DNA from: Streptomyces venezuelae
GTDB lineage: Bacteria; Actinomycetota; Actinomycetes; Streptomycetales; Streptomycetaceae
DNA: 64,000 bases
Assembly: GCF_008642315.1 (NCBI RefSeq)
Contig: NZ_CP029192.1
Span: 4,216,001-4,280,000 of the forward strand
Reading direction: 5' to 3'
Within the stretch, counting starts at the first letter, position 1. Each line of letters starts with the position of its first letter. Both the position numbers and the translations under genes were made by a program. The notes beneath the pieces are model-generated. The model saw only the letters and a program-made list of their open reading frames with translations, did no database searches and was not told the DNA's origin. Of the stretch, positions 1 through 64,000 are shown piece by piece.

Positions 1-284
1 TCGACCATGCTCAGATAGCTGCCGTCCGCGCGGCGCATGAGGCCGAGCTGCCGTCCGTCGACGGTGATCCGCCAGCCTCCGGAGGCGTGGCCGCCCTGGT
101 GGGCCAGCGGTTCGCCCTGGATGCGCCGCCCCCGGTACGTCTCGTCGAACGGTGTGTCACCCGGCGGGTCCGGCGGGGGCGCGTCCGGTACGGCGCGGGC
201 GATGCCCGCGGCGGCGAGGCACGCCGTGGCCGCGGTGCCGATGAGGTGGCGGCGGGTCATGCGGTCGAGGAACGGGGAGCCCAT
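1..284 (-). CDS. melC1: Tyrosinase cofactor MelC1 (apotyrosinase chaperone), 3' end outside window
   Basis: MelC1 delivers copper to apotyrosinase MelC2 and helps export it; the pair makes melanin. The visible 94 codons start MGSPFLDRMTRRHLIG, a twin-arginine-like signal, followed by a hydrophobic Ala-rich stretch. The family hallmark comes next: FDETYRGRRIQG, a His-containing segment (AHQGGHASGG), then VDGRQLGLMRRADGSYLS. The gene runs off the left edge and melC2 would be expected beyond it. It lies 25 bp downstream of the VKOR-family gene on the same strand, so the two are probably co-transcribed. The start ATG is preceded by AAAGGA in the minus-strand sense. Family recognition is firm. That the tyrosinase gene follows is inferred from the usual melC1-melC2 order. 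Confidence 0.9.
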   Translation of the reverse strand, partial: MGSPFLDRMTRRHLIGTAATACLAAAGIARAVPDAPPPDPPGDTPFDETYRGRRIQGEPLAHQGGHASGGWRITVDGRQLGLMRRADGSYLSMV

Positions 285-309
285 GGCGTCCTTTCGTCGA
301 CGGGTCCGG

Positions 310-972
310 TCAGCCGGTCCAGAAATCCCACCAGCGCGTCAGGATCAGCATTCCGATGACGCCCAGGTGCAGTACGGGAAAGACCCACGTGAATTCACCG
401 AGTGCGGTGCGCAGCCACCGGGGCGCGGGCAGGAATCCGGTCCTTACGTTGTGCGCTGTCACGTACCAGAACATGAGCGTGGTGGCGGCCCAGGCGAGGC
501 AGCACCAGAGGCAGAGGGAATTGATCCGGTAGAGGGACTGGAATTGCAGCCAGCCGCAGAAGGCGACGCCGAATGCCGTGCCCGCGTTGAAGGTCAGCCA
601 GTACCAGCGGGGAAAGCGCGCGCCGCCGATCAGCCCGGCGCCGACGCAGACGACGACGGCGTAGGCGGCGAGTCCCAGCATCGGATTGGGGAATCCGAAG
701 GCCTCGGCCTGCTTGCTCTGCATGATGTTGCCGCAGGCGACCACGGGGTTGAGGCTGCACCCGGGAAGGTAGTCCGGGTCCTTCATCAGGTGGAGCTTGT
801 CGAGGGTGATGACCCAGGCGGCCAGGAGCCCCGCCGCGCCGGTGACCGCCAGGAGCAGACCGAGACGCCACCCGGCGGCGCGGGCGGGCGCGGCGGACGC
901 AGGCCGCGCCGCACCGGGATCGCCGACGGCTTGCAGCGGTACCCGGTGCGGCAGGTCGGTGGTGCGGCTCAT
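310..972 (-). CDS. Vitamin K epoxide reductase (VKOR) family membrane protein
   Basis: A 220-residue polytopic membrane protein with about five hydrophobic segments. It carries both VKOR cysteine pairs: the loop pair in CSLNPVVACG and the redox CxxC in the later segment (CLWC within NSLCLWCCLAWA). Bacterial VKORs reoxidise DsbA-like proteins and so drive disulfide formation outside the membrane. The start is the ATG at 972, which overlaps the preceding gene's stop (TGATG). An in-frame extension further upstream lies within that gene. No thioredoxin domain is fused. Its place between the DUF5949 gene and melC1 suggests a role in folding secreted proteins of this locus, which is inference. Confidence 0.9.
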   Translation of the reverse strand: MSRTTDLPHRVPLQAVGDPGAARPASAAPARAAGWRLGLLLAVTGAAGLLAAWVITLDKLHLMKDPDYLPGCSLNPVVACGNIMQSKQAEAFGFPNPMLGLAAYAVVVCVGAGLIGGARFPRWYWLTFNAGTAFGVAFCGWLQFQSLYRINSLCLWCCLAWAATTLMFWYVTAHNVRTGFLPAPRWLRTALGEFTWVFPVLHLGVIGMLILTRWWDFWTG

Positions 973-1472
973 CAGCGCAGGCTGCGGGCGGGCAGCAGGC
1001 AGTGCGCGGCGCTGAGCATGGTCTCCTCGGCACCGGCGAACTCGCTGAGGCGTTCCTCGCTGACGGGCTCGCCCGGCTTGGCGTCGGGCCACGCGCGCGT
1101 GGTGGCCATGAAGTAGGCGTGGCCGCGCTGCTTGACGGCGGCGAGCCACTCCGGCGGCGCGACGCACTGGGCGTTCAGATGGGGCATGTTGACGACGGCG
1201 TGGTCGCCCTCGACGAGGAGGCTGACCGGCAGGGAGGGGTTGCGCGCCCCGTCGAGGAGCGGGCCGCCGATGGGCAGTCCGGCGTCGCCGAGGAGGCGGC
1301 GCATCGCTTCGGCGGTGGCCTCCGGGCCGCCCTCGGTGTCGCCGAGGGAGTAGGCCAGCAGGAAGGGCATGTCCTTCTCGTCCTCGGGGTGTTCACCGCT
1401 CCAGGCGAGAACAGCCAGGGTTCCCAGATCAGTTACTTGGAAGGGGCGCTGTTCGCTGGAAGTTGAGGTCAT
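972..1472 (-). CDS. DUF5949-type protein of unknown function
   Basis: A 166-residue soluble protein with no signal peptide or membrane segment. It has an N-terminal TDLGTLAVLAWSGEHPEDEKD stretch, a central glycine-rich loop and a C-terminal cysteine (SAAHCLL). It resembles the Streptomyces family I know as DUF5949; no function is known. The ATG at 1472 was chosen because the 26 upstream in-frame codons do not look conserved, but no clear Shine-Dalgarno precedes either candidate. It is translationally coupled to the VKOR gene through TGATG and heads the melC1 operon. Confidence 0.7.
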   Translation of the reverse strand: MTSTSSEQRPFQVTDLGTLAVLAWSGEHPEDEKDMPFLLAYSLGDTEGGPEATAEAMRRLLGDAGLPIGGPLLDGARNPSLPVSLLVEGDHAVVNMPHLNAQCVAPPEWLAAVKQRGHAYFMATTRAWPDAKPGEPVSEERLSEFAGAEETMLSAAHCLLPARSLR

Positions 1473-1641
1473 GAGGGGAACCGTATAGACGTGGGCGTAC
1501 GGGTCCGGGCCCGTTGTCACCCGTGTGGCCCAGCGCGGAAACGCCATCACACGATGGGGTCACCCGGTCGGCCGCGAAGCTGACGGGCGTACGGACACGA
1601 CGTATGGAGACGGCGTAGGGACACGGCCTCCGGACGTGCCG

Positions 1642-1675
1642 AAGGGCCGGTCCGTGGAAGAGGTGACCGGCCCTT
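1642..1675 (-). terminator. Inverted repeat downstream of small secreted-protein gene
   Basis: AAGGGCCGGT and ACCGGCCCTT form a perfect 10-bp stem with a 14-nt loop, about 75 nt beyond the stop codon at 1751. It is also upstream of the melC1 operon, so it probably insulates the two minus-strand units. No U-tract is evident. Confidence 0.55.
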
Positions 1676-1750
1676 GCGCGCACGCGGCGCTGGCCATTCG
1701 CGTGTCCCGCCCGGCCAGAAACGTTTGTTCTGCCGGAAATGGAGCGCGTT

Positions 1751-2038
1751 TTACTTGGCGAGGGGAAGTCCGCCGAGAAGCTCGGTGGGGCCGCCCGCGG
1801 AGTTCAGGCCGTCCGTGGTGTCCTTGACCGTGCTGACGACCGAGTCCTTGTTCTCGGTGTCGAGCATGTTCGTGCTCACCGGCTTGGTGTCGAGCAGGTG
1901 CGGCGTCTGTCCCGCAATGGTTTCGAGGCCACCGTTCAGGCTGGTGGGCGCCAGGTCAGCGGCGAACGCGGGGGCGGCGGAGCCGGCCATGGCGATCGAA
2001 CCGGCGAGAACTGCGGCAGCCTTCAGGGCCTTCATCAT
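1751..2038 (-). CDS. Small secreted protein of unknown function
   Basis: A 95-residue precursor with a clear Sec signal peptide (MMKALKAAAVLAGSIAMAG, cleavage probably after APAFA at about residue 25). The mature part of about 70 residues is polar and cysteine-free, rich in Thr, Asn and Asp. The start is the first of two adjacent ATGs, preceded by AAAGGAA. It has no chaplin or rodlin motif. Location beside chaplins and melC1 suggests a developmentally expressed cell-surface protein, but I cannot assign a function. Confidence 0.75.
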   Translation of the reverse strand: MMKALKAAAVLAGSIAMAGSAAPAFAADLAPTSLNGGLETIAGQTPHLLDTKPVSTNMLDTENKDSVVSTVKDTTDGLNSAGGPTELLGGLPLAK

Positions 2039-2244
2039 GTTCCTTTCTTTGGCGACGCGCGCCGCCTTTGGGAGCACCGTTCAGGCATCGTTCGCCTGTT
2101 GTCTCTTGCTCCCGGACTAACGAGCGCGCGCCGTTACGGAAACCCCTGGCCCTGAAACTTCCCTGATCCCACTCGAATGAAGAACGCATCTCATCCTCAT
2201 ATCAACCACCCTATTTGTCGCGGGTGTTGACGGCGCACGGGAAA

Positions 2245-2280
2245 GCCCGCCGTGCCGAAACGCATTCCGGCACGGCGGGC
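2245..2280 (-). terminator. Strong hairpin terminator after Ala/Pro-rich secreted protein gene
   Basis: A perfect 13-bp stem (GCCCGCCGTGCCG / CGGCACGGCGGGC) with a 10-nt loop, immediately after the stop at 2294. In the minus-strand direction it is followed by a short TTTC tract. Confidence 0.8.
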
Positions 2281-2293
2281 GATGGAGCGCGGT

Positions 2294-2962
2294 CTACTGC
2301 GCGGGCGTCTGGGGCAGGCCCCCGGTGGGCAGCTTGGGCAGGCTCGGCAGGCCCGGGAGGTTCGGCGCGGGCAGGCCGCCGCCGAGGACGGTGGCGACGA
2401 CGGCGTTGACCAAGCCGAGCAGGACCTTGGGCGCCGCCGCGAGGACCGCCTTGGGGTCACCGGCCGTGGCGGCCTTCACCAGCTCGTCGACGGCCTTCTG
2501 CAGCGCGGTGAGGGCGTCGGCCTTGGGGTCCATCGGCGCCTTGAGGTCCATCGGCGCCTTGGCGTCGCTCGGCGCGCCGCCCGTCGGGAGCTTGGGCGCC
2601 TGGGGGACGCTCGGCAGGCCGCCGGTGCCCGGGGCCTTGGGGGCCGCCTTGGCCGCCGCGTCGATGGCCGCCTTCACCGCGTCGACGTGCTTCTTGGCGT
2701 CCTCGGGGGAGAGCTTGCTCTCCGGGGCCTTGAGCACCGCGGTGAGCAGATCGGTGACGGGGGTCAGGACCCCACCGAGGCCGCCGAGCTGCTGAGCCTG
2801 GCCCAGCAGGGCCTTCGCGTCCGGGGCGGGCGCGCGCGAGGCGGTCCGGGCCGGGTCGCTGGGGGCGTCGCCGACGGAGGCGAGGGCCGGTCCTGCCGTG
2901 CCGAGCAGCAGCGCCGCACACAGCGTGGTGGTCGCGAGGCGCCGTACAGGCAGAGCGCGCAT
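2294..2962 (-). CDS. Secreted Ala/Pro-rich protein of unknown function
   Basis: A 222-residue precursor with an N-terminal signal (MRALPVRRLATTTLCAALLL, cleavage likely near PALAS). The mature chain is Ala/Lys/Pro-rich with low-complexity segments, including a near-direct repeat (DLKAPMDPKA preceded by DAKAPM). The C-terminal Pro/Leu/Gly tail has LPGLPSLPKLPTGGLP-type periodicity. The middle looks helical and amphipathic. The ATG at 2962 has AAGGGA at good spacing; an upstream in-frame start adds a non-signal-like MHHRKGNT. No enzyme motif is visible. Position between a small secreted protein and a chaplin suggests a cell-wall or aerial-surface role. Confidence 0.75.
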   Translation of the reverse strand: MRALPVRRLATTTLCAALLLGTAGPALASVGDAPSDPARTASRAPAPDAKALLGQAQQLGGLGGVLTPVTDLLTAVLKAPESKLSPEDAKKHVDAVKAAIDAAAKAAPKAPGTGGLPSVPQAPKLPTGGAPSDAKAPMDLKAPMDPKADALTALQKAVDELVKAATAGDPKAVLAAAPKVLLGLVNAVVATVLGGGLPAPNLPGLPSLPKLPTGGLPQTPAQ

Positions 2963-3185
2963 GGTGTTTCCCTTTCGGTGATGCATCAGATCTTGTGATC
3001 ACCGTGAAAGCGGCGCACGCCGTCCGCAACCGAGCGACTGCGGAACGTATCGGCGATGCGTGGACCGTGCGGGCATCTGCGCAGGTGGGACGAGGATCTG
3101 ACGGTCGGTCGGCCGTTCGACGCGGCGCACTCCATTCGGGGCACCGCCGGTCGTACCGGAGCGGCGCACATCGGGCCGGAACGCG

Positions 3186-3221
3186 GAGCGGCCGCCCCCG
3201 CTTTCGCGGGGACGGCCGCTC
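3186..3221 (-). terminator. Terminator hairpin of short chaplin gene
   Basis: A 16-bp stem with a single mismatch around a TTTC loop, starting 16 nt past the chaplin stop codon at 3237. Confidence 0.8.
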
Positions 3222-3236
3222 TGAACCGACGGTGCG

Positions 3237-3476
3237 TCAGTCGTTGGCGCACTGGTTGCCGAACGCGGGGTTCAGCAGGCCGATGACGTTGACGCTGTTG
3301 CCGCACACGTTGACGGGGACGTGGATCGGCACCTGCGCGTTGTTGCCCGAGATCACGCCGGGGGAGTTGGTGGCAGCGCCCTGCGCGCCGCTGTCGGCGG
3401 CAGCGACGCCCGCGGAGCCGGCCACGGCAGCGGCGGCGACAGCGGACAGGGCAAGAGCCTTGGTGGTACGGGACAT
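3237..3476 (-). CDS. Short chaplin (hydrophobic surface-amyloid protein)
   Basis: A 79-residue precursor with a Sec signal (MSRTTKALALSAVAAAAVAG, cleavage after AAA) and one complete chaplin domain: SPGVISGNNAQVPIHVPVNV, then CGNSVNVIGLLNPAFGNQC, ending AND. The two cysteines of ChpD-H-type short chaplins are present. These proteins self-assemble into amyloid fibrils that lower surface tension and coat aerial hyphae. AAGGAG precedes the ATG. By position next to melC1 it is probably the counterpart of S. coelicolor ChpF or ChpG; the letter is not certain. A BldN-like promoter lies about 50 nt upstream. Confidence 0.93.
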   Translation of the reverse strand: MSRTTKALALSAVAAAAVAGSAGVAAADSGAQGAATNSPGVISGNNAQVPIHVPVNVCGNSVNVIGLLNPAFGNQCAND

Positions 3477-3780
3477 GGAGTGCTGCTCCTTGGTGATGAT
3501 GCGACGTACGGGCGGGCTGCCCGTCTGGAGGGATCAACTGCCGACCTCGGTGCCGAGTTGTGCGCCCAGACGGGTGATGCGCCGCGGCAACCGCCCGGCG
3601 ACGCCCTTCACCAATCCGACACACGCGCGGAGGTCGGCCGAGCCTCCCGCGTCAACGGCTACAGTTGCGCTTCCCTTTAGGGCATTCCACTCATACGCCA
3701 TCAGCTTCATGCAAAGAGGGTGAATCGCCCTTATCTCCGCTGTGGTTCAGAGTTCACACACTCGGAAGGCCAACGCCGTC
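3477..3780. other. Intergenic region between divergent chaplin and glycopolymer operon
   Basis: A 304-bp spacer holding the 5' leaders and promoters of the chaplin (minus) and of the glycopolymer operon (plus). The minus-strand BldN-like promoter is annotated separately. The right half (about 3655-3760) is AT-richer than its surroundings. I found no equally convincing plus-strand promoter and no credible gene. Confidence 0.5.
3534..3562 (-). promoter_or_regulatory. Sigma-BldN-like promoter of short chaplin gene
   Basis: On the minus strand CACAAC and AGTTGA are separated by 17 nt, placing a start about 50 nt before the chaplin ATG. The published sigma-BldN consensus, as I recall it, is CGTAAC-N16-CGTTGA. 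The three rodlin genes in this window show the same elements with 16-nt spacing. Confidence 0.5.
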
Positions 3781-4905
3781 ATGCGTCACTCCCTGGGCCT
3801 GCGTCGCGTGTTCGTCATCCCTCTCGCGCTGGCCGCCTGCCTCGCCGCCACCGGAACCGGCTCGGCCGCCCCGCCCGGCGGCGACAGGAACGACGAGCAG
3901 AGCGCCGAGCAGACGCGCATCGATTTCGCACAGCGATACAGAGCGCTGCAGCACGGCGGGATCGTCAGGGCAGCCAACTCGGCGATCACCTGCCGCCGCG
4001 CCGTGGACCGTACGGCGGAGTCCTGCGCCCGTACGCGGGGCGGCCGTCCGGGTGCCAACGAGGACTTCGACATGTTCTACGTCGACGTCGACGACGACCC
4101 GAACACCTACAACTCCAGTACGGGCGAGGTCCGTCTGCCCCCGCACTCCCGCGTCTCGTACGCCCGCCTGTACTGGGGCGGCAACCTCAGGGTCGGCGAG
4201 CAGAAGCCCCCCAAGGACAACGGGCGGGTGCTGATCGCCGAGCCCGGCGGCAACTACAAGCCGGTCATCGCCGACACCCCCGTCGGCCACCGCGTCACCG
4301 ACGGCGCCGACGCCTTCCAGGCCTCCGCCGACGTCACCCGGCTCGTCCGCTCGGCGGGCGGCGGCAACTACACCGTGGCGCAGGTCAACGTCGCCAAGGG
4401 CCACTCGAAGGCCGGTGCCTGGGGCGGCTGGACGCTGGTGGTGGCGTACGAGAACGCCGCCGAACCCCTGCGCGCCCTCGCCGTGCACGACGGCTTCGAC
4501 GCGCTGGGCGGGCCCGGCCACCGGCACGCGGTGCGGCTGCGCGGCGTGCCCGGCGGTACGGAGGGCACCGTCGGCGTGGTGGCCTACGACGGCGACCGCG
4601 GTCGGCGCGGCGACACCGTGGCCGCCTCGGCAGGACACACCCGCCCCGTGCCGCTCACCGACGCCGCCAACCCGGCGGACGACGCCCTCAACTCGACCAT
4701 CGGCGAGCCCGGCGCCCCGGCCCGCAGGAACCCCGCGTACCCGAACACCCTCGGCTACGACTCCGACGTCTTCCCGCTGCCCCAGGGCCCGGGCCCCCGG
4801 GCCGGCGACCGGCCCGCGCGGCACGGGGATCTGACGGTCCACCTCGCCTCGCAGGACCCGGCGTGGGTCGGCGTGGTCTTCGCCGCAGTCGCCGCGAAGC
4901 GCTAG
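3781..4905 (+). CDS. Secreted DUF3344-like protein, first gene of glycopolymer operon
   Basis: A 374-residue exported protein starting MRHSLGLRRVFVIPLALAAC; the Cys in LALAAC-LAATG could be a lipobox, otherwise Sec cleavage falls after GSAA. The mature part has the DUF3344/DUF11-associated pattern: FYVDVDDDPNTYNSST, YARLYWGGNL, GGNYTVAQVNV, GGWTLVVAYEN, VGVVAYDGDRG and LTDAANPADD. This is a beta-rich extracellular module of unknown function, often seen at the N-terminus of Streptomyces surface proteins. GGAAGG lies 11 nt before the ATG. It is the first gene of the plus-strand run, 57 bp before a GT4 gene. Possible roles are polymer binding or surface scaffold, both inference. Confidence 0.8.
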   Translation: MRHSLGLRRVFVIPLALAACLAATGTGSAAPPGGDRNDEQSAEQTRIDFAQRYRALQHGGIVRAANSAITCRRAVDRTAESCARTRGGRPGANEDFDMFYVDVDDDPNTYNSSTGEVRLPPHSRVSYARLYWGGNLRVGEQKPPKDNGRVLIAEPGGNYKPVIADTPVGHRVTDGADAFQASADVTRLVRSAGGGNYTVAQVNVAKGHSKAGAWGGWTLVVAYENAAEPLRALAVHDGFDALGGPGHRHAVRLRGVPGGTEGTVGVVAYDGDRGRRGDTVAASAGHTRPVPLTDAANPADDALNSTIGEPGAPARRNPAYPNTLGYDSDVFPLPQGPGPRAGDRPARHGDLTVHLASQDPAWVGVVFAAVAAKR

Positions 4906-4962
4906 CACCCGTTGCCCCGCTCCGCTTCCGCGGTGCCCCGCACCGACCCGAAGGAGACGCGC

Positions 4963-6099
4963 ATGCCTCTGCCTTCAGCACCCCGCCCCGCACGCGTCCT
5001 GCACGTCAGCCAGCCGGTGGAGGGCGGTGTGGCACGGGTCGTCGTCGACCTGGCCGCCGCCCAGGCCGCCACCGGCACCGACGTCCACGTGGCCTGTCCA
5101 CCGGACGGTTTCCTGCCCGACGCGCTGCGCGCCCTCGGCGCCGGCGTCCGCGTACACCCCTGGACGGCGTCCCGCTCCCCCGGCCGCGGCCTCCCCGGCG
5201 AGGTGCGGGAGCTGCGGCGCGTCATCGACGCCGTCCGGCCCGGCCTCGTCCACGCGCACAGCGCCAAGGCCGGGCTCGCCGCGCGTCTCGCGCTGCGCGG
5301 CAGCATCCCCACGGTGTTCCAGCCGCACGCCTGGTCCTTCGAGGCGGTCGGCGGCGCCACCGCGTTCCTCGCCCGCCTGTGGGAGCGCCGCGCCGCGCGG
5401 TGGGCGGCCCGGATCGTCTGCGTCAGCGAGGCCGAGTGGGTGACCGGCCGCCGCGCCGGGATCTCCGGCTCGTACCAGGTGATCCCCAACGGCGTGGACA
5501 CCGACCGGTTCGCGCCCACCGGGCAGGACCCCACGCACGTCCCGCTGGTGGTGTGCGTCGGCAGGCTCTGCCGCCAGAAGGGACAGGACGTGCTGCTGCG
5601 CGCCTGGCCCGCGGTGGCCGCGCAGGTGCCCGACGCCCGCCTCGTCCTGGTCGGGGAAGGACCCGACGACGCCCGGCTGCGGGAGCGGGCCGGGCCCCGG
5701 GTGGCCTTCGCGGGCGCGGCGGCCGACTCCGCGCCCTGGTACCGGGCGGCCGACGTGGTCGTCCTGCCGTCCCGCTGGGAGGGCATGGCGCTGGCCCCGC
5801 TCGAAGCCATGGCCTGCGGCCGTCCCGTCGTCGTCACCGACGTGGACGGGGCGCGGGAGAGCCTGCCGCCGTCCCACCGCCCCCACTCCCTCGTACCCCC
5901 GGAGGACCCCGGCGCCCTTGCACGGGCCCTGATCGCCCTGCTGCGGGACGGACAGCTGCGGGACGCACTGGGGCGGCGGGGCCGCGAGCACGTACTGGAC
6001 CACCACGACGCACGGCGCGCCGCGGCCGCGGTCGACGCGGTGTACGGCGAGCTTCTGGGCACGGCGCCCACCGAGTACAGGGAGTGCAGCACGACGTGA
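4963..6099 (+). CDS. GT4-family glycosyltransferase
   Basis: A 378-residue GT-B enzyme: N-terminal acceptor domain (LHVSQPVEGGVARVV, HAHSAKAGL) and C-terminal nucleotide-sugar domain with GRLCRQKGQDVLLRAW, LVGEGPD and the EX7E-like element in PSRWEGMALAPLEAMACGRP. Such enzymes add sugars to a lipid-linked acceptor at the inner membrane face. AAGGAG precedes the ATG at 4963. The 3' end overlaps the next gene by GTGA, so the two are coupled. The sugar specificity cannot be read from sequence. Confidence 0.92.
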   Translation: MPLPSAPRPARVLHVSQPVEGGVARVVVDLAAAQAATGTDVHVACPPDGFLPDALRALGAGVRVHPWTASRSPGRGLPGEVRELRRVIDAVRPGLVHAHSAKAGLAARLALRGSIPTVFQPHAWSFEAVGGATAFLARLWERRAARWAARIVCVSEAEWVTGRRAGISGSYQVIPNGVDTDRFAPTGQDPTHVPLVVCVGRLCRQKGQDVLLRAWPAVAAQVPDARLVLVGEGPDDARLRERAGPRVAFAGAAADSAPWYRAADVVVLPSRWEGMALAPLEAMACGRPVVVTDVDGARESLPPSHRPHSLVPPEDPGALARALIALLRDGQLRDALGRRGREHVLDHHDARRAAAAVDAVYGELLGTAPTEYRECSTT

Positions 6100-7595
6100 G
6101 TGCGGAACGGACCGTTGCTTCCTCATCGGCTCAGTCACGGCAGGACACCCAGGCCCCGCCCGGCACCTTCGTCGTCGCGCCACGCGAAGCGACGGTCCTG
6201 CGCGGCGGGGCGACGGCGCGGCTCCCGGCCCGGCGGCGGCGCCCGGCCGCCGCGCTGGTGGCCGTCGACTGCGCCGCCGCGCTGGCCGCCCTGCTGCCGC
6301 TCGACGACCCCCTCCGGCAGGCCGTCCTCGCCCCGCTGCTCGTACTCGGCGTGCTGGCACTGAACGCGCGGGGCCGGTTGTACGAGCACGCCGCGCTGCC
6401 CGACACGCTCGGCGAACTGCCCTCGCTCGCCGGACGGATCGTGCTCGCCTGGTCGGTCACCGCGGTCCTGGCCACCGCCCTGCCCGCGATGGAGCCGCTC
6501 GCCCCGGGGACGCTCCTCGGCATGGCCGCCGTCCAGTGCCTGCTGAGCTTCTGCGGACGCGGCCTCGTGCACCGGCACCGGCGGGCCGCCACCGTGCGCA
6601 GACCCCGGCCGGTGCTCGTCCTCGGTCCTGGCGGCCCGGCCCGCGGTGTGGCCGCCGCGCTGCTGCGGCGCCCCGGCTGCGGCATGCGGCCCGTCGGCAT
6701 CGTGAGCGAGACCCCGGAACCCCCGCAGGACAAGGAGAACGGCGCCGAGGCGCAGACCGCGCCCGGGCCCGAACTCCCCGTGCTCTGCACGGAGGACGAA
6801 CTGCACCGTGCGGTGATCCAGAACGACGTCGGCGCGGTGCTGCTCGTCGCCGGGCACGGCGCCTGGCCCGGGAGATGGCTGACGGTGCTGCACGGCCTGG
6901 GCTGCGACCTGTGGGAACTAGAAGCGCGCCGCACGGACCCGGTGCCCACGCCGGACGGGCCGCGGCAGTACGTGGCCGGGTTCGCGTGCCGTCCGCTGAC
7001 GACCCCCGGGGCCCGCGGGGCCGGCGTCGGCAAGCGGCTCCTGGACATCGCGGTCTCCGGAGTGCTGCTGCTCGCGGCGGCGCCGGTCCTCGCGACCTGC
7101 GCGCTTGTGCTGCGGACCGTCGAAGGACCCGGCGTGATCTTCCGTCAGGAGCGTGTCGGCAAGGACGGGCGGCTCTTCACCCTCCTCAAGTTCCGCACCC
7201 ACCGGCCCGCCGACCCGCAGGAGGCGGCCACCCGGTGGAGCGTCGCCGACGAGCACCGGATGAGCGCGTTCTGCCGGTTCCTGCGCGGCACCTCGCTCGA
7301 CGAGCTGCCCCAGCTGTGGAACGTGCTGCGCGGCGACATGAGCCTCGTCGGCCCACGCCCCGAACGGCCCTTCTTCGTCACGCAGTTCAGCCAGACCTAT
7401 CCGGACTACGCCCACCGGCACCGGATGCCCACCGGCATCACCGGGCTGGCCCAGATCCATGGGCTGCGCGGCGACACCTCCATCGAGGACCGGTGCCGCT
7501 TCGACAACGCCTACATCGACAGCTGGTCGTTCTGGCAGGACCTGTGCATCCTGCTGCGCACCCTCGGCTGCCTCGTCCGCCGCACCGGGAGCTGA
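6096..7595 (+). CDS. Polyprenyl-phosphate sugar-1-phosphate transferase (WbaP/PssY-like)
   Basis: A 499-residue initiating transferase. The N-terminal half has several membrane segments (about residues 40-150) and a degenerate nucleotide-binding-like middle region. The C-terminal bacterial sugar transferase domain is intact: KRLLDIAVSG, FRQERVGKDGRLFTLLKFRT, SLDELPQLWNVLRGDMSLVG and GPRPERP. These enzymes load the first sugar phosphate onto undecaprenyl phosphate. The GTG at 6096 overlaps the upstream stop as GTGA with GGAG upstream. This gene marks the cluster as a lipid-linked glycopolymer pathway. Confidence 0.93.
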   Translation: MSAERTVASSSAQSRQDTQAPPGTFVVAPREATVLRGGATARLPARRRRPAAALVAVDCAAALAALLPLDDPLRQAVLAPLLVLGVLALNARGRLYEHAALPDTLGELPSLAGRIVLAWSVTAVLATALPAMEPLAPGTLLGMAAVQCLLSFCGRGLVHRHRRAATVRRPRPVLVLGPGGPARGVAAALLRRPGCGMRPVGIVSETPEPPQDKENGAEAQTAPGPELPVLCTEDELHRAVIQNDVGAVLLVAGHGAWPGRWLTVLHGLGCDLWELEARRTDPVPTPDGPRQYVAGFACRPLTTPGARGAGVGKRLLDIAVSGVLLLAAAPVLATCALVLRTVEGPGVIFRQERVGKDGRLFTLLKFRTHRPADPQEAATRWSVADEHRMSAFCRFLRGTSLDELPQLWNVLRGDMSLVGPRPERPFFVTQFSQTYPDYAHRHRMPTGITGLAQIHGLRGDTSIEDRCRFDNAYIDSWSFWQDLCILLRTLGCLVRRTGS

Positions 7596-7600
7596 CCACG

Positions 7601-9004
7601 GTGACCCACGACCCGTCCACCGCCCTGCCGTTCGGGGCACGCCTGCGGGACCTGGGCGACGCCCTGCCGCCCGGAGTGCGGCGGAGCGCCCCGGTGCTTC
7701 CCGTGGCGCTCATGGTCGCGCTGCTCGCCCTGCCCGCGCCCGCCGAGGGCGCCTCCTCCGGCGGTGGCGGCACCGGCGGCGCGGCCGACGCGGTGTCCGC
7801 CCTCGTCGTCGGACTCTGCGTCGTGCGCGCCGTGCGTTCCCGGCAGCGGCCGCTGACCCGCACCGCCGCGGTCCTCCTCGGCCTTCCGGTCGTCGGCATC
7901 ACCGCGGCGGCGTTCGGCGCCTCCTCCGCGGCGACCGGCGTCGCCGGGGCCGCCCGCTACCTGCAGATCTTCGTGCTCGTACCGGCCGCCGTCCTGATGC
8001 TGATCCGCGACGCCCACCACTTCCGCCTCCTCGCCTGGTCGTTCGTCGGGCTCGGGCTGTGGCAGGGCGTCATCGGCGTACACCAGAACCTCACCGGCAC
8101 CGGCGCCTCGTACATGGGCGAGGACATCCGCGCCGTCGGCACGTTCGGCTCCACGGACGTCATGGGGATGGCCACCGTCGTGTCGTACGGCCTGGTCTGC
8201 GCGCTGGGGCTGGCCTTCCGCCCGCACGCGCCGCGTCAGCGCACGGCGGCGGTGGTGTGCGCGGGGCTGCTGACCGTGCCGCTCGCCCTGTCCTTCAGCC
8301 GTGGCGCGTGGATCGCCACCGCTGCGGCCTGCGCCGTGGTCCTCGTGCTCGCCGGGGTGCGCCGCGCGGCCCGTGCCCTGCTGGTCGCCGGGGCCGCCGC
8401 CGTGGTCCTGGTCGCCGGATTCGGCGTGGGCTCGGCCATGCTCCAGGAACGCCTCAGCAGCATCACCCAGGTCACGGACACCCCCGACCAGTCGGTGACC
8501 GACCGCTACACGATGTGGGCGGCGTCCGCCGACATGTGGCGCGAGCACCCCGTCACGGGCGTCGGCCTCAAGGGCTTCCCCGACCACCGCGACAGCCACG
8601 CCTCGCTCGCCCTGTCCTCCGGCAGCGACACGGCGGGCGCCGGCAGCGGCTTCGTACGCCAGCCGCTGCTGTCCCCGCACAACATGTACCTGCTGGTGCT
8701 CAGCGAGCAGGGGCTCCTCGGGCTCGGCACGCTGGCCGGCTCCTGGGCGGCGCTCCTGGTGTGCGCGGTCCGCCGGTGGACGCGGCAGCGCGCGGGGCGG
8801 GACGGGACCGGCGGGCCGCGGCTCGACTGCGCGCTGGTGGCGTGCGGACTGCTGGTCTGGCAGCTGATCGACTTCGTGTACGCCGACATCGGCGGGCCCT
8901 CCACCGTCCTGACCGCCATCGCCTTCGGCATGGCCGCCTGGTGGGCGGTCGGCGCCCGCGACCCGCACCCGGCGGCCCCGCACGGAGAGGCGGGCGCGCG
9001 ATGA
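7601..9004 (+). CDS. O-antigen ligase/polymerase family membrane protein (Wzy-like)
   Basis: A 467-residue polytopic protein with about 10-12 hydrophobic segments and a large external loop in the C-terminal half (SVTDRYTMWAASADMWREHP, then the GVGLKGFPDH region), as in Wzy/WaaL families. Asn-Met-Tyr after SPHN in the loop fits the ligase/polymerase superfamily. It would polymerise or transfer lipid-linked repeat units at the outer face. The GTG at 7601 is preceded by GGGAG; a 5-nt gap separates it from the sugar transferase. Its stop overlaps the flippase start (ATGA). Confidence 0.88.
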   Translation: MTHDPSTALPFGARLRDLGDALPPGVRRSAPVLPVALMVALLALPAPAEGASSGGGGTGGAADAVSALVVGLCVVRAVRSRQRPLTRTAAVLLGLPVVGITAAAFGASSAATGVAGAARYLQIFVLVPAAVLMLIRDAHHFRLLAWSFVGLGLWQGVIGVHQNLTGTGASYMGEDIRAVGTFGSTDVMGMATVVSYGLVCALGLAFRPHAPRQRTAAVVCAGLLTVPLALSFSRGAWIATAAACAVVLVLAGVRRAARALLVAGAAAVVLVAGFGVGSAMLQERLSSITQVTDTPDQSVTDRYTMWAASADMWREHPVTGVGLKGFPDHRDSHASLALSSGSDTAGAGSGFVRQPLLSPHNMYLLVLSEQGLLGLGTLAGSWAALLVCAVRRWTRQRAGRDGTGGPRLDCALVACGLLVWQLIDFVYADIGGPSTVLTAIAFGMAAWWAVGARDPHPAAPHGEAGAR

Positions 9005-10659
9005 CGACCGTGCCGCCGGAGGTGGCCCCCGACCCCGAGGCGCCGCCCACCGCCACGGCCACCGCGACCGTCGCGCCCCCGCCGCGGGAGCCCGCCGAGA
9101 AGACGGGCGGCTCGTTCCTCGCCAAGGCGGCGCTGGTCACCGCCGCGCTGTCCGTCGCCGGATCGCTCCTCGGGCTCGTCCGCGACCAGGCCCTCGCGCA
9201 CTTCTTCGGCGCCGGGACCGACACCGACGCCTTCCTCGTGGCGTGGACGCTCCCCGAACTGGCCGCGACGCTCCTCATCGAGGACGGCCTCGCCTTCTTC
9301 CTCGTGCCCGCGTTCAGCCTGGCGCTCGCGCGCCGCGCGGACGGGCCGCCCGTCGACCCGGTCCGCGAGTTCGTCCGGGCCTCGCTGCCCCGGATGACCC
9401 TGTGGTTCGTGGGCACGGCCGTCCTGCTCATCGCCGCCGCCCCCTACCTGGTCGCGGTCCTCGCCCCCGGCCTGCCCGACCCGCGACTCGCCGTCGACTG
9501 CACCCGGCTGACCGCCACCTGCGCGCTGACCTTCGGCCTCACCGGCTACTGCAGCGCCGCCCTCCGCGCCCACCAGCGGTTCGTCGCGCCCGCCACGGTC
9601 TACGTCGCCTACAACGCGGCCATCATCGTTGCCCTGTTCGCGCTCGCGGCGCCGCTCGGGGTACGGGCCGCCGCGGCCGGTGTGGCGGTGGGCGGAGTGC
9701 TCATGGTCGCCGTACAGGCGCCCTCGCTGTGGCGGCAGCTGCGGCAGCCGTACCGGCCCGCCCCCGGGGCCGCCGCCCTCCCGGCGGGCCCGTCGGACAA
9801 GACCCTGCAGACCGCGATCATCTGGACCGTCCTGCTCTTCGCGCTGTGCCGCCAGTCGCAGGTCCTCATCGAGCGGTTCCTCGCCTCGTCGCTGCCCGCC
9901 GGGGCCATCTCGCACCTGAACTACGCGCAGAAGGTCGCGCAGATGCCGATGGTCCTCTCGCTCATGATCTGCACGGTCACCTTCCCCGTCGTGGCGCGGG
10001 CGCTGGCCAAGGGCGAGACGGAGCGGGCCCGCGAGCGCGTCGAGCGGGACATCGTCCTGGCCGGCTGCGTGGTGCTGCTCGGCGCGGCGGCCGTCGTCGC
10101 CGCGGCGCCCCCGCTCATCGAACTGCTCTTCCAGCGCGGCGCCTTCACCGCGAGCGACACCGCCGCCACCGCGTCCGTCATGCGTGTCTACGCCTTCGGC
10201 CTGATCGGCCACACCCTCGTCGGCGCCCTGGCCCGCGCGCACTTCTCCGTCGCCCGCACCACGTGGATCCCGCTCTACGCGATGGTCGTCGGCGTCGTCG
10301 CCACCGCGGGGATCGGCTTCCTCACCGTCGGCACGTGGGGCGTCCACGGGATCGCCGCCGCCAACGCGACCGGCATCTGCGTCACCGCGCTGCTCCTGCT
10401 GCGCGGCATGGGCCCGCGCACCGTGCCGATCAGGACGCGGGCCCTCGTCGGGCAGCTGGGCCGTCTCGCGGTGGCCGCCGGATGCGCGGCGGTGCTCGGC
10501 GCCCTGTGCGCGCAGCGGGTGGCGCAGCCCGCCCTCGCGGTCCTCGCGAGCTTCACCGTCGTCACCGTCTCCTTCGTGCTCATCGGGCTGCTCCTGAGGG
10601 CGCAGCCCTGGCCGTCCGCCCTTCGAACCGTCAGCAGAAAGCTGCGCCATGTCCGTTGA
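9001..10659 (+). CDS. MurJ/MviN-type lipid-linked glycan flippase
   Basis: A 552-residue protein with about 14 membrane segments and the MviN pattern: SLLGLVRDQALAHFFGAGTD near the N-terminus, SQVLIERFLASSLPAGAISH in the middle, LIELLFQRGAFTASDT later. MOP-superfamily flippases of this type translocate lipid-linked precursors. Here the context argues for a glycopolymer-specific Wzx role rather than the essential lipid II flippase. A Pro/Ala/Thr-rich cytosolic N-tail of about 35 residues precedes the first segment. ATGA overlap upstream, 11-bp overlap downstream. Confidence 0.9.
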   Translation: MTTVPPEVAPDPEAPPTATATATVAPPPREPAEKTGGSFLAKAALVTAALSVAGSLLGLVRDQALAHFFGAGTDTDAFLVAWTLPELAATLLIEDGLAFFLVPAFSLALARRADGPPVDPVREFVRASLPRMTLWFVGTAVLLIAAAPYLVAVLAPGLPDPRLAVDCTRLTATCALTFGLTGYCSAALRAHQRFVAPATVYVAYNAAIIVALFALAAPLGVRAAAAGVAVGGVLMVAVQAPSLWRQLRQPYRPAPGAAALPAGPSDKTLQTAIIWTVLLFALCRQSQVLIERFLASSLPAGAISHLNYAQKVAQMPMVLSLMICTVTFPVVARALAKGETERARERVERDIVLAGCVVLLGAAAVVAAAPPLIELLFQRGAFTASDTAATASVMRVYAFGLIGHTLVGALARAHFSVARTTWIPLYAMVVGVVATAGIGFLTVGTWGVHGIAAANATGICVTALLLLRGMGPRTVPIRTRALVGQLGRLAVAAGCAAVLGALCAQRVAQPALAVLASFTVVTVSFVLIGLLLRAQPWPSALRTVSRKLRHVR

Positions 10660-11440
10660 CCTCACCCCGCCCGCCCCGTCCGGCACCGAGCCGTTCCTGC
10701 GGCTGCGGCCGCCCCGCACCCCGGCGTGGGTGGCGATGTACCACTCCGTCGCGGACCCGTCCGACGATCCGTACGAGATCACCGTCGCTCCCGAGCGGCT
10801 CGGCGCGCAGCTGCGCTGGATGCGGCGCCAGGGGCTGCGCGGCGTCTCGATGAAGTACCTCCTGGAGGCGTGCGCGCAGGGCCAGGAGCACAACCTGGTG
10901 GGCCTGACCTTCGACGACGGGTACCGCGACTTCGTCGACCACGCGCTGCCGCTCCTCCAGCAGTACGACTGCACCGCGACCGTCTTCGTCCTGCCGGGCC
11001 GCCTCGACGGCGACAACGCGTGGGACCCGCTCGGCCCCCGCAAGCCGCTGCTCGGCGCCGACGGCGTCCGGCACATCGCCGAGTGCGGCATGGAGATCGC
11101 CTCGCACGGGCTGACCCACGTCGACCTGACCGCCGCCGACGACCGCGTCCTGCACCGCGAGATCCACGGCAGCCGGGCGGCGCTGCACGACCTGACCGGC
11201 ACGGAGGTGCAGGGGTTCTGCTACCCGTACGGCACCGTCGACGAGCGCGTGGTGAGCGCCGTGCGCGACGCCGGATACCGGTACGCCTGCGCCATCGCAC
11301 CCGGCGCGCTCACCGGCCCCTACGCCCTGCCCCGCGTCCACATCGGGCAGGACGACACCGCGTGGCGGCTGCGCCTGAAGCTGCGCACCAACCGGCTGCG
11401 GCGCCGCACCCTCGCCCGCTCGGCGGTGACGACCGCATGA
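10649..11440 (+). CDS. Polysaccharide deacetylase (NodB homology, CE4)
   Basis: A 263-residue protein with the NodB motifs: TFDDGY at about 87-92 (catalytic base and metal Asp), SHGLTH at 152-157 (metal-binding histidines) and FCYPYG around 195. CE4 enzymes remove N-acetyl groups from hexosamine polymers. No signal peptide or N-terminal membrane segment is seen, so it may act on cytosolic or lipid-linked intermediates, or reach the outside another way. It overlaps the flippase by 11 bp and the following GT by ATGA. The product therefore probably contains N-acetylhexosamine. Confidence 0.9.
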   Translation: MSVDLTPPAPSGTEPFLRLRPPRTPAWVAMYHSVADPSDDPYEITVAPERLGAQLRWMRRQGLRGVSMKYLLEACAQGQEHNLVGLTFDDGYRDFVDHALPLLQQYDCTATVFVLPGRLDGDNAWDPLGPRKPLLGADGVRHIAECGMEIASHGLTHVDLTAADDRVLHREIHGSRAALHDLTGTEVQGFCYPYGTVDERVVSAVRDAGYRYACAIAPGALTGPYALPRVHIGQDDTAWRLRLKLRTNRLRRRTLARSAVTTA

Positions 11441-12585
11441 GGGTCCTGCACATCATCACCGGGCTCGGCGTGGGCGGCGCCGAGCAGCAACTGCGCCTGA
11501 CGCTGCGCCACTTGCCGACGGAGTGCGACGTCGTCGCGCTGACCAACGCGGGCACCGTCGCCCAGGGCATCGCCGCCGACGGGACCCGCGTCACCGATCT
11601 CGGCATGTCCGGCAACCGTGATGTGGCGGCGCTGCCGCGGCTCGTCAGGATCATCCGGTCGGGCCGGTACGACGTGGTGCACACGCACCTCTACCGCGCC
11701 TGCCTGTACGGGCGCATCGCGGCCCGCATGGCGGGGGTGCGCGCGGTGGTCGCCACCGAACACTCCCTCGGCGACTCGCAGATGGAGGGGCGGCCGCTGA
11801 CCGCGGGGGTGCGCGCGCTGTATCTGGCCGGGGAACGGCTCGGCCGGGTGACGGTCGCGGTCTCGCCCGCCGTGGGCGCGCGGCTGCACCGGTGGGGCGT
11901 GCCCCGTCAACGCATCCGGGTGGTGCCGAACGGCATCGAGGTGGAGCGCTTCCGCTTCGACCCGGCGAGCCGGGCGCGCACCCGGCAGCACCTCCAGCTG
12001 CCCGCCGGCGCGTTCGTCGTCGGCGGCGTCGGACGCCTCGCCGCGGGCAAGCGCTTCGACGTGCTGCTGCGGGCCGCCGCGCAGCTGCCGGACGACGTGG
12101 TCGTCGTCCTGGTGGGGAGCGGTCCCGAGGAGCCGGGGCTTCGCCGTCTCGCGCACCGGCTCGGCCTCGACGGGAGGGTGCGGTTCGTCGGCGAGTCCAC
12201 CCATGAGCACAACGCCGGCGCTGCGGCAGGCGCGCCGGACCTGCCCTCGCTCCTGTCCGCCATGGACGCGCTGGCCTCCCCCTCACCCGAAGAGGCCTTC
12301 GGCCTGGCCCTGGTGGAGGGCCTGGCCAGCGGTCTTCCCGTGCTGTACGCCTCCTGCCCTGCCGTCGAGGGCCTCGACGCGGCGGAGCGGGCCGGTGCCG
12401 CGTACTGCCCGAGCGATCCGGACTCCTTCGCGCGGGCCCTGTACGGCCTGCGCGGCGACGTCCCGCCGCACCGCGAGGCACCCGCCGCGGTGCGGCACTA
12501 CAGCATCAGCCGAAGCGCCGGCCAACTGATGGACGTCTACGCGTCAGTTGCCCCCGGCCCGACCCTGGAGGTGACCCCTCGATGA
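11437..12585 (+). CDS. GT4-family glycosyltransferase
   Basis: A 382-residue GT-B enzyme starting MRVLHIITGLGVGGAEQQLR, the classic GT4 acceptor-domain opening. The C-terminal donor domain has VGGVGRLAAGKRFDVLLRAA, VLVGSGPEEPGL and SPSPEEAFGLALVEGLASGL with the EX7E glutamates. An unusual Ala/Gly insertion (HEHNAGAAAGAP) precedes the last Rossmann strands. It is the second GT4 of the cluster and is coupled on both sides by 4-bp overlaps. Confidence 0.92.
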   Translation: MRVLHIITGLGVGGAEQQLRLTLRHLPTECDVVALTNAGTVAQGIAADGTRVTDLGMSGNRDVAALPRLVRIIRSGRYDVVHTHLYRACLYGRIAARMAGVRAVVATEHSLGDSQMEGRPLTAGVRALYLAGERLGRVTVAVSPAVGARLHRWGVPRQRIRVVPNGIEVERFRFDPASRARTRQHLQLPAGAFVVGGVGRLAAGKRFDVLLRAAAQLPDDVVVVLVGSGPEEPGLRRLAHRLGLDGRVRFVGESTHEHNAGAAAGAPDLPSLLSAMDALASPSPEEAFGLALVEGLASGLPVLYASCPAVEGLDAAERAGAAYCPSDPDSFARALYGLRGDVPPHREAPAAVRHYSISRSAGQLMDVYASVAPGPTLEVTPR

Positions 12586-13232
12586 GCGACTCCGCGAACG
12601 GGCGCACGCGCGCCCTCGCCCTGCGGGCCCGTGCCGTGCGGCTCCCCCGCCGGTGGGCCCTGCCGGCCTGTGCGGTCCTCGGCGCCCTGGCCGGCGCCGG
12701 GTACGGCGCGCTGCAGACCCCGCAGTACACGGCCACGAGCTACGTCGTCGCCGTCCCGCAGGAGAAGGCCGACCCGGCGACGGCGCTCGGCTTCGCCCAG
12801 GCGTACGGCCGGGTCGCGACGCAGCTCGCGGTCCTCGGCGACGCGCAGGTGGCGGCGGGCATGTCGGCCACGGATCTCCAGGACAAGGTGCAGGTCGCCA
12901 CGTCGCCGGACGCGCCGATGATCGCGGTCTCCGCGACCACCGACAAGCCGTCGTCCGCCGCGATCACCGCCAACGCGGTGGCACGGTCGCTCTCCACGAG
13001 CGCCAACCACTCCAAGGACAGCACGCAGATCAAGCTGATCCCGTTCTCGCGCGCCCTGCCGCCGAACGCCCCCGCGTCGCTCTCCACCGGCGTGACCACC
13101 CTGGTCGGAGGCTGTGCGGGCGGGCTGCTCGGCGGCCTCGCGCTCCTGGTGCGTCCGCGTGCCCGCAAGGAGGCGGTGGCGGGCCCCTCCGTGCCGGGAC
13201 CCGCGTCCGCGCTGGTGCGGAGCGCCCCGTGA
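12582..13232 (+). CDS. Wzz/chain-length-determinant-like membrane protein
   Basis: A 216-residue protein with a membrane segment near residues 25-45, an extracytoplasmic domain beginning LQTPQYTATSYVVAVPQEK, and a second membrane segment near 165-190, then a short basic cytosolic tail. This is the Wzz/YveK topology. There is no Walker motif and no C-terminal Tyr cluster, so a BY-kinase is neither fused nor adjacent. The probable role is control of polymer length or export. ATGA coupling to the GT upstream and GTGA coupling to the acyltransferase downstream. Confidence 0.82.
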   Translation: MSDSANGRTRALALRARAVRLPRRWALPACAVLGALAGAGYGALQTPQYTATSYVVAVPQEKADPATALGFAQAYGRVATQLAVLGDAQVAAGMSATDLQDKVQVATSPDAPMIAVSATTDKPSSAAITANAVARSLSTSANHSKDSTQIKLIPFSRALPPNAPASLSTGVTTLVGGCAGGLLGGLALLVRPRARKEAVAGPSVPGPASALVRSAP

Positions 13233-14392
13233 GCACGGCAGCGCGCACGGCGCCGCGCACCGCGCCCGACGTCCGGCCCGTGGCCGAACTCTGCGTGGAC
13301 GAGGACGAGTTCGACGCGCTGGCGGAGCCGTGGGGCCGCCTCCACCGGTCGTGCGCGGCGGCGACGCCGTTCCAGAGCCACGCCTGGGTGTCGTCCTGGT
13401 GGCAGTCGTACGGGAGCCCCGGGCGGCTGCGGGTCCTGCTGGTCCGCGACGGCGCACGGCTGATCGCCGCGGCGCCGCTGATGCGGGTGGACCGGCCGCT
13501 GCCCGCCCTGAAGCCGCTGGGCGGCGCGATCTCCGACTTCACGGACGTCCTGGTGGACGACGCCTGCAAGGAGGAGGGCACGGAGGCGCTCCTGTCCGGT
13601 CTGTATGCGCTGGCGAGGACCGCGCTGATCGACTTCGGGGAGGTCAGGCCGGGGGCCTGCGTGGAGGGGCTCTACGCGCGCTGGCCGGGACCGCGCCGCA
13701 CCCTCGCGGGCTCCGCCTGCCTCGAACTCCCCGCACTGCCCATGGAGGGGCTGCTCAAGCGGCTGCCGACGCCGCGTGCGCAGCGCACCCGGGCCAAGAT
13801 GCGCAAGCTCTCGGCGCTGGGCGTGGAGAGCCGGGTCGTACCCGCCGACGAGGTGGAGAACTCGGTGCGCACCCTGCTGCGGCTGCACCAACTCCAGTGG
13901 CAGGGCCGCAAGGTGACCTCCGAGCACCTCCAGCCGCGGTTCCACGAGCACCTGCTCCGCTCGATGCGGCCGATGGTCGCGGCGGGCGAGGCGGTGGTGA
14001 CCGAGTTCAGCCTGGACGGCGAGGTGATGGCGGCGGACCTGACGCTGCTCTCGGGCACGCTGGCGGGCGGCTACCTGTACGGGGCGCATCCCCGGCTCAG
14101 GGAGCGGAAGGTCGACGTGGCGACGATGCTCCTCGACGCGTGCACCCGACACACCGGCGGCGAGCACCCGCGCGCGCTCAGCCTGCTGCGCGGCAACGAG
14201 CCGTACAAGCACCACTGGCGGCCCGAACCGGTCACCAACCAGAGGTTGTTGCTGGCCCGCAGGCGCACCGCGCCGCTGGTGTGCGCGGTGGCGTGGGGCG
14301 CGTCGGGCCGCCAGTGGGCGAAGCGGCGGCTGCGCGAGCGCGAGGAGCGGCGGGGCGAGGGGCCGGGCCGCGGTGGCGGAGCCTCGACGTGA
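13229..14392 (+). CDS. GNAT/BioF2 (FemAB-like) acyltransferase
   Basis: A 387-residue protein of the CelD/BcsL-type acetyltransferase family: N-terminal TPFQSHAWVSSWWQSYG, central RAKMRKLSALGVESRVV, then FSLDGEVMAADLTLLSGTLA and SLLRGNEPYKHHWRP, which are typical of the second GNAT fold. Members modify polysaccharide or peptidoglycan precursors with acyl or aminoacyl groups. No membrane segment. It is the last gene of the plus-strand run (GTGA overlap) and converges on the GH26 gene with a 30-bp gap. Substrate unknown. Confidence 0.85.
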   Translation: MSTAARTAPRTAPDVRPVAELCVDEDEFDALAEPWGRLHRSCAAATPFQSHAWVSSWWQSYGSPGRLRVLLVRDGARLIAAAPLMRVDRPLPALKPLGGAISDFTDVLVDDACKEEGTEALLSGLYALARTALIDFGEVRPGACVEGLYARWPGPRRTLAGSACLELPALPMEGLLKRLPTPRAQRTRAKMRKLSALGVESRVVPADEVENSVRTLLRLHQLQWQGRKVTSEHLQPRFHEHLLRSMRPMVAAGEAVVTEFSLDGEVMAADLTLLSGTLAGGYLYGAHPRLRERKVDVATMLLDACTRHTGGEHPRALSLLRGNEPYKHHWRPEPVTNQRLLLARRRTAPLVCAVAWGASGRQWAKRRLREREERRGEGPGRGGGAST

Positions 14393-14422
14393 CGGCTCGC
14401 ACCACCGCGGACCCGCCGGGGG

Positions 14423-15565
14423 TCAGGACTTCTTCGGGTCCTTCCACCAGTCGAACCGCAGGCACAGCTTGCCGCCCAGCCACTGTTCGACCCAGTGGCC
14501 GAGGTCGACCGGCGAACAATTGGGCGGATTCACGGGGTTGGTCGGTGCCGTGTCGCGGCCGGAGAGGAGTTTGCGGTAGATCTCCGCGGACTCCGGATTG
14601 TCCTTGCACTGCCACACGCCGTGCGGGCAGTAGTCGGTGACGGTGTTGTACAGCGGCTTCTTCTCCTTCATCCATTCCAGCATGCGGCGCATGTATTCCT
14701 CGTTGTCGCCGTTGCGGAACAGACCCCATTCCGGATACGAGATGGGCTTCTTGTGAGCCGCCGCGAAGTCCACGTGGTGCTGGAGTCCATAGGGCTCCTT
14801 CACCTGCTCGTCGAATGACATTCCGCGCGGCTGGTCGTACGAGTCCATTCCGATGATGTCGACCGTGTCGTCCCCGGGATAGCAATTCGTCCACGGAACG
14901 GCGTCCCGGCCCCTGCTGGGCGTGAAGTCGAACTGGAACTTCTGGCCCGGTACCGAACGCATCGTGGTGACGATCCTGTTCCAGTACTTCTTCCAGGACT
15001 CCGGGTCCGGACCGCAGCGATGGGTGTAGGTCGTGCCGTTCATCTCCCAGCCGAGCACGACCACCGTGTCCGGCACCCCCAGGTCGACGAGGCGCTTGGC
15101 GAGCACCCGGAAGTGCTCGTCGAAGGCGCCCGTCGCGCCTCTCTTGAGCATCCCGGCCACCTCGGTGTCGCCGACGCCCTCCTCGTTCCTCTCGAGCATC
15201 GGGACGTTGAGGACGAAAAGCCTGTTGTCCTTCGCCTTGCGCCACTCGGCCCATTTCTCGAGGAAGTTCGGGGCACCCTCGATGTTGCTCCACCGGTCGC
15301 CCGGGAGGTACGTGTGACCGACGCGCAGCTCGGCCCCGCCGAGCCAATGGCTGAGTTCGGCCATCCGCTCGACCCCGCGGGGGCCGTAATCCAGATAGGC
15401 GCCGAATGCGGGGGCCGCTGCGACATCTCCCGGTGGTTCCCCGTCGCGTTCCGCACCCGCCGTATTTCCCGGCACCGCGGCCAGGGCGAGCGACGAAACC
15501 ACCCCCGCGGCGATGAAAGCGACACGTCCACGGCGTCGAAGACGTTGTGGGGTGTGTGGTCCCAT
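14423..15565 (-). CDS. Secreted GH26-like glycoside hydrolase
   Basis: A 380-residue protein with an Arg-rich n-region and Sec signal (VAFIAAGVVSSLALAAVPG, cleavage near AGA). The GH26-type catalytic residues are visible: acid/base Glu174 in VLGWEMNG and nucleophile Glu279 in ISYPEWGL. Support comes from FQFDFTPSRG and IIGMDSYDQ. GH26 enzymes cleave beta-mannans or related beta-glycans. Here it may trim, release or remodel the polymer made by the adjacent cluster. AAGAGGAG lies before the ATG. It is transcribed toward the cluster and diverges from the ATP-grasp gene. Confidence 0.85.
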   Translation of the reverse strand: MGPHTPQRLRRRGRVAFIAAGVVSSLALAAVPGNTAGAERDGEPPGDVAAAPAFGAYLDYGPRGVERMAELSHWLGGAELRVGHTYLPGDRWSNIEGAPNFLEKWAEWRKAKDNRLFVLNVPMLERNEEGVGDTEVAGMLKRGATGAFDEHFRVLAKRLVDLGVPDTVVVLGWEMNGTTYTHRCGPDPESWKKYWNRIVTTMRSVPGQKFQFDFTPSRGRDAVPWTNCYPGDDTVDIIGMDSYDQPRGMSFDEQVKEPYGLQHHVDFAAAHKKPISYPEWGLFRNGDNEEYMRRMLEWMKEKKPLYNTVTDYCPHGVWQCKDNPESAEIYRKLLSGRDTAPTNPVNPPNCSPVDLGHWVEQWLGGKLCLRFDWWKDPKKS

Positions 15566-15605
15566 GTCTGCTCCTCTTTTTCCGGGCTCCGGCCCTGCTC
15601 GACCG

Positions 15606-15619
15606 GTCAGTTCACTGAC
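15606..15619. promoter_or_regulatory. Palindromic operator candidate in divergent promoter region
   Basis: GTCAGT-TC-ACTGAC is a perfect 6-bp inverted repeat with a 2-nt centre, between the GH26 start (15565) and the ATP-grasp start (15708). It sits next to the only AT-rich stretch of the intergene (about 15625-15665). Confidence 0.4.
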
Positions 15620-15707
15620 ACTCCGTCATATGTATTTCTATTGCGCCAATCGTGCTTCTAATCCTGTGTTCCACCACATCGCCCGCATGGGCGATCGACA
15701 ATCGAGG

Positions 15708-17012
15708 GTGACGTTGCAGCCTCTGGATACACGCATTCCTGCGGTCCTGTTGCGGATCGACAGGAATCCCTTTCACCACGGAACGCTGGGCGCCGTACGC
15801 TCGCTGGGGCGGGCCGGCGTCGAGGTCCACCTGGTCGCCGACGACCGGCGCAGCCCCGTGCAGCGCTCCCGCTACCTCCACCGGATGCACGCGCCCCCCA
15901 TGCCGGGCGCGTCGCTCGCCGAGGTCGCCGCCGTGCTGCGGCGGGTCTCGCGGCGCCTCTCGGGGCCCGCCGTGCTGATCCCCCTGGACGACGCGAGCGC
16001 CCTCGCCGTCAGCGCCCTGTACGAGGAGCTCACCGACTGCTTCCTGCTGCCCCGCACGGCGGGCGACGTCGCCGCACGCGTCGCCGACAAGGCGAGCCTC
16101 GCCCAGGTCTGCGCGCAGGCGGGCGTGGCCCACCCCACGACGCTCGCGCCGGAGTCCGCCGCCGAGGCCGCGGGCGCCGTCGACCGCCTCGGGTCCCCCG
16201 CCGTCGCGAAGTGGAGCCGCCCGTGGCTGCTGCCCCGCGACACCGGCCTGCGCAGCACCACCGTGATCGGCTCCCCGCACGAGGCCTCCGAACTGTTCGA
16301 GCGCCGCGCCGAGGCGGGCAGCCGTCTGCTCCTCCAGGCCTTCGTGCCCGGCGCCCGCGACGCGGACTGGTTCGTGCACGGCTGCGCGGGCCGCGACGGT
16401 GTCGTACGCGCCGGGGGCACGGGCCGCAAGCACCGCTCCTGGCCGCGATCGGCGGGACTCACGGTGAGCGGCGAGTGGGCGGACAACCCCGCGCTGCGGT
16501 CGGCGGCCGCGCAGGTCGTCGCCGCCCTGGAGTACCGCGGCATCTTCGACCTGGACTTCCGCAGGGACGCCACGACCGGCGACTTCCACCTGATCGACTT
16601 CAACCCGCGGCCCGGCGCGCAGTTCCGCCTCTTCACCGACGGCGCGGACACGGACGTCGTACGCGCCCTGCACCTCGACCTGACCCATCGCGCGCCCCCC
16701 GCCCCGAAACCCCTGCCGGGCCGCACGTTCCTGGTGGAGAACTACGCCCCACTGGCCGCCCTGCGCGCCCTCGCCCGCCCCGGCGCCCGCCCCTCCCCCG
16801 CCGGCGAACTCGCCTGGCACGCCGACGACGACCCGGCCCCCGGAGCCACCCTGCGCCGCCTGTGGCGCCGCCACGTGGTGCGACGGCTCGGCGACGGCCT
16901 GCGCCACCGCGCCCGCCGCATCCTGACGTCCCTGTCGATCAGGGCGCGCGCGCACGCGCCCGCCGTCCTCCCCGGCACGCCCAACAGAGAGCGAGCAGTC
17001 ACCGATGCATGA
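15708..17012 (+). CDS. ATP-grasp domain protein (carboxylate-amine ligase-like)
   Basis: About 434 residues. The N-terminal region LLRIDRNPFHHGTLGAVRSL and PVQRSRYLHRM has a preATP-grasp fold. The ATP-grasp core follows: ADKASLAQVCAQAGVAHPTT, AVAKWSRPWLL, LLLQAFVPG and the metal-binding DFHLIDFNPRPGAQF. The family joins a carboxylate to an amine or hydroxyl nucleophile using ATP. The C-terminal about 90 residues are basic and proline-rich. Start is uncertain: GTG 15708 was chosen, ATG 15687 is an alternative, and neither has a good ribosome site. It overlaps the flavoprotein gene by 8 bp. Confidence 0.8.
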   Translation: MTLQPLDTRIPAVLLRIDRNPFHHGTLGAVRSLGRAGVEVHLVADDRRSPVQRSRYLHRMHAPPMPGASLAEVAAVLRRVSRRLSGPAVLIPLDDASALAVSALYEELTDCFLLPRTAGDVAARVADKASLAQVCAQAGVAHPTTLAPESAAEAAGAVDRLGSPAVAKWSRPWLLPRDTGLRSTTVIGSPHEASELFERRAEAGSRLLLQAFVPGARDADWFVHGCAGRDGVVRAGGTGRKHRSWPRSAGLTVSGEWADNPALRSAAAQVVAALEYRGIFDLDFRRDATTGDFHLIDFNPRPGAQFRLFTDGADTDVVRALHLDLTHRAPPAPKPLPGRTFLVENYAPLAALRALARPGARPSPAGELAWHADDDPAPGATLRRLWRRHVVRRLGDGLRHRARRILTSLSIRARAHAPAVLPGTPNRERAVTDA

Positions 17013-18267
17013 CCTGCTGATTGTCGGAGCGGGCCCCTACGGCCTCTCGGTAGCCTCGCACGCCGCGGCGGCCGGCCTGGACGTGCGGATCTTCGGCAGG
17101 CCCATGGCGTCCTGGCGGGACAACATGCCGCGCGGCATGTTCCTGAAGTCGGAGCCGTGGGCGTCCGACCTGTCCGACCCCGCGGGCCGCTTCGGCCTGG
17201 CCGCGTACTGCGCCCGCGAGGGCCTGCCCGCCGAGCACGGCCGCCCGCTCCCCATCGAGCACTTCGCGTCCTACGGCCTCTGGTTCGCCGAGCAGGCCTC
17301 CCCGCGGGTCGACGAGCGCCTCATCGCCTCCGTCCGGCCCTTCCCCGGCGGCTACGAGGCGCGGACCGAGGACGGCGAGGCCCACCGCGCGCGTGCGGTG
17401 GCCCTCGCCGTGGGCGTGCTGCCGTTCACCGAGATCCCCCGCGCCGTCCGCGGCCTGGGCGCCGAGCGCGTCTCGCACAGCAGCCACCACGCCGACCTGG
17501 CACGCTTCCGCGGCCGGGACGTGACGGTGCTCGGCGCCGGGCAGGCCGCGCTGGAGACCGCCGCGCTCCTGTCCGAACAGGGCACCAAGGTGCGGATCCT
17601 CGCCCGGTCCCCGCGCGTGGACTGGAACACCGTGCCGCCCGCCTGGCGGCGGCCGTGGCGGGAGTCGCTGCGCGCCCCGCACACCGGCCTCGGCTGCGGC
17701 TGGCGCAACAAGTTCTACGCCGACACCCCGGGCCTCTTCCGGCTGCTCCCCGAACCGGCCCGCGCCCGCGTCGCCGCCGACGCGCTGGGCCCGGCCGGGG
17801 CGTGGTGGATCAAGGACCGCGTCGAGCCGCGGGTCGAGGTGCGGGTCGGCCATCGGATCGCGTCGGCCGAGTCCGTCGGCGGCCGCGTTCGCGTGCACAC
17901 CGTCGCCGTCGGCGGCGGAGGCCTGAGCTTCGCGACGGACCACATCATCGCCGCCACCGGCTTCCGGGCCACGGCCGACCGCATCGGCGTGCTGCCCCCG
18001 GAGCTCCGGGACGGCCTGCGCCGCCTCTCGGACGGCACGCCCTACGTCAGCGACCGCTTCGAGACGTCGCACCCCGGGCTCTTCCTCGCGGGCCTGACCA
18101 CCGCGTCGAGCTTCGGACCCGCCATGCGCTTCGTGTACGGCGCCGCGTTCACCGCCGAACGTCTGGTGCGGGGCGTCGAGCGGCACGTACGGCGCGGACG
18201 CAGGGCGGCCCCGCCGGTCCAGTCGGACGACGAGCACACGCGCCGGACGGCGGCGGCCGCACGCTGA
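17005..18267 (+). CDS. FAD-dependent oxidoreductase (monooxygenase/N-hydroxylase-like)
   Basis: A 420-residue flavoprotein with the FAD dinucleotide motif GAGPYG (residues 8-13), a second Rossmann motif GAGQAALETA near 175 for NAD(P)H, and an ATGFRA element before the C-terminus, as in flavin monooxygenases and lysine/ornithine N-hydroxylases. The GMFLKSEPWASDL segment is typical of the 'FAD/NAD(P)-binding' monooxygenase-like family. It overlaps the ATP-grasp gene by 8 bp, so the pair probably modifies one substrate. Not secreted. The reaction is unknown. Confidence 0.85.
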   Translation: MHDLLIVGAGPYGLSVASHAAAAGLDVRIFGRPMASWRDNMPRGMFLKSEPWASDLSDPAGRFGLAAYCAREGLPAEHGRPLPIEHFASYGLWFAEQASPRVDERLIASVRPFPGGYEARTEDGEAHRARAVALAVGVLPFTEIPRAVRGLGAERVSHSSHHADLARFRGRDVTVLGAGQAALETAALLSEQGTKVRILARSPRVDWNTVPPAWRRPWRESLRAPHTGLGCGWRNKFYADTPGLFRLLPEPARARVAADALGPAGAWWIKDRVEPRVEVRVGHRIASAESVGGRVRVHTVAVGGGGLSFATDHIIAATGFRATADRIGVLPPELRDGLRRLSDGTPYVSDRFETSHPGLFLAGLTTASSFGPAMRFVYGAAFTAERLVRGVERHVRRGRRAAPPVQSDDEHTRRTAAAAR

Positions 18268-18583
18268 ACGGGTGGCACCGGGGCGCGCGGGGGCGTGGCG
18301 GCCCGGGGCCCAACTCCGTTGGCCCTAGCCTCGGTTCAGGTGACGCGCCGACGCCACCGGGCTCGGCTTCCGTGTCCGTGATCGCTCCACCGAAGCCGAG
18401 CCACCAAAGCGGCTCTCTTATGAGTGACACCGCGGGCGAATGGGTGAATGGCTCTTCCCGCGCGGGCCGCGCGGTGATGCACTTAATGCGCTTCACGGGA
18501 CAGGCCGGGTCGCTTTCCACCAGCCGTCGGCTCTTATGCCGTGGGTCAGCGACATTCAAAGAGGCCGGTCTCTACCTCCCTTG
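18268..18583. other. Intergenic region between flavoprotein and sortase-type chaplin
   Basis: A 316-bp non-coding stretch between convergent genes, noticeably less GC-rich from about 18410 to 18560 than its neighbours. Reading frames crossing it lack codon bias and were rejected. It ends in the strong hairpin at 18584-18623. I see no RNA gene with confidence. Confidence 0.45.
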
Positions 18584-18623
18584 CGCCGGCAGGGAAGCAA
18601 TTCCGTCTGCTTCCCTGCCGGCG
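18584..18623. terminator. Strong bidirectional terminator between flavoprotein and chaplin genes
   Basis: A perfect 16-bp stem (left arm CGCCGGCAGGGAAGCA) with an 8-nt loop. It stands between convergent genes and can stop both, mainly the chaplin transcript whose stop lies 33 nt away. Confidence 0.85.
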
Positions 18624-18655
18624 TATTGCCGTGCCCGCCCCCCCCCAATTCCCGG

Positions 18656-19519
18656 TCAGCGCCGGGAGGATGCCATTCCGCGCCGGTACAGAATCGCGCC
18701 GCCGAGCAGCAGGGCCGCGCTGGCTCCCGCCGCGCCGAGCAGCTCGTCGTCCGCTCCGGTCGCCGCGAGCCGGTCGCCCTGGACCGACGCGGCGTGGACG
18801 GGCCGCGACTCGCGGCCGCCGTGCGGCGCGTGGTCCGGCGTCGTGGACGAGGACACCCTGGAGTGCTTCGGGGCGTCCGGGTGGCCCGGGGGCATGGCCC
18901 GGGGGTCCGCTTCGGGGGCCTCCGGGGCGTGCTCGGCCGGGGGGACCGTGCTGGACGGGGGCTGCTGGTGGTGCGGGGTGCCGGCCTCGGCGTCGCAGCC
19001 GTTGCCCATCGCCGGGGAGAGGGCGGCCACGACGTCCACGGTGTTGCCGCAGGCCTTCACCGGCACGTCGGCGGGGGCCTTCGCGTTGTTGCCCGCCAGC
19101 ACGCCGGGCGAGTGCGCGGCGTCACCGACGGCGGCGGAACCGGTCGAGGAACCGGTGGTCCCCGTGGGGCCCGCGGGACGGGCGGCGTCGTCGTCGGTCG
19201 TGTGTGAGGCGGCCTTCGGGGCGCTCGGCGCCCCTCTCGGCGCCTGGGGCCCGGAGTGGGAGTGGGAGTGGGAGTGCGAGGTGGAGCCGCACGAGTTGCC
19301 GAAGGCCGGGTTGCCGACCCCCACGCCGTTCGCGCTGTTGCCGCAGACGTTCACCGGCACTTCCACCGGGGCCTGCACGTTGTTGCCCGACAAGAAGCCT
19401 GGCGAGTCCGCCGCCTGCCCGTTCGCCTCACCGGCGGCGAACGCGTGGGCGCCGGACAGGGACAGGATGCTCGTGGCGGCCGCGGCGGAGAGCATTCCTT
19501 TGCTGAGGGCCTGTCGCAA
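18656..19519 (-). CDS. Long chaplin with two chaplin domains and sortase signal (ChpA-C type)
   Basis: A 287-residue precursor. Signal peptide MRQALSKGMLSAAAATSILS to about AFA. Chaplin domain 1 spans about 33-76 (SPGFLSGNNVQAPVEVPVNV, CGNSANGVGVGNPAFGNSC). A His/Ser spacer with an HSHSHSHS run follows. Chaplin domain 2 spans about 133-175 (SPGVLAGNNAKAPADVPVKA, CGNTVDVVAALSPAMGNGC). Then comes a Pro/His-rich linker and a class-E-like sorting signal LAATG, a hydrophobic helix and a basic tail. Such chaplins are wall-anchored by SrtE sortases and nucleate short-chaplin assembly. The start is TTG, chosen because MRQ...KG matches other long chaplins; an internal ATG would shorten the signal. By neighbourhood it is probably the ChpA counterpart. 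Confidence 0.92.
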   Translation of the reverse strand: MRQALSKGMLSAAAATSILSLSGAHAFAAGEANGQAADSPGFLSGNNVQAPVEVPVNVCGNSANGVGVGNPAFGNSCGSTSHSHSHSHSGPQAPRGAPSAPKAASHTTDDDAARPAGPTGTTGSSTGSAAVGDAAHSPGVLAGNNAKAPADVPVKACGNTVDVVAALSPAMGNGCDAEAGTPHHQQPPSSTVPPAEHAPEAPEADPRAMPPGHPDAPKHSRVSSSTTPDHAPHGGRESRPVHAASVQGDRLAATGADDELLGAAGASAALLLGGAILYRRGMASSRR

Positions 19520-19548
19520 TCTAGTGGTCTTTCTCTGTCCGAGGGGGA

Positions 19549-19586
19549 AGCCGGCCCCGGCGCCGGGAAGGCTGCCGGGGCCGGCT
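19549..19586 (-). terminator. Hairpin between the two tandem chaplin genes
   Basis: A perfect 13-bp stem (AGCCGGCCCCGGC / GCCGGGGCCGGCT) with a 12-nt loop. It lies after the short chaplin stop (19618) and only 29 nt before the long chaplin TTG start, so it may act as a partial terminator or processing site. Confidence 0.75.
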
Positions 19587-19617
19587 GAGGCGCAGCAGGA
19601 ACAGCTGGGCGCCTACG

Positions 19618-19851
19618 TCAGTCGTTGGCGCACTGGTTGCCGAACGCCGGGTTCAGGAGCGCGATGACGTCGACGGTGTTGCCGCACACGTTGACGGGGA
19701 CGTGGACCGGCACCTGGATGTTGTTGCCGGAGATGACGCCCGGGGAGCCCACGGCCGCACCCTCCGCGCCGGCGTCGGCGAACGCCGGGGCGCCCATGCT
19801 CAGGGCCATGACGGCGCCGGCAATGATCGTTGCGCTCTTCTTGAGCTTCAC
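19618..19851 (-). CDS. Short chaplin (ChpD-H type)
   Basis: A 77-residue precursor: signal MKLKKSATIIAGAVMALSMG with cleavage after AFA, and one chaplin domain (SPGVISGNNIQVPVHVPVNV, CGNTVDVIALLNPAFGNQC, ending AND). The two domain cysteines are present. The GTG start is preceded by AAGGGA. The mature sequence is nearly the same as the chaplin at 3237-3476, with the difference concentrated in the signal peptide. Between a long chaplin and a rodlin, it corresponds by order to chpD of S. coelicolor. A weaker BldN-like pair (GTCAAC-N16-CGTCCA) lies at 19911-19938. Confidence 0.93.
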   Translation of the reverse strand: MKLKKSATIIAGAVMALSMGAPAFADAGAEGAAVGSPGVISGNNIQVPVHVPVNVCGNTVDVIALLNPAFGNQCAND

Positions 19852-19910
19852 AGCTTTCCCTTCTTTCGGGTCACGCCTGAACGGCGACCTGAGTCCTGGT
19901 CAACGAGCGT

Positions 19911-19938
19911 TGGACGCTCAGGAAACCGCGGAGTTGAC
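19911..19938 (-). promoter_or_regulatory. Possible ECF/BldN-type promoter of short chaplin
   Basis: On the minus strand GTCAAC and CGTCCA are 16 nt apart, giving a leader of about 50 nt, similar to the other chaplin gene. The -10 matches general ECF promoters (CGTC) better than the rodlin -10 elements. Confidence 0.35.
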
Positions 19939-19986
19939 AATTTTCGGAAGTTCACTCGACTGCGACCGCAGGGCACGAAAAAAGCC

Positions 19987-20022
19987 CGGGCCGCCCGAGG
20001 AGGAAGGAATTCGGGCGGCCCG
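19987..20022 (-). terminator. Rho-independent terminator of first rodlin gene
   Basis: A 12-bp stem (left arm CGGGCCGCCCGA) with a 12-nt loop, followed on the minus strand by GGC and a run of six T. This is one of the few terminators in the window with a true U-tract. Confidence 0.88.
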
Positions 20023-20045
20023 AGCAATTACTGCGGTACGACGGA

Positions 20046-20456
20046 TCAGCCGTTGTGCTCGCCGTTGCCGGAGAGGATCGGCAGGTCCTCCAGGATGTGC
20101 GACAGCGGCTCGTCGCCCTTCGCCTGGGTCGAGTTCTCGGTGCACTGCTGGTTCTGCGGCGCCGACAGGATCGGGATGTCCTGGACGGCGATCGGCACGA
20201 GGCCGACCAGGGCGCCGACGTTGCCCTTGACGGGCAGACCGACACAGGGCTTGTTCAGCGAGCCCTGAACCAGGGACAGCTGCGGGCTCATGTCGCCCTT
20301 GGTGGCGGAGTTGCCGAACGACTGCTTGGCGTCGTTGCCGCTCAGCGACGTGGTGCCGCCGTCGTCACCGATGGCCATCGCGGCGGGCGAAGCGGCGGCG
20401 GAAATACCGACGACAGAGACGGCGACCGCGGCCGCTGCCATTGCCTTCTTGAGCAT
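20046..20456 (-). CDS. rdlA: Rodlin protein (RdlA/RdlB family), copy 1
   Basis: A 136-residue precursor: signal [20 protein letters not shown] to about AMA, then the rodlin pattern [70 protein letters not shown] and a terminal LSGNGEHNG. Rodlins form the rodlet layer that organises chaplin fibrils on aerial hyphae and spores. AAAGGAAC precedes the ATG. Adjacent to a short chaplin and divergent from copy 2, it matches the rdlA position. A BldN-like promoter lies about 40 nt upstream. Confidence 0.93.
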
Positions 20457-20500
20457 TTGATGTTCCTTTTCTGGCAGGCGCTCAGGTTACAGCGAGCTGC

Positions 20501-20528
20501 TCAACTCGCCCTGCGGCGTTTGGTTCCG
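20501..20528 (-). promoter_or_regulatory. BldN-like promoter of rodlin copy 1
   Basis: Minus strand: CGGAAC, 16-nt spacer, AGTTGA. The predicted start is about 39 nt before the ATG. The same geometry occurs before the other two rodlin genes. Confidence 0.6.
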
Positions 20529-20618
20529 GTCGTTCACTCCATCGGATCTTTCGGCAATCGCCGTACTGCCACCGGAGCACCGCCGAATAGGCCATTGGAG
20601 TGAACCGGGGTGAACCCT

Positions 20619-20646
20619 AGGAACCCCTCATTGCTCCGGCAGTTGC
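20619..20646 (+). promoter_or_regulatory. BldN-like promoter of rodlin copy 2
   Basis: Plus strand: AGGAAC, 16-nt spacer, AGTTGC, predicting a leader of about 39 nt to the GTG at 20691. It is back-to-back with the copy 1 promoter within about 150 bp. Confidence 0.55.
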
Positions 20647-20690
20647 ACAGGGTGCTCCTTGGACGGGGGCACACTCAGAAGGGAAATCCT

Positions 20691-21101
20691 GTGCTCAAGA
20701 AGGTTATGACCGCCGCTGCGGTCACGGCTTCCGTCGTCGGCATGTCGGCCGCCGCGGCTCCCACGGCTCTCGCCATCGGCAACGACGGCGGCACCGAAAC
20801 GATGAGCGGCAACAACGCCATGCAGGAGTTCGGCAACTCCGCCACGTACGGCAACATGAGCCCGCAGATGGCGCTCATCCAGGGCTCGCTCAACAAGCCC
20901 TGCATCGGCCTGCCGGCCAAGGCCAACATCGGTTCGCTCGTCGGCCTCGTGCCGATCGCGGTCCAGGACATCCCGATCCTCTCGGCGCCGCAGAACCAGC
21001 AGTGCACCGAGAACTCAACCCAGGCCAAGGGCGACGAGCCGCTCTCGCACATCCTCAACGACATTCCGCTGCTCTCGGGCAACGGCGAGCACAACGACTG
21101 A
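20691..21101 (+). CDS. rdlB: Rodlin protein, copy 2 (divergent from copy 1)
   Basis: A 136-residue precursor starting at GTG after AGAAGGGAAA: signal MLKKVMTAAAVTASVVGMSA to about ALA, then [76 protein letters not shown] and GNGEHND. Two conserved cysteines. Same length as copy 1, and divergently transcribed from it as rdlA/rdlB are in S. coelicolor. A strong hairpin terminator follows. Confidence 0.93.
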   Translation: MLKKVMTAAAVTASVVGMSAAAAPTALAIGNDGGTETMSGNNAMQEFGNSATYGNMSPQMALIQGSLNKPCIGLPAKANIGSLVGLVPIAVQDIPILSAPQNQQCTENSTQAKGDEPLSHILNDIPLLSGNGEHND

Positions 21102-21119
21102 TTGCACGAACCCGGTTCA

Positions 21120-21154
21120 GCGGGCCGCCGATTCTCTCCTCGGCGGCCCGCTTT
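21120..21154 (+). terminator. Terminator of rodlin copy 2
   Basis: A perfect 12-bp stem (GCGGGCCGCCGA / TCGGCGGCCCGC) with an 8-nt loop followed by TTT. The convergent small gene ends 5 nt away, so it may serve both directions. Confidence 0.85.
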
Positions 21155-21158
21155 GCTG

Positions 21159-21350
21159 TCAGTCGCGGGGCCAGGGATCGCGGTCGACGAGTGCCGTCCA
21201 TTCGGGATCGGGACGTCCGGGCAGCGTTCTGCCCTGCTCCCGCCATTTCCTGTGCAGTGCTGCGTAGATGGGGTCCGTGCGGCAGTCCGGGGACTGTCTG
21301 CTCACCGGAATGACACCTTGCCGCCTCCACGGTCCTGCGCGGTCAGTCAT
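21159..21350 (-). CDS. Small conserved-looking protein (63 aa), function unknown
   Basis: MTDRAGPWRRQGVIPVSRQS opens a 63-residue soluble protein with a single Cys and a C-terminal EWTALVDRDPWPRD. Coding is supported by GAGG about 5 nt before the ATG, G/C-biased third positions, and a stop placed beside the rodlin terminator. No domain is recognised. It lies on the opposite strand to rodlin copy 2 and the LCP gene, with a short divergent region to the latter. Confidence 0.5.
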   Translation of the reverse strand: MTDRAGPWRRQGVIPVSRQSPDCRTDPIYAALHRKWREQGRTLPGRPDPEWTALVDRDPWPRD

Positions 21351-21445
21351 ATGTCCTCGTCGCGAGTCGGGAAACGGATTGACATGTCGTCCGGTTTACG
21401 GTTTCAGGGTTCCTCTTCCCTCTTACCCAATTCGCGGAGAAAAGC

Positions 21446-22540
21446 ATGGGGACGGCTTCTCGTACGCCTGGCAGGAAACGGGCCGTGCGGCGACTCGGCA
21501 TCGTCGCCATGGGGCTCGCACTCGCCGCCGCCCTCACCGGCATCACCGCGGCGGCCGCACCTCTCCCTGCACAACGCATCGATGTCTTCGGCGGCATGAA
21601 GAATCGTCCGAACGACGGACCCGGTACGAATATCCTGCTGCTCGGCACGGACAGCCGAGCCGGACTCTCGAAATCCGAAAGGCGCCGCTTCTCCACCGGC
21701 CACAGAAGCTGCGACTGCGCCGACACGATGATGCTCGTCCATGTGTCGGCGAACGCCCGCCGCGTCAGCGTCGTCGGCCTGCCCCGGGACTCCCGCACCG
21801 CCCTCCCCGAGTACCTGGACGAGAAGACGGGCCAGAGCGGCCCGGTCCGCCCCGCCAAGCTCAACGCGGCCTACGCGGCAGGCGGCCCCCGGCTCGCCGT
21901 ACGGACCGTCGAGCAGATGACGAACGTCCGGATCAACCACTACCTGGAAATCGACTTCAGGCGGTTCATCGACGGCGTGAACGAGGCGGGCGGGGTCCGC
22001 GTCTGCACGAAACGCCGCCTGAAGGACCACGCGACCCGGCTGAACCTGAGGCCCGGCACCCACAGGCTGTCGGGCGGCCGCTCCCTGCAGTACGTGCGCT
22101 CCCGGCACGTGGACCGCAGCGCGGACCTCGGACGCATGCAGCGCCAGCAGCGCTTCCTGGTCGGCGCACTGCGGACGCTCTCCGCGGACCGCTCGTTCGC
22201 CCACCCGCGCAGGACCGCACGGCTCGCCAGGACCGTGCTCGGCTCCACCCGCGTCGACCAGGGCTTCACCGTCGGCCGGCTGACCCGGCTCACCCTCGCC
22301 CTGCGCAGGCTCTCCCCCGCGGCGACCGAGTTCACGACCGTCCCCGTCGCCGGATTCAGCGCCCCGCAGGACGGCGTCGGCGCCACCCTCGAATGGGACA
22401 GGCCCAAGGCCGACAAGGTCTTCAAGACCCTCAACCGGGACCGCGCCCTGACCGGCCGCAAGACGTCGGCCGCCCCCGCCGACCCGCCGACGCTCTCCCG
22501 CCAGACCGCCTTCCGGGGACACAAGGTCGCCTGCTCCTGA
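21446..22540 (+). CDS. LytR-CpsA-Psr (LCP) family glycopolymer ligase
   Basis: A 364-residue type II membrane protein: short basic N-terminus, membrane segment about 14-38, then the LCP domain (TNILLLGTDSRAG, ADTMMLVHVSANARRVSVVG, LPRDSR, KLNAAYAAGGP, IDFRRFIDGVNEAGGV, SLQYVRSRHV). The Asp/Arg residues that bind Mg-pyrophosphate are present. LCP enzymes transfer lipid-linked glycopolymers to peptidoglycan. GGAG precedes the ATG. Position between rodlins 2 and 3 and near the glycopolymer cluster makes that polymer a candidate substrate. Confidence 0.9.
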   Translation: MGTASRTPGRKRAVRRLGIVAMGLALAAALTGITAAAAPLPAQRIDVFGGMKNRPNDGPGTNILLLGTDSRAGLSKSERRRFSTGHRSCDCADTMMLVHVSANARRVSVVGLPRDSRTALPEYLDEKTGQSGPVRPAKLNAAYAAGGPRLAVRTVEQMTNVRINHYLEIDFRRFIDGVNEAGGVRVCTKRRLKDHATRLNLRPGTHRLSGGRSLQYVRSRHVDRSADLGRMQRQQRFLVGALRTLSADRSFAHPRRTARLARTVLGSTRVDQGFTVGRLTRLTLALRRLSPAATEFTTVPVAGFSAPQDGVGATLEWDRPKADKVFKTLNRDRALTGRKTSAAPADPPTLSRQTAFRGHKVACS

Positions 22541-22576
22541 CGTTCAGCACACTAATCGGCCGAACGGGGCACTGAC

Positions 22577-22604
22577 CGCAACCGCTGCCGCACCACTCAG
22601 TTGA
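22577..22604 (+). promoter_or_regulatory. BldN-like promoter of rodlin copy 3
   Basis: CGCAAC, 16-nt spacer, AGTTGA, with a leader of about 45 nt to the ATG at 22656. Of the rodlin set it is among the closest to the sigma-BldN consensus I recall. Confidence 0.6.
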
Positions 22605-22655
22605 TCACCATGCGGCTCCGCAGCGGAGCCTCTCTTCGAAGGGAACCCCATCACC

Positions 22656-23063
22656 ATGAAGAAGCTGTTCGCGACGGCCGCCCTCGCCGCTTCCGTCGCC
22701 GGTGTCTCCGGTATCGCCGCCCCGCAGGCCATGGCCATCGGTGACGACACGGGCACGACCTCGGTCAGCGGCAACGGTGCCGAGCAGGTCTTCGGCAACT
22801 CCGCCACGCACGGCAACATGAGCCCGCAGATGTCCCTGGTCCAGGGCTCGCTCAACAAGCCCTGCATCGGCCTGCCCGCCAAGGCCAACGTCGGTTCGCT
22901 GGTCGGCCTCGTGCCGATCGCCGTCCAGGACATCCCGATCCTCTCGGCGCCGCAGAACCAGCAGTGCACCGAGAACTCGACCCAGGCCAAGGGGGACGAG
23001 CCGCTGTCGCACATCCTCAGCGACATCCCGCTGCTCTCGGGCAACGGCTCCCACAACGGCTGA
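22656..23063 (+). CDS. Rodlin protein, copy 3
   Basis: A 135-residue precursor: signal [20 protein letters not shown] to about AMA, then [76 protein letters not shown] and GNGSHNG. The mature part is nearly the same as copy 2, and the nucleotide sequence of the second half is also very similar, pointing to a recent duplication or gene conversion. AAGGGA precedes the ATG. It is separated from the rdlA/rdlB-type pair by the LCP gene. Confidence 0.92.
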
Positions 23064-23083
23064 TCCGGGCAACCGGCATCACC

Positions 23084-23117
23084 CGCCCGGCGGCGCCCGC
23101 GCGGCGCCGACCGGGCG
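23084..23117 (+). terminator. Terminator of rodlin copy 3
   Basis: Hairpin of two stem segments (CGCCCGG with CCGGGCG, and GGCGCC with GGCGCC) separated by a small internal loop, 20 nt past the stop. Confidence 0.7.
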
Positions 23118-23204
23118 AACCGCCCGGACAACGTGTGTGGCGACGGACTCGTCGGGCAACCGAAGAGGGAACGGTCCCCACACCATCGGTGGGAGTGATG
23201 CGCT

Positions 23205-23603
23205 GTGACAACCGACAGCACGCAGGAAACCCGCATCCTCACCCGCCCCCGGACCCCGGCCGCCGCCCGGGATGTCGTACGCGCACTGCTGCGCCAGGGG
23301 CACAACGACGCCAGTGAGATGGCTGTCGACGATGCGGTCCTCGTGACCTCCGAACTGGTCACGAACGCGCTCAGGCACGGAGGCGGCCTGCGCGGATTCG
23401 AGTGCCGTGTGCGGCCCGGCTTCGTCGAGATCGCCGTCGAGGACGGCAGCGACGTGGTCCCGCGGTCCCGCCCGCGCACCAGCCTCCTCGTGAGCGGCGG
23501 ACACGGCTGGCCATCCGTGTGCCATCTCTCCGACGACGTGTCCGTGACACGCCTCCCCGAGGGCGGCAAGTGCATCGTGGCCCGCGTACCGCTGGCCGCG
23601 TGA
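23205..23603 (+). CDS. ATP-binding protein, RsbW-like HATPase
   Basis: A 132-residue single-domain histidine-kinase-type ATPase: N-box SELVTNALRHGG, then VEDGSDVVPR and the G-box region GGHGWPSV. Streptomyces encode many of these anti-sigma-like kinases; targets are usually anti-sigma antagonists. The GTG at 23205 has GGGAG 9 nt upstream. No antagonist gene is adjacent, so the partner is unknown. A SigB-type sigma factor lies 6 kb downstream (29229-30158), which could be coincidence. Confidence 0.85.
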   Translation: MTTDSTQETRILTRPRTPAAARDVVRALLRQGHNDASEMAVDDAVLVTSELVTNALRHGGGLRGFECRVRPGFVEIAVEDGSDVVPRSRPRTSLLVSGGHGWPSVCHLSDDVSVTRLPEGGKCIVARVPLAA

Positions 23604-23714
23604 ACCACGCCCCGGTGGACACCGCACGTACCCGTGTGGCTACCGGGCGCTCCGGCCGGGACGGGGTTGCATGAGGTCGTACCCCACTCCCCTCCGGAAG
23701 GGCCGGTCCCCACG

Positions 23715-24221
23715 GTGCAGCGATACGTCAGATCAGTCCTCGTGACAGCGGTGGCCGCGGCGACGGCGCTGCTGCCCGGCACGGCCGAAGCCGCCGACCG
23801 GCACGAGGTCACCCTGGAGCGGACGGCCCGGCTCACCCCCGACGGCACGCAAGCCGTCGTCACCGGCACGTACACGTGCGAGGGCGTCCGCGGGCCCGTA
23901 CGGCTCAGGGTCACGCTGCGGACGCGGCAGGAGCGCGAGCTGAACGCGGACGAGAAGCAGACGGTGTCCGGCGTCTACACGTGGCTGGGTCTCCCCGGGC
24001 TGCCCGTCCCGAAGACGGCGACGTCGAGCACCTCCAGGGAGCAGATCCTCGACGGCACCTGTGACGGCACCGCCACGGCCCACACCTGGCGGCACGCCTT
24101 CACCGGAGGGGTCCAGAAGGGCACCACCGCCTCGGTCACCGTGGCGATGACCTCGGTGGACTCCCGTACTGCACAGGTGACGACCCTCGCCGACACGACG
24201 GGCGACGTGACGTTCGCCTAG
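23715..24221 (+). CDS. Secreted DUF6299-like protein
   Basis: About 168 residues with a signal peptide (MQRYVRSVLVTAVAAATALL after the GTG, cleavage near AEAA). The mature beta-rich domain has TPDGTQAVVTGTYTCEG and two Cys (TCEG, GTCDG) that could form a disulfide. This arrangement resembles small Streptomyces secreted proteins annotated DUF6299. Start GTG 23715 was chosen for the signal peptide. The 3' end overlaps the convergent Asp23-like gene by 4 bp. Function unknown. Confidence 0.7.
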   Translation: MQRYVRSVLVTAVAAATALLPGTAEAADRHEVTLERTARLTPDGTQAVVTGTYTCEGVRGPVRLRVTLRTRQERELNADEKQTVSGVYTWLGLPGLPVPKTATSSTSREQILDGTCDGTATAHTWRHAFTGGVQKGTTASVTVAMTSVDSRTAQVTTLADTTGDVTFA

Positions 24222-24559
24222 ACGCGTCCCGTCACCGTCACCGAGACCCGTGACAGTTCCCCGGTCAGCCGGTCCAGCGTCTCCGTCACCGCGGCGTGCA
24301 GCTCGCGGGTGACGTCGAGGGTCCGGTGGCCGCGGCGCAGGACGACGTGGATGTCCGCATGCCAGCCCGCGCCTCCCCTGTCCCGGCTGACGCGGACCGC
24401 CGAGGAGCGCGGCGACACGGTGGCGCTCCGTCGCAGCGGAGCGGCGGCGCGCAGGAGGTCGGCGAGGCCCGGGCGCAGGAAGGCGACGCCCGGCGTGCCG
24501 AGGACGGCCTCCTGGACGGCCTCGGCCAGTGCGGCGCTGGAAGCGAGTCGTTCCGTCAC
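24218..24559 (-). CDS. Asp23/Gls24-like small protein
   Basis: A 113-residue protein without membrane segments. The Asp23-like pattern is seen in the alternation of strands and a helix: VRVSRDRGGAGWHADIHVVL, LDVTRELHAAVTETLDRLTG, VSVTVTGRV. GTG start in a GTGA overlap with the upstream ZAS-Asp23 gene, so it is the last gene of the sigma operon. Asp23-family proteins form membrane-associated stress assemblies in Firmicutes; the actinobacterial role is unclear. Confidence 0.75.
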   Translation of the reverse strand: MTERLASSAALAEAVQEAVLGTPGVAFLRPGLADLLRAAAPLRRSATVSPRSSAVRVSRDRGGAGWHADIHVVLRRGHRTLDVTRELHAAVTETLDRLTGELSRVSVTVTGRV

Positions 24560-25206
24560 GGGAGCCGTCCTTCCGTGGTGCCGCCGTCGTCGGCGGCTTC
24601 GTCGAGGATGTCGGCGACCGTCACGTCGACGGCCGCGACGCGCATGCCCAGTTCGGTGGCCACCGCCTCCAGGATCGCGCGGCGCACCCGCTCGGCGACC
24701 TCCGGCAGGTTCCAGGTGAGGGCCACCGCCACCTCCGTGCGGATGTGCACGGGCCCGCGCGGCCACCGGCCCGCGGGAGCGCCGCCCTCCTCCTGGGAGA
24801 GCGCCTCGATGCGGCAGCTGCCCGCCCGTACGCCCGGCAGGGAGTCGGCGGCCGCGCGGACCGTCCTGGCCGCGGCGGCCTCCACGATCCACAGGTCCTC
24901 CGCCGCCTCGCCCAGCGGCAGCGTGCGGCCCGGGCGCAGTTCGAGGCGGACCACGTCCATGACGCGGCCGACGAGCGCGGACGCGGCGGACTCGTACTCC
25001 CGCGCGTCGCCCTCGTCGTCCCGCTCGCGGGCGGCGGACACGACGTCCTCCAGGCGCCACAGCGTGTGCAGCGCCTCCGAGCAGTGCGGGCACGCCTCGG
25101 CGTGCGGATCGCGCTCGCCGCGCTCCGCGCGCTCCCAGACGTCCCACAGCTCGCGGCCGCAGGGGAGCAGTTCGTTGGGTCCGTCCACCATGGGTTCGTC
25201 CGTCAT
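24556..25206 (-). CDS. Putative zinc anti-sigma domain fused to an Asp23/Gls24 domain
   Basis: A 216-residue soluble protein. The N-terminal about 60 residues contain His35-x3-Cys39-x2-Cys42 (DPHAEACPHC) in a helical context, which is the ZAS zinc anti-sigma signature. The C-terminal 100 residues look like Asp23 (VHIRTEVAVALTWNLPEVAE, LGMRVAAVDVTVADILDE). There is no transmembrane segment. It lies 17 bp after the ECF sigma gene; ATG 25206 has GAGGAG upstream, whereas the upstream ATG at 25233 overlaps the sigma gene. The likely role is sensing or tethering the adjacent sigma factor. The fusion is unusual. Confidence 0.75.
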   Translation of the reverse strand: MTDEPMVDGPNELLPCGRELWDVWERAERGERDPHAEACPHCSEALHTLWRLEDVVSAARERDDEGDAREYESAASALVGRVMDVVRLELRPGRTLPLGEAAEDLWIVEAAAARTVRAAADSLPGVRAGSCRIEALSQEEGGAPAGRWPRGPVHIRTEVAVALTWNLPEVAERVRRAILEAVATELGMRVAAVDVTVADILDEAADDGGTTEGRLP

Positions 25207-25223
25207 CGGCCCGTGCTCCTCGT

Positions 25224-25766
25224 TCACCGCCATGCGGCCATCGCCTCCGTCAGATGGCGCCGCGCCCGGAAGACGCGGCCCCTGACCGCCTCCGGGCTGA
25301 TGCCCACCGTCTCGGCGATGGTGTCGTAGGGGAGGCCGTTGAGCTCGCGCAGCACCCAGCACACGCGCTGTTCCGGGGACAGTCCCTCCATCGCTCTGCC
25401 GAGGTCCGCCACCGCCGCGTGCGACTCGGCGACCCTGGCCGGGGACGCCTCGTGCTCCGGAGCCTGCGGTTCGGGCACCTCGCCCAGGTCGAGTGCGGGT
25501 CGGCGGGCCCGCAGCACGTTCAGGCACCGGTTGGTGACGATGCGGTGCATCCAGGTGCCGAACTGCGCGTCCCCGCGGAACTCCGGCACCTTGCGCCAGG
25601 CGCTCACGAAGGAGTCCTGCACCGCGTCCTCGGCCTCCGTGCGGCTCCCGAGGAGACGCGTGGCGAGCCGCAGCAGGCCGGGCGCATGACGGCGCACGAG
25701 CTGCTCGAAGGCCTCTTCGTCGCCCTCGGCGGCCCGTACGGCCAGCAACCCGTCGTCGCGCGGCAC
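25224..25766 (-). CDS. ECF-family RNA polymerase sigma factor
   Basis: A 180-residue two-domain sigma. Region 2: AEDAVQDSFVSAWRKVPEFR, FGTWMHRIVTNRCLNVLRAR. A short acidic linker follows (VPEPQAPEHEASPARV). Region 4: LSPEQRVCWVLRELNGLPYD, TIAETVGISPEAVRGRVFRA. The start GTG 25766 is preceded by AGAGGAG; the longer frame adds a poorly conserved basic extension. It heads an operon with the ZAS-Asp23 and Asp23-like genes. A promoter with GTAACG/GTCGTAGG elements precedes it, suggesting autoregulation. Confidence 0.92.
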   Translation of the reverse strand: MPRDDGLLAVRAAEGDEEAFEQLVRRHAPGLLRLATRLLGSRTEAEDAVQDSFVSAWRKVPEFRGDAQFGTWMHRIVTNRCLNVLRARRPALDLGEVPEPQAPEHEASPARVAESHAAVADLGRAMEGLSPEQRVCWVLRELNGLPYDTIAETVGISPEAVRGRVFRARRHLTEAMAAWR

Positions 25767-25794
25767 ACGTGGCTCCTCTCGCTCCAGTCGTACA

Positions 25795-25825
25795 CCTACG
25801 ACACGCGGCGGACCACCCGCGTTAC
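25795..25825 (-). promoter_or_regulatory. ECF-type promoter of sigma/ZAS-Asp23 operon
   Basis: Minus strand: GTAACG, 17-nt spacer, GTCGTAGG, ending about 29 nt before the GTG start. It matches the divergent plus-strand promoter almost base for base. Confidence 0.6.
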
Positions 25826-25879
25826 GCGACGCGGGTGCGTCCACCGGTCCATCGGCGGAAAAGAATCCGCGTGCGGCGC

Positions 25880-25909
25880 GTAACGGATCCGGGGCACACG
25901 GGTCATAGG
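25880..25909 (+). promoter_or_regulatory. ECF-type promoter of Asp23/AmaP operon
   Basis: Plus strand: GTAACG, 16-nt spacer, GTCATAGG, about 40 nt before the ATG at 25953. The shared elements with 25795-25825 suggest that one sigma factor reads both. Confidence 0.6.
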
Positions 25910-25952
25910 GGTGAGCAGTCCCCGACGACCTGACGACGAGGAGATGCCTTTC

Positions 25953-26474
25953 ATGGCGACTCAGGAGAGCACTTCGAAGACGGCCGCCACGGCGTCACGC
26001 GGCGACGAGTACCTCACCGGCGCCGTGCAGACCGTGCCGGGCAGCACGACCGTGACGGGACGCACCGGGGCCACCGAACCGGCCGCGACCCGCGGCAAGA
26101 CGTCCATCGCCGACGTGGTGGTGGTGAAGATCGCCGGAACGGCGGCGCGGGAGATCCCCGGCGTGTACGACATGGGCGGCGGGCTCTCGCGCACGATAGG
26201 CGCCGTCCGCGACCGCGTCCCCGGCGGGCGTCCCAACGTCGGGCGGGGCGTGAAGGTCGAGGTCGGCGAGCGGCAGACCGCGATCGACCTGGACATCGTC
26301 GTCGAGTACGGCGTGCCCATCACCGACGTCGCCCATGACGTACGGGAGAACGTCATCGCCGCCGTGGAGCGCATCACCGGGCTCGAGGTCGTCGAGGTCA
26401 ACGTCGCCGTCAACGACGTACGACTGCCCGACGACGACAGCGCGGACTCCGCCGGCGAGACGCGCGTGGAGTAG
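25953..26474 (+). CDS. Asp23/Gls24 family envelope stress response protein
   Basis: A 173-residue protein with a disordered N-tail of about 55 residues and a full Asp23 domain: GKTSIADVVVVKIAGTAARE, IPGVYDMGGG, VKVEVGERQTAIDLDIVVEY and the C-terminal VVEVNVAVNDVRLPDDD. GAGGAG at 9-nt spacing supports the ATG at 25953; the ATG at 25944 abuts the ribosome site. First gene of a plus-strand operon with a DUF2273-like protein and two AmaP-like proteins, the order known for Firmicute asp23 loci. Confidence 0.92.
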   Translation: MATQESTSKTAATASRGDEYLTGAVQTVPGSTTVTGRTGATEPAATRGKTSIADVVVVKIAGTAAREIPGVYDMGGGLSRTIGAVRDRVPGGRPNVGRGVKVEVGERQTAIDLDIVVEYGVPITDVAHDVRENVIAAVERITGLEVVEVNVAVNDVRLPDDDSADSAGETRVE

Positions 26475-26476
26475 GG

Positions 26477-26662
26477 GTGAGCACAGCTCTGGTGGGACTG
26501 GTCGCCGGGATGGCCCTGGGGTTCGCCGCGTGGTTCGGCGGCTTCGGGGCGTTCCTCCTGGTCGGTGCGCTCGGCGCGGTCGGCTTCGTCGTGGGTCGCC
26601 TCGTGGAGGACGGCACGGACGTACGGGGCTTCCTCGGCGGCCGGGGCCGGGGGCGGCGATGA
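26477..26662 (+). CDS. Small DUF2273-like membrane protein
   Basis: A 61-residue protein made of two adjacent hydrophobic segments (LVGLVAGMALGFAAWFGGFG and AFLLVGALGAVGFVVGRLVE) and an Arg-rich tail. DUF2273 proteins accompany Asp23 and AmaP in Firmicutes and may be membrane partners of Asp23. GTG start 2 nt after the Asp23 stop; ATGA overlap with the next gene. Confidence 0.8.
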   Translation: MSTALVGLVAGMALGFAAWFGGFGAFLLVGALGAVGFVVGRLVEDGTDVRGFLGGRGRGRR

Positions 26663-27594
26663 GCGTCCCCGCGGCGGACCGCGGCGCCACGAAGGTCGCC
26701 GACCGCGCGGTGCGGCGGATCGCCGGACGGGCCGCCACGGAGGCGCTCGCGCCCGGTGAGGTGCGCACGGACCGGAGTGCGGCGTCGGTCCGGGGCCGCA
26801 GGGCGCGGGTCGACGTCGCCGTGACGCTGCCCTATCCCGCGGTGCTCGACGAGTCCGGCGAACGCGTCCGGTCGCACGTCGCCGACCGCACGGCACGGCT
26901 CACCGGCCTCGCCGTGCCGTCGGCGCGGGTGCGGGTGCGCGAGCTGCGCGTGCGGGCGGCGGAGGCCGGGGAGCCGGATGCGGCGTGGGCCGAGGGCGGG
27001 GTGCGGGCGCGGCGGCCGTGGTCCGCGCGCCGCGTGCCCGTGGCGGTGGCCGCGCTCGTCGCCGCCGCGGTCTGCGGCGTCTTCCTGTACGACGTCCTGG
27101 CCGTGCACGCGGCGGGGCGCACGCCCGCGCGGTGGCGGGCCGACCTCATGGAGTGGCTCGCCACGCACGGGCCGCACCGGGGCGTGTGGCCCGGCGCGGC
27201 GGCCGCGTTCGCGGTGCTCTGTCTCGGCGTGTGGCTGATGGTCCTCGCCGTCACGCCGGGCTTCCGCGGCCGGCTCCCGATGCGTCCGCCGCTGCCCGAC
27301 GTCCACGCGGTCGTCGACCGGAGCACGGTGGCGGCGCTGCTGCGGGAAGCCGTGTCCGGCCTGCCCGGCATCACGCGCGCGCGGGTCCGCGTCGGACGCC
27401 GCAGGGTCACCGTGCGCGCCGGGCTCGCCTTCGGCGAACTCGATCCGGCGCGCGAGGCGTTGACGGAGACGGCGGAGCGGGTCCTGGCGTCGTGCGGGGT
27501 GGCGCGGACGCCGCGGCTGCGGATCCGGCTGCGTGCGGAGCCGGGGTGGCGTGCGCCGGAGCGCAGTGCGCCCGCGCGGGAGGGCGAGAAATGA
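26659..27594 (+). CDS. Asp23-domain membrane protein (DUF6286/AmaP-like)
   Basis: A 311-residue protein: N-terminal Asp23-like domain (residues about 10-105, with VRGRRARVDVAVTLPYPAVL and ARVRVRELRVRAAE), two membrane helices (about 125-145 and 180-205) and a C-terminal second AmaP/Asp23-like domain (ITRARVRVGRRRVTVRAGLA, LRIRLRAEPGW). This matches the Streptomyces proteins annotated DUF6286 or AmaP-like, thought to anchor Asp23 at the membrane. Coupled on both sides by ATGA overlaps. Confidence 0.85.
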   Translation: MSVPAADRGATKVADRAVRRIAGRAATEALAPGEVRTDRSAASVRGRRARVDVAVTLPYPAVLDESGERVRSHVADRTARLTGLAVPSARVRVRELRVRAAEAGEPDAAWAEGGVRARRPWSARRVPVAVAALVAAAVCGVFLYDVLAVHAAGRTPARWRADLMEWLATHGPHRGVWPGAAAAFAVLCLGVWLMVLAVTPGFRGRLPMRPPLPDVHAVVDRSTVAALLREAVSGLPGITRARVRVGRRRVTVRAGLAFGELDPAREALTETAERVLASCGVARTPRLRIRLRAEPGWRAPERSAPAREGEK

Positions 27595-28211
27595 CCCGAC
27601 CACAGGGAGGCCGTTTCCGTGCCGGCGTCAACCGCACCGCCCTGCTCTGTCTCGGAGCGGCGCTCCTGGGCGCGGGTGCTGGGCTGGCGTCCGCGACCGG
27701 TGTCGTACGCGACCGGCTGCCGTCGGACGTGCCCCGGCTCGGCTCCGACCGGGTGTGGATCGACGGGGAGCAGCTCGGGCGGTGGCGGGACCAGGGCTGG
27801 TGGACGCCGACGGTGATCGCCGGGCTCTCCGTCGGCGTACTCCTGTTCCTGGGGTGGGCGTGGGTCCAGGTGCGCCGCGGGCGGCTGCGCGAACTGCCGC
27901 TCGGGCAGCCCGACGTCACGCTGTCCGGGGCCGCGCTGGCGGCGGCGATGGCCGAGCGGACGCGCGGCATCGACGGCGTCGCCCACGCACGCGTGCGGCT
28001 GCGCGGAGGTCCGCGGCGGTTGCGCGCCCGCATCACGCTGGCCCTGCGGCCGGACGCCTCGCCGGAGACGGTGCTGCGGTGTCTCGCCCGGCAGACGGTG
28101 GCCGAGGCGAGGGCGGCGGTGTCACCGCGCCCGCTGACCGCCGACGTGCGGCTGACGGTTCAGCGGTTCTCCCGTTCTCCGGTTCTCCCGTTCTCCGGAC
28201 AGTACGAATGA
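27591..28211 (+). CDS. AmaP-like alkaline shock membrane anchor
   Basis: A 206-residue protein with two membrane helices (about 15-40 and 75-95, the second WWTPTVIAGLSVGVLLFLGW) and a C-terminal Asp23-like fold (IDGVAHARVRLRGGPRRLRA, LRPDASPETVLRCLARQTVA). AmaP in staphylococci tethers Asp23 to the membrane. Last clear member of the plus-strand Asp23 operon (ATGA with the previous gene). Confidence 0.83.
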   Translation: MTRPQGGRFRAGVNRTALLCLGAALLGAGAGLASATGVVRDRLPSDVPRLGSDRVWIDGEQLGRWRDQGWWTPTVIAGLSVGVLLFLGWAWVQVRRGRLRELPLGQPDVTLSGAALAAAMAERTRGIDGVAHARVRLRGGPRRLRARITLALRPDASPETVLRCLARQTVAEARAAVSPRPLTADVRLTVQRFSRSPVLPFSGQYE

Positions 28212-28300
28212 CCCACCCGCTGATAGGAGAAGTAGGGCCGACCGGAGTACTCGGCGGGCAACGCCATTTCCTTCAAAGACGTTCATCCGTTCAGCCGGTC

Positions 28301-29242
28301 ATGGAACTCAGGGACCGGCTTGAGCGACATGCCGTGCTCGCAGACATGTATTGCGAAGCCAACGAGCGTGTCGTGGACGCGCAGTTGACCTTGGAGGAGC
28401 TGAGAAGGAGCAGAAACCGCGTGCTGGCGGCCCTCGCCGTCACCATCGGCAGCGACACGGGAGCGGCGCACGTGCTCGGGCTTCCGGAGCGCGACGTCCG
28501 TACGGCACGCAAGTCCGTGAACCGCGAGGAGGCGCTCGATCTGGCGACCAACGCGCTGGAGTTGGCGGCCGAGGCGGCCGAGGCGACGGCTCCGGCGGCG
28601 TACGCGCCACAGCCCGCCCACTCGGAACCGGCTCCGGCGACGCAGGAGGCTCGGGAGACGCGCGAGGCACGAGAGACACGGGAGGCCCCGCAGCCTCAGA
28701 TGCCCTCGGAGCCGCGCGAGACTCGTAGGGCGCCCGAGGTGTCCGAGGTGCCCCAGGTACCCGAACCGCGCGAGACGCGCGAGCCCCGGGTCGTACCGGA
28801 GCAGGTCGCTCCTCCCCCGCACGTGCAGGTCGCGGCCCCCACGGCGGTGTCCCACGCCGTCGCGTGGACCGCACCGATGGACCATCTGCTGGTCCGGGGC
28901 TGGCACGAGGGGGTGAACCCCAGCGTGCTCGCCACCCAGCTGGGCTGCGATCTGTCGGCACTGGCGCTCAGGGTGCAGGAGCTCTCCTACGCGGAGAGCG
29001 CCCCCGCCCAGGCGGCGGCCGCTCCGGCTCAGGCCGATGTCCGGACGGGAGGTGACTCATGGGAGCCCGCGCAGGCTCCCTCGCGACAACCCGGGCGCCA
29101 CCGGCGCCACCGAGCCGACGGGTCTCCTCATGGCCTTTTCCCGCAAGAGACGCTGAGCCACCACCCTGGGCACGCGCCACACGCGCCGCAGGGCCCGCCG
29201 GCGGACTACTACTTCCCCTACGTGAGCGCTAGTGCTCAGTGA
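28301..29242 (+). CDS. Hypothetical protein with charged repeat region and C-terminal HTH-like segment
   Basis: About 313 residues, unrecognised family. The N-terminal 85 residues are helical (MELRDRLERHAVLADMYCEA, LTLEELRRSRNRVLAALAVT, HVLGLPERDVRTARKSVNRE) and look like a DNA- or protein-binding bundle. A disordered middle follows with RETRE-type repeats (EARETREARETREAPQP, PRETREPR). A conserved-looking MDHLLVRGWHEGVNPSVLAT block near residue 195 resembles a HTH unit. Start uncertain: ATG 28208 would overlap amaP, but the 28212-28300 stretch is low in coding bias. The last 14 bp overlap the convergent sigma gene. Confidence 0.65.
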   Translation: MELRDRLERHAVLADMYCEANERVVDAQLTLEELRRSRNRVLAALAVTIGSDTGAAHVLGLPERDVRTARKSVNREEALDLATNALELAAEAAEATAPAAYAPQPAHSEPAPATQEARETREARETREAPQPQMPSEPRETRRAPEVSEVPQVPEPRETREPRVVPEQVAPPPHVQVAAPTAVSHAVAWTAPMDHLLVRGWHEGVNPSVLATQLGCDLSALALRVQELSYAESAPAQAAAAPAQADVRTGGDSWEPAQAPSRQPGRHRRHRADGSPHGLFPQETLSHHPGHAPHAPQGPPADYYFPYVSASAQ

Positions 29243-30158
29243 GCAGCCCGGAGCGCAGCTTGGCGAGGGTGCGCGTCAGCAGCCGTGAGACGTGCATCTG
29301 GGAGATCCCGAGCACCTCACCGATCTGCGCCTGCGTCATCTCCTGGCCGAAGCGCATCTCGATGATGTGCCGTTCACGCTCGTTCAGCTGCTCGATGAGC
29401 GGGGCGAGCGCGTGCAGGTCCTCGAAGAGGTCGAGAGCGGGGTCGTCCTCGCCGAGCACGTCGGCGTAGTCACGGCCCTGCGAGCCGTCGTCCTGGCTGA
29501 CGGGGACGTCGATGGAGCCCGCCGTGTAGCCGTTGGCGGCGACGAGGCCGTCGTTGACCTCTTCCTCGGTGAGGTCGAGGTGGTCCGCGAGTTCCCGGAC
29601 GGTGGGCTCGCGGTCCAGCTCGGCGCCCAGCGCCTCCTTGGCCTTCGCGAGGTCGACGCGGAGTTCCTGGAGCCGGCGCGGGACGTGCACGGCCCAGGTG
29701 GTGTCGCGGAAGAACCGCTTGATCTCACCGGAGATGTACGGCAGCGCGAAGGTGCTGAACGCGACCTCGCGGGAGAGGTCGAAGCGGTCGATGGCCTTGA
29801 TCAGCCCGATCGTGCCGACCTGCACGATGTCGTCGATGTCGGTGCTGCCGCCGCGGAACCGGCCGGCCGCGAAGTGCACCAGCGACAGGTTCATCTCGAT
29901 CAGGGTGTTGCGCGCGTACTGGTATTCGTGCGTGCCCTCTTCGAGGACCTGGAGCCGGTCGAAGAAGATCTTCGACAGGTCCCGCGCGTCCTTGGGCGCG
30001 ACGCTTCCCGCGTCCTCGACCCACGGCAGCTCGCTGCTGGACATCTCTTCCCAAGGAGCGGCGGCCGCGGGCGCTTCCTCTTGTACAGATGCCGCAGTCA
30101 ACTGTGTGGGTGTCCTCACTGGTTCACCTTCGCTCGGGGGCACGGTATGGATATCCAT
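29229..30158 (-). CDS. SigB/SigF-family alternative sigma factor
   Basis: A 309-residue sigma-70 family group 3 protein. Region 2: NTLIEMNLSLVHFAAGRFRG, IDDIVQVGTIGLIKAIDRFD, FSTFALPYISGEIKRFFRDT, TWAVHVPRRLQEL. Region 3: LGAELDREPTVRELADHLDL. Region 4: NERERHIIEMRFGQEMTQAQ, IGEVLGISQMHVSRLLTRTL. Streptomyces has about nine of these stress and differentiation sigmas; the specific letter cannot be assigned. A disordered Ala/Glu-rich N-tail of about 45 residues is present. GGGAAGG precedes the ATG. No RsbW/RsbV pair adjoins it. Confidence 0.93.
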   Translation of the reverse strand: MDIHTVPPSEGEPVRTPTQLTAASVQEEAPAAAAPWEEMSSSELPWVEDAGSVAPKDARDLSKIFFDRLQVLEEGTHEYQYARNTLIEMNLSLVHFAAGRFRGGSTDIDDIVQVGTIGLIKAIDRFDLSREVAFSTFALPYISGEIKRFFRDTTWAVHVPRRLQELRVDLAKAKEALGAELDREPTVRELADHLDLTEEEVNDGLVAANGYTAGSIDVPVSQDDGSQGRDYADVLGEDDPALDLFEDLHALAPLIEQLNERERHIIEMRFGQEMTQAQIGEVLGISQMHVSRLLTRTLAKLRSGLLTEH

Positions 30159-30252
30159 AGTGCCGCCTTCCCAGTACTTCCAGGATTAAGCTCACCATGC
30201 GGATTCTGGGTGCAGGGGGAGTCGCCCCAACGGGGCGGGGCGGGAGGCGCAC

Positions 30253-30804
30253 ATGCCGGAGATGTTCCTGCGGCGGCTGAGCCGTTGGCAGGGGGAGGGG
30301 CAGCGGGAGGCCGTCGCAGACCTCTATGCGGACCTGTACGCCGGCCTTCACGCGGACACGAGCGGCGGTGCCGGCTCCGGCGTCCGGCAGGCCTTCCTGC
30401 GCCGCTTCGAACACGACGTGCAGCAGACGGACTTCGACATGGTGGTGGCCCACGTCGCGGGGAACCTGGTCGGCTGCCTCTACGGCTACCGCGCCGAGCG
30501 GGGCGGCGAGTGGTGGGAGGCGTTCCGCCACGTCCTGTCCCCCGCGGTGGTCGAACAGACCGCTTCGGGACGGGTGTTCCTGCTGAGCGAGGTCATGGTG
30601 GCGCCCCTGGAGCGCGGCTCGGACGTCGCGTACCGGATGCGGGCACTGCTCCTCACGCGGCACACGTCGGACGTCGTCGTCGCCGTCATCAGGCCGGACG
30701 ACGACCAGGGGCGGGAGGTGCTGCAGGCGTGGGACTGGACGAAGCTGGGCGAGTTCGCGCCGCGGCAGGAGGGCTGGCTGCGGCCGCCTTCACCCATGCC
30801 GTAG
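30253..30804 (+). CDS. GNAT-like hypothetical protein
   Basis: A 183-residue soluble protein: FLRRFEHDVQQTDFDMVVAH, VAGNLVGCLYGYRAERGGEW, RVFLLSEVMVAPLERGSDVA and WDWTKLGEF are placed as in GNAT acetyltransferases, although the acetyl-CoA pyrophosphate loop (Q/RxxGxG/A) is degenerate (RGSDVAYRM). GGGAGG precedes the ATG. It shares a short intergene with the divergent SigB-type sigma gene. It may be a catalytically altered GNAT. Confidence 0.65.
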   Translation: MPEMFLRRLSRWQGEGQREAVADLYADLYAGLHADTSGGAGSGVRQAFLRRFEHDVQQTDFDMVVAHVAGNLVGCLYGYRAERGGEWWEAFRHVLSPAVVEQTASGRVFLLSEVMVAPLERGSDVAYRMRALLLTRHTSDVVVAVIRPDDDQGREVLQAWDWTKLGEFAPRQEGWLRPPSPMP

Positions 30805-30811
30805 CCGACGG

Positions 30812-31642
30812 TCAGGCTCCGGGTCGGCTCGCCCGCAGGGAGTACATGAGGGGGATGCGGGGCCGGTCCGCCGGGAAGCGGTAGGCCCCGTCGCGGAGTT
30901 CGAGCGCGCCGAACCGCTCGAAGAGGGTCTCGTCGCGTTCGCGCAGGAACTCGATGCGCAGGCCCGCGGCGGCGAGCGCGGAGACGACGTCGCCGATCGG
31001 GTGCTGCCACTCGACGGTGCGGTTGTGGACGGTGGGGGTCGTCGTGTCCGCGTAGCCACCGGGGGCGTCGTCGATCCAGGCGTCGCGCGCGAAGTAGTCG
31101 TGCTCGACGCGCGAGCCCGTGGCGTCGTCCAGGACGTCGGTGAGCGGGTGGAACTCGGAGAGGTAGAGGAACCCGCCGGGCGCGACCAGGGAGGCGGCGG
31201 TCTCGGCCCAGCGCTGGATGTCGGGGAGCCAGCCGAGGGCGCCCACTCCGGTGTAGACGATGTCGTACGCGGCGTCGGGCACCGCCTGCACCGCGTCGTA
31301 CACGTCGGCGGCGACGAACGTGGCCTGCTCCGGGGTGAGGCCGAGTTCGGCGGCGAGCTCGCGGGCCGCCTCGACGGCGGGTTCGGAGAAGTCGAGCCCG
31401 ACCACGCGGGACGCGCCGTGCCGCGCCCAGGACAGGGTGTCGAGCCCGATGTGGCACTGAAGGTGCAGCAGGGACTTTCCGCGTACGTCGCCGACCTCGG
31501 CGAGCTCGTGGCCGCGCAGCGGGTCCTGGCCGGCCCGGAAGGCGTCGAGGGCGTAGTAGTCGCTGGCGAGGTGGAGCGGAACCCTCTCGTCCCAGCGCCT
31601 CCGGTTGGTCTCGCGCCAGTCTGCGGGTGTCCTGGAGTACAT
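30812..31642 (-). CDS. SAM-dependent class I methyltransferase
   Basis: A 276-residue enzyme with motif I LLHLQCHIGLDTLSWARHGA, VVGLDFSEPAVEAARELA, a DVYDAVQ loop and DIVYTGVGALGWLPDIQRWA. The C-terminal half carries a YFARDAWIDDAPGGY insertion. The family is common in actinobacteria and acts on small molecules; substrate unknown. The start ATG 31642 lacks a good ribosome site; GTG 31660 is an alternative. It diverges from the peptidase gene. Confidence 0.88.
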   Translation of the reverse strand: MYSRTPADWRETNRRRWDERVPLHLASDYYALDAFRAGQDPLRGHELAEVGDVRGKSLLHLQCHIGLDTLSWARHGASRVVGLDFSEPAVEAARELAAELGLTPEQATFVAADVYDAVQAVPDAAYDIVYTGVGALGWLPDIQRWAETAASLVAPGGFLYLSEFHPLTDVLDDATGSRVEHDYFARDAWIDDAPGGYADTTTPTVHNRTVEWQHPIGDVVSALAAAGLRIEFLRERDETLFERFGALELRDGAYRFPADRPRIPLMYSLRASRPGA

Positions 31643-31713
31643 GGTCGAAAAGTTATCCACAGGCTGGGGAATCCCGCCAGCGGTTTGTCGGCGGGGACAG
31701 GCAGTATGGGGGC

Positions 31714-33576
31714 ATGAGCGAGACGGGTGCGACGAGCGGGCCGGGTGCAGGGAACGTCACGGGAGCGGAGTCTTCCGCGCCGGATGTGCGGGACATGTCT
31801 GACATGCCGGACTGGGAGAAGCGGTTCAGGGCGCCGCGGGTGTCCCTGCCGGACTGGGCGGAGGACGCTCCGGAGCGTTCCTTGTTCGTGTCCAACGCGA
31901 CGGGGACGTACGAGCTGTACGCGTGGGACAGGACGACCGGCACCCAGCGACAGGTGACGGAGCGGCCGAACGGCACCACGGACGGCGCGCTGTCGCCCGA
32001 CGGCGAGTGGATCTGGTGGTTCGACGACACGGACGGCGACGAGTTCGGCATCTGGCGGCGCCAGCCGTTCGGCGGAGGCACGGACGAGCCCGCCGTACAG
32101 GGCCTCGAAGCCTCCTACCCCGCAGGTCTCGCCCTCGGCAGGGACGGCGCGACGGTGGTCGTGGGCCGCTCGACCGACGACGACGGCTCGACGATCCATG
32201 TCGTACGCCCCGGCAGCCCCGCCCCGGTCGAGGTGTACCGCCACCGGGAGTCGGCGGGCGTCGGCGACCTCTCGCACGACGGCACGCTGATCGCCGTCGA
32301 GCACACGGAGCACGGCGACGCGATGCACTCCGCCCTCCGCGTGATCAGGCCCGACGGCTCGACCGTCGCCGAGCTGGACGACACCAAGGGCGGCACGGTC
32401 GAGCTGGGTCTTGAGGTCCTCGGCTTCGCCCCGGTCGACGGGGACACGCGGCTGCTCGTGGGGCACCAGCGGCGCGGCCGCTGGGAGCCGATGGTGTGGG
32501 ACGTCGCGTCGGGCGAGGAGAACGACCTGGTGCTCGGCCTGCCGGGCGACGTGAGCGCCGAGTGGTATCCGGACGGTTCCGCGCTCCTGGTGGCCCACGG
32601 CTTCGAGGCCCGAGGTGAACTGTTCCGCTACGACCTGGCGACGGCGGAGCTCGTCCGCATCGACACCCCCGCGGGCTCCGTCTCGGGTGCGACGGCCCGT
32701 CCCGACGGCTCGGTGGAGTACATGTGGTCGTCGGCAGCCGAGCCGCCGGTGGTCCGCTCCACGGCGGGTGGCGTGGTCCTGGACCCGCCCGGCATGAAGG
32801 CGCCGAAGTCCGTCCCGGTGGAGGACATGTGGGTGGACGGCCCCGGCGGCCGCATCCACGCCCTGGTGCAGCGTCCCGCCGACTCCTCCGGCCCCCTGCC
32901 CACCGTCTTCGAGGTGCACGGCGGCCCCACCTGGCACGACAGCGACTCCTTCGCGGCGGGCCCGGCGGCCTGGGTCGACCACGGGTACGCGGTCATCCGC
33001 GTCAACTACCGCGGCTCCACGGGGTACGGCAGGGAGTGGACCGACGCCCTCAAGCACCGCGTCGGCCTCATCGAGCTGGAGGACATCGCGGCGGTGCGGG
33101 AGTGGGCGGTGACGTCCGGCCTCGCCGACCCCGACCGGCTCGTCCTCGCGGGCGGCTCCTGGGGCGGGTACCTCACCCTGCTCGGCCTCGGCACCCAGCC
33201 CGACGCCTGGGCGGTCGGCCTCGCGGCGGTGCCCGTCGCGGACTACGTGACGGCGTACCACGACGAGATGGAGGCGCTGAAGGCGATGGACCGCACGTTG
33301 CTCGGCGGCACGCCGGAGGAGGTTCCCGACCGCTTCCGCGCGTCGTCCCCGCTCACGTACGTGGACGACGTGAAGGCGCCCGTCTACATCTCGGCGGGCG
33401 TGAACGACCCGCGCTGCCCGATCCGTCAGATCGACAACTACGTGAACCGTCTTTCCTCGCGGGGCGCGACGCACGAGGTGTACCGGTATGACGCGGGGCA
33501 CGGGTCACTGGTCGTGGACGAGCGCATCAAACAAATCGCCCTGGAACTCGACTTCGCGTCCCGCCACCTCCCCTGA
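31714..33576 (+). CDS. S9-family prolyl oligopeptidase / acylaminoacyl-peptidase-like
   Basis: A 620-residue serine peptidase. The N-terminal 370 residues form a WD40-like beta propeller (TDGALSPDGEWIWWFDDTDG, LSHDGTLIAVEHTEHGDAMH). The alpha/beta hydrolase domain has PTVFEVHGGPTWHDSDSF, the nucleophile Ser482 in GGSWGGY, Asp565 in GVNDPR and His596 in DAGHG. No signal peptide, so probably cytosolic peptide turnover. GGGGG precedes the ATG at 31714. Confidence 0.93.
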   Translation: MSETGATSGPGAGNVTGAESSAPDVRDMSDMPDWEKRFRAPRVSLPDWAEDAPERSLFVSNATGTYELYAWDRTTGTQRQVTERPNGTTDGALSPDGEWIWWFDDTDGDEFGIWRRQPFGGGTDEPAVQGLEASYPAGLALGRDGATVVVGRSTDDDGSTIHVVRPGSPAPVEVYRHRESAGVGDLSHDGTLIAVEHTEHGDAMHSALRVIRPDGSTVAELDDTKGGTVELGLEVLGFAPVDGDTRLLVGHQRRGRWEPMVWDVASGEENDLVLGLPGDVSAEWYPDGSALLVAHGFEARGELFRYDLATAELVRIDTPAGSVSGATARPDGSVEYMWSSAAEPPVVRSTAGGVVLDPPGMKAPKSVPVEDMWVDGPGGRIHALVQRPADSSGPLPTVFEVHGGPTWHDSDSFAAGPAAWVDHGYAVIRVNYRGSTGYGREWTDALKHRVGLIELEDIAAVREWAVTSGLADPDRLVLAGGSWGGYLTLLGLGTQPDAWAVGLAAVPVADYVTAYHDEMEALKAMDRTLLGGTPEEVPDRFRASSPLTYVDDVKAPVYISAGVNDPRCPIRQIDNYVNRLSSRGATHEVYRYDAGHGSLVVDERIKQIALELDFASRHLP

Positions 33577-34135
33577 GGTAACGCCCACGCCCACGCCCCG
33601 CACGAATCTCCTCGTCGGACCCCTCCCACCCACCCACCCGTTCACCCCGCACCGATCGGTGCAGGTAGGAACGGGCGGGGGGGGGAGCGCGCCGCCGCGG
33701 AACGGCGAAAAAGCACAGACCACCGCGGACCGCGGCTCCTACGCTCACTCTGCGGTGCGGGGCAAACGGGCGGGTGGGTGGGGAGCATCCGCCGCGGAGC
33801 GGCGGGGCAGGGCGCCGAAGCGCGCCGACAGCCCCACGACAGGGGAAAGCCACCCCGCGCCGCGGGGCCCCTAGGCCGACCCTGCGGTGCGGGGTAAACG
33901 GGCGGGTGGGTGGGAGCGATCCGCCGCGGAGCGGCGGGGCAGGGCGCCGGAACGCGGAGGCCGCCCCACGACAGAGGGAGCCACCCCGCGCCGCGGGGCC
34001 CCTACGCCGACCCTGCGGTGCGGGGTAAACGGGCGGGTGGGTGGGAGTGACTCCCGTACGGGGAGCCGCCCCGCGGCCGGAGACCTGGCGGACCCCAGGA
34101 GCAGGCACCCCGCAGGGGCCCCGTACCGTGGAGGT
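33577..34135 (+). repeat. 131-bp-period repeat array with G-quadruplex motifs
   Basis: A 559-bp non-coding region. Three direct units end at 33783, 33914 and 34045 (both intervals 131 bp). Each ends in GGGTAAACGGGCGGGTGGGT-type sequence with GGG tracts separated by single bases; units 2 and 3 are nearly the same and unit 1 is diverged. An inverted C-rich counterpart (five CCC tracts) is at 33621-33639. The SURF1 gene follows. Frames across it lack gene-like composition and were rejected. Confidence 0.85.
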
Positions 34136-35005
34136 GTGTACCGGTTTCTGCTGACGCCCCGCTGGTGGGGAATCAACGTCTTCGTCGTGCTGGCCATCCC
34201 CTTCTGCATCTTCATGGGTTCCTGGCAGCTCGGCCGCTTCGAGGACCGCGTACAGGATCACGAGTCCGCCAAGGAGCAGGCGAAGGAACAGTCCGCGGAG
34301 GCGAAAGAGGGCGGCGGCGACGCCAAGGCCCGCCCCCTCCGCTCCCTGCTCCCCGTGGACAAGGAAACCTCCGGCGAGCAGGCCACGGCAACCGGCCGCT
34401 ACGGCAAGCAACTCCTCGTACCGGATCGTGAGTTGGACGAGAAGCAGGGGTTCTACGTCCTGACCCTGCTCCGTACCGACGACGGAAAGTCACTGCCCGT
34501 GGTCCGCGGCTGGCTGCCCGGCGACGCGAGCACCGCGAAGGCCCCGGCCGCCCCCAAGGGGGAGGTCACCGTGAAGGGGGCACTCCAGGCATCGGAGAGC
34601 CCGGGTTCCAACGGAGTCAGCGCCGCGGGAGGCCTGCCCCAGGGCCAGCTGGGCGCGATCAGCTCGGCGTCGCTGGTCAACCTCGTGCGCGACGACCTGT
34701 ACGACGCGTGGATCACCCTCGACAAGGCCGACGCGGGCATGAAGGCGGTCCCGGCCGCCGCGCCGAACAACACGGGCCTGGACCTGAAGGCGTTCCAGAA
34801 CCTCGGCTACACCGGCGAGTGGTTCGTCTTCGCCGGCTTCGTCGTCTTCATGTGGTTCCGGCTGTTCCGCCGCGAGGCGGAGTTCGCCCGCGACGCCCGT
34901 CTCGGCCTGCTCCCGGACCCGGAACCCCACGAGACCCAGCCCGAAACCGGAACCGAAGCCGGAACCGAAAACGGCACCACCCCCAGCACCGAAGCTCCCG
35001 CCTAG
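34136..35005 (+). CDS. SURF1-family protein (cytochrome oxidase assembly)
   Basis: A 289-residue protein with an N-terminal membrane helix (WWGINVFVVLAIPFCIFMGS, then WQLGRFEDR, the SURF1 hallmark) and a second helix near 225-245 (WFVFAGFVVFMWFRLFRREA). The external domain carries LPVVRGWLPGDAS, SLVNLVRDDLYDAWITLDKA. It helps assemble the aa3-type oxidase. A charged insert (SAKEQAKEQSAEAKEGGGDA) is longer than usual, and the tail is Glu/Thr-rich. GTG 34136 is the start expected from homologues; GGAGG is unusually close. Confidence 0.9.
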   Translation: MYRFLLTPRWWGINVFVVLAIPFCIFMGSWQLGRFEDRVQDHESAKEQAKEQSAEAKEGGGDAKARPLRSLLPVDKETSGEQATATGRYGKQLLVPDRELDEKQGFYVLTLLRTDDGKSLPVVRGWLPGDASTAKAPAAPKGEVTVKGALQASESPGSNGVSAAGGLPQGQLGAISSASLVNLVRDDLYDAWITLDKADAGMKAVPAAAPNNTGLDLKAFQNLGYTGEWFVFAGFVVFMWFRLFRREAEFARDARLGLLPDPEPHETQPETGTEAGTENGTTPSTEAPA

Positions 35006-35021
35006 ACACCCCACCCGCGGC

Positions 35022-35393
35022 TCACGCAGGCACGAAGACGCCCTCGTCGGCCCCATCCAGGATGAACCCGTTGTCGAAGCGGACCCGCACGCTCACACGA
35101 GGCCCCCGCTCCTGGAAGGCGGTCCACGCGGGTTCCAGCGAGCCGACCTTCTCCTCGAGCTGCTTCCTGCTCTCCGTGGGCATCTCGCGCCCGTAGGAGT
35201 CGAGCAGGGACTTGAGCCGCTCGTACTCGCGCGCGTCGTCGCTCTCGTCCTGGTGGCCGACCACCCGCTCGACGATGCCGCCGGTGCCCGCCGCCAGGGA
35301 CAGGAACCCCACGACGAGGCCTGCCGCCTCGGCCGTATCGGTCAGCGGGGTGTCCGCCGCCAGCACCACCCGCTGGCCCGCCTCGAGAGCCAT
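35022..35393 (-). CDS. Conserved hypothetical protein (123 aa)
   Basis: A soluble protein of 123 residues starting MALEAGQRVVLAADTPLTDT, with a DESDDAREYERLKSLLDSYG helix and a C-terminal beta hairpin (VSVRVRFDNGFILDGADEGV). No catalytic motif seen. GGGGAG lies before the ATG. It converges with SURF1 (16-bp gap). Function unknown. Confidence 0.7.
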   Translation of the reverse strand: MALEAGQRVVLAADTPLTDTAEAAGLVVGFLSLAAGTGGIVERVVGHQDESDDAREYERLKSLLDSYGREMPTESRKQLEEKVGSLEPAWTAFQERGPRVSVRVRFDNGFILDGADEGVFVPA

Positions 35394-35480
35394 CTGCTCC
35401 CCATCTCCCTGCGTCGGCTGCTGAAAGGCCTGGTCGATCGACGGGTCGCGCCGTCACCAGTACGCGATCGTAGACCGGCC

Positions 35481-36863
35481 CTAGGAAGCGGGCAGCACCC
35501 CGGTCCGGTACACCGTCCCGGCACACGCGTTGGTGATCGTCGTCCCCGCCGTCGGCGCCCCCGCCTCAGCGGTCAGGGAGACCACGACGCTGCCGTCGGC
35601 CACGCCGCCGTCCGACCGCTCCAGCTGCGCGCCCATGCCGTCGGGCGTCCCGCCCTCCGGAGTCCCGCCGCCGCCCTCGGAGGGCGTCGGGTTGGGCGTG
35701 GGCTCCCCGCCGTCCGACACGCACTTCTCCGACGGCAGCCAGGCGAACTTCACCTCGTACGCCGCGCCGGGCTGCAGCACGAGCGGGCTGGCCTCCTGCG
35801 CCGGGTCGGGCAGTCCGGCCGCCGCGTCGCCCGCCGTGTGGTCGATCACGCCGACCTTCGTCGGGTCGGCCGCGCCCTGCGCCACCGCGCCGACGGCGCC
35901 CGCCGCCTCGACGGTGCAGCTGCTGTCGGAGATGTTGGAGACGCGGAAGGAGCCGTAGACCGCACCGTTGGCGTCGGCCGGGTTCGTGCTGCCCGTGGCC
36001 CCGAGCTGGGTGGCGTCGCAGACGGGCGAGCTTGCGGCCTCGGAGGTGGAGGGGTCGGGCGAGCCCGTACCGCCGCCGCCCGTGCCGCCCTTCTCCTTGC
36101 CGTCCTTCTTGTCCTTCTTATCTTTCTTGTCCTTGCCCTTGGACTTGTCGGGCTTCGCCCCGGCGTCCTTCTCGCCCCCGTCGGGGCCCTTGCCCTGGCC
36201 GGAGCCGCCCTGCGCGTCCTGGCTGTTGCCCGCGATCGAGGTGCGGTCGTCCGAGTCGCCGTTGGAGGTGGTGACGTGCACCAGCGCGGGGACGGCGGTG
36301 CCGATGAAGAGCGCGGCGGCGGCGAGACCGACGACGGCCTGGCGCTTGCGGGCCCTGCGCGCGGGGACTGCCTTGCGGAGATGGTCGAGGGCGCGGTCAC
36401 CCGGCTCGATCTCCTGCACGGCCTGCCGCATCAGTCGCCGCAGTGCGAGTTCGTCGGAGCCGAGGTCGTCCTCGTAACCCTGCGCGCCTTGCGTGCTCTG
36501 CGTGCCTTCGGAGGAGCCGCGCTCACTCTCGGAGCCGCCCCCGACCACGGCCCGAAGCCGATCCAGACCGCCACCGCCGACATCACGGGCACCCGCACCG
36601 GCACCGGCATCCGACTGCGACCCCGCGTCCGGCCCCGCCGCCCCCGACTCAGCCGCCCCCGACTCATCCGCCTCCGGCTCAGCCTCCGCCGCAGACTCGG
36701 CCTCAGGCTCAGGCTCGCGACCGGGCTCGGGACCAGCCCCCGCCCCGGCCCCGGACTCGGAATCGGCCCCTGGATCGGAATCGCCTACGGGCCCGTGGTT
36801 CACGTCGTCGTTCCTGCCATGCCGCTCAATTCCGCCCTGCTCATCACGCTTGCGCTCACTCAT
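35481..36863 (-). CDS. Membrane protein co-encoded with SigE-family sigma factor
   Basis: A 460-residue protein: disordered Glu/Ala/Gly-rich N-tail (about 1-120), an anti-sigma-like helical segment (SDELALRRLMRQAVQEIEPG, LDHLRKAVPARRARKRQAV), one membrane helix (about 178-198), a low-complexity extracellular Lys/Asp linker with KDKKDKKDKKDG, and a C-terminal beta domain (VCDATQLGATG, FRVSNISDSSCTVEAAG) resembling DUF4232. It overlaps the sigma gene by ATGA. Probable anti-sigma or sigma partner sensing the envelope; the anti-sigma role is inference from position. Confidence 0.75.
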   Translation of the reverse strand: MSERKRDEQGGIERHGRNDDVNHGPVGDSDPGADSESGAGAGAGPEPGREPEPEAESAAEAEPEADESGAAESGAAGPDAGSQSDAGAGAGARDVGGGGLDRLRAVVGGGSESERGSSEGTQSTQGAQGYEDDLGSDELALRRLMRQAVQEIEPGDRALDHLRKAVPARRARKRQAVVGLAAAALFIGTAVPALVHVTTSNGDSDDRTSIAGNSQDAQGGSGQGKGPDGGEKDAGAKPDKSKGKDKKDKKDKKDGKEKGGTGGGGTGSPDPSTSEAASSPVCDATQLGATGSTNPADANGAVYGSFRVSNISDSSCTVEAAGAVGAVAQGAADPTKVGVIDHTAGDAAAGLPDPAQEASPLVLQPGAAYEVKFAWLPSEKCVSDGGEPTPNPTPSEGGGGTPEGGTPDGMGAQLERSDGGVADGSVVVSLTAEAGAPTAGTTITNACAGTVYRTGVLPAS

Positions 36864-37522
36864 GCCGGCGCCTCCATGGCGACCCGGAGGGCCGCGATGC
36901 CGCGCGAGCCGTACGCCTTCACCGAGCCCAGCGATATGCCGAGCGTCTCGGCGACCTGCGCCTCGGTCATGTCGGCGAAGTAGCGCAGCACGAGGACCTC
37001 GCGCTGGCGCCGCTGGAGGCCGCGCATGGCCTTGATCAGCTCGTCGCGCTCCAGCTGGTCGTACGCCCCCTCCTCCGCGCTCGCCATGTCGGGCATCGGC
37101 TTCGAGAGCAGCTTCAGCCCGAGGATGCGCCGACGCAGCGCGGACCGGGAGAGGTTCACGACGGTCTGGCGCAGATAGGCCAGCGTCTTCTCCGGGTCCC
37201 GCACCCGCTTGCGCGCCGAGTGCACCCGGATGAACGCCTCCTGCACGACGTCCTCGCAGGACGCCGTGTCGTCCAGGAGCAGCGCGGCGAGGCCGAGCAG
37301 CGACCTGTAGTGGGCGCGGTAGGTCTCGGTGAGATGGTCGACTGTTGTGCCCGCGGTCATCGTGTCGTCAGCGCCCTCGCGCTGCGCCGGGATGCGGGTC
37401 GGACGCGCCGCGGGCATGGGTGCGATCACCGGCATGCCACCGGTCGCGCGGGGACGGCGAGTGGGGCGCAGTGTCGCCGCGCCTCTCGCCTGTACCGCTG
37501 TGAAGTCGAGTACCTCTGCCAC
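36860..37522 (-). CDS. SigE-family ECF RNA polymerase sigma factor
   Basis: A 220-residue sigma. A long N-terminal extension of about 60 residues with MPVIAPMPAARPTRIPAQRE precedes region 2 (TYRAHYRSLLGLAALLLDDT, CEDVVQEAFIRVHSARKRVR, LAYLRQTVVNLSRSALRRRI). Region 4: LQRRQREVLVLRYFADMTEA, QVAETLGISLGSVKAYGSRG. SigE-family (SIGEF) members often pair with a membrane protein, as here. GTG start at 37522; a later ATG (TMTAGTTVD) could also serve. An ECF-like -10 lies right at the start, suggesting a leaderless mRNA. It is followed in the same direction by its coupled membrane partner. Confidence 0.9.
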   Translation of the reverse strand: MAEVLDFTAVQARGAATLRPTRRPRATGGMPVIAPMPAARPTRIPAQREGADDTMTAGTTVDHLTETYRAHYRSLLGLAALLLDDTASCEDVVQEAFIRVHSARKRVRDPEKTLAYLRQTVVNLSRSALRRRILGLKLLSKPMPDMASAEEGAYDQLERDELIKAMRGLQRRQREVLVLRYFADMTEAQVAETLGISLGSVKAYGSRGIAALRVAMEAPA

Positions 37523-37883
37523 GCTTGTTGGACACGCTTCCCCCCATCAGGGTTGTACGCATCCGTCGTCGCGTTTGCGGCAGGTCGCGCGGGCACCGCT
37601 CGTGACGATGCATCAAATGCCCCCATGCGTACCAGCTCTTCCCCTATGCCCATTATTCCGGCGCTCGGGCCACCCCTTGAGGCGACCGCTAAAGACGTCC
37701 CCCCGCCTGTCGCCGGTTGCAGTGATCAGATGCGAATCTTCGAACGCGGAGATGATCCAGTTCAAGGACGCACGCCCACTGAGTTGGACACAGAACTTAC
37801 ACAGATCCCACATAGGGCTCGGCCCTGGGGTGGTATGTACCAATCCGCCGGAGATGGCCTCAACCACCCCGCCGGAACGGACC
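37523..37883. other. Intergenic region between asd and SigE-family sigma gene
   Basis: 361 bp, AT-richer than the rest, without credible genes; a short minus-strand frame (37613-37867) has no ribosome site and poor codon bias. It holds the sigma promoter: minus-strand ACAACC (about 37551-37556) and GTCC (37530-37533) are spaced like an ECF promoter, with the start at or beside the GTG. Confidence 0.45.
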
Positions 37884-38942
37884 TCAACCGGCGGTGAACT
37901 CCCCGGCCACCAGCTCCGCGATCTGCGCCGTGTTCAGCGCGGCGCCCTTGCGCAGGTTGTCCCCGCACACGAAGAGCTCCAGCGCGGTGGGGTCGTCCAG
38001 CGACCGCCGGACCCGCCCCACCCAGGTCGGGTCGGTACCCACGACGTCCGCCGGGGTGGGGAACTCCCCCGCGGCCGGGTTGTCGAAGAGCACGACGCCC
38101 GGCGCGGTCGCGAGGATCTCGCGGGCCCGGTCGACGGTGACCTCGTCCTCGAAGCGCGCGTGGACGGTCAGGGAGTGGGTCGTCACGACGGGCACGCGCA
38201 CGCACGTGGCGGCGACGCGAAGTCCCGGGAGTCCGAGGATCTTCCGCGACTCGTCCCGGACCTTCATCTCCTCCGACGACCAGCCGTCGTCCTTGAGGGA
38301 CCCGGCCCACGGCACGACGTTCAGCGCGACGGGCTCGGGGAAGGGCCCGGTGTCGTCGCCGACGGCCCGGCGCACATCGCCGGGGCTGGTCCCCAGCTCG
38401 CTGCCCGCGACCAGCTTCAGCTGCCGCCGCAACGTGTCCACGCCGTCCCGGCCCGCCCCGCTCACCGCTTGGTACGAGGAGACGATCAGCTCGCGCAGAC
38501 CGAACTCGGCGTGCAGGGCACCGACGGCGACGATCATCGAGAGCGTCGTGCAGTTCGGGTTGGCGACGATGCCGCGCGGCCGCACGCGCGCGGCGTGCGG
38601 GTTGACCTCGGGGACGACCAGCGGGACGTCCGGGTCCATCCGGAAGGCGGCGGAGTTGTCGACCACGACGACGCCCTTGGCGGCGGCGACGGGCGCCCAC
38701 TGCGCGGACACCTCGTCGGGTACGTCGAACATGGCGACGTCGACCCCGTCGAAGGCGTCCTCGGAGAGGGCGACGACCTCGATCTCCTCCCCGCGCACGG
38801 CCAGCTTCTTGCCGGCCGAGCGCGGAGAGGCGACGAGTCGGATCTCGCCCCAGATGTCGGCGTGCTGCGACAGGATCTGGAGCATGACGGTGCCGACGGC
38901 CCCGGTCGCTCCGACGACCGCGAGCGTCGGCTTACGGCTCAT
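37884..38942 (-). CDS. asd: Aspartate-semialdehyde dehydrogenase
   Basis: A 352-residue enzyme that reduces aspartyl phosphate to the semialdehyde for Lys, DAP, Met, Thr and Ile. NADP motif GATGAVG (residues 11-17), catalytic Cys131 in ANPNCTT, substrate loop [10 protein letters not shown] and [13 protein letters not shown]. Overlaps the aspartokinase stop by ATGA, giving the usual ask-asd operon. Full length for the family. Confidence 0.96.
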
Positions 38943-40210
38943 CGGCCGGTGCCTCCATAGACCACGGCCTCGTCCGTGTCGGAGTCGAGCCCGAAGGCGG
39001 TGTGCACGGCGCGGACGGCCTCGGTCACGTCGTCGGCGCGCGTGACGACCGAGATGCGGATCTCGGAGGTCGAGATGAGCTCGATGTTCACGCCCGAGTC
39101 GCTGAGCGCCTCGAAGAAGGTCGCGGTGACGCCGGGATTGGTCTTCATCCCCGCCCCGACGAGCGAGATCTTCGCGATCTGGTCGTCGTAACGAAGCGAG
39201 TCGAAGCCGACGGCCGCGCGGGTCTTCTCCAGGGCGTCGATGGCCTTGCGGCCCTCGTCCTTGGGAAGGGTGAAGGAGATGTCGGTCAGGCCCGTCGAGG
39301 CGGCCGACACGTTCTGCACGACCATGTCGATGTTGACCTCGGCGTCCGCGATCGCGCGGAAGATCGACGCGGCCTCGCCCGGCTTGTCGGGGACGCCGAC
39401 GACCGTGATCTTGGCCTCGGAGGTGTCGTGCGCGACACCGGAGATGATGGCCTGCTCCACCTTGCGGTCCCCTTGCGGTTCGTTGCTGACCCACGTGCCC
39501 TGCAGTCCGCTGAAGGACGAGCGGACGTGGATCGGGATGTTGTAGCGACGCGCGTACTCCACACAGCGGTGGAGGAGCACCTTGGAGCCGGAGCTCGCGA
39601 GCTCCAGCATGTCCTCGAACGAGATCCAGTCGATCTTCCGGGCCTTCTTCACCACACGCGGGTCGGCGGTGAAGACACCGTCCACGTCCGTGTAGATCTC
39701 GCAGACCTCGGCGTCGAGAGCGGCGGCGAGGGCGACGGCGGTCGTGTCCGAGCCACCGCGCCCGAGGGTCGTGATGTTCTTCCCCTCCTGGCTGACGCCC
39801 TGGAACCCGGCGACGATGGCGATGTTGCCCTCGTCGACGGAGGTCCGGATGCGGCCCGGGGTGACATCGATGATCCGCGCTTTGTTGTGGACGGAGTCGG
39901 TGATGACGCCGGCCTGGCTGCCCGTGAACGACTGGGCCTCGTGGCCCAGGTTTTTGATCGCCATGGCCAGCAGGGCCATCGAAATCCGCTCACCAGCGGT
40001 CAGCAGCATGTCGAATTCGCGCCCGGCAGGGATCGGTGACACCTGCCCGGCAAGATCGATCAACTCATCCGTCGTGTCACCCATGGCGGACACCACGACA
40101 ACGACCTGATGGCCGTTCTTCTTGGCGTCGACAATCCTCTTGGCGACCCGCTTGATGCCTTCGGCATCGGCTACGGAGGAGCCTCCGTACTTCTGCACGA
40201 CAAGGCTCAC
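38939..40210 (-). CDS. lysC: Aspartokinase
   Basis: A 423-residue enzyme phosphorylating aspartate, the first step of the aspartate family pathway. N-terminal kinase domain: [51 protein letters not shown]. Two C-terminal ACT domains: [20 protein letters not shown] and [20 protein letters not shown], the feedback sites. GTG start preceded by GAGGAG. In related actinobacteria an internal start near [10 protein letters not shown] yields a separate beta subunit. Transcribed first in the ask-asd operon. Confidence 0.96.
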
Positions 40211-40341
40211 GTGCGCTCCTCGCTCAGTCCGTCTCTTACCGCACTACTGCGGTCGGCTCAGTCTAACGAGCGGCCGAAATTCGCCAGGTCGATATCACAT
40301 CGTGAGATGTCCCGCTCACGAGTTGATCACCCCGGCATACA

Positions 40342-40358
40342 CCCCCGCTTCTCGGGGG
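40342..40358 (-). terminator. Short GC hairpin between Uma2 gene and ask promoter
   Basis: CCCCCG-cttct-CGGGGG, a 6-bp stem about 95 nt past the Uma2 stop and upstream of ask. Upstream of ask there is also ACATC-gtga-GATGT (40297-40310), a weak operator candidate. Confidence 0.35.
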
Positions 40359-40451
40359 CATACGTTCCGACCGCTCGGCTTGGCACATGCCCAGCTCGGA
40401 GCGGAGCACTCCGGAAAGTGGGGTGGGTCACACGCTCCAGGCCCGGGGGCC

Positions 40452-41012
40452 TCAGCCGGTGTAGTTCTTGAGCTGCTCGGTGTGCAGAGTGATCGCTACC
40501 GGGGCGGGGAGCATGACCTCGGCGCCGTACGCGTACGCAGGGGCCTGCCGGTAGTCGCCGTCCAGCGGGTCGCTGTACACGGCCAGGGTGTCGCTGCCCC
40601 TGTCGATGAGGAGGTGGACGGGGACGCCCGCGCGGGCATACGCGTGACGATGGCCTTGGCCGCCGTCGCACGAAGTGACCTCGATGGTCATGAGGACACC
40701 CCCAGGGTCCGCCCACTCCCCCTGCCCGACGAAGGGTCCGATCGGAGCGAGCACTCCATCTGGTCTGGCCCTGCCCGCCAGGCGGCCCTCGATCGCCATT
40801 TCCTGCACGGAGTACAGACCGGGCTCGGGCCGCTGCTGCATGCACTGCCGCGTCAGCCACATGACGATCTCGCCGTGATTGCCGTCCCGCACGGGCCGGA
40901 CCTCCAACTTGCCGCCGATGAGTTCGAGCGTCACGGTCTCCGGCGCCCCGCGGGCGAGCTCCTCGAAGTCATCGGGTGCCATTTGCGGACGCCCTTCATC
41001 CGCGCGGGTCAC
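40452..41012 (-). CDS. Uma2-family (DUF820) putative endonuclease
   Basis: A 186-residue protein of the PD-(D/E)XK-like Uma2 group: FEELARGAPETVTLELIGGK, GNHGEIVMWLTRQC, RARPDGVLAPIG (conserved RPD), MTIEVTSCDGGQGHRHAYAR (E-V with following charged residues) and AGVPVHLLIDRGSDT. The family is abundant in Streptomyces and cyanobacteria, function unproven. The GTG start overlaps the upstream gene as GTGA. Confidence 0.88.
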   Translation of the reverse strand: MTRADEGRPQMAPDDFEELARGAPETVTLELIGGKLEVRPVRDGNHGEIVMWLTRQCMQQRPEPGLYSVQEMAIEGRLAGRARPDGVLAPIGPFVGQGEWADPGGVLMTIEVTSCDGGQGHRHAYARAGVPVHLLIDRGSDTLAVYSDPLDGDYRQAPAYAYGAEVMLPAPVAITLHTEQLKNYTG

Positions 41013-41989
41013 GGCGTCGCCCTCTTGAGGCCCGCTGCACGGCGCAGCGCGTCGACTCGTTCGGTGACGTCTGCCTGTGGCATCCGGCGAGGGGCGGGGA
41101 GGAAGGTCGCCGGGAGGGTCCCGGGCGCCTTCCCCGCCTCTTCCGGCACAAGCTCCGCGTAGCAGTCGGCGCACAGCCCCTTGATGAGCCGCGCGCCGGG
41201 CAGGTACTCCTCGCACATCGTGCACATCATCACGGCACGGTCGATGCGGGCCCGGACGGCAGGCGACGCGGAGAGCTTCGGAGGCATCTTCTTCTCCAAC
41301 CGCGTACGGGCGATCCCGCCCGGGTTGTGGACAGTGCCGGGAAGCCCGCAGGTCAGGGCGCGGACGATCTCAGGCACGGTTGCGCCCCGCGCCAGCCACT
41401 CGGCAGCGAGCGTTTCCAGCGCGCGGCAGTCGGCCTCGGAGAGGGACATGCGGGGATCCGTGGCGCGGAGACTCGCGAGAGCGCGGTACGCGGGGCTCTC
41501 CTCCGGCGCGGCGTCCGCCTGGGTCGAGTCCGTCGGCGCGGATCCGAACGTGGCTCCGGCGGCTGACGGATCTGCCTCCGGATCCGAGTCGGGGCCCCTG
41601 AGATGGGCAAGCCCTCCCTGGTAAGCGGGAGTTACGTCCCGACCATGCCTGCCCTCCACGAACTCGGTCCACCACTCCACCGACCTGGGCTTTCCCGACC
41701 AGTACGTCCTGGTCACCCAGCGCTTGGTGTTGTCCTCGGCGGTGATGTGCTCCTTGACCCAGCGGATGTGCCCAGCGAGGGACAGGCGCCCCATGGACGT
41801 CCGCACCGCCTGCTGACCGTAGTTGGGATGCTCGGACGCGACAGCTTTGTGCCCCATGGCGGCGCCTTCTTGAAGGTGGTGGAGGAACGTCCCGATCTCG
41901 CCGTCCCGTTGGCACACATGACCGAAATCGGCTTCGGTGTACGGAGATTCGTCATCCACGCAACGCTTCCCGTAGCCCGATTTGGCCAT
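41009..41989 (-). CDS. Helix-turn-helix replication/regulator-like protein with C-terminal Cys cluster
   Basis: About 326 residues. The N-terminal region (TFLHHLQEGAAMGHKAVASE, VRTSMGRLSLAGHIRWVKEH) is winged-helix-like. After an acidic Ala-rich linker the C-terminal part has LSEADCRALETLAAEWLARG, VPEIVRALTCGLPGTVHNPG and a CTMCEEYLPG...CADC zinc-finger-like end. This layout is common in Streptomyces proteins annotated as MarR-like HTH regulators of unknown role. Start uncertain between ATG 41989 and GTG 42037; no good ribosome site. Coupled to the Uma2 gene. Confidence 0.7.
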   Translation of the reverse strand: MAKSGYGKRCVDDESPYTEADFGHVCQRDGEIGTFLHHLQEGAAMGHKAVASEHPNYGQQAVRTSMGRLSLAGHIRWVKEHITAEDNTKRWVTRTYWSGKPRSVEWWTEFVEGRHGRDVTPAYQGGLAHLRGPDSDPEADPSAAGATFGSAPTDSTQADAAPEESPAYRALASLRATDPRMSLSEADCRALETLAAEWLARGATVPEIVRALTCGLPGTVHNPGGIARTRLEKKMPPKLSASPAVRARIDRAVMMCTMCEEYLPGARLIKGLCADCYAELVPEEAGKAPGTLPATFLPAPRRMPQADVTERVDALRRAAGLKRATP

Positions 41990-42160
41990 GGGATGAGCGG
42001 GGGACGGCAGGGCGGCATTAGGATGGCGGTAAGCCACGGTCGAAACTCGCGATCGATCGTAGGACCAGGCCTCGGATCCGGTGTTGGCGCACCGCCCGGG
42101 GCCGTTCTATTGCCGCGAACCTAGAGCGACTTTACGTTCCGCCGCAAGCTGACTACGGAA

Positions 42161-42233
42161 CGTCACCCTTGAGGGTGACGGAACCTGCAACTCCCCTTTT
42201 GGGCAGGTTGGTTGGGTTCATTTCACCGGTGAA
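42161..42233. promoter_or_regulatory. Two palindromes in intergene upstream of HTH/Uma2 operon
   Basis: CGTCACCCT-TG-AGGGTGACG (42161-42180) and TTCACC-GGTGAA (42222-42233). The second is flanked by GGGTT and AACCC and may be the DUF397 terminator; the first lies nearer the HTH gene and could be an operator or a hairpin. The 276-bp intergene holds no gene. Confidence 0.45.
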
Positions 42234-42265
42234 CCAAACCCAGTAAAGAGCTCGGGTCCCGGGGC

Positions 42266-42526
42266 TCAAGCTCCGGGCTGAACTGCGGCGATGAAGGCGG
42301 ACCACGCGGGGGCGGAGAGGGTGAGGATGGGGCTGACGGGGTCTTTTGAGTCGCGGACGTGGACCGCCTCAGGTGAGGTCGCGCCCACACCCCGGGAGAC
42401 CTCAAGGCAGTTGGCACCCTCGTCGTCGCTATAGCTGGACGTGCGCCAGTCGAGGGCAGCTTCAAGGCAGGCGTCCCCTTCGGGGCCGCTGTAGCTCGAC
42501 TTGAACCATTCCAGCTCGTCGCTCAC
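42266..42526 (-). CDS. DUF397 domain protein with duplicated motif
   Basis: An 86-residue protein with two copies of the DUF397 opening: WFKSSYSGPEGDACLEAALD and WRTSSYSDDEGANCLEVSRG, then VHVRDSKDP and SAPAWSAFIAAV. DUF397 proteins are almost always partnered with an Scr1-type XRE regulator, which here is the overlapping upstream gene (ATGA). In BldB/WhiJ-like systems they modulate the regulator. The tandem opening is less usual. Confidence 0.92.
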   Translation of the reverse strand: MSDELEWFKSSYSGPEGDACLEAALDWRTSSYSDDEGANCLEVSRGVGATSPEAVHVRDSKDPVSPILTLSAPAWSAFIAAVQPGA

Positions 42527-43317
42527 AGCTCGTCCACCATCTGCTCGATGAAGCGCACCGACCCCTCGCTGCCGAGGGACTCCGCGCGGATCACGCTAAG
42601 CCGCTCTGTGTACGAACTCACCACCTCGACGTCCGAAGTGAGCTGACTCACGGATGAGCCGTCCGCGTAGGCGAAGCGCTCGCGGTCCTGGGTTTCGAGC
42701 AGAACCATCTGCCCCATGAGCGCGGAGGACATGGCCCGCCCGTAGGGCAGGACCTGGATGGAGACGTTGTTGCGGCGCCCCATCTCCAGCAGGTGCAGCA
42801 GCTGGTCCTTGTCCACGTGCGGGCCACGCAGCACCGGCTCGTACAGGGCGAAGCTGAACGCCGTCATCGGCTTGCGGGTCAGGAGTTCCGTGCGCTCCAA
42901 CCGGCCCGTGACCCGTTCCTCGATGGTCTCGTCATCCAGCGGCGGTACGAAGGAGCTGATCAGCCTGCGGGCGTACGTCTCCGTCTGCAACAACCCAGGG
43001 ATCAGCACCACCTCGTACCACCACAAGCTCACTGCCTGCTGCTCGTACTCCATGAAGTCCTGAGCCCGCGGCGGGAACTTCTCCGCCTTCACGTAATCCT
43101 TGGCCGCACTCAGCAGCCCATCCGCCCCACACATCCCGTCGGCGACGTCCAACACGCGCCCCGTGGGCATCCGAACACCCTGCTCCATGGCCTTGATGGT
43201 GTCCGGCGCGTAATTGGAGGCAGCCCCCAGTTCCTCCCGGCTGACGTTCGCCTTCATGCGCCACCGCTTCAACTGGTTCCCGCTGTACCGCCAGGTCGGG
43301 TTGTACTGAACGGACAC
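42523..43317 (-). CDS. Scr1-family XRE transcriptional regulator (DUF5753)
   Basis: A 264-residue protein: N-terminal HTH (LKRWRMKANVSREELGAASN, YAPDTIKAMEQGVRMPTG) and the long C-terminal DUF5753 ligand-like domain (YEVVLIPGLLQTETYARRLI, MTAFSFALYEPVLRGPHVDK, DQLLHLLEMGRRNNVSIQVL). GGAGG precedes GTG 43317. Such regulators with a DUF397 partner (WhiJ-like) control differentiation or antibiotic genes. A GGATACAC/GTGTATCC palindrome lies 17 nt upstream, between it and the divergent gene. Confidence 0.93.
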   Translation of the reverse strand: MSVQYNPTWRYSGNQLKRWRMKANVSREELGAASNYAPDTIKAMEQGVRMPTGRVLDVADGMCGADGLLSAAKDYVKAEKFPPRAQDFMEYEQQAVSLWWYEVVLIPGLLQTETYARRLISSFVPPLDDETIEERVTGRLERTELLTRKPMTAFSFALYEPVLRGPHVDKDQLLHLLEMGRRNNVSIQVLPYGRAMSSALMGQMVLLETQDRERFAYADGSSVSQLTSDVEVVSSYTERLSVIRAESLGSEGSVRFIEQMVDEL

Positions 43318-43333
43318 AGCGACCACCTCCGTC

Positions 43334-43355
43334 GGATACACGGAGGCGTGTATCC
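43334..43355. promoter_or_regulatory. Operator candidate for Scr1-type regulator
   Basis: GGATACAC-N6-GTGTATCC, a perfect 8-bp inverted repeat in the 84-bp intergene of the divergent regulator and hypothetical gene. Confidence 0.55.
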
Positions 43356-43401
43356 CCTCAGTCACTACCGAGCGTAACTCCGTACGTACCAAGGTGTGAC
43401 C

Positions 43402-43815
43402 ATGACGAACGCAATTCACTGGCCGGAGTGGGTACCTCTGGCGGGCCACCATCTCCGCGTGTCCGGGGTCCACTTCGACGCCCTCCGTATCCAGGGCGTA
43501 CGAGGGGAACAGGTCGCCGCGCGACTCGTCGCCGAGGCGGACGGGAACGCGGGTCCCGTCATCTGCGAGGCGACGGGGTTCCGTTGGATGTACTTCCTCG
43601 TGGCCCCGGGAGCGGCGAAGGACCACAACTGGCCGCTGGGCGTACAGCGGTTCGGCGGGGCGGGGTGCCGGACGGTGACGTACATCGGTGTCCCGGCACT
43701 GGCCGGCAACACGTGGCCCCTGTTCTGGTACTCGGAACCGACACCGACGGCACCGTATGTCGTGCCGGGTCAGCTGCTCACGGCACTGGGCCCGGTCAGT
43801 CCGTCGGCTTCCTGA
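43402..43815 (+). CDS. Hypothetical protein divergent from Scr1-type regulator
   Basis: A 137-residue soluble protein: HWPEWVPLAGHHLRVSGVHF, VRGEQVAARLVAEADGNAGP, VICEATGFRWMYFLVAPGAA and VTYIGVPALAGNTWPLFWYS. Families with this pattern are common beside XRE/DUF397 genes in Streptomyces; no function known. AAGG precedes the ATG. The last 20 bp overlap the convergent trypsin-STAND gene. It has a distant look-alike at 63024-63545, also divergent from an XRE gene. Confidence 0.75.
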   Translation: MTNAIHWPEWVPLAGHHLRVSGVHFDALRIQGVRGEQVAARLVAEADGNAGPVICEATGFRWMYFLVAPGAAKDHNWPLGVQRFGGAGCRTVTYIGVPALAGNTWPLFWYSEPTPTAPYVVPGQLLTALGPVSPSAS

Positions 43816-46750
43816 ACTTCCAGTTCCGGGCTCGCGCGGCGGCCAGGTTCCGACGCACAAGCAGAGTCGTCGGATGATCCGGACTGAGCACGCGGACACA
43901 GTCAGCCAGCAGCTCGACATACAGCTCGACGGCGCTGCTCGTGCGACCACGGCTCTCGAGCGCCTGAGCCAGGTTGTTTCGTGAGACCAGCGTGTCCGGG
44001 TGATCTTCGCCCAGCACGCGCAGCCGGACGGTCAAGACCTCCTCGTACAGCCGGAGAGCACGCGAGACGTCATCCGAAAACTCCCACAGGAAGGCCAAGT
44101 TGTTCTGCGTGGTCAGGGTGTCCGGATGTTCCTCGCCCAACACTCTCAGCTGATCGGCCAAGTTCCCTTCGAACAGCAGACGCGCACGATCCGTCTGACC
44201 ATCACGCAAGTACGCATGTGCCAGGTTGTTGCGTGACGCCAGTGAATCGGGGTGCACCGCCCCCAACACCCGCGAGCGGTCGCTCCACACCTTTTCGAGC
44301 ATCGAGATCGAACGAGGCACGTCGCCCGCGTCCTTGTATGCGCTCGCGAGGTTGTGTCGTGACATAAGGGTGTCGGGGTGGTCCTCCCCCAGCACCCGCA
44401 ACCGGCCCGCCAAAGTCTTCTCGTACAACGCGATGGCTCGGTCGAGTTCTCCCACTGAACTGTACGCATAAGCCAAGTTGTTGCTCGACGACAGAGTCTG
44501 AGGGTGGTTTCCACCGAGCACGCGCTGCCTGTCCACCAATGTCTCTTCGTACAACGGGATCGCACGATGCAGGTCGCCCGCGGCCTCGTACACACATGCC
44601 AGGTTGTTCCGGGATGTCAGTGTATGTGGATGGTCCTTCCCGAGAATCTGTAACCGTTCGGCCAGCGTTTCCTCAAACAGAGGAATGGCACGGGACACAT
44701 CACCGGCTCTTTCATGCGCACTCGCCAGGTTGTTGCGCGCTGTCAGCGTGTCCAAGTGGCCCGTGCCCTTCAGGCGGAGCGATCCCTCCAAGTTGCGGCG
44801 CAGGAAGTCGATGGCTCTGAGAGGCTCTCCCTGCCCCTGAAGGTACAGCGCCACTTGGTTGAGGACGAACAGCGTGGAATCGTTGTCCTCGGCAGGCCTC
44901 CAGGCCGCCAATAGGGCTTCTGTGTGCGGCAGGAGGTGCCTCCATGTCGGCCAGCCGGCAACATTCTCGTCTGGGTCGTCGGGCAGCGCGCCACACAACC
45001 AAGCCGCGGCCTGGACGCGGGCTTCGTCGATGAGTTCCCTCCCGCGGTGCGGGTCGTCATCAGCCGGCGTGCGAGCCACCGTTTGGACCAGACGGTGAAC
45101 ACCGAGCGTCGACCGGTCGATGGTGATCATGTTGTAGTTGGCGAGCAGCGCCAGGAGCCCGGCCAGGTCTACGGGATTCTCCGCGAGTGGGGCGAAGAGG
45201 TCGCGGGGGATGCCCGTCGGCGCGTACCAGGCAGCGACGCGCAGGATCTCCACCGCACGCGGGTCCCGCTCGTGCAGGGCGTCCAACGTGATGCGCCAGA
45301 TCCGGGCCATCGTCCGCGTGGGATCCGAGCCCGCCGGCGCGGCGTCCGTGGTGTGTCTTGCGTATTCGCGGAGCATCTCGCGGTACTCCCCGATCGTGAT
45401 CGAGGTCTGCGCGATGAAGGCGCCCGCCTGCTCCAGGGCGAGGGGCAGGTGGCCAAGCTCCTCGGCGAGCGCGCGGGCCTCCTCCTCGTCACCGCCGTTC
45501 GTCAGGCGTGCGAGTAGGTCCAGGGAAGCTTCCGTGTCCAGTACCGGCAGTGGGAGGGGGTCTCCCGACCAGCCGCCTCCGCAACGGCTGGTAAGCAACT
45601 GCCGGCCCGCCGCGCGGAGTTGCCCCGTAACCGGCCGGACGTCCTCCGGCCTCTCCACGTTGTCGAAGACCAAGAGCCAGCCCGGGTGGGTCTGCAGCCA
45701 CCCGATGGCCCAGGAGGCCGCCTGCGCCGTGGCGAGGGCAGGAGCGCGACCACCTCTCAGCCGCGCCGCCAGCGCCGCCAGGCCCGCGTCGATCAGATCA
45801 GGCGTGTCCGCCCGGATCCACCACACCAGCCGGTACTCGTCCCGGTGGTCGTGGGCGTAGTGCAACGCCAGCGTCGTCTTCCCGACGCCGCCCAGGCCGT
45901 GCAACGTCTGCGTGATCGTCTGGGAGTCCTCGGACAGGGCTCGGCCCAGTGCGGCGAGTGCCTCGTCGCGGCCGACGAAGATCCGTGAGGGCAGGTCGGG
46001 GAGGTTGTGGATGCCGCGGGGGACCTCCACGTCGTACGCCGAGTGCGGCGGACCCGCGTCGGACGCCGCGCTGACGTCCTCCAGGACCAGGTCCCCGCCC
46101 GCCGCCTTCACCGCCATCGCGAAGCCGGGCCGCGCGGCAAGGGACGCCACGGACACGGCGGTGAGCTGATCCGCCTCATAGTCCCGGGCCCGGTCGGTCG
46201 TCACCACACCCACCAGCCGGCCCCGGGCGAACAGCGCCGCTCCGGACGTCCCGGACCAGCGCGACTTCCCGTCCGGCTTACTGGGGGCGGCGACCCTGTC
46301 CACGTACACCGTGATGCGCTCGCCACCCGACTTCAGCCCGGTCAGTGACTCGACGTGCCCCCGGATCTCCTTGGTGTCGCGAACACCGTCCCGCACCTCC
46401 GACCGCGGGAATCCGACCGCCAGGCACCCCAGCCGTTCCTCGACCACAGCAGCGTCGATGCGCCCCCACCGCACCGGGTCCATCCCGTCCGGCACCGTCC
46501 ACGCGCCGTCCGCCACCTGGATCAACGCGACATCCACCTCGGGGTCCTGCGCCCGCTCGGGCCACAGCAGCTCGGCAGTGGCCCACCGATCAGCTCCCGC
46601 CCCGGGGACGAGGCGTCGGACCTCCACCCGGCCCGTCGACCCCAGCACGTTGTGCAGCGCCGTCAACACGATCCGGTCCGCGACCAGATATCCGGTACCG
46701 GAACACCCCGCCCCCGGGTTCCAGATCTCCACGACCCGACGTACATCCAT
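43796..46750 (-). CDS. Trypsin-STAND NTPase (NB-ARC) with TPR repeats
   Basis: A 984-residue multidomain protein. Residues 1-215: S1-like protease with the triad His33 (LTALHNV), Asp73 (DVALIQV) and Ser169 (GTSGAALF). About 250-560: NB-ARC/STAND NTPase with FVGRDEALAAL, Walker A GLGGVGKTT (285-293), Walker B LLVFDNVE and GHLPLALEQAG. About 640-980: seven or so 42-residue TPRs of the RVLGEDHPDTLMSRHNLASAY type. STAND proteins oligomerise on ligand sensing through the repeats; here the output would be proteolysis. It follows the TRYPCO2 gene by 18 bp. It is probably a conflict or immune sensor. Confidence 0.9.
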   Translation of the reverse strand: MDVRRVVEIWNPGAGCSGTGYLVADRIVLTALHNVLGSTGRVEVRRLVPGAGADRWATAELLWPERAQDPEVDVALIQVADGAWTVPDGMDPVRWGRIDAAVVEERLGCLAVGFPRSEVRDGVRDTKEIRGHVESLTGLKSGGERITVYVDRVAAPSKPDGKSRWSGTSGAALFARGRLVGVVTTDRARDYEADQLTAVSVASLAARPGFAMAVKAAGGDLVLEDVSAASDAGPPHSAYDVEVPRGIHNLPDLPSRIFVGRDEALAALGRALSEDSQTITQTLHGLGGVGKTTLALHYAHDHRDEYRLVWWIRADTPDLIDAGLAALAARLRGGRAPALATAQAASWAIGWLQTHPGWLLVFDNVERPEDVRPVTGQLRAAGRQLLTSRCGGGWSGDPLPLPVLDTEASLDLLARLTNGGDEEEARALAEELGHLPLALEQAGAFIAQTSITIGEYREMLREYARHTTDAAPAGSDPTRTMARIWRITLDALHERDPRAVEILRVAAWYAPTGIPRDLFAPLAENPVDLAGLLALLANYNMITIDRSTLGVHRLVQTVARTPADDDPHRGRELIDEARVQAAAWLCGALPDDPDENVAGWPTWRHLLPHTEALLAAWRPAEDNDSTLFVLNQVALYLQGQGEPLRAIDFLRRNLEGSLRLKGTGHLDTLTARNNLASAHERAGDVSRAIPLFEETLAERLQILGKDHPHTLTSRNNLACVYEAAGDLHRAIPLYEETLVDRQRVLGGNHPQTLSSSNNLAYAYSSVGELDRAIALYEKTLAGRLRVLGEDHPDTLMSRHNLASAYKDAGDVPRSISMLEKVWSDRSRVLGAVHPDSLASRNNLAHAYLRDGQTDRARLLFEGNLADQLRVLGEEHPDTLTTQNNLAFLWEFSDDVSRALRLYEEVLTVRLRVLGEDHPDTLVSRNNLAQALESRGRTSSAVELYVELLADCVRVLSPDHPTTLLVRRNLAAARARNWKFRKPTD

Positions 46751-46768
46751 GACGTGACCGCCGTCGCC

Positions 46769-47083
46769 CTACCGAGGGCGCTCGTCCACGTCGTCGCCCA
46801 CCCGCGCGTCCTCACCCGTCGACGGGTCCACCGGCTGCAACGTCACCTTGAGCCGGTTCACCGTGCCCTTGGAGCGGGACGCCTTCGCCTCCGCGCCGAA
46901 GGGGAGGACGAGGACCTTCGCCCGTGCCTCGGCGTCCTTGCGGACGTCGACCGTGAACTCCAACTCGACGGGTCCCGTGCGGAATTGGAGGTCCTGACCC
47001 CGGCCTTCCTCGGCTGCCCGCCGCAGCTCCGCGCGCACCGCCCCGATCGCCTCGGCCAACCCCACCCAAGCGTCATCCGCCAT
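46769..47083 (-). CDS. TRYPCO2 (trypsin-co-occurring domain 2) protein
   Basis: A 104-residue protein: WVGLAEAIGAVRAELRRAAE, RGQDLQFRTGPVELEFTVDV, KVLVLPFGAEAK and TVNRLKVTLQP match the TRYPCO2 domain described with trypsin-like proteases in predicted NTP-dependent conflict systems. It is upstream of and co-directional with the trypsin-STAND gene. The partner role (substrate, adaptor or coupler of the protease) is predicted, not proven. C-terminal tail acidic. Confidence 0.85.
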   Translation of the reverse strand: MADDAWVGLAEAIGAVRAELRRAAEEGRGQDLQFRTGPVELEFTVDVRKDAEARAKVLVLPFGAEAKASRSKGTVNRLKVTLQPVDPSTGEDARVGDDVDERPR

Positions 47084-47253
47084 GGCCCCCGCCCCCTAGC
47101 GCAGTCGTGTGACTCAGCGTAGCGCCGGGTGTTCAACTGGGCTGCGGCTTCGGGGACTTCTGGTGGGCGAATGAACGGTGGACAGCGGCCCGAAGGCACG
47201 GCTGCGGACCCGGCAAGGGGGGAGAGACCCGGCAAGGGGACCCGAGGGCCGGT

Positions 47254-47913
47254 CTACTTGATCGTGCGCAGGCCCAGCGGTCCCGCGATCTCCTCCGCCA
47301 TGACCTTGCCCGCCTCCTCCTCCAGGCCGTCCGCGCCCAGGTCCTCGTCCGTGTCCAGGCCGTCCAGGTCGTCCAGGGGCTGGTTCAGGCGGACGTGGGC
47401 GACCAGGGACTGGAGGGCTCGGAGGGCGCCGGAGGCTGTGGAGCCCCAGTTGGAGAAGTAGGAGAACTGCCACCACCAGAGGGCCTCGGTCGTGCGGCCC
47501 GCGCGGTAGTGGGCCAGGCCGTGGGAGAGGTCGGCCACCACGTCCGCGAGGTCGTCCGAGATGCGGCAGGGGACGGGGGCCTTGCGGGGCTCGTAGGGGT
47601 CGAAGACCTCTGAGTAGACGTCGATCGGGTCCAGGAGGGAGGCCAGGCGTTCGCGGAGGTCGTCGACGTCCTGTTCCGGGCCCAGGTCCGGCTCGTAGCG
47701 CTCCTCGGGGACGATGTCCTCGTGCGCGCCGAGGCGGCCGCCGGCCAGGAGGAGCTGGGAGACCTCCAGGAGGAGGAAGGGGACCGCCGAGTCGGGCTCG
47801 TCGCCCTTCGCGACCTCCCTGACCGAGACGATGAAGCTCTCGATCTGGTCGGAGATCTGGACCGCGAAGTCGTCCGGGTTGTCGGTCACGGTGTTCAGCG
47901 TGGCGTCAGACAT
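47254..47913 (-). CDS. DUF5063 protein of the recR operon
   Basis: A 219-residue soluble helical protein ([80 protein letters not shown]). DUF5063 is found after recR in streptomycetes; function unknown. Overlaps the recR end by 8 bp. Confidence 0.85.
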
Positions 47914-48505
47914 CTAGGAGTCGTCTCCCCTCGAAGGCGCGGCCCAGGGTGACCTCGTCCGCGTATTCCAGATCTCCCCCGACAGGGAGTCCGCTGGCCA
48001 GGCGGGTGACCTTCAGGCCCATGGGCTTGATCATGCGCGCGAGGTACGTCGCCGTCGCCTCGCCCTCCAGGTTCGGGTCCGTGGCGAGGATCAGCTCCGT
48101 GACCGTGCCGTCGGCCAGGCGCGCGAGGAGTTCCCTTATGCGCAGGTCGTCCGGGCCCACGCCCTCGATCGGGCTGATCGCGCCGCCCAGGACGTGGTAC
48201 TTGCCCCGGAACTCGCGGGTCCGCTCGATCGCGACGACGTCCTTCGGTTCCTCCACGACGCAGATGACGGAGGGGTCCCGGCGCGGGTCCCGGCAGATGT
48301 TGCAGAGTTCCTCTTGCGCCACGTTCCCGCAGGTCGCGCAGAAGCGGACCTTGTCCTTCACCTCCAGGAGTGCGTGCGCGAGGCGCCGTACGTCCGTCGG
48401 CTCCGCCTGGAGGATGTGGAAGGCGATCCGCTGCGCGCTCTTGGGACCGACGCCGGGCAGCCTGCCCAGCTCGTCGATGAGGTCCTGAACCACGCCTTCG
48501 TACAC
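47906..48505 (-). CDS. recR: Recombination mediator protein RecR
   Basis: A 199-residue protein: N-terminal helix-hairpin-helix ([20 protein letters not shown]), a C4 zinc motif ([19 protein letters not shown]), Toprim domain ([40 protein letters not shown]) and Walker-B-like end. With RecF/RecO it loads RecA at gaps. The ybaB-recR-DUF5063 order on this strand is the standard streptomycete context. Confidence 0.97.
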
Positions 48506-48577
48506 GGAACGCCTTTCCTGCTGTAGTGCTGCCTAGGGTGTCGGTCTTCTACGTACCGTAGTTGGCCGGGGGGTTTC

Positions 48578-48922
48578 TTAGAAGGGAAGCCCCGGGATGC
48601 CGCCACCGCCGCCGAGGCCCTGGGCCAGCGGGCCCAGCTTCTCCTGCTGCAGCGCCTGCGCGTTCTCGTTGGCCGCCTGGACCGCCGCGACGACCAGGTC
48701 CGCCAGCGTCTCCGTGTCCTCGGGGTCGACCGCCTTCGGGTCGATCACCAGGCCGCGCAGCTCGCCGGAGCCGTTGACCGTCGCCTTGACGAGGCCGCCG
48801 CCCGCCTGGCCCTCGACCTCCGTGCGCGCCAGTTCCTCCTGCGCCGCCGCGAGGTCCTGCTGCATCTTCTGGGCCTGCTGAAGCAGCTGCTGCATGTTGG
48901 GCTGGCCACCACCGGGGATCAC
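48578..48922 (-). CDS. ybaB: YbaB/EbfC-family nucleoid-associated protein
   Basis: A 114-residue protein: [20 protein letters not shown] helix, [40 protein letters not shown] and a glycine-rich tail. It binds DNA as a dimer and usually precedes recR. Start GTG 48922 has GGAG at good spacing; an upstream in-frame extension of 20 codons is less likely. Confidence 0.93.
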
Positions 48923-49164
48923 GATCAGCTCCGTTTCGTACGGGTCCGTTTGTGCGGGTCCATCTGGCGGGGTTGCCGCCAAGAACGAGCCTACGTGGTC
49001 GGCGGGCGGGTCGCCCCAGCACTCTTTCGAGTGAGATCCAGCGTCCTCCTATACCTGATCAAGCAGCTCTTCCGGGCGGAAAAGCCGTGAATCCGGGCTC
49101 ATGGCCACCCATTGGGCGGTAGGAATTGGGGTCGATACGCGTGATCTCGTTGGAGGAGTGCCGG

Positions 49165-49950
49165 GTGAGCCAGCCTGAGATGCAGCCCGAGGGGGTGCCC
49201 CCCGAGACCCCCGAGGGGCAGGGGTCCGGGGGCTCGGGGGGCACCCCCTCGGGGGGCGTTCCCACGGGGGATTTGACCGGGCGTGCCTTCCCGCTCGGCG
49301 ACTGGGGCGACCCCGCCGGGCGGCTCGACGAGCTCTACCGCTGGGTGGAGCGGGGCGCCCTGAACACCGCCGAGTGGTACCTCACCGACCGCGGCAGGAA
49401 GCGGCGCGCGGCGCGCCTGCTGCGCGTGGGCGCCGCCCTGGGCGCCGTGGGCGCCGGAGTGCTGCCGCTGCTCGATCTGGCGCGTGCGGGGGGCGCGGGG
49501 ACCACCGGCGGTCTCGCCGGGTGGGGGTTCGTGTCGCTGCTCGTCGGGGTCGCCTGCGTGGGGTGCGACCGGTTCTTCGGGCTCACGTCCGGGTGGATGC
49601 GGGACGTGGCGACCGCGCAGGCCGTGCAGCGGCGGCTCCAGGTACTTCAATTCGACTGGGCTTCCGAAAGTGTGCGGGAAGTTCTCGGGCCCACCGAGGG
49701 GACCGCCGGGGAAGCCGCCGAGCGGTGCCTCGGGGTGCTGCGGAGGTTCACCGACGACATCACCGAGCTCGTGCGCGCGGAGACCTCCGACTGGATGGTC
49801 GAGTTCCGGGCCGGGCCCGTGCCGCTCGCCATGCAGGCGATCGTGCCGGGCGGGGCGCCGCGCGAGGCGCCCGCCTCCCCCGGACGGTTTCCGCTGCCGC
49901 CCGGGGCCCGGCCGAACATGCCGCGGCAGCGGCCGCCCGAGCCCCGGTGA
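49165..49950 (+). CDS. SLATT-domain protein
   Basis: A 261-residue protein. A disordered Pro/Gly N-tail (residues about 1-45) precedes the SLATT core: RLDELYRWVERGALNTAEWY, two membrane helices (about 82-105 and 112-135) and DRFFGLTSGWMRDVATAQAV, QRRLQVLQFDWASESVREVL. SLATT proteins are two-helix membrane effectors described with nucleotide-signalling conflict systems, though this homologue is found near recR in many streptomycetes and may be housekeeping. GGAGGAG precedes GTG 49165. Confidence 0.85.
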   Translation: MSQPEMQPEGVPPETPEGQGSGGSGGTPSGGVPTGDLTGRAFPLGDWGDPAGRLDELYRWVERGALNTAEWYLTDRGRKRRAARLLRVGAALGAVGAGVLPLLDLARAGGAGTTGGLAGWGFVSLLVGVACVGCDRFFGLTSGWMRDVATAQAVQRRLQVLQFDWASESVREVLGPTEGTAGEAAERCLGVLRRFTDDITELVRAETSDWMVEFRAGPVPLAMQAIVPGGAPREAPASPGRFPLPPGARPNMPRQRPPEPR

Positions 49951-50001
49951 CCCGGGCGGGGGCCTGCGCGGCGTGCTGCCCGCGCCGGAACGAGAGGCGT
50001 G

Positions 50002-50667
50002 CTACCTGCGCCAGAACAAGTGGTGCGTCACTCCGCTCGGGCTCGGCACGACCTCCAGGTGGTAGCGGTCGGTCAGGTCCTCGGGCGAGTTCCAGAGCCG
50101 CACCCCCGCCCCGAGTTTCATCTGCCCCACGACCGCCACGTGCAGCGTGTCCACCAGGCCCGCCTCCAGGAACTCGCGGACGATCGTGGGACCGCCGCCG
50201 AGCCGGACGTCCTTGCCCTGCGCCGCCTCCTTCGCCCGCTCCAGGACGGTCGCCGGGTCGCCCGCGACGAAGTGGAACGTGGTGTCGGAGAGCGTGAAGG
50301 ACGGGCGTTCGTGGTGGGTCATGACGAAGACGGGCGTGTGGAAGGGGGGCTCGTCGCCCCACCAGCCGCGCCACTCGTGGTCCTGCCAGGGGCCGCGCTG
50401 CGGGCCGAACTTGTTGCGGCCCATGATCTCGGCGCCGATGTTGTGGCTGAAGTCGCGGGTGAAGTAGTCGTCGAGGCCGCGGGTTCCGCCGGGATCCGTG
50501 CGGTTCGGCCAGCTCGCCGTCGCGACGGCCCAGGCGGACATCTCCCGGGGATCGGCGTGGCCGAACGGCCGCTCCAGGCTCTGGCCCTCACCGGTGCCGA
50601 AGCCGTCCTGCGACAGCATGAAATTCTGGACCTTCAGCAGCTGCTGCCGTTCCTGTTGCCGGCTCAT
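50002..50667 (-). CDS. RibD-C/dihydrofolate-reductase-family protein
   Basis: A 221-residue protein: QNFMLSQDGFG, AEIMGRNKFGPQRG, VFVMTHHERPSFTLSDTTFH, VRLGGGPTIVREFLEAGLVD and HVAVVGQMKLGAGVRLW follow the RibD C-terminal/DHFR-like fold with the NADPH GGG loop. Physiological reaction unknown. Isolated from other biosynthesis genes. Confidence 0.88.
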   Translation of the reverse strand: MSRQQERQQLLKVQNFMLSQDGFGTGEGQSLERPFGHADPREMSAWAVATASWPNRTDPGGTRGLDDYFTRDFSHNIGAEIMGRNKFGPQRGPWQDHEWRGWWGDEPPFHTPVFVMTHHERPSFTLSDTTFHFVAGDPATVLERAKEAAQGKDVRLGGGPTIVREFLEAGLVDTLHVAVVGQMKLGAGVRLWNSPEDLTDRYHLEVVPSPSGVTHHLFWRR

Positions 50668-50749
50668 GTCGCTCCTCCAGTGCCTGTCCGTGTGTACGCG
50701 CGTACGACAGTCAGACCGGGCCGGGCGTCAGAACTCATCGCCGGCTCCA

Positions 50750-51436
50750 CTAGCTGTAGATGATCATCGAGCCCTGGGCCAGGCTCCGCGTCGCCGCCGC
50801 GTGCAGACCCAGCCACACGTGGCGCTCGCGCGCGAAGGGGCTCGCGTCCGGCGGGGACGGGGCGGCCGGCTCCTCCAGGGACGTGGGGGCCGACGGCGGG
50901 GCCGGGGCCAGCGGCGGGTTCGCCGCGTCTATGCCGATCGACGGGGCGACGTACTCCAGCTCGCGCAGGAGCGCGTGCGAGGAGCCCAGCGGGCCGCCGC
51001 CCGCGAGGAGCTCCTCGTTGGAGAGCGGGGCCGGGAAGTCCACGGGGACGTACGCGCCCGCGTGGTCGTAGTGCCAGACCAGGTGCGACTGCTGGGCCGT
51101 GGCGTCGAACATCTCCAGGAGCTGTTCGTAGTCCCCGCCCAGCTCGTCCACGGGCGTGACCTCCAGGCCGCAGATCTGGAGGAGGTAGGCGCGGCGCAGG
51201 AAGTGCAGCGCGTCGTAGTCGAAGCCCGCGACCGGGGCCACGTCGCCGGAGAGGCCCGGCATGTAGGCGAAGACGGGCACGGGCGGGAAGCCCGCCTCGT
51301 GCAGTGCCTTGTCGTAGACGGCGAGCTCTTCCGCGAACGGATTGTCGGCGCTGTGGCACAAGACGTCGACGAGCGGGACCAGCCACAGGTCGCAGGCCAA
51401 GAAGGTCTCCTCGGGTCGGGTGGGGGGCGGCAACAT
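50750..51436 (-). CDS. Conserved hypothetical protein (228 aa)
   Basis: MLPPPTRPEETFLACDLWLV opens a soluble protein with FDYDALHFLRRAYLLQICGL, YEQLLEMFDATAQQSHLVWH and YDHAGAYVPVDFPAPLSNEE, and a Pro/Ala linker before the last 25 residues. I do not recognise the family. Single gene between two same-strand genes; a 65-nt gap follows the GT2 gene. No signal peptide. Confidence 0.65.
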   Translation of the reverse strand: MLPPPTRPEETFLACDLWLVPLVDVLCHSADNPFAEELAVYDKALHEAGFPPVPVFAYMPGLSGDVAPVAGFDYDALHFLRRAYLLQICGLEVTPVDELGGDYEQLLEMFDATAQQSHLVWHYDHAGAYVPVDFPAPLSNEELLAGGGPLGSSHALLRELEYVAPSIGIDAANPPLAPAPPSAPTSLEEPAAPSPPDASPFARERHVWLGLHAAATRSLAQGSMIIYS

Positions 51437-51500
51437 ACGGATAGGGGCGGGGGACGGACCGTAGCCCCGCGTGCAGGCAGCGTAGTCGCGCCCCCGTCCC

Positions 51501-53909
51501 CTAACTGCCCTTGCGCAGGTCCCATATCCATACGCCGTCCACCCACTTTCCGGGACGGCCCAGAAGCGCGTCCACGGTCGTGCGCAGTTCTCCGTCGTTC
51601 TGCTGCGGCGCCAGCACGAGGAGGCCCGCCTTCCAGAACTCCAGGTCCTGGCGGACCGCCTCGCGCCAGGCGGGGGTGACCTCGGGGACGCGGCCCGAGG
51701 AGCGGACGTCGCGCAGGAGGTTGGAGGTGTTGCGGGGCGAGGGGCCGTAGATGCCGACGCGGTCCGGGCCCCAGGGGCCGTTGAAGTAGCCGCCGGGGAT
51801 GCGGAAGCCCAGGTCGGCGTCGACCTGCCAGTGCAGGCCCTCCGCGTTGGCGGGGTCGGGGACCGGCACCGGGACGAGGGTCTCGCCCTCGCCCAGATAG
51901 GTCCGCCAGGTGCCCTGCGCGATGAACGGCGGCACGTCGACCCGGTCCACGGCCTTCAGCGGCGCCGGGAAGACCGGCAGGAGGGCGAGGGCGACGGCCG
52001 CCACCCCCGCGAACCGATGCGCGCGCCGCGGAGCGCGCAGCAGTTGTACGAGCGCCAGCGCGAGCAGCATGCCGAGCGCCGGGGCGCACACCATCGCCAC
52101 CCGCGACTCGATGACGGACTCGAAGAGAGGTCGGCCGGAAAGCGCCGCCCACGGGCCAGGAAGGACCACGTCCGTCAGCGGAATCCGGAACTTCGGCCCG
52201 AGCGAGAGCAGCGCGGCCGCGAGCACGGTGAACGCCAGCGCCTTGACGACCGTGCGCTCCCAGAGGCGTACGACGATCGCGAAGGCCAGGGCGGCGAGCG
52301 GCCAGCCGAAGAAGGCGTTCTGCTCGGTCGGGTTCATGGCGAGGTGGTCGGCGGTCTCGTGGCTGCCCGCGAGCGAGCGCTCCGCGAAGGAGAAGAAGGC
52401 GAGCGGACTGTTGCCCACGTTGTCGCCGTGCAGGACGCTCTGGTAGCTCTGCGGCCCGAAGAACTGCCAGTGGAGCGGGAACGCCACCAGCGGGATCGTG
52501 ACGGCCAGGGCGATCGCGAGACCGCGCGCGAGCGGGCGCCACGCGGCGCGTGCCACGTCCCGGCGCACGGCCGCGTACGCGAGCGCGAAGAGCAGCATGC
52601 CGAGCGCCGCCAGGAGGAGCGGCTCCTCGCCGAGGAAGATCTGGTACGTCGTGTACAGCCCGAGGACGACGCCGTTGCGTACGACCCGCGTGCCCTCGCA
52701 GAGCCGCAGCGCCCGCTCGATGATCAGCGGGATCATGAAGAGGACGATGAAGTTCGGGTGGGCGTTGGCGTGGCTGACCATCGGGGGCGCGAACGCGGCG
52801 ACGGCCGCGCCGACGGCGGCGGCGCCCCGGTGCGGGACGAGGCGTCTGCGGATCAGCGCGTACCAGCTGACGGCGGTGGCGGCGAGGCCGCCCGTCATCG
52901 CCACGTTCAGGGCGACCGCGGGGCCGAGGAGCCAGGTGACGGGGGCGAGCGGCACGGACAGGCCCAGCATGACCGTGTTGGCCATGAGGTTCACGCCGTC
53001 CGGGACGTTCTGGAGGGTCGTGAACAGGGGGTTGTTCAGGTGGCGGACGTTGTCCGCCGTCACCGCGAAGAACCACTCCCACTGGTTCTGGTCCTGGAGC
53101 GAGTCCGGGATGTAGCGGTGGGCGGGCGCCACCCAGCGGCTCGAGTAGAGGAAGACCGAGAGGGCCAGGAAGAGGAGCGCGACCACGACGTCGGCCCGGC
53201 GGACCGTGCGGGCCTTGAGGGTCGTCAGCTCGGCGAGGACCTTCACGTAGTCCAGCGGACGGACCTTCGATCCCTCCTGGTGGGACCAGCGCACGGGCAC
53301 CTCGGCGACGGGCCAGCCCGCCCGCCTGAAGTACTGCAGTATCTCGACGTCGATGCCCCAGCCGTGCAGCCTGGACGCGGCGAACGCCTCACGGGCCCGG
53401 TCGCCGTCGAAGAGCTTGAAGCCGCACTGGGTGTCGCGGATTCCGGGGACGGCGACCGACCGTATGAGGAAGTTGCCGGTACGGCCGAGGAGCTCGCGCA
53501 GCCGGTGCTGGTGGGTGTCGATCGTCGCGCCGGGGCGGGCGCGGGAGCCGATCGCCGCCGCGTGGCCGTCGGTGAGCGCCTTGTCGAGGTGGTCGAGCTC
53601 CTCGATGGGCGCGGCGAGGTCGGCGTCGGTGACCAGGACGCGGCTGCCGTACGAGGCGAGGACGCCGAGCCGCAGCGCGTGGCCCTTGCCCCGGTTGCGG
53701 TCGCCGCGCACGAGCTGGACGCGGGGGTCCGCGGCGGAGGCCTCGGCGGCGATCTCCGCGGTCCGGTCGGTGGAGCCGTCGTCGACGACGATCAGCTCCC
53801 AGGCGCCCCGGCAGGTCGTTTCGAGGTGGTCGCGGAGCGCGTCGAGCGTGGGGCCCAGGCGCTGCTCCTCGTTGTAGGCGGGAACGACGACGGACAGGTC
53901 CACGCTCAT
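51501..53909 (-). CDS. GT2 glycosyltransferase fused to polytopic GT-C-like membrane region
   Basis: An 802-residue protein. Residues 1-235: a dolichyl-phosphate-glucose-synthase-like GT2 (VVVPAYNEEQRLGPTLDALR, LIVVDDGSTDRT, RVLVTDADLAAPIEEL, IRDTQCGFKLFDGD). From about 240: a basic amphipathic join and a 10-12-helix membrane region (VVVALLFLALSVFLYSSRWV onward) with external loops, like GT-C arabinosyl/mannosyltransferases or flippases. The C-terminal 120 residues are soluble with an RIPGGYFNGPWGPDRVGIYG block. It may make a polyprenyl-phosphate sugar and transfer it across the membrane. ATGA with the gntR gene upstream. Confidence 0.85.
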   Translation of the reverse strand: MSVDLSVVVPAYNEEQRLGPTLDALRDHLETTCRGAWELIVVDDGSTDRTAEIAAEASAADPRVQLVRGDRNRGKGHALRLGVLASYGSRVLVTDADLAAPIEELDHLDKALTDGHAAAIGSRARPGATIDTHQHRLRELLGRTGNFLIRSVAVPGIRDTQCGFKLFDGDRAREAFAASRLHGWGIDVEILQYFRRAGWPVAEVPVRWSHQEGSKVRPLDYVKVLAELTTLKARTVRRADVVVALLFLALSVFLYSSRWVAPAHRYIPDSLQDQNQWEWFFAVTADNVRHLNNPLFTTLQNVPDGVNLMANTVMLGLSVPLAPVTWLLGPAVALNVAMTGGLAATAVSWYALIRRRLVPHRGAAAVGAAVAAFAPPMVSHANAHPNFIVLFMIPLIIERALRLCEGTRVVRNGVVLGLYTTYQIFLGEEPLLLAALGMLLFALAYAAVRRDVARAAWRPLARGLAIALAVTIPLVAFPLHWQFFGPQSYQSVLHGDNVGNSPLAFFSFAERSLAGSHETADHLAMNPTEQNAFFGWPLAALAFAIVVRLWERTVVKALAFTVLAAALLSLGPKFRIPLTDVVLPGPWAALSGRPLFESVIESRVAMVCAPALGMLLALALVQLLRAPRRAHRFAGVAAVALALLPVFPAPLKAVDRVDVPPFIAQGTWRTYLGEGETLVPVPVPDPANAEGLHWQVDADLGFRIPGGYFNGPWGPDRVGIYGPSPRNTSNLLRDVRSSGRVPEVTPAWREAVRQDLEFWKAGLLVLAPQQNDGELRTTVDALLGRPGKWVDGVWIWDLRKGS

Positions 53910-54601
53910 GCAGCGGCCAGCCGCTCGATCAGGGCCAGGGAGTGCGCGTTGTACTCCCTGACGATCCCGTGCGCCGCCTCCGGATCGTCGCGCACCAGGG
54001 CGTCCACGAGCTCGGTGTGCCGGGACCAGAGCAGGCCGCGCAGGTCACCGCCGTTGATGTCGCTCCAGCGGCGGAGGTGGGTGACGGCGCAGACCCAGGA
54101 CTTCACGCGCAGGCGGTGCAGGAAGTCGGAGAGGTAGGCGTTGCCGAAGAGGGCGCTGAGCTCGCGCCAGAAGCGGAGGTCGTAGCCGATGAGGACCGTC
54201 AGGTCGCCCGCGCAGGCGGCGCGGGCGGCCTCCTCGCCGCGGCGGCGCACGGAGAACAGGGCGTCGGCGGTGTCCCGGCGGGCGCGGTGGGCCACGAGGT
54301 CGCGGAAGATGCCGTCGGCGATCAGGCCGCGGGCCTCCAGCATGCCGCGGTAGTCGTCCAGGGTGTGCTCGTGGACGCGGAAGCCGCGGTGCTGGTCGGC
54401 GTCGAGGAGGCCCTGCGCGGTGAGGTTCACGAGCGCCTCGCGGACGGGGGTCGCGGAGACGCCGTACTGCTCGGCGATCTCCTTGACCGTGAACTCCTGG
54501 CCCGGCTCCAGCCTGCCGGCCAGGACCTCGTCGCGGAGGGCGTCGGCTATTTGCTGGCGCAGAGTGCTGCGGATGACGGCGGGGCCGTCGGTGCCGGGCA
54601 T
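53906..54601 (-). CDS. GntR (FadR/FCD) family transcriptional regulator
   Basis: A 231-residue regulator: N-terminal winged helix (LRQQIADALRDEVLAGRLEP, VKEIAEQYGVSATPVREALV, LDADQHRGFRVHEHTLDDYR) and a C-terminal all-helical FCD domain. It overlaps the GT2 gene by ATGA and follows the aminotransferase gene in the same direction after a hairpin, so it may control either. Ligand unknown. Confidence 0.9.
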   Translation of the reverse strand: MPGTDGPAVIRSTLRQQIADALRDEVLAGRLEPGQEFTVKEIAEQYGVSATPVREALVNLTAQGLLDADQHRGFRVHEHTLDDYRGMLEARGLIADGIFRDLVAHRARRDTADALFSVRRRGEEAARAACAGDLTVLIGYDLRFWRELSALFGNAYLSDFLHRLRVKSWVCAVTHLRRWSDINGGDLRGLLWSRHTELVDALVRDDPEAAHGIVREYNAHSLALIERLAAA

Positions 54602-54675
54602 CTGGGTTCCCCCGCGGAGGTCGAGTACGTGGTCGCTTCGCTTACGAGCACGTCAGACTACGCGGTCGGGGTTCC

Positions 54676-54711
54676 GGGGGCGGGGGCCCGAGAGGTGGCC
54701 CCCGCGCCCCC
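54676..54711 (-). terminator. Terminator after aminotransferase gene
   Basis: A GC-rich hairpin: outer GGGGG/CCCCC and inner GGGGGCC/GGCCCCC stems with a 2-nt bulge, 20 nt past the aminotransferase stop at 54732. Confidence 0.65.
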
Positions 54712-54731
54712 GTCACCGCAGGTGAACGCCC

Positions 54732-56087
54732 CTACACGGTGTGTTCGTCCGCCACGGACAGGGCCACGTCCAGGGCCGCGAGGCCCTCCTTCGCCTCCGT
54801 CTCCGTGATGTTGCACGCGGGGACCACGTGGGTGCGGTTCATGTTGATGAACGGCCACAGGCCCTGCTTCTTCGCGGCGGCGCCGAACGCGGCCATCGGG
54901 GCGTTCGCCTCGCCGGTGGCGTTGTAGGGCACGAGCGGCTCGCGCGTCTCGCGGTCCTTCACGAGCTCCAGCGCCCAGAACATGCCGACGCCGCGCACCT
55001 CGCCGACCGACGGGTGGCGCTCGGCGAGCGCGCGCAGGCCCGGCTCGATGACCCTCGCGCCGAGGTCCGCCGCGTGGTCGACGATGCCCTCCTCCGCCAT
55101 GACGTTGATCGTGGCGACGGCGGCGGCGCAGGCCAGGGGGTGGCCCGAGTACGTGAGGCCGCCCGGGTAGGGGCGCCTGGCGAAGGTCTCCGCGATCTCG
55201 CCGGAGATGGCGACGCCGCCGAGCGGCACGTATCCGGAGTTCACGCCCTTCGCGAAGGTCAGCAGGTCCGGCGTGACGTCGAACAGGTCCGCGGCGAACC
55301 ACTCGCCGGTGCGGCCGAAGCCGGCCATGACCTCGTCGAGGATGAAGACGATGCCGTACTTGTCGCAGAGCGCGCGCACGCCCGCGAGGTAGCCGGGCGG
55401 CGGGATCATGATCCCGGCGGTGCCGGGCACGGTCTCCAGAATGATCGCGGCGATGGTCTGCGGACCCTCGAAGACGATCGTGTCCTCCAGGTGCTGGAGG
55501 GCGCGCTCGCACTCCTGCGCTTCCGTCTCCGCGTAGAAGCGGGAGCGGTACAGGAACGGCGCCCAGAAGCGGACGACGCCCGCCGTGCCGGTGTCGGACG
55601 CCCAGCGGCGCGGGTCGCCGGTGAGGTTGATGGCCTGGTGGGTGCCGCCGTGGTAGCCGCGGTAGGCGGCGAGCACCTTGGGGCGGCCCGTGTGCAGACG
55701 GGCCATCCGGGTGGCGTGCTCGACCGCGTCGGCGCCGGCGTTCGTGAAGAAGATCTTGTCCAGGTCGCCGGGGGTCCGCTCGGCGATGAGGCGTGCGGCC
55801 TCGGAGCGGGCTTCCACGGCGAAGGCGGGGGCGAACGTCGTCATCGTCGCCGCCTGCTCCTGGATGGCGGCGACGACCTTCGGGTGCTGGTACCCGATGT
55901 TGGTGTAGACGAGGCCGCTGGTGAAGTCGAGGTAGCGGTTTCCGTCGTAGTCCCAGAAGTAGGCGCCCTCGGCGCCGGCGATGGCCGGCGGGTCGATGAG
56001 CTCCTGTGCGGACCAGGAGTGGAAGACGTGTGCGCGGTCCGCGGCCTTCACGGCGGCGCCGACCTGGGGATTCGGCTGAGGGGTCAT
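54732..56087 (-). CDS. Class III (PLP) aminotransferase
   Basis: A 451-residue PLP enzyme of the omega-aminotransferase group: GDLDKIFFTNAGADAVEHAT, YRGYHGGTHQAI, ILDEVMAGFGRTG (Asp251) and the Schiff-base Lys280 in LTFAKGVNSGYVPLGGV. Terminal amine donors such as taurine, beta-alanine, GABA or putrescine are possible; sequence alone does not say which. The GntR regulator downstream in transcription could respond to the amine. No signal peptide. Confidence 0.93.
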   Translation of the reverse strand: MTPQPNPQVGAAVKAADRAHVFHSWSAQELIDPPAIAGAEGAYFWDYDGNRYLDFTSGLVYTNIGYQHPKVVAAIQEQAATMTTFAPAFAVEARSEAARLIAERTPGDLDKIFFTNAGADAVEHATRMARLHTGRPKVLAAYRGYHGGTHQAINLTGDPRRWASDTGTAGVVRFWAPFLYRSRFYAETEAQECERALQHLEDTIVFEGPQTIAAIILETVPGTAGIMIPPPGYLAGVRALCDKYGIVFILDEVMAGFGRTGEWFAADLFDVTPDLLTFAKGVNSGYVPLGGVAISGEIAETFARRPYPGGLTYSGHPLACAAAVATINVMAEEGIVDHAADLGARVIEPGLRALAERHPSVGEVRGVGMFWALELVKDRETREPLVPYNATGEANAPMAAFGAAAKKQGLWPFINMNRTHVVPACNITETEAKEGLAALDVALSVADEHTV

Positions 56088-56533
56088 GGGGCCGAGGGTA
56101 GATGTCCACGGAGTGGACGGGACATGGGCGTCTTGTCGTACGTGGCGTTGTGAACGCGACAGAGTGTCGGGGAGTCGTCTCGGTCGCCCCCCGGGGGGGC
56201 GGGTTGTCCGGCGGCCGGCCGGTGGGGGTTGCTCGCGCAGTTCCCCGCGCCCCTGAAGTCACCCGGGGCGGCGGTGATGCTTCGGCTGCCCGCCGGTGGG
56301 GGCTTGGCGCGCAGTTCCCCGCGCCCCTGGGGAAGACTCCTGGGCGCCCCCGTATGCGTCCCCTCATAGGGTGCCGGATGGGAGGACTACCCAGAGGCAC
56401 GGGGAACTGCGCGAGCAACCCCCACCGGCCCGCACGGGGCGTCCCCTCATAGGCGCCGGATGGGGGGGACTACCCAGGGGCGCGGGGAACTGCGCGAGCA
56501 ACCCCCGCCGGGCCGCACCGTGAAGCGATGGGC
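56088..56533. repeat. Intergenic repeat cluster with inverted and tandem copies
   Basis: 446 bp without genes. The 21-mer GCGCAGTTCCCCGCGCCCCT+G occurs at 56235-56255 and 56309-56329; the reverse complement at 56392-56412 (two mismatches) and 56475-56495. In addition, 56357-56439 and 56440-56520 form a tandem duplication of about 80 bp containing the inverted copies and GTCCCCTCATAGG. The GCGCAGTTCCCCGCGCCCCT word is a familiar intergenic repeat in Streptomyces genomes. Confidence 0.8.
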
Positions 56534-57070
56534 TCAGTCGTCGTCCGTGTCGGGTACGACCTGCGCCCTCGGCGTGCCCCCCACGCAGCGGATCTCGTAG
56601 GGGAGGTCCGGCTGTTCGTCGTCGTCGCCCGGCTCCGCCTCCAGGCGGGCCACCGCCGCAGGACCCCGCTCCACGTCGTCGTCGATGTGGAACCCGTCCG
56701 CCGGGCTCCAGGAGACGAGCCGCACCGTGCCGTCGGCCCGGCACTCCACCGTCGCCGACCCTCCGGTGAACCGGACCGTGGAGCGCTCGGCCGAGGGCGG
56801 CGAGGAGGCAGGCGGCGTGAGGGACCGGGAGGGGGGCGGGGACGGCGGCGTGGGCGTCGACCGTGACGTGGGAGGTGGGTCGGATGCCGCCAAGGCTCTC
56901 CGTACCGCCGCCTCGTCCAGCGGACGACTGTGCGCCGCACCCCCCGCCCCGTCGGAGTCCGCACTCGCCAACTGCCAGGCGCCCAGCGCCCCCGCCGCCG
57001 TCCCCACGGCCACCCACGCCGCCGTCACGACCGCGTTCCGCCACTTCCTCATTCCGCCACTGTGCCGCAT
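56534..57070 (-). CDS. Hypothetical exported or membrane-anchored protein
   Basis: 178 residues with one N-terminal hydrophobic segment (AVVTAAWVAVGTAAGALGAW), a Pro/Ser/Thr-rich linker (about 65-95) and a small beta domain with two Cys (STVRFTGGSATVECRADGTV, LPYEIRCVGG). AGGA supports the ATG at 57070; ATG 57052 is an alternative. It diverges from the two-component operon with a 55-bp gap, so it may be its target. Family not recognised. Confidence 0.65.
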   Translation of the reverse strand: MRHSGGMRKWRNAVVTAAWVAVGTAAGALGAWQLASADSDGAGGAAHSRPLDEAAVRRALAASDPPPTSRSTPTPPSPPPSRSLTPPASSPPSAERSTVRFTGGSATVECRADGTVRLVSWSPADGFHIDDDVERGPAAVARLEAEPGDDDEQPDLPYEIRCVGGTPRAQVVPDTDDD

Positions 57071-57125
57071 CGTTTCCTAACGCCCGGTTAAGAGCTCGAT
57101 TAAGGGTTCGGACTACGGTGGTTGT

Positions 57126-57905
57126 ATGGCGCATCTTCTCGTCGTCGAGGACGACCCCCAGCTCCGCGGCGCGCTCGTACGGGCCCTGCGCGACAAGGGG
57201 CACGCCGTGGCCACCGCGCCGAGCGGCATGGCGGGGCTGGACGCGGCCGTGACCAGCGGGCCCGACCTGGTCGTGCTCGATCTGGGGCTGCCCGACGTCG
57301 ACGGGGCGCAGGTGCTGCGCATGCTGCGGGCCGTCAGCGACGTCCCCGTCATCGTGGCGACGGCGCGGGACGACGAGCCCGGGATGGTCACCGTCCTGGA
57401 GGCCGGCGCGGACGACTACATCGTCAAGCCGTTCGGCGCCGCCCAACTCGACGCCAGGATCAAGGCCGTGCTGCGGCGGCTCGGCGTGACGGAGACCGAG
57501 GAGCCGTTGCGCGTGGGCGGCCTCTCCATCGACCCCGCCTCCCGCGAAGTCACCCTCGACGAGGCCGCGCTCGACCTGACGCCCCGCGAGTTCGACCTCC
57601 TCGCCTACCTGGCCCGCCGCCCCGGCCAGGTCGTCTCGCGCCGCGAACTCCTCGCCGAGGTCTGGCAACAGCCCTTGGGCGGCGCCGACAAGACCGTCGA
57701 CGTCCACCTGTCCTGGCTCCGCCGAAAGCTCGGCGAGACGGCCCAGCGCCCCCGCTACCTGCACACCGTCCGCACGGTCGGCGTCAAACTCGCGGCCCCC
57801 GACGGGCAGGGCCACAGCGAAGAGGAACCCAGCGAGCAGGGAGCCGACCAGCGGGCCCACGGCGAACACGGCCCCAACGAGAACGAGCAGGGCGGCCCCG
57901 CCTGA
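57126..57905 (+). CDS. OmpR-family response regulator
   Basis: A 259-residue regulator: receiver with acidic pair Glu8/Asp9/Asp10, phospho-acceptor Asp52 (VVLDLGLPD), Thr in VIVATARDD and Lys in DDYIVKPFGA; DNA-binding winged helix (LDLTPREFDLLAYLARRPGQ, VDVHLSWLRRKLGE). A glutamate/glycine-rich 35-residue tail is unusual. It overlaps the kinase gene by TGATG. Confidence 0.95.
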   Translation: MAHLLVVEDDPQLRGALVRALRDKGHAVATAPSGMAGLDAAVTSGPDLVVLDLGLPDVDGAQVLRMLRAVSDVPVIVATARDDEPGMVTVLEAGADDYIVKPFGAAQLDARIKAVLRRLGVTETEEPLRVGGLSIDPASREVTLDEAALDLTPREFDLLAYLARRPGQVVSRRELLAEVWQQPLGGADKTVDVHLSWLRRKLGETAQRPRYLHTVRTVGVKLAAPDGQGHSEEEPSEQGADQRAHGEHGPNENEQGGPA

Positions 57906-59278
57906 TGCGCCGCAGCCTTCTCCTCCTGACCGCCGCCACGACCGCCCTCGTCCTCACCGCGCTCCTCGTCCCCCTCACGCTCCTCACCCGGAGCCACGCG
58001 GCCGACCGCGCCACGGCCGAGGCGACCGCCCGCGCCCAGTGGGTCGCCCACGCCCTCGGCCCGGCCCTGGCGACCACCGACGAACGGGAGACGGCCGAGC
58101 AGACGGTCGAGAGCGTCAACGGCAAGGACCTGCCCAGCACTTCGCTCATCCTCGCCGACGGCAAGGTCATCGGCCCCCGGCTGGGACACGGGTCCGCCGT
58201 CACGGACCCGGTACGGCTCGCCCGCACCGGCCGCGCCTTCACCTACGAGACCAGCTCCGGCGGCCGCCTCGTCCTGGTCCCCGTACAGGGCGCCAAGGAC
58301 GGCACGGCCGTCGTGCAGGTGACGCTCAGCGAACGGCAGTTGTACGCGGGCACGCTGGCGTCCTGGCTCGTGCTGGTCGGCATCGGCGTCGGCCTCGTGC
58401 TCGTGGGCCTGCTCCTCGCCGACCGGCTCGGCGCGCGTCTGGTCGGGGCGACGCGCCGGCTCGCCCGCACCGCGGACCGGCTGGCCGCCGGTGACCTGAC
58501 CGCCCGCGCCGAGCCCGAGGGCCCGCCCGAACTGCGCCTGATCGCGGGCGAGCTGAACCGTCTCGCCTCCCGCATCGACGAGCTCCTCACCGCCGAGCGC
58601 GAGAACGCCGCCGACCTCGCGCACCGGCTCCGCACCCCCGTGGCCGCCCTGCGCCTGGACGCGGAGACCCTCCGCGACCCGGACGAGGCGCACCGCATCG
58701 CGGCGGACGTCCTGGCCCTGGAGCGCAGCGTCAACGACGTGATCCGCAAGGCGCGGCGCCCCCTGCGCGAGGCGCCGCGCGCGGATCTGGCGGCGGTGGC
58801 ACGGGAACGTACGGCCTTCTGGGCTCCGTTGGCGGAGGACCAGAACCGGACCGTGCACACCACGACGCCGGACGACGGCGAGGTCCCCGTCCCCGTCCCC
58901 GCGGACGAACTCACCGCCGCTCTCGACGCCCTGATCGGCAACGTCCTGGACCACACCCCGCACGGCACGGCGTTCTCCCTCACCGTCCGCCGCACGTCCG
59001 AAGGGCGCGCGGCGGAGCTGACCGTCGCCGACGAGGGGCCCGGCTTCCCCGACCCGGGGGCCGCCCCCGACCGCGGCAGGAGCGGTGCGGGCTCCACGGG
59101 CCTCGGGCTGGACATCGCTCGCCGCACGGCGGAGGAGGCGGGCGGCACCTTCGAGACCGCGACGGCCACACCCCGGGAGGGCGGCGCCCGCGTCACGCTC
59201 ACCTTCCCCCTCCCCCTCACACCCCCGCGCGCGCACCCCGCGGGAACGCCGTCCGCACCGCCCGCGCCCACTTGTTGA
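57905..59278 (+). CDS. Sensor histidine kinase
   Basis: A 457-residue membrane kinase: helix 1 about 4-28, external sensor domain about 30-155, helix 2 about 155-180, HAMP (LVGATRRLARTADRLAAGDL), HisKA with His240 in AHRLRTPVAAL, and HATPase with N-box GNVLDHTPHG and G1/G2 (VADEGPGFPDPG, GSTGLGLDIARR). It pairs with the OmpR regulator. The last 62 bp overlap the convergent VTC gene, so the C-terminal Pro/Ala tail may be unconstrained. Confidence 0.93.
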   Translation: MRRSLLLLTAATTALVLTALLVPLTLLTRSHAADRATAEATARAQWVAHALGPALATTDERETAEQTVESVNGKDLPSTSLILADGKVIGPRLGHGSAVTDPVRLARTGRAFTYETSSGGRLVLVPVQGAKDGTAVVQVTLSERQLYAGTLASWLVLVGIGVGLVLVGLLLADRLGARLVGATRRLARTADRLAAGDLTARAEPEGPPELRLIAGELNRLASRIDELLTAERENAADLAHRLRTPVAALRLDAETLRDPDEAHRIAADVLALERSVNDVIRKARRPLREAPRADLAAVARERTAFWAPLAEDQNRTVHTTTPDDGEVPVPVPADELTAALDALIGNVLDHTPHGTAFSLTVRRTSEGRAAELTVADEGPGFPDPGAAPDRGRSGAGSTGLGLDIARRTAEEAGGTFETATATPREGGARVTLTFPLPLTPPRAHPAGTPSAPPAPTC

Positions 59279-60023
59279 TGCCGAGCTCGGGCCGCACCGC
59301 CGCGTACCCCCCGCAGTACTTGGTGAAGTCCGCCGCCCGCACCCCGTACCGGTGCAGCACGCGGTCGGCGTCCGTCAGGTGGCCCTTCGTCTTGGTCTCC
59401 ACGAGCACGAGCCCGCTGTCGGCGGCGGCGCTGCGTCCCGTCGCCGTGTCCCGCACGACGAGTCCGGCGTCGCAGGTGATGCGCTGTCCGTCGGCGACGA
59501 AGGTGGCCCGCTGGTAGTCGGTGACGAGCGAGGGGGTGAGGCCGTCCGGTGCCTCGATGCCGTACGACCCGCGCAGCACGCCGTCGAGGAAGCCGAGCCG
59601 CACGGCGTCGAGAGCGTGGTCGTCGCCCTCCAGCCGCTGCCGGTGCTTGACGGTCTCGCCGCGCCCGCTCTTCAGCTTGATCTCGAACTGCCGCTCGCCG
59701 CTGTCGCGGTAGACGCGCTCCCGTATGCGGTAGCGGAGCCGTCGGCCCTGGCGGTGGTCGTGGAAGGTGCCGAGGTCGGGAGTGTCGTAGTACGTCGAGT
59801 GGTACCGGAACCAGCGCTTGCCGCCGATGCTGAGCGCACGGAACGGGCCGCCGGACCGGCGTGGATCGGTGAGCAGGGCGGCGAGATCCTCGAAGATCTC
59901 GACCGGTACGAGATAGCTGTTGTCGAAGCGGGCGAGCAGCTCCGCCCTGGCGTTGACCTCGTCCAGCGCGATGGGGTGCGCGGCGGTGGCGGCGCGGCCG
60001 ATGGCGCGTACGGCGGGGTTCAC
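59217..60023 (-). CDS. VTC-domain polyphosphate polymerase-like protein
   Basis: A 268-residue protein with the VTC tunnel-fold pattern: RFDNSYLVPVEIFEDLAALL, STYYDTPDLGTFHDHRQGRR, LRYRIRERVYRDSGERQFEI, KLKSGRGETVKHRQ, LVLVETKTKG. In yeast Vtc4 this domain makes polyphosphate from ATP. Coupled by ATGA to the DUF4956 membrane protein, its usual bacterial neighbour. No signal or membrane segment. 3' end overlaps the kinase by 62 bp. Confidence 0.9.
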   Translation of the reverse strand: MNPAVRAIGRAATAAHPIALDEVNARAELLARFDNSYLVPVEIFEDLAALLTDPRRSGGPFRALSIGGKRWFRYHSTYYDTPDLGTFHDHRQGRRLRYRIRERVYRDSGERQFEIKLKSGRGETVKHRQRLEGDDHALDAVRLGFLDGVLRGSYGIEAPDGLTPSLVTDYQRATFVADGQRITCDAGLVVRDTATGRSAAADSGLVLVETKTKGHLTDADRVLHRYGVRAADFTKYCGGYAAVRPELGINKWARAVRTAFPRGARAGV

Positions 60024-60667
60024 ACGGTCTCCTTCGGGTGGCTGGGGGCGATCGTGCGGGACCGGGTCGTGCGTCGTCGTACCGTCAACTCCCGGGAGGT
60101 CACGGAAGGTTCCGGCTGACGGAAACGTACTTCCAGGACCATGAGGTCACGTACGTAGTCGACTTCCTGGACGGTCCATCCGAGCGGCTCCCCGAGCCGC
60201 CGCGCGAGCTCGGCCCGCAGGGACTCCTCCTCGCGGTGGACGGAGTCGAGGGTGACGACGGTCCGCCGGTCCCGCGCGAAGAGGCGGGGGTGGTCGGCGC
60301 CGTACATCACGACGAGCAGGACACCCGCGAGGAGCGCCGCCACGGGCAGGCCGAGCGCGGGCAGCCCGCAGAGCAGGCCGAGCACGAGGGTGATGAAGTA
60401 GTACGCGACTTCCTGGTGCTGCAGCGCGTCGGAGCGCAGCCGCACGATCGAGAGCACGCCGAAGAGCCCGAACCCGAGCGCGAGCCCGCCGTCGCCGCCG
60501 ACCGTCCCGAGCCCGGCGACGATCGCGAACAGCGCGACGTTCAGGGCGAGATACGCGGGGACGAGCTCGCGCCTGCGGTGCCGCGGATAGAACACGCCGA
60601 AGGTCAGCAGGGCGACGGCGGCCAGGTCGAGCCCCAGGTGGGCGCAGAGGGTCAGTGTGCTGTCCAT
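60020..60667 (-). CDS. DUF4956 membrane protein, VTC partner
   Basis: A 215-residue protein with four helices in the N-terminal 130 residues (LDLAAVALLTFGVFYPRHRR, LNVALFAIVAGLGTVGGDGG, YFITLVLGLLCGLPALGLPV) and a cytosolic domain (TVVTLDSVHREEESLRAELA, VQEVDYVRDLMVLEVRFRQP). VTC-DUF4956 pairs are common in bacteria. Start ATG 60667, weak ribosome site. A MarR-type palindrome lies upstream. Confidence 0.88.
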   Translation of the reverse strand: MDSTLTLCAHLGLDLAAVALLTFGVFYPRHRRRELVPAYLALNVALFAIVAGLGTVGGDGGLALGFGLFGVLSIVRLRSDALQHQEVAYYFITLVLGLLCGLPALGLPVAALLAGVLLVVMYGADHPRLFARDRRTVVTLDSVHREEESLRAELARRLGEPLGWTVQEVDYVRDLMVLEVRFRQPEPSVTSRELTVRRRTTRSRTIAPSHPKETV

Positions 60668-60742
60668 GACGAAGACGCTAGGGAGCGGCGGGTTAAGGCC
60701 GCCCCCGGCAAGCGTTAACGAACGAGCCCCGCCCAAGGCCAT

Positions 60743-60758
60743 TGACAGCAAGCTGTCA
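60743..60758. promoter_or_regulatory. MarR-type operator over a -35 element
   Basis: TGACAGC-AA-GCTGTCA, a perfect 7-bp inverted repeat overlapping TTGACA (60742-60747), about 100 nt before the DJ-1/MarR operon. Confidence 0.55.
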
Positions 60759-60853
60759 TTACGACAGCATGCTTACAGAAGCACGCGACGGACACAGAAG
60801 CGCACAGCAGACGCAGCAGGCACAGCACGTAACTCGCCGCCCTGGAGGCTCGT

Positions 60854-61459
60854 ATGTCCCTCACGTCCCGCAAGCCCGTGCACCTGGCCCTCTACGACAC
60901 GTTCGCCGACTGGGAGACGGGCCACGCCACGGCCTGGCTCGCCCGCTTCGGCTACGAGATCCGCACGGTCGCCCCGTCGGCCGAACCCGTCGTCTCCATC
61001 GGCGGCCTGCGCGTACAGCCCGACCTCTCCCTCGCCGAACTGCGCCCCGAGGACAGCTCCCTGCTGATCCTGCCGGGCGCGGACCTGTGGGACACGAGCG
61101 ACGACCTCGCCCCGTTCGCCCACACGGCCCGCGCGTTCCTGGACGCGGGCGTCCCCGTGGGCGCGATCTGCGGAGCCACGGCCGGCCTCGCCCGCGAGGG
61201 CCTCCTGGACGACCGCACCCACACGAGCGGTGCGTCGATGTACCTGGCCGCCACCGGCTACAAGGGCGGCGAGAGATACGCCGAGAAGGACGCGGTGACC
61301 GACGGCGACCTGATCACGGCGGGCCCGACGGAGCCGGTCGCGTTCGCCCGCGAGATCTTCGCCCGCCTCGGCGACGTACTCGACGCCGAGAAGCTCGACG
61401 CGTGGTACCGCCTCTTCCACGACTCGGACCCGGCGGCCTACGAAACGCTGAACTCGTGA
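60854..61459 (+). CDS. DJ-1/PfpI family protein
   Basis: A 201-residue protein of the class I glutamine-amidotransferase-like fold: LILPGADLWD, nucleophile-elbow Cys106 in GAICGATA, GLLDDRTHTSGASMYLAATG. Members include chaperone/glyoxalase-like and isonitrile-hydratase-like proteins; the exact reaction is unknown. GGAGG precedes the ATG. GTGA region shared with the MarR gene. Confidence 0.9.
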   Translation: MSLTSRKPVHLALYDTFADWETGHATAWLARFGYEIRTVAPSAEPVVSIGGLRVQPDLSLAELRPEDSSLLILPGADLWDTSDDLAPFAHTARAFLDAGVPVGAICGATAGLAREGLLDDRTHTSGASMYLAATGYKGGERYAEKDAVTDGDLITAGPTEPVAFAREIFARLGDVLDAEKLDAWYRLFHDSDPAAYETLNS

Positions 61460-61473
61460 ACGAGGACGCACGG

Positions 61474-61953
61474 ATGCCTGCCCCTCACACCCCCCAGGAC
61501 CTGCTCACCCGCACCGCCCTGACGGTCTTCCGCCTCAACGGCCAGTTCCTCACCGTGTCCGAGGAACTGGCGAAGCCCGCAGGGCTCACCGCGGCCTGGT
61601 GGCAGGTGCTCGGCGCGGTGCTGCGCGACCCGCTGCCGGTCGCGGGCATCGCCCGCACCATGGGCATCACGCGCCAGAGCGTGCAGCGCGTCGCGGACCT
61701 CCTGGTCCGCGAGGGCCTCGCCGAATACGCCCCGAACCCGGCCCACCGCCGCGCCAAACTCCTCCGCCCGACGGCCGAGGGCCGGGCAGCCGTGGCCCAC
61801 ATCGACCCGGGCCACGCACGACTGGCAGCCCGCCTGGCGGACGCGCTCGGCGAGACGGAGTTCGCGGAGACGGCACGGGTGCTGGAACGGCTGGCCACGG
61901 TCCTGGACGACGTCGTCGACGCGGACGCGCGTACCGGCACCTCCGAGGCCTGA
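61474..61953 (+). CDS. MarR family transcriptional regulator
   Basis: A 159-residue regulator: winged helix WWQVLGAVLRDPLPVAGIAR, TMGITRQSVQRVADLLVREG, YAPNPAHRRAKLLRPTAEGR. ATG 61474 has GAGG upstream; GTG 61456, overlapping the DJ-1 stop, is also possible. Probably autoregulates the DJ-1 operon through the palindrome at 60743-60758. Confidence 0.9.
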   Translation: MPAPHTPQDLLTRTALTVFRLNGQFLTVSEELAKPAGLTAAWWQVLGAVLRDPLPVAGIARTMGITRQSVQRVADLLVREGLAEYAPNPAHRRAKLLRPTAEGRAAVAHIDPGHARLAARLADALGETEFAETARVLERLATVLDDVVDADARTGTSEA

Positions 61954-62080
61954 CTGACCATGTGCGGACGGTTGCCTGCGGGCTGCGGCCAGATCCCGGC
62001 CATGATCCAGTCCCGCAGCCTCCGCCAGGAGGTCACCCCGCCGCAGCCGACTTGGTTGGTCGGCACGCCCACCCGCTCCG

Positions 62081-62842
62081 CTACTCCGGGGCCCGGTCGT
62101 ACTGGGCAAGCGCCGCCTTCGATGTCGCGGAGTCCATGAGGCGCAGTTCCCACGGCCCCGTGTTCACGTCGAACTCCTTGCCGAACCCGACCCACTTGCC
62201 GACCATGCGGCGTCCGGTGGGCTCGGCGAGCAGCTGGAGTGCACCGAAGTAGCGCGCGCCACGGTAGTAACCGTCGGACGCCGTCTGCTCGGCCCACGTG
62301 CCCGTCACGGTCGCGCCCTCGACCTGGAGGTCCAGCGTCAAAGGACTGGCCGGGTTCAGGGACCCGTTCGGCAGACTCCGCCCCGTCAGACGGTTGCCGT
62401 GCTGGAGCAGCACGACGTGGTGTTTCCCGATGAACACCGCGTCATCGCGGCCGCTCGACACGTACTCGTACGTCGACAGCCACACTCCCGTGAAGTTGCC
62501 CCGGGGCGCGGCCGACGGTGCCGGTGCGGATTGTCCGGCCGTCACCGAGAACGTCGCGTCGTCCAGGTCGTGGCCGCCGCGGCCGTCCTCCGTCACGGCC
62601 ACGGACGGCACACCGAAGCCGAGCGCCTCGATGGGCACTCCGGTGACCCGTTCCAGGGCGCGCGCGTACAGCTGGCGGGGAGCCGCGGTGTCACCGGATT
62701 CCCAGCGCTGCACGAGTCGCTTGGACGCCTCGTTGGGCTGACCGAGTTGCTGTCCTGCGTCACGGACGGCGCGGGCGAACTCGTCTTGGGACATGAGCAG
62801 GCCCTTTCGGACCGCTTGCAGGGTTCCGTTCGGTGTCGCCAT
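62081..62842 (-). CDS. XRE regulator with C-terminal beta domain
   Basis: A 253-residue protein: N-terminal HTH (LQAVRKGLLMSQDEFARAVR, ASKRLVQRWESGDTAAPRQL) then, after a linker, a beta-rich domain (FTGVWLSTYEYVSSGRDDAV, HHVVLLQHGNRLTGRSLPNG, LQVEGATVTGTWAEQTAS) of a type seen in Streptomyces XRE regulators. ATG 62842. Divergent from the hypothetical gene at 63024; four phased direct repeats lie in between. Confidence 0.9.
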   Translation of the reverse strand: MATPNGTLQAVRKGLLMSQDEFARAVRDAGQQLGQPNEASKRLVQRWESGDTAAPRQLYARALERVTGVPIEALGFGVPSVAVTEDGRGGHDLDDATFSVTAGQSAPAPSAAPRGNFTGVWLSTYEYVSSGRDDAVFIGKHHVVLLQHGNRLTGRSLPNGSLNPASPLTLDLQVEGATVTGTWAEQTASDGYYRGARYFGALQLLAEPTGRRMVGKWVGFGKEFDVNTGPWELRLMDSATSKAALAQYDRAPE

Positions 62843-62871
62843 GTGGCGAGCGTACGCGCGAACGCCGCGTA

Positions 62872-62914
62872 ATGACACCGAAATGACGCCCCACATAACG
62901 CCGATATGACGTCG
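62872..62914. promoter_or_regulatory. Four direct repeats at helical phase, operator candidate
   Basis: ATGACACCG (62872), ATGACGCCC (62883), ATAACGCCG (62895) and ATGACGTCG (62906): 11, 12 and 11 bp apart, one helical turn each. Confidence 0.5.
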
Positions 62915-63023
62915 CAACCGGCGTCGCGGGGCCTGCCGGGGCGGGGCCAACGTGGCCCGTGACGAAAAGCCCTGGCGGCAGCGCGGACGGTTCCAGGGCA
63001 CGATCGATCCACAAGGAGACGCC

Positions 63024-63545
63024 ATGGCCGGATTCACGGGCCGAGCCCTGAGCGTTGCAGCCGTAGATTCCCCGGGGCTGGTGAGCGCCGCGTTCGACTG
63101 GCTGGCACGCGCACAGGACGAGCCACGCAAGGCCCGGCTGGAGTGGGCCGAGCAAGGGATCGCTCTGCTGCCGCTCGGTACGCGGTTCAACTCGGTGTGT
63201 CTGCCCGCCTCCCTCGTGTACGAGGCGGTCGGCACGGGTGACCTGAACACCGTGGCGGCCACGCTGGCCGAACTGCTCGGTGGGCCGGTCATCCACAACC
63301 GCGTTCAGCACCGGTACCACGCCCTCGTCGAGTGCTCACCCACTCAGCGGTGGATGCGGGAGTACAGCGAGGCTCCGATGCTGGGCATCGGCCACCATCT
63401 CTCCGTTCCTGCGTCCGACCTCCGAGGGCCGACCGGCCTGTACTGGGCGGTGCGCCCCCGCATCGTCGGCGGCCTGTGCCCCGTCCGGTCCGTCGCGACT
63501 CTGGTGCACATCGCCCGCAGCGAGTCACGCCGGGGGCCGCAGTGA
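63024..63545 (+). CDS. Hypothetical protein divergent from XRE regulator
   Basis: A 173-residue soluble protein: AAFDWLARAQDEPRKARLEW, GIALLPLGTRFNSVCLPASL, GPVIHNRVQHRYHALVECSP and ASDLRGPTGLYWAVRPR. AAGGAG supports the ATG at 63024. Overlaps the next gene by GTGA. The GPVI...RYHALVE...GLYW pattern resembles the protein at 43402-43815 and, more loosely, N-terminal bifunctional primase-polymerase-like domains; no catalytic motif can be assigned. Confidence 0.75.
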   Translation: MAGFTGRALSVAAVDSPGLVSAAFDWLARAQDEPRKARLEWAEQGIALLPLGTRFNSVCLPASLVYEAVGTGDLNTVAATLAELLGGPVIHNRVQHRYHALVECSPTQRWMREYSEAPMLGIGHHLSVPASDLRGPTGLYWAVRPRIVGGLCPVRSVATLVHIARSESRRGPQ

Positions 63546-63751
63546 GCCCGGTCGCGACGCCTGCCGAGGAGCGGCAGGCCCAGCACGTGTACGCCTCCCT
63601 GTTGGCGCACTACGAAGACTGCGGGTCCTGTCGAGTGGAGAACTACTGCGAGGCGGGCGGGCGGTTGCGGCGCGCGCACCGGGCGACGCGGGTCGCTCTC
63701 GGCCGGGCCGAACGCACGGAGGCGGCCTCTTCGCCGGGGGAAGGTTCGTGA
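63542..63751 (+). CDS. Small cysteine-containing protein (69 aa)
   Basis: A 69-residue protein with CGSCRVENYCEAG, a C-x2-C-x5-C metal-site-like cluster flanked by VYASLLAHYEDCGSC and the basic GGRLRRAHRATRVALGRAER. GTG start overlapping the previous stop. It is probably the functional partner of the upstream hypothetical protein. No family recognised. Confidence 0.65.
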   Translation: MSPVATPAEERQAQHVYASLLAHYEDCGSCRVENYCEAGGRLRRAHRATRVALGRAERTEAASSPGEGS

Positions 63752-63847
63752 AAGGGCGTCCACCAGCGCCCTATTGCCTGTCCGCCGTGTCAACGGTCAG
63801 TAGACTCCTCACCCTGTTGCACACCAGTGGGGGAGGTCGGTGCGGCG

Positions 63848-64000
63848 ATGGAGAAGCTCGTGCCTGGGGATCCGCAGCGGATCGGCGCGTATCGGCTGTT
63901 GGCGCGGCTCGGGGCCGGTGGGATGGGGCAGGTGTATCTCGCGCGGTCCGAGCGCGGGCGCACCGTCGCCGTGAAACTGGTCCGGGAAGAGCTTGCCGAG
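63848..64000 (+). CDS. Ser/Thr protein kinase, N-terminus only
   Basis: The first 51 codons, MEKLVPGDPQRIGAYRLLAR, the P-loop LGAGGMGQVYLARSERG and the VAVKLVREEL lysine (VAVK), identify a eukaryotic-type kinase. The rest lies beyond the right edge. GGGAGG precedes the ATG. Confidence 0.93.
   Translation, partial: MEKLVPGDPQRIGAYRLLARLGAGGMGQVYLARSERGRTVAVKLVREELAE

Follow-up and report, generated by a model that had tools for sequence, protein, structure and literature searches.

A Trypco2 gene paired with a gene for a putative trypsin-like protease-STAND-TPR receptor in Streptomyces venezuelae

The window analysed here, a 64,000-nucleotide stretch of the Streptomyces venezuelae chromosome, holds a two-gene unit in which a small Trypco2 gene precedes a large gene for a putative receptor (Table 1). 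The two open reading frames (ORFs) share one frame and are separated by a single TAG stop. Codon-position GC carries a coding signature, with GC3 at 0.83 for the receptor and 0.90 for Trypco2 and a range of 0.90-0.97 for the comparison set (ybaB, recR, DUF5063 and aspartokinase), and a chance ORF is excluded for both genes.

Table 1. Features of the gene pair and its core flanks, in window positions.
Feature	Position	Strand	Basis
Trypco2 gene, 104 aa, ATG start; first gene of the pair	46769..47083	(-)	ORF, PF19631
Receptor gene (trypsin-like protease + NB-ARC/STAND NTPase + TPR array), 984 aa, ATG	43796..46750	(-)	ORF, Pfam, NCBIfam
18-nt intergenic gap between the Trypco2 and receptor ORFs	46751..46768	(-)	ORF positions
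Protease domain, residues 1-225, triad His33/Asp73/Ser169	46076..46750	(-)	Pfam PF00089/PF13365; triad columns, 62 aligned pairs
NB-ARC-type NTPase, residues ~240-480	45311..46033	(-)	NF040586, motifs, conserved columns
Remaining STAND module, residues ~481-632	44855..45310	(-)	NF040586 span; boundary is our own reading
8 TPR units of 42 residues, residues 633-968	43847..44854	(-)	Position-specific scan; TPR_10 x7
DUF5063 gene and recR, core flank marking the locus in relatives (context, outside the system)	47254..48505	(-)	Profile matches
Aspartokinase gene (AA_kinase + ACT), core gene on the opposite side of the variable junction (context)	38939..40210	(-)

A preliminary description, made without database searches, had assigned the receptor an intact S1-like protease triad, an NB-ARC NTPase with Walker A and B motifs and about seven 42-residue TPRs, and had placed a Trypco2 gene 18 nt upstream; all of these assignments held. 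The ORFs lie as described, and the Pfam profile for Trypco2 (PF19631) matches the small protein at residues 7-84 with 83.1 bits (cut-off 24.2). The receptor matches the Pfam families Trypsin (PF00089; 32.0 bits, cut-off 20.6) and Trypsin_2 (30.0 bits, cut-off 27.6), and in an alignment of related proteins the triad Asp and Ser are kept in all 62 pairs and the triad His in 61, two truncated rows (L059 and L180) having been removed before the count. Classical trypsin specificity depends on an Asp at the base of the S1 pocket, six residues before the catalytic Ser. As read off the alignment rather than a structure, this position is a Ser in our receptor and in 42/62 sequences and an Asp in 3/62. 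The PADLOC match of the receptor to Avs1b is weak (15.6 bits) and confined to the protease part.

The Pfam profiles NB-ARC (21.3 bits, cut-off 23.5) and AAA_16 (27.1 bits, cut-off 32.6) both stay below threshold on the receptor. The NCBIfam STAND-TPR family NF040586 scores 482.5 bits over residues 257-976, against a cut-off of 300, and the motifs GLGGVGKT (residue 285), LLVFDN (359), TSR (387), GHLPLAL (433) and HRLVQ (552) are present, the first four of which we take to be Walker A, Walker B, the TSR motif and a GLPLA-type motif. TPR_10 matches seven stretches (252 bits); the 42-residue units number seven by Pfam and by pattern and eight by a position-specific scan, which across nine receptor genes with a stop finds 4 to 15. 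The profile match, the two Walker motifs and the TPR array together identify a STAND NTPase with TPRs. Bacterial NLR-like and eukaryotic NLR/APAF1 receptors are built from an effector, an NTPase switch and superstructure repeats. The receptor has the same tripartite layout, but here the effector is an S1 protease in the same chain, and Trypco2 is a separate partner.

The preliminary description proposed a search for co-occurrence of the two genes in genomes and named a lack of co-conservation as the outcome that would speak against a system; the opposite was observed. Among 199 genomes of the genus, 93 carry both Trypco2 and the protease domain, 2 have only the protease, 34 have only Trypco2 and 70 have neither (Fisher 7e-25), so that Trypco2 is found in 93 of the 95 genomes with the protease domain. 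The association extends to gene order: a Trypco2 gene lies directly upstream at 26 of the best 30 protease loci (28/30 when Trypco2 at the far end of the gene is counted) and at 14/14 named loci, and here it adjoins a gene with an intact trypsin-like domain. The control was a set of 29 loci whose relatives match the receptor outside its protease domain, 26 of them over the STAND module and 3 further ones at the C-terminus only; Trypco2 accompanied none of them. Among the rows compared, L095 and L174, both 7736 bp long, are probably one contig, and L096 and L177, both of 8,270,461 bp, probably one genome, and these are not independent.

One Trypco2-protease cassette bears about 15 groups of C-terminal module, with L067, whose module was too short for comparison, counted as its own group. 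Trypco2 identity averaged 0.53 when the proteases were alike and the C-modules unrelated (77 comparisons among 34 members) and 0.33 when neither was alike (1048 comparisons); the reverse case, unlike proteases with like C-modules, is represented by one comparison only (Trypco2 identity 0.47). Over all pairs, Trypco2 identity correlated with protease identity at Spearman 0.344 (maximum 0.182 in 2000 permutations), though just as strongly with C-module similarity (0.345). At L178 the Trypco2, protease and linker are kept and the C-terminus is unrelated, with no remnant of STAND in the fetched stretch. The comparison supports the view that Trypco2 belongs with the protease and not with one type of sensor or switch.

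In the Trypco2 alignment, which contains 61 of the 64 Trypco2 rows (L059, L064 and L180 left out), Arg17 and Leu82 are the only invariant columns and six further columns reach at least 90%; because just two columns are invariant, the protein has no clear catalytic signature. A search for a solved or folded relative pointing to a toxin found none, the structure model being of modest quality. Trypco2 ends in Glu-Arg-Pro-Arg-COOH, and an Arg-Pro-x tail is present in 17/17 members of this pair's branch. That the tail acts as an uncleavable plug of the protease is a lead only, because the S1 position does not look like that of trypsin. The fused model (pLDDT 47, pTM 0.49) is unusable as a model of the complex. 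We prefer, as an unproven assignment with about an even chance of being right, a regulator or adaptor; a substrate or pro-effector is distinctly less probable, and some other role less probable again.

At the recR-DUF5063 locus of a species pair (L094 and L172), the receptor gene differs at 22% of sites and Trypco2 and both flanks at 5-6% (mismatches: Trypco2 17/312, receptor gene 535/2397, downstream 130/2619). Values of dS are 0.19 for Trypco2, 0.66 for the protease, 0.77 for the STAND module and 0.18 and 0.09 for the next two genes; the two receptor alleles are 77-80% identical in protease and NTPase, and the adjoining Trypco2 proteins 94-99%. The excess of receptor differences indicates that here, in a single instance, related species traded the receptor gene by allelic exchange, Trypco2 staying in place. 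Counting against the favoured reading given below, Trypco2 at the nine close loci of this site tracks the receptor (rho 0.50, p 0.068) less well than it does the core genes, for which rho is 0.81 (p 0.0003). At its fixed locus the receptor gene diversifies through exchanged alleles and changes in TPR number, which is what one expects of a recognition protein. The cassettes nearest to this one all occupy a single chromosomal site flanked by core genes. A position within 1 kb behind DUF5063 is common to 11 loci, this one included, and the cassette is patchy across species, with one possible relic and one transposon-broken copy.

We surveyed the DUF5063/aspartokinase junction in 60 of 120 DUF5063-matching genomes (mostly best matches, and so a non-random sample) plus L094. 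Aspartokinase was in view in 56/61 and outside the fetched stretch in 5; of those 56, the gap was at most 544 bp in 32, and 24 held cargo of 1.2-10.1 kb. Among 128 of 136 called cargo ORFs (the 8 ORFs of L094 excluded), the 25 Pfam families listed of 65 are mainly two-component, SnoaL, SsgA, TauE, CDPS and P450, with Uma2 (a putative endonuclease) in 5 and TPR_12 in 3. PADLOC matches are few (PDC-S03 5, mad2 2, SduA 1, PDC-S07 1, CARF3 1). Because this cargo consists mostly of regulators and metabolism, we rejected a reading of the variable junction as a defence island. The putative immune or conflict role put forward in the preliminary description is partly supported: the architecture, the exchange of the receptor and the decay of some copies agree with it, but the variable junction around the pair holds few defence families.

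The preliminary description also called the system undescribed, which does not hold. In Kaur et al. 2020 (PMC7159879), Trypco2 is named for neighbouring trypsin-like domains and predicted to act in NTP-dependent conflict systems, so this kind of pair is already known; no functional test of Trypco2-trypsin pairs was found in the literature searched. The same paper describes MoxR-vWA-VMAP ternary conflict systems, said to prevail in multicellular prokaryotes, which are NTP-dependent and likewise have a Trypco2 gene beside a trypsin-like domain. Unlike in those systems, the protease here is fused directly to the NB-ARC-TPR receptor in a two-gene unit, and the roughly 15 ORFs scanned around the pair gave no Pfam match to vWA, MoxR or VMAP families. 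New here are the single cassette with its many C-modules, the conserved tail and the receptor exchange.

A second set of comparable systems bears on whether Trypco2 might be cleaved. MBL nuclease-trypsin modules occur in AVAST Avs1, Hachiman, Lamassu and DRT according to Tuck et al. 2025 (PMC12799240); they likewise combine an upstream partner gene with an N-terminal trypsin-like domain on the defence protein, and their cassette has been taken up by unrelated systems with similar partner and protease trees, as here. In Hachiman and AVAST, an immune protein with a fused trypsin domain and an upstream partner is tested anti-phage machinery (PMC12799240). The partner here is Trypco2 rather than an MBL nuclease (the upstream gene matches only Trypco2 in Pfam), the sensor is NB-ARC-TPR, and the system is known from sequence alone. 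By analogy, the activated protease could cleave Trypco2 and free an active or toxic fragment. Gene order and fusion logic match the tested systems, and the partner is a separate small upstream gene that tracks the protease, but the missing catalytic signature and the lack of a toxin-like relative, noted above, leave us doubtful of this explanation. We consider it unlikely that the pair instead serves multicellular Streptomyces as a switch in development or stress, with TPRs that respond to an internal signal and a protease that acts on a regulator: Trypco2 is carried by 127/199 Streptomyces genomes and by only 4/296 of a phylum sample (three of the four being Streptomyces), and the site behind DUF5063 recurs, but the patchy presence and decayed copies fit recognition better than housekeeping, as do an exchange confined to the receptor and the varying number of TPRs.

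The NCBIfam family matched by the STAND-TPR half has a name that suggests membership in an FxSxx-COOH peptide system, next to which AP-ATPases with TPRs occur (PMC7159879). The receptor shares that half, as its NF040586 score shows, but carries a protease where the FxSxx-associated protein has a TIR. The sole above-cut-off FxsB maturase of the genome lies about 3.5 Mb away (C1:714263), none of the neighbouring ORFs scanned in the window matched a radical-SAM family, and on the maturase distance we rejected the link, to which we grant hardly any probability.

We favour, with a modest degree of confidence, the reading of the pair as an NTP-gated, NLR-like protease receptor and its dedicated partner Trypco2, with a presumed immune role. 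The C-terminal TPR array would bind a ligand, for which the likeliest candidate is a protein that comes from an invader, a stressed cell or a non-self cell; the NB-ARC module, as in other STAND proteins, would then swap nucleotide and oligomerise, which may bring the N-terminal protease domains together and switch them on, in keeping with the intact triad and Walker motifs. Trypco2, encoded just upstream, would be the protease's own partner, and we prefer, though this is unproven, to see in it a non-catalytic subunit, present in stoichiometric amounts, that regulates or docks, over a substrate. Growth arrest or cell death might follow once the protease cuts a cellular target or Trypco2 itself. 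A bolder version, which we regard as improbable, would make the locus a counterpart of allorecognition or polymorphic-NLR systems: Streptomyces species would swap whole receptor alleles by homologous exchange at the fixed recR-DUF5063 site beside a constant Trypco2, whose Arg-Pro-x tail would be a docking or pseudosubstrate lock on all alleles, and the receptors would recognise phage proteins or non-self hyphae.

Trypco domains were named from co-occurrence; comparison now assigns Trypco2 to the protease as its partner, and the pair is a compact form of only two genes that lacks the ternary machinery among the neighbours scanned. The L094 and L172 alleles are a natural experiment through which ligand recognition and the role of Trypco2 become directly testable in laboratory Streptomyces. 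The pair adds to a theme of proteases with a dedicated partner gene that are passed between immune sensors.

The gene pair and domain composition of the preliminary description were recovered in full, that is the two ORFs, which lie 18 nt apart, the Trypco2 domain, the protease and the STAND-TPR region. The trypsin-like domain of the receptor scored above the Pfam cut-off (PF00089, 32.0 bits). The score against Pfam NB-ARC was slightly below cut-off, and residues 257-976 matched the NCBIfam STAND-TPR family NF040586 with 482.5 bits (cut-off 300). Four NTPase motifs can be recognized: Walker A, Walker B, TSR and one of GLPLA type. This combination of an effector, an NTPase switch and a repeat sensor is the anatomy of an NLR-like receptor. 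The source genome (one contig, 8.94 Mb) has three Trypco2 genes, each followed by a protease gene.

Features of the cassette and its surroundings in the window
Feature	Position	Strand	Description
Trypco2 gene	46769-47083	minus	104 aa; PF19631, 83.1 bits
Receptor gene	43796-46750	minus	984 aa; trypsin-like domain, STAND NTPase, TPRs
Single stop between the two ORFs	46751-46771		
HTH-DUF5753 gene		minus	neighbour, downstream of the pair
342-aa gene	41009-42037	minus	no Pfam match; downstream of the pair, neighbour of the HTH-DUF5753 gene
DUF5063, recR, ybaB			neighbours, upstream of the pair
SLATT_2 gene	49126-49950	plus	PF18183, 342 bits; ~2 kb from Trypco2, past ybaB
DUF5063-aspartokinase junction	40211-47253		variable insertion point

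The Trypco2 and receptor ORFs are in frame with each other, and only one stop codon separates them. The same layout occurs in nine relatives (L094, L168-L174 and L180; TAG, TGA or TAA), and in the remaining relatives the pair is out of frame or separated by additional stops. There are two readings of this layout: it probably reflects shared descent of the window pair and the nine relatives, and the single stop may be subject to readthrough. As for the neighbours, several species, some with the cassette and some lacking it, have the 342-aa gene adjoining the HTH-DUF5753 gene, and SLATT_2 is a predicted two-TM effector family.

Among 199 genomes of the genus, 95 had a protease-domain match and 127 had Trypco2. 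Both were present in 93, the protease only in 2, Trypco2 only in 34 and neither in 70, and thus the co-occurrence check proposed in the preliminary description came out in favor of the pair for 93 of 95 protease-bearing genomes. At 26 of the best 30 protease loci, Trypco2 is the same-strand gene immediately upstream, and at 2 more it flanks the opposite end of the protease gene; of the last two, one contig stops ~1 kb upstream and the other has no Trypco2 in 11 kb. A protease was found at 25 of the best 30 Trypco2 loci (same strand in 22 of the 25; 3 are weak matches of 26-40 bits). Wider stretches and weak matches (E up to 0.01) raised this to 29 of 30, where 2 of the 4 loci gained were weak (about 19 bits). 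The control was a set of 29 loci from relatives whose match to the full protein leaves out the protease domain; 26 match over STAND and 3 only further toward the C-terminus. Within the ≤1.5 kb examined per side these had protease in 0/29 and Trypco2 in 0/29. In a phylum sample, 4 of 296 genomes had Trypco2, 3 of them from this genus. What the sequences show is the triad, the Walker motifs and the association of Trypco2 with the protease.

To which part of the receptor does the partner belong? The examined loci gave 64 pairs, 62 of them complete enough for comparison. Their C-modules (the receptor part C-terminal to the protease domain) fell into 16 groups, best given as about 15 because one of them (L067) is too short to compare and many modules are clipped by the end of the stretch examined. 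The 17-member protease cluster that includes the window protease has four kinds. Twelve members have NB-ARC-TPR, L097-L099 have a C-module in which a Walker-like motif and membrane segments were recognized by eye, L178 has a short one lacking both STAND and TPR, and that of L181 has no Pfam match. L178 is similar to L175 and L176 across the protease and linker, the similarity ends where the NTPase begins, and no STAND remnant was found in the rest of the 20.9-kb stretch examined. Mean Trypco2 identity was 0.53 when the protease was alike and the C-module unrelated (77 comparisons, 34 members), 0.33 when neither was alike (1048 comparisons) and 0.72 when both were (121 comparisons). The reverse case, with the C-module alike and the protease unlike, is a single comparison (0.47), so the asymmetry is tentative; over all pairs, Trypco2 identity gave rho 0.345 with the C-module and 0.344 with the protease. 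Judged by the mean identities, the Trypco2 partner appears to go with the protease. In the close pairs L078/L083, L081/L084 and L086/L090 the protease domain is least conserved in amino acids, below Trypco2 and the C-module.

With residues 1-480 of the window receptor and of three relatives as queries, 14 loci were found in named genomes (13 Streptomyces, 1 Streptacidiphilus), all 14 with Trypco2 directly upstream. Nine lie ≤1 kb behind recR-DUF5063, as do the window cassette and L094; the other five are more divergent and at other sites. For L094, from a genome in one contig, against L172 (S. hokutonensis), we counted mismatches at 119/2096 sites upstream, 17/312 in Trypco2, 535/2397 in the receptor gene and 130/2619 downstream, with the diverged block starting ~50 nt into the receptor gene and ending ~30 nt beyond its stop (30-nt bins). 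In 200-nt windows, identity was 0.83-0.99 over the upstream core genes, 0.92-0.95 over Trypco2, 0.69-0.82 over most of the receptor and 0.89-0.98 past it; three windows in the TPR part were higher (0.85-0.90), one of them mostly gap. Fast protein change alone would be one explanation for such a block. Synonymous divergence is also raised, with dS of 0.66 for the protease and 0.77 for STAND against 0.17 for ybaB+recR+DUF5063 (DUF5063 alone 0.27), 0.19 for Trypco2 and, in the two genes that follow downstream, 0.18 and 0.09, and therefore the comparison points to replacement of the receptor by a divergent allele. L173 and L174 show a similar pattern against L094 (receptor dS 0.69-0.95, Trypco2 dS 0.16-0.22), and because they group with L172 we count one event.

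The window cassette differs from eight complete relatives in both genes (Trypco2 dS 0.67-1.21, receptor dS 0.74-1.21). Since both are more diverged than the upstream core (0.38-0.50), the cassette, Trypco2 included, appears to have moved as one unit; dS is elevated in the HTH gene as well (0.68-0.87) and not in aspartokinase (0.42-0.53). Across nine close loci at the site, the correlation was strong between core and Trypco2 identity (rho 0.81, p 0.0003) and loose between core and receptor identity (rho 0.49, p 0.056); Trypco2 with receptor gave rho 0.50 (p 0.068). By these correlations, Trypco2 at short range tracks the chromosome rather than the receptor.

Conservation is lowest in the TPRs (mean identity 0.59-0.63 in 12 proteins, three clipped by contig ends, compared with 0.75 for Trypco2, 0.69 for the protease and 0.71 for NB-ARC), and nine genes that have a stop codon carry from 4 to 15 TPR units each. 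Loss is also seen. In G105, a genome whose DUF5063 is 97% identical to that of the window, the interval from DUF5063 to the HTH gene has just a 45-residue TPR match, read by us as a putative relic of the cassette; in G117 (DUF5063 93% identical) the site is empty, at 231 bp. At L179:8446-9690 an IS110-family transposase gene lies within the protease gene, and the STAND part is spread over two frames. Two other species (L126, L127) have, behind DUF5063, STAND-TPR genes in which no protease domain was detected. In the 56 genomes compared, the junction measures ≤544 bp in 32 and 1.2-10.1 kb in 24. Considered as a defense-rich region, it proved to have variable cargo but not to be rich in defense families.

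The receptor would bind a ligand and then oligomerize, and the protease would cleave a target with a downstream outcome. Of the systems with experimental tests, the MBL nuclease-trypsin module described in PMC12799240 comes closest: there an upstream partner gene accompanies a trypsin domain fused to a defense protein and the two form a proteolytic cascade. Trypco2 could be a pro-enzyme or, as PMC10907252 describes TRYPCO2, an adapter domain. An alignment of 61 Trypco2 sequences has two invariant columns and no apparent enzyme-like conserved residues, and so a role as putative regulator or docking subunit seems to us more likely than that of a pro-enzyme. All 17 Trypco2 proteins of the protease cluster that includes the window pair end in Arg-Pro-x-COOH, as do 22 of 64 overall, and Arg-Pro occurs at 14 of 2401 other positions past residue 60 (0.6%). 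The tail is only a lead toward a docking or pseudosubstrate element.

Among the papers listed by our literature searches, we recognized none that put a Trypco2 system to an experimental test, and supplementary data may already list this exact architecture; "trypco" is absent from the main text of PMC8195603. The observation in the preliminary description stands and its interpretation does so in part, and its view of the system as undescribed falls, with the TRYPCO2 domain already named in PMC7159879. The pair is an already known sort of predicted conflict system in compact two-gene form. What is new here is the evidence on the assignment of the Trypco2 partner and on receptor exchange.
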